Positions 1-24,903 of a stretch of 24,903 nt of DNA are shown piece by piece. Source of the DNA: a virus. The position numbers and the translations under genes are program-made. How positions within the stretch are numbered: the stretch's first letter is position 1; each line of letters begins with the position of its first letter. A model generated the notes under the pieces. That model saw only the letters and a list, made by a program, of their open reading frames with translations. It made no database searches and was not told the origin of the DNA. The stretch is from positions 1 through 24,903 of IMG/VR virus record IMGVR_UViG_3300007609_000085, one strand, 5' to 3'.

Positions 1-235
1 CAGGCTCAAGGGCATCGACGGGCTCAACGCGGGTATCAGCGGAAGCGCCGCCATACCGCCGCGGTTCGTACCGGCCTTGGTGTCGGGTCTGGCGTACATG
101 ATCGCGATGAAAAAGCCCGAGGCGCTGCAACGGATCATCCCACTCAAAGAGCTATATGAAGAGCAGTTCAACCTCGCCGCCGCGGAGGACCGCGAGCGCG
201 CGTCGCTGCACCTGACACCGGGGAGGGCTTTCTGA
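1..235 (+). CDS. Probable phage adaptor/connector protein, C-terminal fragment
   Basis: This reading frame is open from the left edge (first full codon at base 2) to a TGA at 233-235, so only the last 77 residues are visible. The fragment has a hydrophobic helix-like stretch (VPALVSGLAYMIAMKKPEA) followed by a charged tail with YEEQF and AAAEDRERASL. That ending resembles the C-terminus of portal-adaptor or connector proteins of short-tailed phages (SU10/phiEco32 style), where a helix packs under the portal. The TGA overlaps the next ATG by one base (TGATG), so the two genes are translationally coupled. Position just before other connector genes fits a head-tail joining role. The family call is from memory of motif style and is moderate; that it is a real gene end is much safer. 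Confidence 0.6.
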   Translation, partial: RLKGIDGLNAGISGSAAIPPRFVPALVSGLAYMIAMKKPEALQRIIPLKELYEEQFNLAAAEDRERASLHLTPGRAF

Positions 236-510
236 TGGCCTATGCACGGGGTAAATACGCGTTTGGTTTTTGCGACCGCACGGGGTTTCGCTACCCCCTC
301 AAGGACCTTGTGTACGAGTACAAGGACGGGCATCGCACGGGCATGCGCATCGGCAAGGACGTGGTTGATCCGGACCACCCCCAGAATTTCCTTGGCCGCG
401 TGCGGGTTGTTGACCCGCAGTCTCTGCGTGACCCCCGGCCCGACACTGGGCTTGAGGCGAGCCGCGAGCTCGTGGACCAAGTTAATATAGGCATCGACTG
501 GCCGGAGTGA
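235..510 (+). CDS. Small conserved phage protein with degenerate zinc-ribbon-like start
   Basis: This encodes 91 residues starting at an ATG that shares a base with the preceding stop. The sequence CDRTGFRYPLKDLVYEY near residues 13-29 resembles the first half of a zinc ribbon (CDRCGF...), but the second cysteine is Thr and no later Cys pair exists, so metal binding is unlikely here. A central DPDHPQNFLG and a late VVDPQSLRDPRPD are motifs I associate with small proteins found beside packaging and connector genes of marine podovirus-like phages. No signal peptide or membrane segment is visible. Function is unknown. The gene sits between two connector-type genes, which suggests a virion or assembly role, but that is inference. 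Confidence 0.75.
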   Translation: MAYARGKYAFGFCDRTGFRYPLKDLVYEYKDGHRTGMRIGKDVVDPDHPQNFLGRVRVVDPQSLRDPRPDTGLEASRELVDQVNIGIDWPE

Positions 511-521
511 TATAGTCCGGC
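501..521. repeat. Inverted repeat / hairpin over a stop codon
   Basis: Perfect 6-bp arms, GCCGGA at 501-506 and TCCGGC at 516-521, enclose a 9-nt loop that contains the TGA stop of the 235-510 gene. The next bases are CAAAAC with no T-run, so it is not a standard terminator. It may stabilise the message or tune translation of the following basic protein gene. Confidence 0.35.
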
Positions 522-545
522 AAAACCCACACGCAGGAGACTGAC

Positions 546-767
546 ATGGCGAAGCGTCCCAAGGCTCGAGACCCGAAAGCAGCGCAGGATTTTATGGACG
601 GTAAGGCCGTCAAGGCCGGCAACCGTGCCGCCGAACGTCGCGCCAAAGAAGCCGCGATGGACAAAAAGGCCAAGAAGGCCGTGGCCAAGAAAGCCAAGGG
701 TGGCAGCATGACCGCGCGAGGCATGGGTGCGGCGAAGAAAGGCGGGAAGTTTTCCCGCGCGGGGTAA
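546..767 (+). CDS. Small very basic Lys/Ala-rich protein
   Basis: This encodes 73 residues, preceded by a clear Shine-Dalgarno AGGAG (535-539) five bases before the ATG. By count it has 16 Lys and 7 Arg against 6 acidic residues, with Ala- and Gly-rich spacing such as KKAKKAVAKKAKGG in the second half, a composition like the tails of histone H1-type proteins. No fold is recognisable. In a virion gene cluster a peptide like this could neutralise packaged DNA, act as a minor head component or be a scaffold fragment; the sequence does not decide between these. The stop lies three bases before the next gene, so it is in the same transcription unit. Confidence 0.7.
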   Translation: MAKRPKARDPKAAQDFMDGKAVKAGNRAAERRAKEAAMDKKAKKAVAKKAKGGSMTARGMGAAKKGGKFSRAG

Positions 768-770
768 GCC

Positions 771-1418
771 ATGAACTACGCGGAGCTCGTGCAAGCGATC
801 AAGGACTACACTGAGAACGAGGAGACATCTTTCGTTGCTCAGATTCCGACGTTCGTGCGTCAGGCAGAGGAGCGCATTTACCGGACGGTGATGATCCCCG
901 AGCTCCGCAAAAATGCGACGGCTACCATTGGTGCGGGTTCGCAGTATGTAGCTCGCCCGGACGACTTTTTGGCTGTGTTCTCCCTTGCTGTCATCGACGC
1001 GAGTGGGGACTACACCTACTTGCTGGACAAGGATGTGAATTTCATCCGGGAGGCGTTCCCCAGTGCCGCCACCCAAGGGTTGCCGAGGTACTACGCTCAG
1101 TTCGATGGGGACGGGGTTGGAACCGAGGGCCACTTTATTGTTGGCCCGGCGCCGGACACGACGTACACGGCCGAGCTGCACTACTACTACGACCCCCCTT
1201 CGATATCCACCACGTCCACGTCATGGCTCGGCGACAATGCTGAGTCCGCACTGCTGTACGGCGCGTTGATCGAGGCGTACACGTACATGAAGGGCGAGGC
1301 CGACATCCTGCAGGGGTACGAGGCGCGCTACCAAGAAGCGCTGGCCCAGCTCGGGGGCGTCGGCATCCGTAGCATGCGGGACAGCTACCGTGATGGGCAA
1401 ATGAGGGTGGGATCGTAA
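771..1418 (+). CDS. Phage head-tail adaptor (SU10/phiEco32-type connector)
   Basis: This encodes 215 residues. The opening NYAELVQAIKDYTENEET, then FVRQAEERIYRTVMIPELR, a central PRYYA block and the later SWLGDNAESALLYGALIEAY are typical of the adaptor or connector family that sits beneath the portal ring in short-tailed phages. The final third is predicted helical (EAYTYMKGEADILQGYEARYQEAL), as expected of adaptor proteins that bundle against the portal. The ATG follows the upstream stop by three bases, and its own TAA overlaps the next ATG (TAATG). Length is normal for the family. The protein should join the filled capsid to the tail nozzle encoded further right. Assignment rests on motif recognition. 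Confidence 0.8.
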   Translation: MNYAELVQAIKDYTENEETSFVAQIPTFVRQAEERIYRTVMIPELRKNATATIGAGSQYVARPDDFLAVFSLAVIDASGDYTYLLDKDVNFIREAFPSAATQGLPRYYAQFDGDGVGTEGHFIVGPAPDTTYTAELHYYYDPPSISTTSTSWLGDNAESALLYGALIEAYTYMKGEADILQGYEARYQEALAQLGGVGIRSMRDSYRDGQMRVGS

Positions 1419-1696
1419 TGCTGACTTCTGCTGTTGGGTCACCGTTCGTCGTCACCTCCAACGATGGCGGTCATAGCCCGGAACAGGTTGCGGAACTTTG
1501 CGTGAACCGGATTATCCAGATATCTGACACCGCGCCACCGGAGTTGGCCGGGCAGGCCCGGGCCTTCCGAGAGCAAGTGTTGGCGGTCGTGCTGGAGTAT
1601 GTTAAACTTGCTGCACAGGAAGACCGGGCGACGGTCGCAATGAAACTTGAGCAGGCGGGCCATGTGCAGCTTGCCGCACACGTGAGGGAACTCTGA
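1418..1696 (+). CDS. Conserved hypothetical phage protein
   Basis: This encodes 92 residues starting at an ATG overlapping the adaptor stop. After a short variable start, SPEQVAELCVNRIIQISDTAPP is followed by a long amphipathic helical region with a repeated AQ/ED pattern (QARAFREQVLAVVLEY and AAQEDRATVAMKLEQAGH). Small all-helical proteins of this pattern occur next to adaptor genes in marine phages. I do not know their function. It has no membrane segment and no catalytic motif. Tight coupling to the adaptor gene suggests the two are made together, perhaps as a virion component or assembly helper. Confidence 0.75.
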   Translation: MLTSAVGSPFVVTSNDGGHSPEQVAELCVNRIIQISDTAPPELAGQARAFREQVLAVVLEYVKLAAQEDRATVAMKLEQAGHVQLAAHVREL

Positions 1697-1697
1697 T

Positions 1698-2144
1698 ATG
1701 GCATTTTCTGGCAACTATATGGCGACGAGCTTCAAGCAGCAGCTGCTTGAAGGTGCGCATGACTTCCGCGCCACCGGCGGTGATACTTTCAAGTTGGCGC
1801 TCTACACCAACAGCGCCACGTTTAACGCGGCGACCACTGCGTACACTGCGACCAATGAAGTCGGCAACTCCGGTACGTACTCCGCGGGTGGCGGTACTCT
1901 GACAAAGGTCAACCCGACGACATCTGGCACCACTGCTTTCACGGACTTTAATGATCTGTCGTTCACTTCTGCGACGATCACGGCACGCGGTGCCTTGCTC
2001 TACAACACCACTCCGACACACACGTACACCAACCCGGTGGCTCTAGTGTTGGATTTTGGTTCTGACAAGACATCGACGGCGGGTACTTTTACGATCCAGT
2101 TCCCAACCGCGGATGCAACCAACGCCGTCTTGAGGATTGCATAA
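1698..2144 (+). CDS. Putative virion structural protein (beta-rich)
   Basis: This encodes 148 residues, with the ATG one base after the previous TGA. The N-terminus has FKQQLLEGAHDF, then a Thr/Ser/Gly-rich beta-strand pattern (FKLALYTNSATFN, ITARGALLYNTT, ALVLDFGSDKT) and the final FTIQFPTADATNAVLRIA. This is a recurrent small protein in the tail region of alphaproteobacterial and marine phages. The alternating hydrophobic/polar pattern suggests a beta-sandwich. Composition resembles the next gene, and both probably belong to the tail appendage. A second in-frame ATG at residue 8 (MATSFKQQ) is a possible start, but the first ATG gives the usual MAF opening. Confidence 0.75.
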   Translation: MAFSGNYMATSFKQQLLEGAHDFRATGGDTFKLALYTNSATFNAATTAYTATNEVGNSGTYSAGGGTLTKVNPTTSGTTAFTDFNDLSFTSATITARGALLYNTTPTHTYTNPVALVLDFGSDKTSTAGTFTIQFPTADATNAVLRIA

Positions 2145-2147
2145 CCC

Positions 2148-2753
2148 ATGACCAAACTCGTCAACCGCGCAAAGATGACCACGGCCACGACCGGCACGGG
2201 GACCATCACGCTTGGCACTGCTGAAGATGGCTATCAGACCTTCGCGGATGCTGGCGTGGCTGACGGGGATGTGGTGCGCTACGTCATTGAAGATGGCAGT
2301 GACTGGGAGATCGGAACAGGCACCTACACGGCCTCTGGCACGACCCTGACCCGGACTGTAGCTGAGAGTTCCAATGCTGACGCTGCCTTGAACCTAAGCG
2401 GTAGTGCGGTGGTGTATGTGTCGGCAACTGACGCTGACTTCAGGGAGGAAACAGTCGGGACAATCTCAAGCAGCACTCTGGACCTGTCCACGGGCAACGT
2501 CTTCTCGGACGCCCCCTCTGCCAACGTGACCTATGTGTTCAGCAATCCACCCGCCTCTGGCACCGCCTACGGCTTTACGCTCAAGGTGACACCTTCCGGG
2601 ACGTACACCGTGACTTGGCCTGCCTCGGTTGACTGGGCTGGCGGAACGGCTCCTGATGCCCCTGCCAGTGGCGAGACGGATGTGTTTACGTTCTACACCC
2701 AAGACGGCGGAACTACATATTTCGGCTTCCAAGCTGGGGATGCAATGGCATGA
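2148..2753 (+). CDS. Phage tail-fibre / appendage protein
   Basis: This encodes 201 residues. The first 100 residues ([53 protein letters not shown]) form a domain often seen at the N-terminus of alphaproteobacterial phage tail fibres. The remainder ([19 protein letters not shown] and [17 protein letters not shown]) is another Ser/Thr/Gly-rich beta domain usually found in fibre or baseplate-decoration proteins. No enzyme motif is present. The TGA overlaps the next start by the ATGA arrangement, coupling it to the propeller-repeat protein, which may be the distal part of the same appendage. Confidence 0.75.
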
Positions 2754-3598
2754 CGATTGCTAGGCTGATGCAGATGGCACGGGCTGGGGTTCCTTCTGGG
2801 GGTGGTGACGTATGGACCGACCCTGACCTAGCTAATGCCTCTTATGATAGTGTTAGCTTTAGTGTGGCGGGGCAGGAGACGAACCCCTTTAGTGTCGTTT
2901 TTAATACCGATGGCACCAAGATGTATATTGTTGGAAACGCATCAGATCAAATTCATCAATACAGCCTCTCAACTGCTTTTGACCTATCAACAGCATCTTA
3001 CGATTCAGTTTCGTTTTCTGTGGCAAGCCAAGAGACAAACCCATTTGGGTTAATGTTCAACGACGATGGCACCAAGATGTATATTGTTGGCACTGGCAAC
3101 GATACGGTTTACCAATACAGCCTTTCAACTGCTTTTGACCTGTCAACAGCATCTTACGATTCAGTTTCGTTTTCTGTGGCAAGCCAAGAAGCCGCTCCGT
3201 TTTCTTTAGCTTTTAACAACGATGGCACCAAGATGTATGTTGTCGGAGTTGTAAGCGATACGGTTTACCAATACAGCCTTTCAACTGCTTTTGACCTATC
3301 AACAGCATCTTACGATTCAGTTTCGTTTTCCGTAGCGAGTCAGTCATTAGAGCCAATGGATGTTCTTTTTAATCCCGATGGCACCAAGATGTATATTGTT
3401 GACGCTGTAAGCGATACGGTTTACCAATACAGCCTCTCAACTGCTTTTGCCCTATCAACTGCATCTTATGATTCAGTTTCGTTTTCCGTAGCGAGTCAAG
3501 ACAGCTTTGCAAGGGGGGTCGCATTTAAGTCTGACGGCTCCAAGATGTATGTCGTTGGCTCTGCCACAGACACCATCTACCAATACTCCACAGCATAA
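2750..3598 (+). CDS. Propeller-like repeat protein, probable receptor-binding appendage
   Basis: This encodes 282 residues. After about 30 residues of N-terminal leader, the protein is five tandem repeats of 52 residues (the last ends early at YQYSTA). Each repeat has [13 protein letters not shown], then a variable stretch, a conserved DGTKMYIVG and then [16 protein letters not shown]. The [12 protein letters not shown] and YxYSL strands are typical of beta-propeller blades (YVTN/lactonase-like), so each repeat is probably one blade. Five blades is low for a single ring, so trimerisation or strand completion may be needed. GC is clearly below the neighbouring genes; bases 2941-3000 hold only 22 G/C of 60. 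That suggests separate acquisition of this adhesin-like module. Binding function is inferred. Confidence 0.8.
2840..3598 (+). repeat. Five tandem 156-bp repeats (52 codons)
   Basis: Repeat starts, read at the TCTTA(T/C)GAT core, are at 2840, 2996, 3152, 3308 and 3464, exactly 156 bp apart; the fifth copy stops short at the gene end. Copies 2-4 share long identical stretches around the boundary, whereas the centre of each copy differs. Copies 2 and 3 share TCTGTGGCAAGCCA where copies 4 and 5 share TCCGTAGCGAGTCA, showing two sub-lineages. Confidence 0.95.
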
Positions 3599-3607
3599 GG
3601 ACTTCCC

Positions 3608-4084
3608 ATGCTACTCGTGAAAACATCAAACGGACAGGTAGAGCAATTCCCTTACACGCTCGGAAACCTTCGCCGTGACAACCCGCAGACAAGCTTCCCG
3701 AAGAAGATCGGGGACGCTATCCTTGCCAGTTACGGCATCTTCCATGTGATGCCTGACGCACAGCCTGATCATGACCCTCTTGTACAAGTTCTTGTACGTG
3801 ACCCTGAGCCTCACAATAACGAGACAGCGGTCGATGAGGAAACGGGCGAGACCTACAAGACAGGTCGCTGGGTCATCGGCTACACCGCCGAGAATAAACC
3901 CCTAGACCAAGCGCAGGATGCTGTTCGCAACCAGCGCAACCGTCTGCTATCCGACACCGACTGGATGGCCCTGAGCGACAACACCATGACGCCTGAATGG
4001 GCATCGTATCGTCAGGCGCTTCGTGATATAACGGACCAAACAGGTTTTCCTTACTCTGTTGTCTGGCCCACTAAACCGGAGTAA
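3608..4084 (+). CDS. Tail fibre assembly chaperone-like protein
   Basis: This encodes 158 residues with Shine-Dalgarno AAGGA (3597-3601) six bases before the ATG. The C-terminal 60 residues show the hallmark of phage tail(-fibre) assembly chaperones: RNQRNRLLSDTDWMALSD, then PEWASYRQALRDITDQ, then a Pro/Trp ending (FPYSVVWPTKPE). In this family a helical C-terminal domain assists folding or oligomerisation of a distal fibre and is usually encoded directly beside its client. Here the neighbours are the propeller-repeat gene upstream and the 22-residue repeat gene downstream, so either could be the client. The N-terminal half (TSNGQVEQFPYTLGNLRRDN) is a small beta domain common to these chaperones. 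Length is typical. Confidence 0.8.
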   Translation: MLLVKTSNGQVEQFPYTLGNLRRDNPQTSFPKKIGDAILASYGIFHVMPDAQPDHDPLVQVLVRDPEPHNNETAVDEETGETYKTGRWVIGYTAENKPLDQAQDAVRNQRNRLLSDTDWMALSDNTMTPEWASYRQALRDITDQTGFPYSVVWPTKPE

Positions 4085-4087
4085 CCG

Positions 4088-5092
4088 ATGCTCGGCTTTT
4101 CCCCATTAGCTTCTGCGCCCCTCGCGGATGATGGGGCGATAGCCGCCGTTCCAGACGTGACAGTAACTGTCACAGGCGTCGCGGCCACGGGTGACGTTGG
4201 CACGCTCAACGTCACGGGCACCGCCAACGTAGACGTCACAGGCGTCGCGGCCACAGGCGAGGCGGGCTCCGTTGAAGCTGGAGGGGTTACTTTTGCCGAC
4301 GTTACGGGCGTTGCGGCCACAGGTGCCGTTGGCACGCTTAACGTCACGGGCACCGCCAACGTCGACATCACAGGCGTCGCGGCCACAGGCGCGGCAGGCA
4401 CGCCCAACGCCACGGGCACCGTCACCGCCGCAGTCACAGGCGTCGCAGCCGCGGGCGAGGCGGGCTCCGTTGAAGCCGGAGCGATTACTTTTGTCGACGT
4501 CACAGGCGTCGCGGCCACAGGCGAGGCGAGCTCCGTTGAAGCTGAGACGATTACTTTTGTCGACGTCACAGGCGTCGCGGCCACAGGTGCCGTTGGCACG
4601 CTCAACGCCACGGGTTCGGCCAACGTAGACGTCACAGGCGTCGCGGCCACAGGCGAGGCGGGCGCCGTTGCAGCCGGAGCGATTACTTTTGTCGACGTCA
4701 CGGGCGTCGCGGCCACCGGTGCCGTTGGCACGCTCAACGCCACGGGTTCGGCCACTGCCGCAGTCACAGGCGTTGCGGCCATAGGTGCTGCTGGCACGCT
4801 CAACGCCACGGGCACCGCTAACGTCGACGTTACAGGCGTCGCGGCCACAGGCGCGGTGGGTACTGCCGAATCCTTGGTGTCCATCGACGTCCCGGTTACA
4901 GGCGTTGCGGCCATAGGCGCGGTTGGCACCGCCAGCGTCACAGGCTCAGCCAACGTCAATGTTACAGGCGTCGCGGCCACAGGACGCGTGGGACAAGTTA
5001 TCGTCTGGGGTCCAACCATACCTGACCCGGGCACAGTGTGGACTGACGTCGATCCGTCTGATACAACAATCTGGACACCCGTCGCAGCATAA
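4088..5092 (+). CDS. Virion repeat protein with 13 x 22-residue repeats
   Basis: This encodes 334 residues with Shine-Dalgarno GGAG (4078-4081) six bases upstream. After about 25 residues it consists of 13 consecutive 22-residue units with the core VDVTGVAATG. The second half of each unit is of two kinds: a -GTLNxTGxAN type and a -GSVEAGxITF type. The C-terminus is a Trp-rich cap (VIVWGPTIPDPGTVW, then TTIWTPVAA), a feature I associate with short tail or fibre proteins of marine phages. The Ala/Gly/Thr/Val repeat suggests a stacked beta-strand or fibrous shaft. A long open frame also exists on the opposite strand purely because the repeat lacks stops. Function as a fibre shaft or decoration is inferred from location. 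Confidence 0.75.
   Translation: MLGFSPLASAPLADDGAIAAVPDVTVTVTGVAATGDVGTLNVTGTANVDVTGVAATGEAGSVEAGGVTFADVTGVAATGAVGTLNVTGTANVDITGVAATGAAGTPNATGTVTAAVTGVAAAGEAGSVEAGAITFVDVTGVAATGEASSVEAETITFVDVTGVAATGAVGTLNATGSANVDVTGVAATGEAGAVAAGAITFVDVTGVAATGAVGTLNATGSATAAVTGVAAIGAAGTLNATGTANVDVTGVAATGAVGTAESLVSIDVPVTGVAAIGAVGTASVTGSANVNVTGVAATGRVGQVIVWGPTIPDPGTVWTDVDPSDTTIWTPVAA
4163..4993 (+). repeat. Thirteen tandem 66-bp repeats (22 codons)
   Basis: Units start every 66 bp from 4163; the 13th starts at 4955 and is partial. The core nucleotide string GACGTCACAGGCGTCGCGG recurs with small changes. Units of the EAG/ITF kind are numbers 2, 5, 6 and 8; the rest are of the GTLN/TAN kind or variants. The mixed order suggests unequal recombination and copying of units. 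Confidence 0.95.
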
Positions 5093-5102
5093 GGCCGAAA
5101 CC

Positions 5103-6290
5103 ATGCCCAGCACGTACACAGACTCCGGTATCGAACTCATTGGCGACGGCGAGCAGTCGGGCACGTGGGGCGATACGACCAACACCAACCTGCAGATTCT
5201 TGACCGGATGCTTTCGCAAGCGGGGGCGATCTCGCTGTCCGGCACGACGCACACGCTGACTGTGTCAGACGGAGTTCTCTCGGATGGCCAGTATGCTGTT
5301 CTGGTGTTTGGCGGCAGCCCGACGGGTACTAACACCGTTACGATCTCGCCAAACGACGCACAACGCGTCTTCATTGTAAAGAACGGCTCCGGTGAGTCCG
5401 TGATCCTTAGCCAAGGCAGTGGGGGAACTGTGACAGTGGCCGACGGGCGCTCAGCCATTGTCTATTGCGACGGGGCGGGGTCGGGCGCTGCGGTGCTGGA
5501 CGTGTCGAGCGCGTTTGTTACACCTGCCATTGAAGACATTGGGGCGCTCACACCGACCGACGGAAACTTTATCGTGGGTAACGGAACCACGTGGGTTACC
5601 GAGAGCGGGGACACGGTGCTCGCATCGCTTGGTGTGACGGCAACAGCTGCCGAGCTTAACCTTCTTGATGGCGTGACGTGGACGTTGACCGACTACAACA
5701 CTCTGACCGCCACGGCTGCCGAGCTCAACGCCCTTGATGGCGTGACGTGGACGCTGACCGACTATAACACCCTGACCGCCACGGCTGCCGAACTGAATTT
5801 GCTAGATGGTAAAAGCCTGTCTGGGTCGGATGTTGAAATTGTTACCGGCACCGCGGGTACCGCTGGGGATATCGTGCAGTGGAACGCGGACGGCGATCTT
5901 GTGTCTTACGGCGCGGCAACGCAGGCTACATCGGCTTGGGAGGCAGGTACAAGCACCACAGAGAGCCTTGTCAGCCCAGCCAAGGTGAAGGCGGCGGTTG
6001 ATACACTCGCTCTGACGATTGGTGTTGGTCAGACTTGGCAAGACGTTTCGGCAAGCAGAACTGGCGGAGGCACTGCTTATCAAAACACAACTGGAAAACC
6101 GATTATGGTTTCCATACAAAGCGTCGGCGGGAACATTGACGTTTCTAGTGATGGTACAAATTGGGTAGAGCTGTTTTTCATGTCTGGTGACAGAACCATA
6201 CCTCGGGGCGCTCAATTTATTGTCCCAAATCTCCATTACTATAGGCTTAGAACTAGCACTAACATAATCAATTGGGCAGAGTTGAGATAA
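5103..6290 (+). CDS. Tail fibre protein
   Basis: This encodes 395 residues from the ATG at 5103, chosen because MPSTYTDSGIELIGDGEQ is the conserved start of this fibre family. AAGG (5091-5094) lies eight bases upstream. An in-frame extension back to 4923 would overlap the previous gene and is not credible. Residues 1-130 form the conserved virion-attachment domain (GTWGDTTNTNLQILDRM). Residues 179-237 carry 23-residue TATAAELNLLDG repeats typical of trimeric fibre shafts. The WEAGTSTTESLVSPAKVKAAVD segment precedes a C-terminal beta domain beginning GVGQTWQDVSASRTGG, which is found as the tip of many phage fibres and is the likely receptor-binding part. GC drops in that tip region, which fits modular exchange. 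Confidence 0.85.
   Translation: MPSTYTDSGIELIGDGEQSGTWGDTTNTNLQILDRMLSQAGAISLSGTTHTLTVSDGVLSDGQYAVLVFGGSPTGTNTVTISPNDAQRVFIVKNGSGESVILSQGSGGTVTVADGRSAIVYCDGAGSGAAVLDVSSAFVTPAIEDIGALTPTDGNFIVGNGTTWVTESGDTVLASLGVTATAAELNLLDGVTWTLTDYNTLTATAAELNALDGVTWTLTDYNTLTATAAELNLLDGKSLSGSDVEIVTGTAGTAGDIVQWNADGDLVSYGAATQATSAWEAGTSTTESLVSPAKVKAAVDTLALTIGVGQTWQDVSASRTGGGTAYQNTTGKPIMVSIQSVGGNIDVSSDGTNWVELFFMSGDRTIPRGAQFIVPNLHYYRLRTSTNIINWAELR
5637..5811 (+). repeat. 69-bp tandem repeats in the fibre shaft
   Basis: Two full 23-codon copies start at 5637 and 5706, and a partial third at 5775. They encode TATAAELNxLDGVTWTLTDY-type units, a shaft motif of trimeric fibres. Confidence 0.9.
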
Positions 6291-6293
6291 CCC

Positions 6294-6935
6294 ATGCGAC
6301 ACATCGACGAGATCATTGTCCACAGCACGGCGACGAGTCCAAACTGGCGGGCTGGGCACCCCACGGCTGACAAGGTGGCAGAGGTGCGTCGCTGGCATGT
6401 CGACGACAACGGCTGGTCAGACATCGGCTATCACTTCCTGATCGACCGGGACGGCACAGTCGCGCCGGGGCGGCCCGTGGCCCGGGCTGGCGCCCACGTT
6501 CGGGGGCACAACGCCACCTCCATAGCGATCTCGCTTTTCGGGGGCCGAGGCTCCTCTGCAGCGGACATGTTCGCAGACAACTTCACCCCGGAGCAAGACC
6601 GGGCCTTGCGGGCCCTCATCACAGAGCTGCAAACAAAGCACCCCGGTGCCAAGAAGGTCAGTGGGCACAACGAGTATGCCAACAAGGCGTGTCCCGGCTT
6701 CAATGCCAAACGCTGGCTCAAAAGCGCGAAGCCTCGCACCTCCCCGGCACAGTCCAGCACGATGCAAGCGTCTGCTGCCTCGATCGCCGGGGCCGCGGGT
6801 ACAGCGGTAAGCGCCCTTTCGGCGCTCGACAGTGTTGCGCAGTATATCGTCCTCGGGTTTGCTGGGGTTGTGGTTGTGGGTGCTCTGTGGATCATGCGCG
6901 AACGTCTGCGCCGCTGGGCGCGGGGTGACCGGTGA
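6294..6935 (+). CDS. Endolysin: N-acetylmuramoyl-L-alanine amidase (Amidase_2) with C-terminal membrane segment
   Basis: This encodes 213 residues. It cleaves the amide bond between N-acetylmuramic acid and L-alanine in peptidoglycan. Residues 1-145 match T7 lysozyme-like Amidase_2. Zinc ligands His10 (IIVHST), His125 (SGHNEY) and Cys133 (KACPGF), with catalytic Tyr46 (GYHF) and Lys131, have the same His-to-Cys and Lys-x-Cys spacing as T7 lysozyme. A Ser/Ala/Thr linker leads to an Ala-rich stretch (about 158-178) and a strong hydrophobic helix at 184-200, followed by the basic end RERLRRWARGDR. T7 lysozyme has no such tail, so this is a membrane-attached or holin-like variant. The GTGA overlap with the i-spanin gene makes a lysis operon. 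No separate holin gene is visible nearby. Confidence 0.92.
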   Translation: MRHIDEIIVHSTATSPNWRAGHPTADKVAEVRRWHVDDNGWSDIGYHFLIDRDGTVAPGRPVARAGAHVRGHNATSIAISLFGGRGSSAADMFADNFTPEQDRALRALITELQTKHPGAKKVSGHNEYANKACPGFNAKRWLKSAKPRTSPAQSSTMQASAASIAGAAGTAVSALSALDSVAQYIVLGFAGVVVVGALWIMRERLRRWARGDR

Positions 6936-7153
6936 TCTTGTCTCGCATATACCGCGCGTTGGCGGCAGTGGGGGCCTTTCTCCTGCTTGTGGGCGCAGCT
7001 GTCCTGAAGATTCGCTTAAACGCGAAACGTGAGGTGGAACGTGATGCCATGGAAGACACGCTGGACCGGGTGCAGAAAGGCCGCGATACTGTGCGCGACG
7101 GTCGTGGGAGTGACCCTGCTGAGCGCCTGCGGAAAAATGAAGGTAAGTGGTAA
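6932..7153 (+). CDS. i-spanin (Rz-like inner-membrane lysis protein)
   Basis: This encodes 73 residues from a GTG that overlaps the endolysin stop (GTGA). There is an N-terminal membrane helix (about residues 9-25, ALAAVGAFLLLVGAAVL) and then a charged, helical periplasmic part (RLNAKREVERDAMEDTLDRV), ending SDPAERLRKNEGKW. This is the usual pattern of short Rz-like i-spanins in alphaproteobacterial phages. It should bridge the periplasm with the lipoprotein o-spanin encoded out of frame within its 3' end, and drive fusion of inner and outer membranes at the last step of lysis. A Gram-negative host follows from this. The GTG start is the only good candidate before the membrane helix. Confidence 0.8.
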   Translation: MILSRIYRALAAVGAFLLLVGAAVLKIRLNAKREVERDAMEDTLDRVQKGRDTVRDGRGSDPAERLRKNEGKW

Positions 7154-7277
7154 CGCCGGCTGCCTCGCATACGGCGAGGCCCGCCTTGCCATGCCACCTT
7201 ATGACACGGTCCCGGGCGGCGCGTGGGGCCTGTGGATAGCAGATACTGACGACCGCATGACGGGGACCTGCAGGTAA
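7044..7277 (+). CDS. o-spanin (Rz1-like outer-membrane lipoprotein)
   Basis: This encodes 77 residues from the ATG at 7044, with GAGG (7031-7034) nine bases upstream; GTG codons at 7029 and 7041 are alternatives. The gene overlaps the i-spanin by 110 bp in another frame, as Rz/Rz1 pairs often do. The signal peptide has basic residues, a hydrophobic core (ILCATVVGVTLL) and the lipobox LLSAC with the acylated Cys at residue 29. The mature part contains Cys residues (AGCLAYGEARL and the final TGTCR) that may form a disulphide. It should be lipid-anchored to the outer membrane and bind the i-spanin. The stop is followed by an intergenic promoter region. Confidence 0.8.
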   Translation: MPWKTRWTGCRKAAILCATVVGVTLLSACGKMKVSGNAGCLAYGEARLAMPPYDTVPGGAWGLWIADTDDRMTGTCR

Positions 7278-7290
7278 AACACCTGCTGCA

Positions 7291-7319
7291 TTGTTTCGCA
7301 CGGCGCAAACGCGTATACT
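7291..7319 (+). promoter_or_regulatory. Sigma70-like promoter upstream of the nozzle gene
   Basis: TTGTTT (7291-7296) and TATACT (7314-7319) are separated by exactly 17 bp, within the 72-bp gap between the o-spanin stop and the nozzle ATG at 7350. The -10 matches consensus at five of six positions and the -35 at three. It would let host RNA polymerase drive the tail and ejection genes independently of the upstream unit. Confidence 0.55.
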
Positions 7320-7349
7320 GATCGAAACGCAGTCACGGATACACCCCCG

Positions 7350-9209
7350 ATGCAGTTCCTAAAGCTCCAGTTCAGGCCGGGTTTGAACACCGACTCAACG
7401 TCGTACACCAACGAAGGTGGTTGGCGTGACGGTGACAAAATCCGTTTTCGCGAAGGCTTCCCCGAATCTATCGGGGGCTGGGAGAAGCTGACCAGCTCCA
7501 CGTTTCTTGGCACGTGCCGCAGTTTGCATCCGTGGGTTTCCCTGAGTGGGACGCAGTATATCGGGGTCGGCACCCACCTGAAATTCTATGTGAACCGGGG
7601 TGCAGGTTTTTTCGATATTACACCGATTCGGGCGACAACGAGCGCTGGAGACGTGACCTTCAGCGCCACTGACGGGTCGGCCACGATCGAGGTCTCTGAC
7701 ACTGGGCACGGCGCACTCACCGGAGATTTCGTCACGTTCTCCGACGCGGTGTCTTTGGGTGGCGTCGTCACCGCGGATGTACTCAACGCCGAGCATCAGC
7801 TAACGCGTATTGTAGACGCGAACACGTATGAGATTGAGGTGAGTGTCGCAGCAAACGCCTCAGACACAGGCGATGGTGGGGCAGCGACCGTCGGGGAGTA
7901 CCAGATCAACACCGGCCTTGACAGCTCTGTGGTTGGTTCGGGCTGGGGCGCGGACCCGTGGAGCGCGGGCGGTTGGAGCGACCCGGCCACAACCACAGTG
8001 CCGGGGGCGCAGCTACGCGTTTGGTCGCAAGATAACTTCGGCGAAGACCTGCTGATGAATACCCACGACGGCGGGATATACTACTGGGACCAGAGTTCCG
8101 GACTGAACGCCCGGGCCGTGGAGCTATCGTCTCTGGCGGGTTCCGAGTCGGCCCCCACGGTGGCCAAGAAAATCCTCGTCTCTGACCGAGACCGGCATGT
8201 CATCGCTTTTGGATGCGACGGGGAGTTCACCTCCGGCACGCAAGACCCCCTACTGATCCGCTTTTCGGACCAAGAAAATTTGACCGAGTGGCGCTCTTTG
8301 CCGGACACCACTGCTGGCAGCCTGCGGATCGGCTCCGGGTCGGAGATTATGACTGCTATCGAGACAAAACAGCAGGTGCTTGTGTTCACCGACGTCTCTC
8401 TGCACACCATGCAGTACCTCGGCCCGCCGTTTACGTTTGGTCTCACCGAGATTGCCACGGGAACAAGCATCATCGGGCAGAACGCCGCGGTCGCGGTAAA
8501 CGACACCGTGTTCTGGATGGGCTCGGGCGATTTCTACATGTTCGACGGTACAGTGCGGAACCTACCCTGCCCGGTGTCAGACCGGGTTTTTGACGACTTG
8601 AACATTACGCAAGCGGACAAAGTCATCGCCGGGAGCAATAGCGATTTCTCGGAAATCTGGTGGTTCTACCCATGTTCGCAGAGCTCTGAATGTTCTCGCT
8701 ACGTGGTGTACGATTACGGTCAGGACCTCTGGCATTTTGGTGTTCTGGATCGCACTGCGTGGATACCGCGCGGGGTCTTCGGCTATCCTATAGCAGCGGC
8801 TCCCGACAACCATCTCTACTATCATGAGATCGGGGTCAACGACGGGAGCACCAACCCGCCCTCCGCGATCAGCTCTTACGCCGAGTCCAGCGAGTTTGAC
8901 CTTGGGGACGGGTATCAGTTCATGTTCGTGAACAAGATCATCCCGGACGTAACTTTCCGTGGTTCCGAGGAGACGCCCCGGGCAACCATAACCCTCACGG
9001 CGCGGAACTTCCCGGGTAGCCCATTGGGTGACACCGCCGGCGGAACCGTGTCTCGCACGGCAACAGTGCCGGTAGAGCAGTTCACGGAGCAGCAGCACGT
9101 TCGCCTGCGTGGCCGGTCCATGCGCTTCCGGATCGAAGCTGACCAATACAACACCGCGTGGAAGCTGGGCAGCCCTCGGCTCGGCGTCCGCCCTGACGGG
9201 AGGAAGTGA
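7350..9209 (+). CDS. Tail nozzle protein (P22 gp10 / phage stabilisation-like)
   Basis: This encodes 619 residues. The N-terminus RPGLNTDSTSYTNEGGWRDG, then KIRFREGFPESIGGWEKL, is the signature of the tail-nozzle family related to P22 gp10, which closes the tail tube below the adaptor. Repeating WD-like beta motifs follow (RVWSQDNFGEDLLMNTHDGG, FSDQENLTEWRSL, VFTDVSLHTMQYLG, VFWMGSGDFYMFDG, VVYDYGQDLWHFG), consistent with the beta-propeller of these proteins. An inserted Ser/Thr/Gly-rich domain at about 75-190 (VTFSATDGSATIEVSDTGHG) makes it longer than P22 gp10 (472 residues). The ATG has no obvious Shine-Dalgarno but lies just downstream of a promoter. With the adaptor at 771-1418 it would form the DNA exit channel. 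Confidence 0.85.
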   Translation: MQFLKLQFRPGLNTDSTSYTNEGGWRDGDKIRFREGFPESIGGWEKLTSSTFLGTCRSLHPWVSLSGTQYIGVGTHLKFYVNRGAGFFDITPIRATTSAGDVTFSATDGSATIEVSDTGHGALTGDFVTFSDAVSLGGVVTADVLNAEHQLTRIVDANTYEIEVSVAANASDTGDGGAATVGEYQINTGLDSSVVGSGWGADPWSAGGWSDPATTTVPGAQLRVWSQDNFGEDLLMNTHDGGIYYWDQSSGLNARAVELSSLAGSESAPTVAKKILVSDRDRHVIAFGCDGEFTSGTQDPLLIRFSDQENLTEWRSLPDTTAGSLRIGSGSEIMTAIETKQQVLVFTDVSLHTMQYLGPPFTFGLTEIATGTSIIGQNAAVAVNDTVFWMGSGDFYMFDGTVRNLPCPVSDRVFDDLNITQADKVIAGSNSDFSEIWWFYPCSQSSECSRYVVYDYGQDLWHFGVLDRTAWIPRGVFGYPIAAAPDNHLYYHEIGVNDGSTNPPSAISSYAESSEFDLGDGYQFMFVNKIIPDVTFRGSEETPRATITLTARNFPGSPLGDTAGGTVSRTATVPVEQFTEQQHVRLRGRSMRFRIEADQYNTAWKLGSPRLGVRPDGRK

Positions 9210-10309
9210 TGTCTACGAACAACAACTTCCCGTTCTTCCCCGAAGCCCCTGCCGACTATGACCGGCGGTACCTCACGCAAGTGGTGCGGGCGTTTTCGAT
9301 TTTCGCCCAGCAGGTCAAGAACCCGGGCCCACTGCGGGCCACCGAACTGCAAATCACGGATTCTACTAGCAACACACCCACCGGGGTGCTCACGTATAAC
9401 AGCGTGGCAGACACACTGGACCTATCTCATCTGAACGGGGTGTCACAGCAGATCGGCTTCGAGACATATATGCGCGTCGAAAACGCCACTGGCAGCACTA
9501 TCGAGAATGGTACAGTCGTAGGCTTTTCCGGGGTAAACGGCGAAGTAAAGATCGCCCCATACACAGCCAACTCTAGCGCAAACGAGTTATACTTCGTCGG
9601 TGTCACCACGTTCGAGATGGAAGACGGCGACGTTGGCCCGGTCACGATCTACGGCAAGGTGCGGGGGGTCAACACAACGGGCTCTTCGGTCAGCGAAACA
9701 TGGGTAAAAGGCGACATCCTGTACGCCTCCCCAACGGTCGCGGGTGGTTTTACCAAGGTGCGCCCGACCGCACCAAATGTGGTAATTCCGGTTGCTGCAG
9801 TGCTGACGGTTGACGCCACCGACGGAGAACTTCTGGTTCGTCCGACAATCCCCATGAGTCTGGACTACGGCGTCTTCGACTCAACGACGGACCAGACGAT
9901 CGCCACGATTAACACGGCCACGGCGATCACGTTTGACAACACGTTGTCTTCCAACGGTATCACGGTCGGCACGCCGGCGTCTCGACTCGTGGCTGCTCAG
10001 CCCGGCTTTTATCAGGTTGTCGCAACCCTGCAGTTAGCGTCGGGAAGCTCATCAGCAAAGAGCGTCTATGTCTGGCTGCGCAAGAACGGCACTGATGTGC
10101 CGGACACGGTACGGGCGGTGACCGTCAATATCAACGGGGGGTTCACGCCGATCTGCGTGACGTACCCTATATCCCTGACGGCATCGGATTACATCGAGTT
10201 CTACTGGGCCGCCGACGATACTGACGTGACGCTGAGCGCCCTGACCGGGCTTGCGTTTGCCCCGGATGCCCCTGCGGTTCTTGTTGAGGTATCCCAGATA
10301 CAGCTTTAA
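9209..10309 (+). CDS. Tail fibre/spike with C1q-like C-terminal domain
   Basis: This encodes 366 residues. The ATG at 9209 is chosen because Shine-Dalgarno GGAGG (9199-9203) is five bases upstream; the GTG at 9206 is too close to it. The N-terminus (FPEAPADYDRRYLTQVVRAF) is a virion-attachment region conserved beside nozzle genes. The middle domain (MRVENATGSTIENGTVVGFS and DGELLVRPTIPMSLDYG, roughly residues 85-210) is found in many marine phage fibres. The last 150 residues (VFDSTTDQTIATINTATAI, then PGFYQVVATLQLASGSSSAK, then SDYIEFYWAADDTDVTL) have the strand pattern of a C1q/TNF-like jelly roll, a trimeric binding head. It probably contacts the host surface. Confidence 0.78.
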   Translation: MSTNNNFPFFPEAPADYDRRYLTQVVRAFSIFAQQVKNPGPLRATELQITDSTSNTPTGVLTYNSVADTLDLSHLNGVSQQIGFETYMRVENATGSTIENGTVVGFSGVNGEVKIAPYTANSSANELYFVGVTTFEMEDGDVGPVTIYGKVRGVNTTGSSVSETWVKGDILYASPTVAGGFTKVRPTAPNVVIPVAAVLTVDATDGELLVRPTIPMSLDYGVFDSTTDQTIATINTATAITFDNTLSSNGITVGTPASRLVAAQPGFYQVVATLQLASGSSSAKSVYVWLRKNGTDVPDTVRAVTVNINGGFTPICVTYPISLTASDYIEFYWAADDTDVTLSALTGLAFAPDAPAVLVEVSQIQL

Positions 10310-10378
10310 CCCGGGGGATTACATATCCCGAAGCATGTGCTAAGGTGCATGAAACCGACCATCTATTTTGAGGACGCC
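10310..10378 (+). promoter_or_regulatory. Intergenic leader with possible promoter
   Basis: This 69-bp gap has a short hairpin (GGGAT 10315-10319 / ATCCC 10325-10329) and a possible promoter, TTACAT (10319-10324) with TAAGGT (10341-10346) at 16 bp and an extended TGC just before the -10. Matches to consensus are modest. It ends with GAGG (10370-10373), five bases before the ATG at 10379. A separate start for the ejection genes is plausible but weakly supported. Confidence 0.25.
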
Positions 10379-11593
10379 ATGGTACTCCCTCTCGCTCTAG
10401 GACTTCTCGGATCGGGCCTTGCCGGCGCAGGTGCGCTCGGTGCGCTCAGCCCTCTCATCGCAGGTGCCCTTGGCACAGGTCTCGGGTCTGCGGTGCAGGA
10501 AGGTAGCCTCGAAGAGGGCATCAAGTCCGGGCTCGGCGCGCTCGCTCTGGGCGGCATCGGCGGGGCTCTCACCGGGGGCATGGCCGGTGCAGCGGGGCCA
10601 ACGGCCACATCTGCGGGGTCCGTCAGCGGACCTATGTCACAATCGCTACGCCCTCTTGCCAGACCAGACGCACTGGGCGCGGCGGCACGCGGCGCTGGAG
10701 CCGCCGGTGGCGGCGGTATCATGGACACCCTGAGAAACATGCCGTCTGGTTTTTCCGCTGTAGGCGCGCCCCCGGGCGGCGCTATGTCCGGTGGCCTCGG
10801 GGCAATGGCCAAGCAGGGTCTCCAGCAAGGTGTGATGACCGGTGCCGGCCTCGGAACTGCATACGCGGGTGCCATGGACGCGATGCGGCCGCCTGAGATG
10901 GAAGTTCCCGGGCAAGGCCCCGGGGCACCAGAACCTGCGCCCTCAACCCGGCGGCAGATGCGCCCCGGGCCGTCCTACCGCCCGGGTTACGACCCCGAAC
11001 CTATGTATTTCAGCCCGTCGATATACAGCGCGGGCGAGGTCGGCAAGCTCGCCGGTGGCGGTATGGTGGAGTACCAACCGTCCGGCATGGGGACCATGTA
11101 CATGCAAGAGGGTGGTCTGGCGGACATGGTGGCCAGCCCTGCGCAAGCCCCGGCGGCCCCCCAGATGAACGAGAAAGAGCTGGTGCAGATGACGATCCGG
11201 GCCGTACGCAGCGAGCTGCCGGAAGAAACCGCGGCTATCGTGCTTGGCCAATTCGTGCGAGAGTTCGGCGAGGACGCCCTCCGCAAGCTGGTTGACGACG
11301 TGCAGAGCGGCAAGGCCAACGGCCCGCGCGGCGACGTCACCGGCCCGGTCAAAGGCCCGGGCGATGGGATGGATGATCTGGTGCCCGCGGCCATGGACGA
11401 TGGCAGCCAAGACATTCTGCTGAGCAACGATGAATACGTGGTCGATGCGCCCACGGTGGCTATGCTCGGGAACGGCTCCAGCGAAGCGGGGGCCCGCATC
11501 CTCGACAAGATGCGCGAAGACGTCCGCCAGAAAAGCGTCGGCCGCAAGGCACAGCCCAACCAGATTGACCCGCGGGAGGTGATGCCGGCATGA
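10379..11593 (+). CDS. Gly/Ala-rich virion protein, probable ejection-apparatus component
   Basis: This encodes 404 residues from the ATG at 10379, chosen for its GAGG five bases upstream; the in-frame GTG 10337 and ATG 10349 lack good sites. The first 80 residues are very hydrophobic and Gly/Ala/Leu-rich (LPLALGLLGSGLAGAGALGA) and could insert in membrane. A Pro/Gly linker with Tyr follows, then MQEGGLADMV, a helical block (KELVQMTIRAVRSELPEETA), and a C-terminal motif series GPGDGMDDLVPAAMDDG, LSNDEYVVDAPTVAMLGNGS, GARILDKMREDVR. That C-terminus recurs in marine podovirus-like phages immediately before gp13-like genes. Its function is not established. Location at the head of the ejection operon and the hydrophobic start suggest a role in membrane passage of DNA. 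The stop overlaps the next ATG. Confidence 0.78.
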   Translation: MVLPLALGLLGSGLAGAGALGALSPLIAGALGTGLGSAVQEGSLEEGIKSGLGALALGGIGGALTGGMAGAAGPTATSAGSVSGPMSQSLRPLARPDALGAAARGAGAAGGGGIMDTLRNMPSGFSAVGAPPGGAMSGGLGAMAKQGLQQGVMTGAGLGTAYAGAMDAMRPPEMEVPGQGPGAPEPAPSTRRQMRPGPSYRPGYDPEPMYFSPSIYSAGEVGKLAGGGMVEYQPSGMGTMYMQEGGLADMVASPAQAPAAPQMNEKELVQMTIRAVRSELPEETAAIVLGQFVREFGEDALRKLVDDVQSGKANGPRGDVTGPVKGPGDGMDDLVPAAMDDGSQDILLSNDEYVVDAPTVAMLGNGSSEAGARILDKMREDVRQKSVGRKAQPNQIDPREVMPA

Positions 11594-12030
11594 AGGACGT
11601 AACGACACAACTGCACATGTCGCCGGTTCCGACCGCGGTGTTGGATGTCGTATGGCCCGATGCCAAGGAGCTTTTGGGTATGGCGGTTGATGCCACCCAT
11701 GGTGTCTACGATATTGAAAGTATCTGGCAGGGGCTCATCACTGGCGAATACGCTCTGTGGGTGGTCCTCGACGACGGCACGCCGATTGCGGCGTTGACCA
11801 CGCGTATTTGCCAATACCCCAACGGGCGGGGCTTGGCTCTCGACTGGATTGGCGGCAAGCGCATGGCAGAATGGCTCCCCATGGTGCATGGGGTTATGAG
11901 TGATTATGGCCGGGAGAACGGCTGCACCCACCTCGAAGGCTACGGCCGGAAAGCGTGGGGGCGCTGGCTTGAGAAATACGGGTGGAAGCCGATCTACACC
12001 GCGTACAAAATGGAGTTGACCGATGGGTAA
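11590..12030 (+). CDS. GNAT-like protein, T7 gp13-type internal virion protein analogue
   Basis: This encodes 146 residues. The pattern VWPDAKELLGMAVDATHG, then ALWVVLDDGTPIAALTTRI, then the helix MHGVMSDYGRENGCTHLEGY and the end RWLEKYGWKPIYTAYKMEL, is that of a small GNAT acetyltransferase fold. The canonical acetyl-CoA loop (Q/RxxGxG/A) is not evident, so activity may be lost. T7 gp13 (138 residues) is a GNAT-like protein needed for assembly of the internal core, and the same size and gene order (before gp14-, gp15- and gp16-like genes) is seen here. Shine-Dalgarno AGGTGA lies seven bases upstream inside the preceding gene, with an ATGA overlap. The 3' end overlaps the next gene by 8 bp. 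Confidence 0.75.
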   Translation: MKDVTTQLHMSPVPTAVLDVVWPDAKELLGMAVDATHGVYDIESIWQGLITGEYALWVVLDDGTPIAALTTRICQYPNGRGLALDWIGGKRMAEWLPMVHGVMSDYGRENGCTHLEGYGRKAWGRWLEKYGWKPIYTAYKMELTDG

Positions 12031-13003
12031 AGGTAGCAGCGCGCCGACGTCATCGAACGTCACACAGACTAACCTGCCGGAATACGTCCGCCCGCAGTTT
12101 GAACGCCTGCTTTCGCGCGCAGAGTCGCAGTCGATTACGCCGTACCAGCCGTTCCAAGGCCAGCGGATCGCCCAGCCGGGCACCGACATCAACATGGCCT
12201 ACGACATGACGCGCAACGTGGCTACGAGCGGTGTGCCGGGTTTGCCGCAGGCAACGGGCGCTGTGGCGGGGAACATTGGCCAAGGGCAACAGATAGCTCA
12301 GGGCGCCGACCCGTACCAATTTGACCCCACGCAGACTTTCACCGGGGAAAACGTCGGCCAGTACATGTCGCCGTATATGCAGCAGGTGCTGGACGTGCAG
12401 AAAGACCAAGCGCGCAGGCAGTTTGCAGAACAGGGCGCGGGACGTGCGGCCGAGGCGGTACAGGCCGGGGCCTTCGGGGGTTCCCGTCAAGGTGTTCAGG
12501 AAGCGATCGCAGAGCGCGAGCTGCTTAACCGCATGGCGGACATCCAAGCCACTGGGCAGCAGCGGGCGTTCGAGTCTGCACAGGATGCGTTCGGGGCCGA
12601 TCGGTCCGCCATGTTCGCCCGAGAGCAGGCGCAGGCCGGGGAAGATCAAGCGGCACGCACCCAACAGCTTCAGGCTCTCGGTTTCGTGGGGGATCAGGCG
12701 CAGCAGCTGGTGGGTATGGGCGAGACGGCCCGGGCCGCAGACATACAGGGTTCGCAGCTACTTGAAACGGTCGGTCGGGCCGAGATGGGCCAAGAACAGC
12801 AAGGTCTCGATATCGCCTATCAAGATTACCTGCGCCAGCAAGCGTATCCGGAACAACAGCTACAGCAGTTCTCGTCGATCTTGCGCGGGGTGCCGGTGCA
12901 GCCGGGTGCAATAACAACTGGATACGCGCCGTATAACCCGCTCCAGCAGGCGTTGGGCGCGGGGCTCACCGGGCTCAGCCTTTACAGGGGACTGTCGGGA
13001 TGA
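12023..13003 (+). CDS. Internal virion protein, gp14-like ejection protein
   Basis: This encodes 326 residues with GGAG (12012-12015) seven bases before the ATG, inside the preceding gene. After a Ser/Thr-rich start come PEYVRPQFERLLSRAE and YQPFQGQRIAQPG, then the conserved YMSPYMQQVLDVQKDQARRQ, and about 130 residues of Gln/Ala-rich helical sequence (AIAERELLNRMADIQATGQQ and similar), a coiled-coil-like stretch. The last part (PVQPGAITTGYAPYNPLQQ and then GAGLTGLSLYRGLSG) is a Gly-rich hydrophobic tail. This layout recurs in marine phages in place of T7 gp14, which leaves the virion to form the outer-membrane part of the DNA conduit. Homology to T7 itself is not visible; the analogy is by order, size and composition. 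Confidence 0.78.
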   Translation: MGKGSSAPTSSNVTQTNLPEYVRPQFERLLSRAESQSITPYQPFQGQRIAQPGTDINMAYDMTRNVATSGVPGLPQATGAVAGNIGQGQQIAQGADPYQFDPTQTFTGENVGQYMSPYMQQVLDVQKDQARRQFAEQGAGRAAEAVQAGAFGGSRQGVQEAIAERELLNRMADIQATGQQRAFESAQDAFGADRSAMFAREQAQAGEDQAARTQQLQALGFVGDQAQQLVGMGETARAADIQGSQLLETVGRAEMGQEQQGLDIAYQDYLRQQAYPEQQLQQFSSILRGVPVQPGAITTGYAPYNPLQQALGAGLTGLSLYRGLSG

Positions 13004-16000
13004 ACATGTTCGAGATGCAGGAGAGGCTCAAAGACTTCTCCAAGGATCAGCTGGTCCAAGAGATGCAGATGCCGTCGGGCACTGCGCCGCCCTTTCTTGT
13101 TCTGACGGAACTCCAGCGCCGCACGCGAATGGAGCAGGCCATGAAGGCCGACGGACAAGGCGCACCGCAGAGCACCGTGGCTGAGGACGCTGTCGCGAGC
13201 GCGGGCGTGCCGCAGGGCGGACTCCAGCAAATGGCGCAAGCTCTGGCCCCTCGCACGGACATGACCGGGAACACCGGTGCCGCTCCGGTGCAGCAGATGG
13301 CCGAAGGTGGCAGTTTGAGTGACGACGCAAAAGCGCGCCGCGGATTTGGTAGAACCTCCTATCTCAGCGGACTTGTCAATCCCGGCGGCTCAGGGACATC
13401 TGGTGATGGTCGGCTCTCTCGCATGAGAGCCGCCCTTGAGTCTCGCAACAGAGACCGCCTTCAGGAATACGAAGACTATTTTAATACCAGAAGTACAGAA
13501 ACCGGATATATTTTTCCATTTCCGGAAGCAGTAAACCCTGTCGATGCGGCGATTGACGCTATTCAAAGGTATCGCGGGGGAGATCATGTTGGCGCTGCGC
13601 TTGAAGCCGCGTCTATTCCCCCCGGAGGCGCGCTGCCGTCCGCCGCAATTCGCGCCATTGCTCCTGAAATTTATGAGCTTTTTGTCCCTGTTTCGGAAGA
13701 TGAGGGGTCTGTTGACGAAATGGCCGAGGGTGGCGAGGTGCGCAGCACCGGCGCACAGGTCCAGAGCGTCATTGACCAAGTCATGGGTGGTGGGTCAACC
13801 AGCCCGGTTGTGCCCCAGATCATGTCCTTTGCTGACCGGGCAGCACAGCTGCCCGTCATGGCGCCGCCGCAAGCGGTGCAGCCGCAGATGCCCCAGACTG
13901 CCCCGACGGGGGGAATGCCCGACATGTCAGGTATGGAGGTTGGTGAGCTCGCGGGCATCATGAACTCCGCCCCCGACCGCACCACGCGCGAGGCGGCGCT
14001 GGAGGCTATGAAAGCCGCACAAGGCCCGAGCGGCGGATTTAACGACCCGTCTGGCAAAGGTATTTCAGGCTTGATTCTCGGTCTGGCTGGAAAACACAAC
14101 GACCCGAACGACAGCTACATCAAGAACCCCCAAGCCGAGGGGTATCGCGGAGGGCGAGACCCACAAGGCCGCGCCGAAGGTGGCGTTATTCGTTACCAAG
14201 AAGGCGGGCGCGTTGACGTGCCGGAGAAGGTTGCGACGGATCGTGCGGTTATTGCCATGGCAAACCGCATGGGCATGTCTGTGCAGGAGTACCTCGACAA
14301 CCTCGACCCGGAGGCGCGCCGCCAGTTCGTGCGTAACGTCGAGAAGCGCGAAAACATGGACCTCTCTGAGGACGACGCCGCCTACGATGCTTTCATGGAT
14401 CGGACCCAGAATTACCTTGAGCTGCCGTCTCAGGAAGACCTCGACAACCGGTTCTCTCGCCAGCAACAGGACGAGCGTTTTGGCTTTTCCAACATCCCGT
14501 CGCAGATGCAGCCTCCCGCCGAGGGTGCCGGGTTGACCGGGATCAGCGATATGCGCAGCTATCGCGAGCAGCTTCGGGATATGGGCAGGCAGTCTGTGGC
14601 ACCGGGTGCGCGCTTGCAGCCCCCGACAATGCAGAGCCCCCTGCCTGCTGAGCGGTTTGCTACGATGTCAACCGAGGGTTCCGTTGGCCCCTACATCATG
14701 CCAGAGATGGTCGACGACTATCGCGCCGCGCGCACACGGGCGGCTATGGATTCCCCCCTTTTGGGGAGCAGGGCGGGCGAAGTGATGCCTGACCCCGGTC
14801 TTCGCGATGATGAAAGGGCAGCGCGCGGTTTTGGCCGCACGTCCTATATGAGCGGGCTCATGGAGCCGGCGGACTCTCCCGGGTTTTTGAGCGAAGGCGC
14901 GTCCTCAATTTTTGACTACATCCCAGATGTGAATGCTGGGATCAACGCCATCACTGATTTTGCAAGTCCTTATCGTCTTGCCGACAGCATCTCTAGGGCG
15001 CGGGAAGAGCTGGCCACAACAGATGACCCGAATGTTCGCCGTGGTTTGGAAAGCCAAATTTCTTCCATGGAATCTTTGATCGGAGCATCCGAAGCCTTGG
15101 GTGAAAACGTCATAGCCCCTGCCACGGACGCCGTAACCGACGCGGGTGCACTGGCAATGCGGGCGGTGAGCAACCCGCTCTTGCGTGGCGCGGGTAGAGT
15201 GGCCAGCACGTTCAGTCCGGGCGTCGGGGGCGCTATTTTGGGCTTGGCGGACACAGCCAGTGAAACTGCAGACAGGTTGGCCTTGACAGGTCAAGTTGAA
15301 GACTCTGGCACCGCTGTCGACATGGCCGCAGAAGCAGAACGTTCTGCCGAAGAGGTCGCTGATTTGCGTGACGAGGCTGGGATCACACAGTCTCTTCCTT
15401 CCCCGGCGACGCGCGCCGCGCCTTCTGGCCCGAGCGGCGGAGGCGGAGGTGGGGTTGGTGGCGGCGGTGCTGGCGGGGTGGGAACCCCGGCCAACGCGCC
15501 TATGTCTGACAACGAGCGCATGCTCAACCAAGACAAGTGGCTCTCCCTCGCACGGGTCGGCCTTGGCCTCATGTCGTCACAGGCGCCCACCTTCGGACAG
15601 GCGCTCGGCGAGGCTGGCGCAGCCGGTCTGGACTCTCTGACCAAGGCCCGCGAAGACTATCTCGAGCGCAAACAGACTGAAGAGATGATGGCCATGCGCC
15701 GCGCGGCGCTGTCCGCACGGGGTGCTGGCGGTGGCGGTGGAGATGGCGTCTACGACCCCCTCGGGGGCATCGACACGGACATGGGACGTCGGCTGGAAAC
15801 GCTAAATTCCCGCGCCGAACGGCTTCAATTAGAGTTGGACATGCTCGGAGAAGCGCCGCGCACGGGGTTCCTCGGCTTTGGTGGCCCTGACGCAGAGTGG
15901 ACGAAGGCTGAAGAAGAATTGAGACGTGAATTGACAGAGACCCTAAATGCGCGGGATAACCTTGAGAGGGCGCTCGGTATCGGTGTATTGGGCGGTTCTG

Positions 16001-16050
16001 TCGCCCCCGCCGCTACAGAGGCGCCGTACTCAATAACCGACGTCAGATAA
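13000..16050 (+). CDS. Large internal virion protein, gp15-like ejection protein
   Basis: This encodes 1016 residues; the ATG overlaps the previous TGA, with AGGGGA eight bases upstream. The start MNMFEMQERLKDFSKDQLVQ and PPFLVLTELQRRTRMEQAMK is a conserved N-terminus in this family. Four AEGG/QEGG motifs (QMAEGGSLS, EMAEGGEVR, RAEGGVIRYQEGG) punctuate a Gln/Pro/Met-rich body. GFGRTSYLSGL (residues 115-125) recurs as GFGRTSYMSGL (610-620), each at the head of a segment that looks less GC-rich than the rest. A poly-Gly linker lies at about residues 808-826, followed by a helical block (MLNQDKWLSLARVGLGLMSS) and a C-terminal coiled-coil-like end. Position between gp14-like and gp16-like genes supports a role in the ejection core; length varies widely in such proteins. 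No enzyme motif found. Confidence 0.78.
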   Translation: MNMFEMQERLKDFSKDQLVQEMQMPSGTAPPFLVLTELQRRTRMEQAMKADGQGAPQSTVAEDAVASAGVPQGGLQQMAQALAPRTDMTGNTGAAPVQQMAEGGSLSDDAKARRGFGRTSYLSGLVNPGGSGTSGDGRLSRMRAALESRNRDRLQEYEDYFNTRSTETGYIFPFPEAVNPVDAAIDAIQRYRGGDHVGAALEAASIPPGGALPSAAIRAIAPEIYELFVPVSEDEGSVDEMAEGGEVRSTGAQVQSVIDQVMGGGSTSPVVPQIMSFADRAAQLPVMAPPQAVQPQMPQTAPTGGMPDMSGMEVGELAGIMNSAPDRTTREAALEAMKAAQGPSGGFNDPSGKGISGLILGLAGKHNDPNDSYIKNPQAEGYRGGRDPQGRAEGGVIRYQEGGRVDVPEKVATDRAVIAMANRMGMSVQEYLDNLDPEARRQFVRNVEKRENMDLSEDDAAYDAFMDRTQNYLELPSQEDLDNRFSRQQQDERFGFSNIPSQMQPPAEGAGLTGISDMRSYREQLRDMGRQSVAPGARLQPPTMQSPLPAERFATMSTEGSVGPYIMPEMVDDYRAARTRAAMDSPLLGSRAGEVMPDPGLRDDERAARGFGRTSYMSGLMEPADSPGFLSEGASSIFDYIPDVNAGINAITDFASPYRLADSISRAREELATTDDPNVRRGLESQISSMESLIGASEALGENVIAPATDAVTDAGALAMRAVSNPLLRGAGRVASTFSPGVGGAILGLADTASETADRLALTGQVEDSGTAVDMAAEAERSAEEVADLRDEAGITQSLPSPATRAAPSGPSGGGGGGVGGGGAGGVGTPANAPMSDNERMLNQDKWLSLARVGLGLMSSQAPTFGQALGEAGAAGLDSLTKAREDYLERKQTEEMMAMRRAALSARGAGGGGGDGVYDPLGGIDTDMGRRLETLNSRAERLQLELDMLGEAPRTGFLGFGGPDAEWTKAEEELRRELTETLNARDNLERALGIGVLGGSVAPAATEAPYSITDVR

Positions 16051-16062
16051 TAGGGGAGCCTC

Positions 16063-19000
16063 ATGGCAGAGATTGTTGTACCGGGACCGGTAAGTGGGCG
16101 TCGCTACGGCTTCATGATTTCCGGGGACACCCCGACCGTCGACGAACAGATGCGGATTGACGCTGCCATCCGCCAGCAGGAAGACCAATACGCCGGGGAG
16201 TTCGAGGCGCAGTACGGCGACCGGCCAGCGGGCACGGAAGCAGGAGTGCTGGATTACCTCGGCGAGTTCCCAAAAGGTCTCGGGCGCGGCGCGGTCGGCA
16301 TCGGCGAGTCTGCCGCCCTTGGTATCGCATCGCTTCTGCCTGAAGAATACGAGACACCGACGCGCGAGGCGATCCGGCGCGGTGCGTACAGCCTGAAGCC
16401 GCAGGTGGACATCGGCCTCGAAGAAACGGTGTCTGGCAAATTCGGCGAAGCTGTCGGTTCGTTCCTGCCCCTTCTAGGCGCTTCAGCCCTCCCCGGCGGT
16501 ATGGGCATTGCCGGCGGCCTTGCTGTTGGCGCTGGTGCAGGTGAGGCGAGCGAGCGGGCCCGCGCCGCGGGTGCCACTGTTGAAGAACGTGCACAGGCTC
16601 TCCCTTTCGGCGCCGCCGTGGGCGCATTGGAGCTGGTCCCGATCAAGTTCATGAAAGCGCTGGGCCGTGATGGCACGTTGTCTGTTGCCCAGCGGATCGC
16701 GCGCATCGCCGAATCTGCCGGGGTGGAGGGCGCCCAAGAGGCTGCCGCCGAAGTGGCCCAGAACCTCATCTCCCAGAACATCTACAACCCCGAACAGGGC
16801 ACGTTTACAGGCACCGGCGAGTCCCTCGGGTATGGCGCTGGCGTTGGCGCGCTGGTGCAGGGGCTTATGGATCTGGCAATCCCGGGCCGGAGCCGGGCAC
16901 CCACGGTCGCTCCAGAAACGGACGAGACGCGGCTTTTGCCGCCGCCCAGCCAAGAAGAAATCGACGCAGTTTCGCCACAACAGGAGACCCAAGATGTTGA
17001 ACCGTCTGGCCTGCCGGACCCTGCAGGGGATATCACGACAGCTACTCTTGACCAGCTTGGCGTGCCGAAAGCTGCACCGTCGTATAAGCGCATCCCAACA
17101 ATCGCAGACCGCGAAGACCAGCTGCGCATGTTGTCAGACTTCGCAAACGCCACCAAAGACCCACGCGCAGAGGCGAATGTCCGAACCTTCATTGAGCAGG
17201 CAAGGTCGGCCGATCTATCAGCCGTATCCCCAGAACTATCTGACTTTGGAGACGTCGGAGCTCGAGATGGCGTTCGAGGTGATGTTGGACCCGAGCGGGG
17301 AGATACCGGAGAAGTTGCAGCACCTGACGGAACAGGACTGGATGTGCCTAGAGGGCGTACTGGACCTCCTGCTGGAACAGTTGGAACGCAACCCACTGCA
17401 CTGACCGAAAGCGAGGCGTTTGAGCTTGCCGCGCAGCAAGCTGCTGAAGCCCGCCCGTTCTCCGGGCCTCTTTCAGACGCTGAGTACCGTGCTCTGTCTT
17501 CCGGCGATAAACAGAGGTACCTTCGGGAAGTAGGACTCCCGCCGCTCCCCGAGGTGGCTGAGCCGCCCGCTCAAGCAGAGATGGGTTTTGAGGCTGAGCC
17601 CACTGCCGACGCCCTCAAGAAGGCGCGCGAAGCCGTGCGAGAGTATGCCAAGGCCAACCCAGCCCTTCGGGTGACTAAAGGAGACATCGACAAAATCGCC
17701 GGGCGCGTCGCGCAAACCGGCCAGACTGTTGATGAAGCGGCAGCGGATATTCTGGCGCAGGCGGAGGCCGTAGGCCGCACTGGGCCGCGGGCCGAACCGG
17801 CACCAGAGGCAGAGCCTATCCCCGGCTTCGACGAGATGCCGGACGAGGCGGCGCCCAAAGCGCAGAAAGACATCACCGCCGAAGAGATCGAGTCCCGCGC
17901 CGCGGCGGCGCCGGAGCCGGAGCCCACGCCGGAGCCGGAGCCCACGCCGGAGCCCACGCCGGAGCCGGAGCCCACGCCGGAGCCCACGCCGGAGCCCGAA
18001 GGGCTCACTACTGCCGAAATGGCGCCGGTTGACCGCAACGTCATCCCGGGACGCGCCACCGGTGCCGCGGGTCAGGTTATACCCGAGGGTATAACGCCCG
18101 TGCCGGGCAGGGAGCCGGAGCTACGCCCCACCACGGAAGGCGAGGCCGAGATCAACGCGGCAGTGAACGCGGTCCGGGCACGCAAGGCGCAGCAAGACAG
18201 GACGGCCGACGCAAATGCCGCCGCGGAAATTCGCCGGAAATTCGCCGGAAATTCGCCAGAGCTGCAAGAGTTCACCCGGGAAGAGGTTGTCGCCGACCCC
18301 GACAGGGACATCACGTCCGTCGAGGACAAGCAGGCCGTCTTGGTCCTGCTCGACAAAAAGTTCACCAAACGGGAGAAAACTTCTACGAACCCTGAGTGGG
18401 CTGCACACGAGTATTTCCGCAAGCACGCGGATGCCATGACCGCACTCGACACGATAGCCTACGACGCTATCGCCGCGCCTACGAAGTTCGCCAAAATCAC
18501 CGACGACATGAGCCCCGGAGCCAAGGAGTACTACAGCCAGACCGGGCGGCAATGGGGCACTTCGGCGGGTAAGTGGGTGCTGGACAACCTGAGCCGGGAC
18601 GCCCGGCTGGCGGTGTTCGAACGGCTGGACTTCTATCGCCCCGAGACCAACAAAGCGGCGCAGCGCGCCGTAGCCGCCGATCGTGACAAGATGGTTGAGC
18701 GGGGTCGCACCTACCGCGAGTACATGGGAGACCAGACAGGCGATTACGTCGGCGTTACTCCCGACACAGAAACTGCACAGGAGCTGGGTTTCGGCACTGA
18801 AGACCTTGGCGGCCTCGCAGCGGATTTCTCCCCCACCGCAGCGCTCGACATGCCGATGCACCCGCAGGTGGTCCGTGCGTTCATGCGAGGCGATGTCAAC
18901 GCTGCGCTTGACGGTATCATCGCTACTGCAGGCTCTCCCGAGGCGTCCAAACTGGCCGCCCAGCTGCGGCCGTTCGTGCAGAACGTCACGCTCCGGTCCT

Positions 19001-22000
19001 TCACCCCGGAGCAGATGTCTCGGATCAGCGAGGTGTTCCGCGGCGGGCGCCGGACCCCCGCAGCGGGGGTGTATATCTCCCGGTACAACGAAGCCGATCT
19101 GCAGGCGGCCGAGACCTATGCACCCGAGCGCGTCGCCATGCGCCGGGAGCTTGGCGGGTCCGTCATCCTCAACAGTCAAACTGGCTTCACACCGAGCACG
19201 TTTCTGCACGAGCTGATCCACGTGGCGACGATCGCCACGCTGGACAACAAGGCGCACCCGCTGACCAAACAGGTTGAGACCCTGCTGACCAAGTCCCGAG
19301 AGATCATCCCTATCAGCGAGAACGGCTTGCTGAACCGGTACGAGTTCGTGTCTGAGGCCATGACCAACCCAGCGTTCATTCAGGACTTGGCCAAGATCGA
19401 CGTCGGCCTCGGCAAGGAGAAGTTCACGCTGCGGCAGCGTATCGTGCACGCACTCGCCAACTTCGTGCGTCAGGTACTCCGCAGGCCGCAGAAGAAGCTC
19501 GGCACGGTGAAGACCGAGATCGACCAGATGTTCGACGACCTGCTGGCGCCCGAGCCGTCACAGCGTGGTGTGGGTTCGCTCTACGAAGCGGCCTTCCGCC
19601 CCAACGGCTACCGGGACAAGATGAACAGCATGAAGGACCGGATCGTCGAAGCCACGCCCGGGAACATGCAGGAGCTCGAGACGCTGGGGCGTCAGGTGTT
19701 CACCGACCCGGCAATGCTCAAGGCGCGGGACTTGACCATCCGCAGTAGCATGGGGATGCAGTACGTCGTTGAGAACGCGGCGAAGTATTTCCCCAGCGCG
19801 CCCAAACTCTACGAAGTTGTCAACAAGCGGCAAGCGGAGCAAAACCGGCTCACCGAAGAAGTCGACGAGACCGTGGCACCGATCGAGACCTACTTGAAGG
19901 GCGTCGGCCCCGACGGGGTGCAGCGGTTCACCAATATGATGACAGAGGCCAACCGGTTGGACGTCGACCCGCGCAAGCCTCGGTCAGAGTATGACCAATT
20001 CAAGCTGGAGTACGATGTACTGGACGCTACAGGGGACGTCGTGGAGACGAAAACGGAACGGTTCCTGACGCGGGAGGCGCGCGCCGCGCGCTATAAGACA
20101 CTGCGGAATAACCCCAAGCCGAACCGGTCAAAACCCAGAAACACATACGACCCGACGGATGACAAGAACGTGGACCGGCTGGAGGCACATGCCCGGATAT
20201 CGCGGGAGTACAACAGCGGCAGTTTCGGCCCGGAGGGGCGCGCTGCGTTCAACCGGGCCTTCGGCATGCACCGCGCGCAACTTGCGGAGCTAGGCCCGAT
20301 CATCGACGCACGGCTGGACGCTATGCTCCCCGGGCAATCCACAGCGCAGCAGCGTGTGTACAAGAAGTTCTTCGCAAAGATGCGGGCTGAAAAGCTGCTG
20401 GACATGTACATGCCCCTGCAGCGAGAGGGTGACTTCGGCCTGTCCTACGTTGCATATGAGCCCCTGACGAATAGCGTGGAGCCGAAAAAGCACCACTTCT
20501 CGAGTGCGCGCGTCCGCAACATGGCAATCCGGTTTCTTCAGGAGGAGCAGGCGCGGAGCCCCGACTCCAAGATCGACGACATCACGTCGTTCGACGCGGC
20601 GGATGACCCGGTGCGGAAACAGCGGCCGCCCATGGATTTCATTCTGGCCCTGCTGAACAAGATCGAAGGCAGCGGGCAGCTCGGCGACCCGAAAATCGCC
20701 GAGGAAGTGCTGGACCTATATTTTGAAGCTATCCCGGAGAGTTCGTTCCTGCGGACTTTCGAAGCCCGCAAGGGCGTGCGGGGGTTTGAGTTAGACATCA
20801 CCCCTCTGGAGGAACTTCTGAACCAGACGCGTTCTGCACAGGACGTCGTCGCCAACATCAAGCGCGGCGGCATGCGGACCGCATCGGCGCTTGCGGACAT
20901 TAAGTACAAGACCGAGGCGGAGACGCTCCTACGAGACCTTAAAGAGGAAGGAAATCGCTTTATAAACGAGGTCAACCCGCAGAACCCCGACCCCCTCGAG
21001 GCTGCGGCTAATCAGAGCGAAGCGAGTATGTACCTCAACATCCTGACCGACTACGCCGACAAGGCTACGTTCCGCCGGGCCAGCTTCTCTCGCGACCTTA
21101 ACGCGCTTGGGTACACCATGTTCCTCGGCGTGAACGTGTCGACTGCCTTCCTGTCTTTGGCCGGCGTAGTCAATTTCTTGTTCCCGATGCTCGCCCCGAA
21201 GTATGGTGCCAGAAACGCCCTATCGGCGTTCGGCGCGGCGTCTCGTATTCTTGGCCAGTCCGGCGGTAGCCGCATGGTTAGCCGGATCGGCGAGGACGGC
21301 AAACCCGAGCGGGTGAAGAAGAAAATCTTTGCCTACGACATGTCGATGTCCAACCTAGACTACACCCAGCCCGAAAACGAGTGGCTCAAGCCACTGTTTG
21401 AGGCAGGGGAGCTTGTGGGTGCTTTTACCCGGTCAGCGGCACAAGACAGCATAGATGCGACCCGGGCCCGCAGTATAGCCCAGAAGATCGCCGCATGGGC
21501 CGGCTTCCTGCAACACCACCTCGAACGCTACGTCCGGGAAACAAGCATGGGCGCCACGTACCTGCTGGAGCTGTACAAGAACATGCCGCAGCGGAATACC
21601 ATGAGCTTCAAGCAGTTCCAGAAGCAACTGCGTGAGGGTCGCATCGCCGTGCCGGAGGCACTCGGCAAGGCCGCCGCGACCGAAGCCCTAAGTCTGTCGG
21701 ACAAGGTGAACGGCAGCATCTACGCGGCCACGGGGCCCCTGTGGTCCATGGGTAACTGGACGTCCAACGTCTACCTGTTCCGCAGATACCCGCTGGCCAT
21801 GCTCAACCTGCTTGGCTACACACTGAAGGAAGCCCTCAAGGGTGCGTCGGCGGAAGACCGTCGGATTGCGCGCATGCAGTTCGCTGCCATGACGGGCAGT
21901 CTCGGCATGCTAGGCGGTATCGCAGGTCTGCCGGGGTTCTATATGGTCGAGGCCATGTACAACTCGTTCAAGGACGACGAGGACGAAGACTTCGAAACCA

Positions 22001-22722
22001 TGATCCGCACCGGTGTCCTCGGCGAGCGTGGTCTGACCGGCGTGGTGGACTACTACACTGGGCTCAGCGTCTCCAGCCGCCTCGGCCTGTCAGGCGTGTT
22101 CTACAGGCCGGGGTTTTCGCAATCGGACCGCCCGTTTGGGTGGACACTCGCCGAGGCTATGGGCGGCCCGCTCGTCGGCTTGTTCAGCAAGTACACAGAC
22201 CGGGTGCCGTACTTCTGGGAGGAGGGCGAGTACTGGCGCATGACCGAGACACTCCTGCCGACGGCACTCGGCAACGCGATGAAGTCCATGCGCTTCGCTG
22301 CCGAGGGTGCCCGCACCATGCGCCATGACCCCATCGTCGACGACATCGGCCCGTTCGGTGTAGGTGCGCAATTCTTCGGTTTCATGCCCAAAGAATACGC
22401 CCGGCAGCTCGCGGAAAACAACTACCTGCGGGGGGTAGACAATAACGTGAACACCAAGGTTCGTAAGCTCTTGTCCCGGCGCAACAAGGCCATTCTATAC
22501 GGCACCGCCGATGAGGTACGTGACGTGGAGCGCGACATCCGGAAGTTCAACCGCACGTACCCGCATGCGCAGATCGGCCCGGAGACCAAACGAAAATCTC
22601 TCCGGTCTTTCCAGCAGCGTACGGGGCAGACCCACTACGGCTTGTTCTGGAGCAAGAAGAACCTGCCGCTCCTGCAGCAAGCGAGTGACGACTTCGGCCG
22701 GGCAACGGTGTTCTCCGAATAA
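16063..22722 (+). CDS. Giant gp16-like ejection protein with HExxH metalloprotease motif
   Basis: This encodes 2219 residues with GGAG (16055-16058) four bases upstream. Residues 1-290 are a conserved N-terminus with a Gly/Ala-rich hydrophobic stretch (about 137-165). Residues about 285-730 form a low-complexity linker with a Pro-Glu-Pro-Thr run (617-646). A zinc metalloprotease-like site follows: His1049-Glu1050-x-x-His1053 (FLHELIHVAT), with Glu1094 and Glu1098 (YEFVSEAM) as possible third ligand, in gluzincin style. The C-terminal half is mostly helical, with hydrophobic segments near 1681-1710 (YTMFLGVNVSTAFLSLAGVV) and 1938-1965 (MTGSLGMLGGIAGLPGFYMV). T7 gp16 is the largest ejection protein and carries a transglycosylase; I see none here. 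The protein is probably packaged, ejected and inserted in the inner membrane. The protease role (self-cleavage or host envelope) is unknown. Confidence 0.85.
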   Translation: MAEIVVPGPVSGRRYGFMISGDTPTVDEQMRIDAAIRQQEDQYAGEFEAQYGDRPAGTEAGVLDYLGEFPKGLGRGAVGIGESAALGIASLLPEEYETPTREAIRRGAYSLKPQVDIGLEETVSGKFGEAVGSFLPLLGASALPGGMGIAGGLAVGAGAGEASERARAAGATVEERAQALPFGAAVGALELVPIKFMKALGRDGTLSVAQRIARIAESAGVEGAQEAAAEVAQNLISQNIYNPEQGTFTGTGESLGYGAGVGALVQGLMDLAIPGRSRAPTVAPETDETRLLPPPSQEEIDAVSPQQETQDVEPSGLPDPAGDITTATLDQLGVPKAAPSYKRIPTIADREDQLRMLSDFANATKDPRAEANVRTFIEQARSADLSAVSPELSDFGDVGARDGVRGDVGPERGDTGEVAAPDGTGLDVPRGRTGPPAGTVGTQPTALTESEAFELAAQQAAEARPFSGPLSDAEYRALSSGDKQRYLREVGLPPLPEVAEPPAQAEMGFEAEPTADALKKAREAVREYAKANPALRVTKGDIDKIAGRVAQTGQTVDEAAADILAQAEAVGRTGPRAEPAPEAEPIPGFDEMPDEAAPKAQKDITAEEIESRAAAAPEPEPTPEPEPTPEPTPEPEPTPEPTPEPEGLTTAEMAPVDRNVIPGRATGAAGQVIPEGITPVPGREPELRPTTEGEAEINAAVNAVRARKAQQDRTADANAAAEIRRKFAGNSPELQEFTREEVVADPDRDITSVEDKQAVLVLLDKKFTKREKTSTNPEWAAHEYFRKHADAMTALDTIAYDAIAAPTKFAKITDDMSPGAKEYYSQTGRQWGTSAGKWVLDNLSRDARLAVFERLDFYRPETNKAAQRAVAADRDKMVERGRTYREYMGDQTGDYVGVTPDTETAQELGFGTEDLGGLAADFSPTAALDMPMHPQVVRAFMRGDVNAALDGIIATAGSPEASKLAAQLRPFVQNVTLRSFTPEQMSRISEVFRGGRRTPAAGVYISRYNEADLQAAETYAPERVAMRRELGGSVILNSQTGFTPSTFLHELIHVATIATLDNKAHPLTKQVETLLTKSREIIPISENGLLNRYEFVSEAMTNPAFIQDLAKIDVGLGKEKFTLRQRIVHALANFVRQVLRRPQKKLGTVKTEIDQMFDDLLAPEPSQRGVGSLYEAAFRPNGYRDKMNSMKDRIVEATPGNMQELETLGRQVFTDPAMLKARDLTIRSSMGMQYVVENAAKYFPSAPKLYEVVNKRQAEQNRLTEEVDETVAPIETYLKGVGPDGVQRFTNMMTEANRLDVDPRKPRSEYDQFKLEYDVLDATGDVVETKTERFLTREARAARYKTLRNNPKPNRSKPRNTYDPTDDKNVDRLEAHARISREYNSGSFGPEGRAAFNRAFGMHRAQLAELGPIIDARLDAMLPGQSTAQQRVYKKFFAKMRAEKLLDMYMPLQREGDFGLSYVAYEPLTNSVEPKKHHFSSARVRNMAIRFLQEEQARSPDSKIDDITSFDAADDPVRKQRPPMDFILALLNKIEGSGQLGDPKIAEEVLDLYFEAIPESSFLRTFEARKGVRGFELDITPLEELLNQTRSAQDVVANIKRGGMRTASALADIKYKTEAETLLRDLKEEGNRFINEVNPQNPDPLEAAANQSEASMYLNILTDYADKATFRRASFSRDLNALGYTMFLGVNVSTAFLSLAGVVNFLFPMLAPKYGARNALSAFGAASRILGQSGGSRMVSRIGEDGKPERVKKKIFAYDMSMSNLDYTQPENEWLKPLFEAGELVGAFTRSAAQDSIDATRARSIAQKIAAWAGFLQHHLERYVRETSMGATYLLELYKNMPQRNTMSFKQFQKQLREGRIAVPEALGKAAATEALSLSDKVNGSIYAATGPLWSMGNWTSNVYLFRRYPLAMLNLLGYTLKEALKGASAEDRRIARMQFAAMTGSLGMLGGIAGLPGFYMVEAMYNSFKDDEDEDFETMIRTGVLGERGLTGVVDYYTGLSVSSRLGLSGVFYRPGFSQSDRPFGWTLAEAMGGPLVGLFSKYTDRVPYFWEEGEYWRMTETLLPTALGNAMKSMRFAAEGARTMRHDPIVDDIGPFGVGAQFFGFMPKEYARQLAENNYLRGVDNNVNTKVRKLLSRRNKAILYGTADEVRDVERDIRKFNRTYPHAQIGPETKRKSLRSFQQRTGQTHYGLFWSKKNLPLLQQASDDFGRATVFSE
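17177..17404 (+). CDS. Putative small gene nested out of frame (+1) inside the giant ejection gene
   Basis: The frame is shifted +1 from the host gene and open for 75 codons from ATG 17177, with an internal ATG at 17267 (45 residues). The internal ATG has GGAG (17257-17260) six bases upstream; the outer ATG has only AGAGG at three bases. From 17267 the peptide reads MAFEVMLDPSGEIPEKLQHL then TEQDWMCLEGVLDLLLEQLE, an acidic helical protein. By hand count, third-position GC is 38/45 codons in the nested frame and 13/47 in the host frame over the same DNA, the reverse of what a GC-rich host frame should show. The bias begins near 17207, upstream of the internal ATG, which favours the longer form. 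The host frame here is a Gly/Pro/Thr-rich linker. Function unknown; a regulator or assembly helper is possible. Confidence 0.55.
   Translation: MSEPSLSRQGRPIYQPYPQNYLTLETSELEMAFEVMLDPSGEIPEKLQHLTEQDWMCLEGVLDLLLEQLERNPLH
17911..18000 (+). repeat. Pro-Glu-Pro-Thr minisatellite in the linker
   Basis: The order of units is 18-bp (CCGGAGCCGGAGCCCACG), 18, 12 (CCGGAGCCCACG), 18, 12, then a final degenerate 12-bp unit. It encodes PEPEPT and PEPT units at residues 617-646, an extended rigid linker. All units are in frame, so copy number can change without harm to the reading frame. Confidence 0.95.
18076..18095. repeat. Perfect 20-nt inverted repeat inside the giant gene
   Basis: GTTATACCC (18076-18084) and GGGTATAAC (18087-18095) are perfect 9-bp arms around GA. 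The site could form an 8-bp stem with a CGAG tetraloop in RNA, or be bound by a dimeric protein. It lies in coding sequence for a linker (residues VIPEGIT), where constraint from the protein should be low. Confidence 0.6.
18225..18257 (+). repeat. Three tandem copies of an 11-bp unit
   Basis: GGAAATTCGCC occurs exactly three times back to back (18225-18235, 18236-18246, 18247-18257). Because 11 is not a multiple of three, each copy is read in a different frame (AEIR, RKFA, GNSP), and only the total of 33 bp keeps the gene open. Confidence 0.95.
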
Positions 22723-22746
22723 AAAGCCCCGCCACAAGGGCGGGGC
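22721..22746 (-). terminator. Intrinsic terminator for the minus-strand unit
   Basis: The stem GCCCCGCC (22726-22733) / GGCGGGGC (22739-22746) encloses a 5-nt loop. On the plus strand it is preceded by AAAAA (22721-22725), so a minus-strand transcript reads the stem and then UUUUU, a classic intrinsic terminator. The plus-strand side lacks a T-run, so plus-strand termination would be weaker. The A-tract overlaps the TAA of the giant gene. Confidence 0.85.
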
Positions 22747-22770
22747 AGGTTATCAGGGAGGAGAGAGACT

Positions 22771-22845
22771 ATGACGTCTCAGCGCCACCCTGTCATGCTA
22801 TGCGCCAGATGCGAACCCCCCATAGGTCTTTCTCTGGGCGGATAG
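22771..22845 (+). CDS. Possible 24-residue peptide with strong ribosome-binding site
   Basis: The ATG at 22771 is preceded by GGGAGGAG (22756-22763) at seven bases. The frame runs MTSQRHPVMLCARC, then EPPIGLSLGG, and stops at 22843-22845. It is antisense to the 3' end of the minus-strand small gene and lies after the convergent terminator hairpin. The Shine-Dalgarno is excellent, but length and lack of a recognisable motif make chance likely. Confidence 0.2.
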   Translation: MTSQRHPVMLCARCEPPIGLSLGG

Positions 22846-23014
22846 CCACACGCATCTTCCACCCGCGACGGGCGAATATGCCGCCCGCCTGCTTCAGTGC
22901 TTCCGTGGTGTTGATGCAGGGCAGGAACACTGACGACCCCACCCGCATGGCATCCCAGTCCACAGCGATCAGTACGCCGTCCGGACCGACCTGATCAAGT
23001 GTCAGAACTCCCAT
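22793..23014 (-). CDS. Small conserved hypothetical phage protein
   Basis: This encodes 73 residues from the ATG at 23014 on the minus strand, with GGAG seven bases upstream; a GTG at 23032 is an alternative. It overlaps the last 20 bases of the replication gene in another frame, so it is coupled to it. The sequence has GVLIAVDWDAMRVGSSVFLP, then a helix with ALKQAGGIFARRGWKMRVAI, then EKDLWGVRIWRIA. The alternating pattern suggests a small alpha/beta fold with a basic face (RRGWKMR) that might contact nucleic acid. Small genes of this look follow replication genes in marine phages. Its role is unknown. The terminator at 22721-22746 lies 46 bp beyond its stop. Confidence 0.7.
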   Translation of the reverse strand: MGVLTLDQVGPDGVLIAVDWDAMRVGSSVFLPCINTTEALKQAGGIFARRGWKMRVAIRPEKDLWGVRIWRIA

Positions 23015-24903
23015 TGTCCAGCTCCAGATCACGGCAGTCCACAGCGATGGCGTTCACCGACGGCAGATTGAGCTTCGTGCCCTTGCCAAGCCGAACCCGC
23101 TGGCGAGAGCCGCCCATGTTTTCGAACACGCCCTTCAGAACCGAGTCGTAGTTCAGATATTGCTCGGCGCACCACTCCTTGAACGGCTTCTGCAGCAGAT
23201 ACAGCATCTTGGTATCCGTCTCGTACCGGGCCACCAGCTTGCCACGCGGCGTCTGCTCCGGCACCACAAGGCTGTCCAGACCGTCGCCGCTCGACGTCTG
23301 CCCCCGGCGGTCCTCGGTGCTCTTGATCCACAGAATAGCGCCGTAGTTGTCGGTGACATAGTTGGTGATGTGCGTCTCGACAGAACTGTTGGACTCCAGC
23401 TGCTGGCGCTTGTTGAGGGTGATGAGTTCCACGGCCCAGTCCCGCAGCTTCTTCGGGTCATAGTCCAGCACGCCCAGCTTGTTACCCAGCATGGCCGCGG
23501 CCACGGTCACAGCACCGGTGATGGACCAGAAGCGGTCCTTGGCTGCGAGGCCGGCGGCTTCGTCGATCTGCTTCTGCACCTCGTCGATCAGCTTGGAGAC
23601 CGCGAGTTTGTTCTGCATGATATACTGCACGAAGGGGAGACCGACATGCCCGCAGTGCTTCCCGACCTGCTTCGACAGCGCGTCGGTCTCGGCCTTTTCC
23701 GCAAAGTTGTACGACTGGGCGTGGTACTCGAGAATGCGGTACGGCTCCCCCTCGGCCTGAGCCTTGAGGTTGCGTATCTTGCCCACGAGGGCTTGGTTGG
23801 TGGTGAACCCGCAGCTGGTCTTCCACGGCTTGCCCGTGGTGCGTTCGGCGTTGCTGCCGCTGGACATGCGGCCTTTCTGCTTACCCGTCTGCATCTGGTA
23901 GATGATGTCGGACACGGCCCGGGCGTCGAGGTTGGTCATCTCGTCCCACTGGGCGGGCAGGTTTTTCAGCACCTCAAGCCGGTTCATGCGGAAGTTCACC
24001 GTGTCGCCGGCCTCCATGATCAGCATGCCCGGATCGCCGAATGCAGCGAGGCCGATCTTCTGGGCCGTGGTCTTACCATGGCCGGACCCGTCGCTGTACA
24101 GGGAGAACATGGCCGCGTTGTAGGGCGTCAGTGCCATGAGCGGCGCCGCAAGTGTCAGGCACACCATGAACTGGAAGGGCTCCATGCCGTCCCGGTTGAA
24201 GAAGTTGGCCTGCTCCGACCAGCCCTCCAGAGTGCCCAGAGACTTGAACGCCGGCATGAGTGCCGCGGTCTCGGTGGTCGGTGGGTTGTACTCATGCCGG
24301 TCGGCGAAAATTTCCTTGGACCCCAACACAAAGGACTCCAGCGTCTCGTCATCTGTCCAGCCGAACTGCCTGTGTGCGGTGTCCGCCACCGTGTTGGATT
24401 GCAGGTGTGATACCCACGAGTTTGCATATACCATGATTTTCTCCCATGCTTTCTTGCTGTTCGCCACGACGCCACGCGCCGATAGCACCTTACGAAGTTC
24501 ATCTGAGGACGTAGCCTGACCCAGCGTAACCGTGAACTCCCGAACCCCGTCCCGTGGCAGGTGCAGGCGGGCGACAAGCGCCTCGCCCTCGTCCGCGTCG
24601 TAGACCCGGCGCACAAAGTATAAATCGTTAACATACACACAGTCATCGTATGGGTCGCCGTCGTCGTCCCGCATCTTCACAAACACGCCGCCGCCCCGGC
24701 CTCGGAAGTACGGCTTCGGGAAGTCTGGTATCGTGAACGTCTCGGTCTGGCCTGTCTCGGCGTTCTCGGCCTCGACCGTGCGGTCTTCTTCCCGGTCCTC
24801 AGCCACCTGCATACCCAAGGCGATCGGGGATTTGAACCTACCGCGTAACGGGCAGTCTCCGCACACCCCCGGGTTCAGGTCGTCAAACTTCTCGCATGTG
24901 TAA
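22995..24903 (-). CDS. DUF927-type replicative helicase/primase, N-terminus cut by window edge
   Basis: The frame is open to the right edge (635 residues visible, first complete codon at 24902), so the true start lies outside; the GTG at 24866 is only an internal codon. The visible start has a cysteine cluster, CEKF then VCGDCPLRG and KSPIALG, a zinc motif like those in phage and plasmid primase-helicases. A DUF927-style ATPase follows: Walker A GSGHGKTT (visible residues 272-279, bases 24066-24089) and a Walker B-like AQWDEMTN with Asp320-Glu321. The motif KQKGRMSSGSNAERTTGKPW fits the arginine-rich region of this family. It probably unwinds or primes phage DNA. A primase domain may lie in the missing N-terminus. 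Opposite orientation to the virion genes separates replication from late functions. Confidence 0.82.
   Translation of the reverse strand, partial: YTCEKFDDLNPGVCGDCPLRGRFKSPIALGMQVAEDREEDRTVEAENAETGQTETFTIPDFPKPYFRGRGGGVFVKMRDDDGDPYDDCVYVNDLYFVRRVYDADEGEALVARLHLPRDGVREFTVTLGQATSSDELRKVLSARGVVANSKKAWEKIMVYANSWVSHLQSNTVADTAHRQFGWTDDETLESFVLGSKEIFADRHEYNPPTTETAALMPAFKSLGTLEGWSEQANFFNRDGMEPFQFMVCLTLAAPLMALTPYNAAMFSLYSDGSGHGKTTAQKIGLAAFGDPGMLIMEAGDTVNFRMNRLEVLKNLPAQWDEMTNLDARAVSDIIYQMQTGKQKGRMSSGSNAERTTGKPWKTSCGFTTNQALVGKIRNLKAQAEGEPYRILEYHAQSYNFAEKAETDALSKQVGKHCGHVGLPFVQYIMQNKLAVSKLIDEVQKQIDEAAGLAAKDRFWSITGAVTVAAAMLGNKLGVLDYDPKKLRDWAVELITLNKRQQLESNSSVETHITNYVTDNYGAILWIKSTEDRRGQTSSGDGLDSLVVPEQTPRGKLVARYETDTKMLYLLQKPFKEWCAEQYLNYDSVLKGVFENMGGSRQRVRLGKGTKLNLPSVNAIAVDCRDLELDNGSSDT

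Follow-up and report, generated by a model that had tools for sequence, protein, structure and literature searches.

In phage lambda the o-spanin gene Rz1 lies, in another frame, inside the i-spanin gene Rz and has its own internal start. The phage needs both products; elsewhere spanin genes may also be arranged separately. Overprinted genes of small viruses, for example E within D of phiX174, have been reviewed (PMC8227390), and the overlaps of large double-stranded DNA phages are usually very short, with a median of about 15 nt, or 14 nt for those in the +1 frame (PMC8903798). Phage ShiLan carries a 195 amino acid HNH homing endonuclease, with a GTG start, as a mobile out-of-frame insertion in a methylase gene (PMC11855218). 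Giant DarB-like and polyvalent proteins are thought to be injected (PMC5512222), and gp69 of the Bcep22-like phage JC1, a giant DarB-like protein, was detected in virions (PMC9144972). The searched passages of these two papers mention no nested gene, and a literature search found no report of the nested family described here.

The stretch of DNA analysed, referred to below as the window, is a whole virus record of 24,903 bases. It contains a 6.66-kb gene (Table 1), the host gene, the product of which scored 27.9 bits against LPD39 (cutoff 27) and possesses a DarB-like C-terminal region (phrog_10089, E 4e-34). It has the attributes of a large polyvalent protein, namely LPD domains, a giant multidomain product and a place in a phage late module; among the other host proteins LPD39 was also found in that of locus L007, and LPD38 in those of L020 and L054. 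With LPD39, the DarB-like profile and the adjoining DNA ejection protein homologue, the label "ejection protein" used in the first-pass annotation is a reasonable one. The protein is probably virion-borne, its packaging and injection being suggested by analogy only, with JC1 gp69 found in purified virions. A [hydrophobic]HExxH motif was present in 62 of the 75 hosts that carry the nested gene and have enough downstream sequence. The host protein also contains a linker with Glu-Pro-Thr-Pro repeats (EPTPEPTPEPEPTPEP) at 17900-18050 (plus strand, host frame), which is shared with the host protein of L002.

Elsewhere in the window, a convergent gene with a DUF927 domain (22995-24866, minus strand) extends to the end of the record, and two plus-strand ORFs (4088-5092 and 4923-6290) share about 170 nt, the second of them probably beginning elsewhere than at its listed TTG. 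After an amidase gene (6294-6935), an ORF with an N-terminal membrane segment (6932-7153) overlaps an out-of-frame ORF with a lipobox-like LLSAC (7029-7277), both on the plus strand. This pair looks like overlapping spanins of the Rz/Rz1 type, a second nested-type overlap in the window.

Table 1. Features of the giant host gene, the nested gene and their surroundings in the window.
Feature	Position	Strand	Remarks
DNA ejection protein homologue (phrog_4287)	12023..13003	+	Same module as host gene
Host gene, giant large-polyvalent-type protein, 2219 aa	16063..22722	+	Final gene of structural module
Host "GKD" domain, about 85 aa (LxxLGxxxxxxxxRxIxGKDLxDPxxR...)	16939..17196	+	Window match E 2e-15
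GAGG, possible Shine-Dalgarno for ATG 17177	17170..17173	+	Spacing just 3 nt, weak compared with relatives
Nested +1-frame gene, ATG to TGA, 75 aa (most likely extent)	17177..17404	+	Wholly within host ORF
Host-frame codon-position inversion, host GC3 collapse over overlap	17206..17404	+	Codon composition, recodings
Nested-gene part matched by family profile	17231..17401	+	A32, P44, L50, W55 invariant; C-terminus NPLH
GGAG, 6 bases 5' of ATG 17267 (alternative 45-aa start)	17257..17260	+	
HELIH, zinc-metallopeptidase-like motif of host protein	19207..19221	+	3' of nested gene

We propose that the nested ORF is a real gene missed by annotation, because more than 80 distinct relatives share the exact nested arrangement and are never found alone; the proposal rests on comparison of sequences, and translation has not been observed. 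Across the inverted stretch the host frame encodes a linker rich in G, D, P, T and R, and the codon-position inversion at this point is the strongest within the host gene. Between 17266 and 17406 only 13 of the 47 host codons end in G or C, a recount that reproduced the figure in the first-pass annotation. In 20,000 synonymous recodings drawn with the host gene's own codon usage, the mean was 35/47 and the minimum 23. The same annotation had given 38/45 for the +1 frame; the 38 GC-ending codons were recovered (out of 46), but their diagnostic value was not, since the recodings averaged 38.6/46 and the observed count is expected by chance. An open +1 frame is likewise expected by chance, being retained in 27% of the recodings. 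The nested peptide, by comparison, scored 50 bits against its family profile, versus 6 or fewer in 2,000 recodings. The collapse of host GC3 and the profile score are both far beyond chance. A profile built without the window matched only this ORF within it (E 6e-14, the next match having E 2.1), and this result, together with nested homologues and conservation of the +1 frame, supports the original suggestion of an unannotated overlapping gene. The conditions that the first-pass annotation had set for its own refutation were examined in relatives and did not apply.

The start preferred at first, ATG 17267, is preceded by the canonical GGAG claimed for it, and is nevertheless probably wrong: the conserved domain begins upstream, near 17231, and part of the first conserved helix would be lost. 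The 75-codon frame from ATG 17177 is the likelier gene, because the domain starts before ATG 17267 and because its N-terminus can be aligned with those of the L002 and L018 proteins. The exact 5' end in the window is uncertain, given a weak Shine-Dalgarno (SD) sequence and the absence of a close relative.

Relatives were collected from both directions. Searching with the host protein first gave two distant relatives, one of which, L002, has a homologous +1 peptide at the equivalent place, and a search with a three-host alignment yielded 65 loci. When an iterated profile was run against the complete set of six-frame ORFs, 16 sequences, the window among them, proved to encode the peptide, in each case in the +1 frame within a giant gene. 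Searches with the peptide family alone, made without the host protein as query, returned 14 loci, then 137 relatives (80 of the 137 were kept), then seven loci, some of them already known; blind as they were to the host protein, they brought up nested copies only. The family is present in at least 112 IMG/VR contig loci representing 82 distinct sequences, some contigs having been fetched more than once. In all 112 loci it occupies the +1 frame within an ORF that is 300 or more amino acids long, and among them there was no free-standing copy and none in another frame or on the other strand. Start, stop and amino acids of the +1 frame are all kept in diverged relatives, with a stop at the family end in each of the 82 distinct copies except the contig-truncated L022. 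Scanning of whole records revealed one nested gene in each of 40/40 records that carry it and none in 37 records of host-gene relatives that lack it. A partial second copy, comprising the 3' half with an internal stop, lies near the intact copy in L018 (after 10083; record G041, 1443-1532) and is a probable tandem duplication inside the linker.

No cultured phage carrying the gene was found. The family profile had no match in regions from eight named phages that possess related giant genes, single-peptide searches of named phages with the window, L002, L042, L054, L007 and L117-type sequences gave nothing credible, and searches of genome contigs, whether by host protein or by nested family, gave no match. 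A weak match in phage Simon lies inside a 1200 amino acid ORF, does not belong to the family by profile and was dismissed as chance. In the L028-L057 group, inspection of further +1 ORFs at comparable positions showed them to be R/L-rich by-products of the host frame and not homologous to the nested peptide.

A codon-position flip in one stretch of one contig could also arise if two compensating frameshifts or assembly errors had hidden a +1 stretch that was once host protein. What two such indels would not produce is the recurrence of this +1 arrangement across many assemblies, at 112 loci, always with a start and a stop of its own inside a host frame that remains open. Moreover, the +1 frame stops in every complete copy and so the host cannot be read through it. 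We give this explanation practically no credence and consider it already refuted.

The pattern of substitution within the overlap was examined in 32 independent pairs, using alignments that were guided by the nested frame and had few gaps in close pairs. Differences at nested codon positions 1/2/3 numbered 241/113/377, which by host positions is 377/241/113; the alignable host flanks gave 655/455/1828. The host wobble position therefore accounts for 15.5% of changes in the overlap versus 62.2% in the flanks (Fisher P 7e-121), the nested third position being free and the nested second position, which is the host wobble, constrained. In all of the 22 gap-free pairs the nested protein was better conserved than the host frame over the same bases (mean conservation 0.865 and 0.725, respectively), and in several pairs the nested gene is a conserved island amid host linkers that are unrelated, diverged or gapped. 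As inferred from these comparisons, the nested frame is under strong purifying selection, exceeding that on the host frame.

Nested starts were chosen, partly by SD sequence, among candidates near the head of the domain. An SD core of at least 4 nt at a spacing of 4-10 nt precedes 77 of the 81 inferred starts, compared with 422/7993 (5.3%) of the other ATG and GTG codons in the +1 frame of the same genes; the contrast is somewhat inflated because SD was one criterion in the choice. Most inferred starts fall exactly at the start of the profile, and several copies have an in-frame stop 0-4 codons 5' of the start. The family as a whole thus has its own translation signals; the window copy is among the four SD exceptions (4/81), with one of the weakest ribosome-binding sites. 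These data bear on programmed +1 frameshifting, by which a truncated N-terminus of the giant protein would be fused to the small domain. The frame relation is indeed always +1, and long open +1 frames lie upstream in some copies (174 codons in the window). Such a mechanism calls for an open fusion frame without an independent start, and this is not what was found: SD cores and starts sit at the head of the conserved domain far more often than in the roughly 5% of controls, and the stops just before several starts leave almost no room for a shift. We regard frameshifting as very improbable. Independent internal initiation is the supported route, given the SD cores at starts and the close upstream in-frame stops, as far as can be predicted without having observed translation.

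The nested proteins are 56-77 amino acids long (median 57) and acidic, with a median pI of 4.5. A, P, L and W residues are invariant across the family, and the C-terminus is Q or H in 81/81, mostly as SPL[QH]. The AlphaFold2 model (pLDDT 76, pTM 0.56) has its main helices at residues 26-37 and 52-71, so that the product is predicted, with moderate model confidence, to be an acidic helical hairpin. Pfam and PHROG searches with 13 members found no family match, nor did searches of PDB sequences, PDB folds and BFVD folds with the nested protein find a family or fold; PDB sequence matches near E 0.004 were chance matches to leucine-rich repeats. Neither a signal peptide nor a lipobox was seen when the sequences were read by eye, and the protein does not have the pattern of a membrane or lysis protein.

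In a tree of the host N-terminal domain the nested gene occurs on both deep branches with seven changes, at least three of which are forced by strongly supported branches; the gene is therefore old within this phage group and has been lost or moved several times. It is also carried by hosts with quite different N-terminal regions, and many relatives of the host protein are without it, so not all of them can need a partner of this kind. The giant genes are mosaic: the histories of the N-terminal domain, the linker and the C-terminal part differ (L023/L020, L072/L077, L042/L043 and L080/L020), and identity changes abruptly on both sides of the nested gene. The GKD domain usually lies directly 5' of the nested gene in relatives. 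It was found in 63 of the 131 giant proteins compared, that is 54/81 hosts with the nested gene (it fails in 27/81) versus 9/50 without (P 4e-8, not corrected for phylogeny), an association that is confounded by shared descent. Pfam gave no name for this domain in the four hosts scanned.

Patchy presence, with at least three and up to seven changes on the tree, and recombination around the gene are also what an out-of-frame mobile element would give, and the homing endonuclease hidden in the ShiLan methylase is a precedent (PMC11855218). None of the 13 members searched has an HNH or other nuclease domain, the proteins have only 56-77 residues, there is a single type of site and one copy per record, and no constant insertion boundary was seen in the flanks, which are shuffled linkers. 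A mobile element is accordingly most unlikely. As to origin, the idea that the linker was overprinted on an existing gene has not been borne out, and because no free-standing copy was found among the 112 loci, origin de novo within the linker is at least as likely.

Taken as a whole, the evidence is best explained by a real, functional overlapping gene that specifies a separate small protein, a conclusion we hold with considerable confidence, with translation indicated by conservation and not observed. Ribosomes would start at an internal SD and ATG or GTG site in the +1 frame of the mRNA for the giant polyvalent protein and make a separate acidic two-helix protein of 56-77 amino acids, from a gene in the disordered linker, a site of rapid recombination, that joins the N-terminal modules to the metallopeptidase region. 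Giant protein and partner would share one late message; the partner might act on the neighbouring GKD domain, and nesting would keep the two from being parted while the giant gene is shuffled. The role of the small protein can be inferred only from the strict linkage to that gene: we tentatively suggest, at rather less than even chances, a dedicated partner in the form of a folding, packaging or ejection chaperone or a small virion co-component. The broader proposition, that the family was born within the linker of an injected giant virion protein, is confined to it and is the chaperone or inhibitor of that protein, is a real possibility that still falls short of an even chance; if true, the partner is inseparable from the giant protein while recombination shuffles the rest of the gene.

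The same strict linkage, the downstream HExxH motif in 62/75 hosts and the small, acidic, helical product would suit an inhibitor or immunity-type partner that quiets an activity of the giant protein, such as the metallopeptidase, in the producing cell, and it is believed that the peptidase activity of polyvalent proteins has to be kept under control (PMC5512222). Some relatives, for example L001, possess the same metallopeptidase region without the nested gene, and we consider this particular role unlikely. Many anti-restriction and anti-CRISPR proteins are acidic. With its median pI of 4.5 and neighbouring functions that are anti-restriction-like, the product could instead be an unrelated host-takeover or anti-defence protein situated by chance in a tolerant linker. 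Expression from inside a late structural gene would be late for take-over and no known family or fold was matched, which leaves this proposal unlikely but not excluded. A dedicated partner of the giant protein remains our working interpretation.

How does the family compare with the systems described above? Like Rz1, it is a small gene that lies entirely within a gene of a tailed phage, is read in a different frame and has an internal start of its own. It does not qualify as an embedded o-spanin, which would require a lipoprotein signal with a lipobox: it has no lipobox, signal or transmembrane segment, its host is a giant virion-type protein, and no free copy has been found, unlike spanin genes, which also occur separately. 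With the overprinted genes of small viruses it shares the lack of relatives outside the overlap, consistent with an overprinting origin. The ShiLan insertion is similar in being an out-of-frame gene, with a GTG start, within a stretch over which a large phage enzyme gene stays in frame; a protein of 56-77 residues with no nuclease motif and under strong purifying selection is the difference. The usual overlaps of large double-stranded DNA phages are very short, whereas those of this family measure 171-234 nt, are fully nested and have been conserved across 80 or more distinct sequences. Overlaps that are long, fully nested and conserved are rare in annotated phages of this kind and are prone to be discarded by annotation pipelines. 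In the present case an entire protein family seems to be confined to the inside of another gene while being better conserved than the giant product of that gene, and it provides a deep, alignable data set on the birth and upkeep of overprinted genes in a recombining genome. The host gene itself belongs with the large polyvalent and DarB-like virion proteins (LPD38/LPD39, DarB-like C-terminus), and the family brings a protein of unknown fold into research on these phage-injected proteins. Nested genes as such are already known in phages, as Rz1, phiX174 E and the ShiLan HNH gene attest; what sets this case apart is a new protein family, widespread among uncultured phages, that has been found only as a nested gene, placed in the linker of a giant virion gene subject to recombination.
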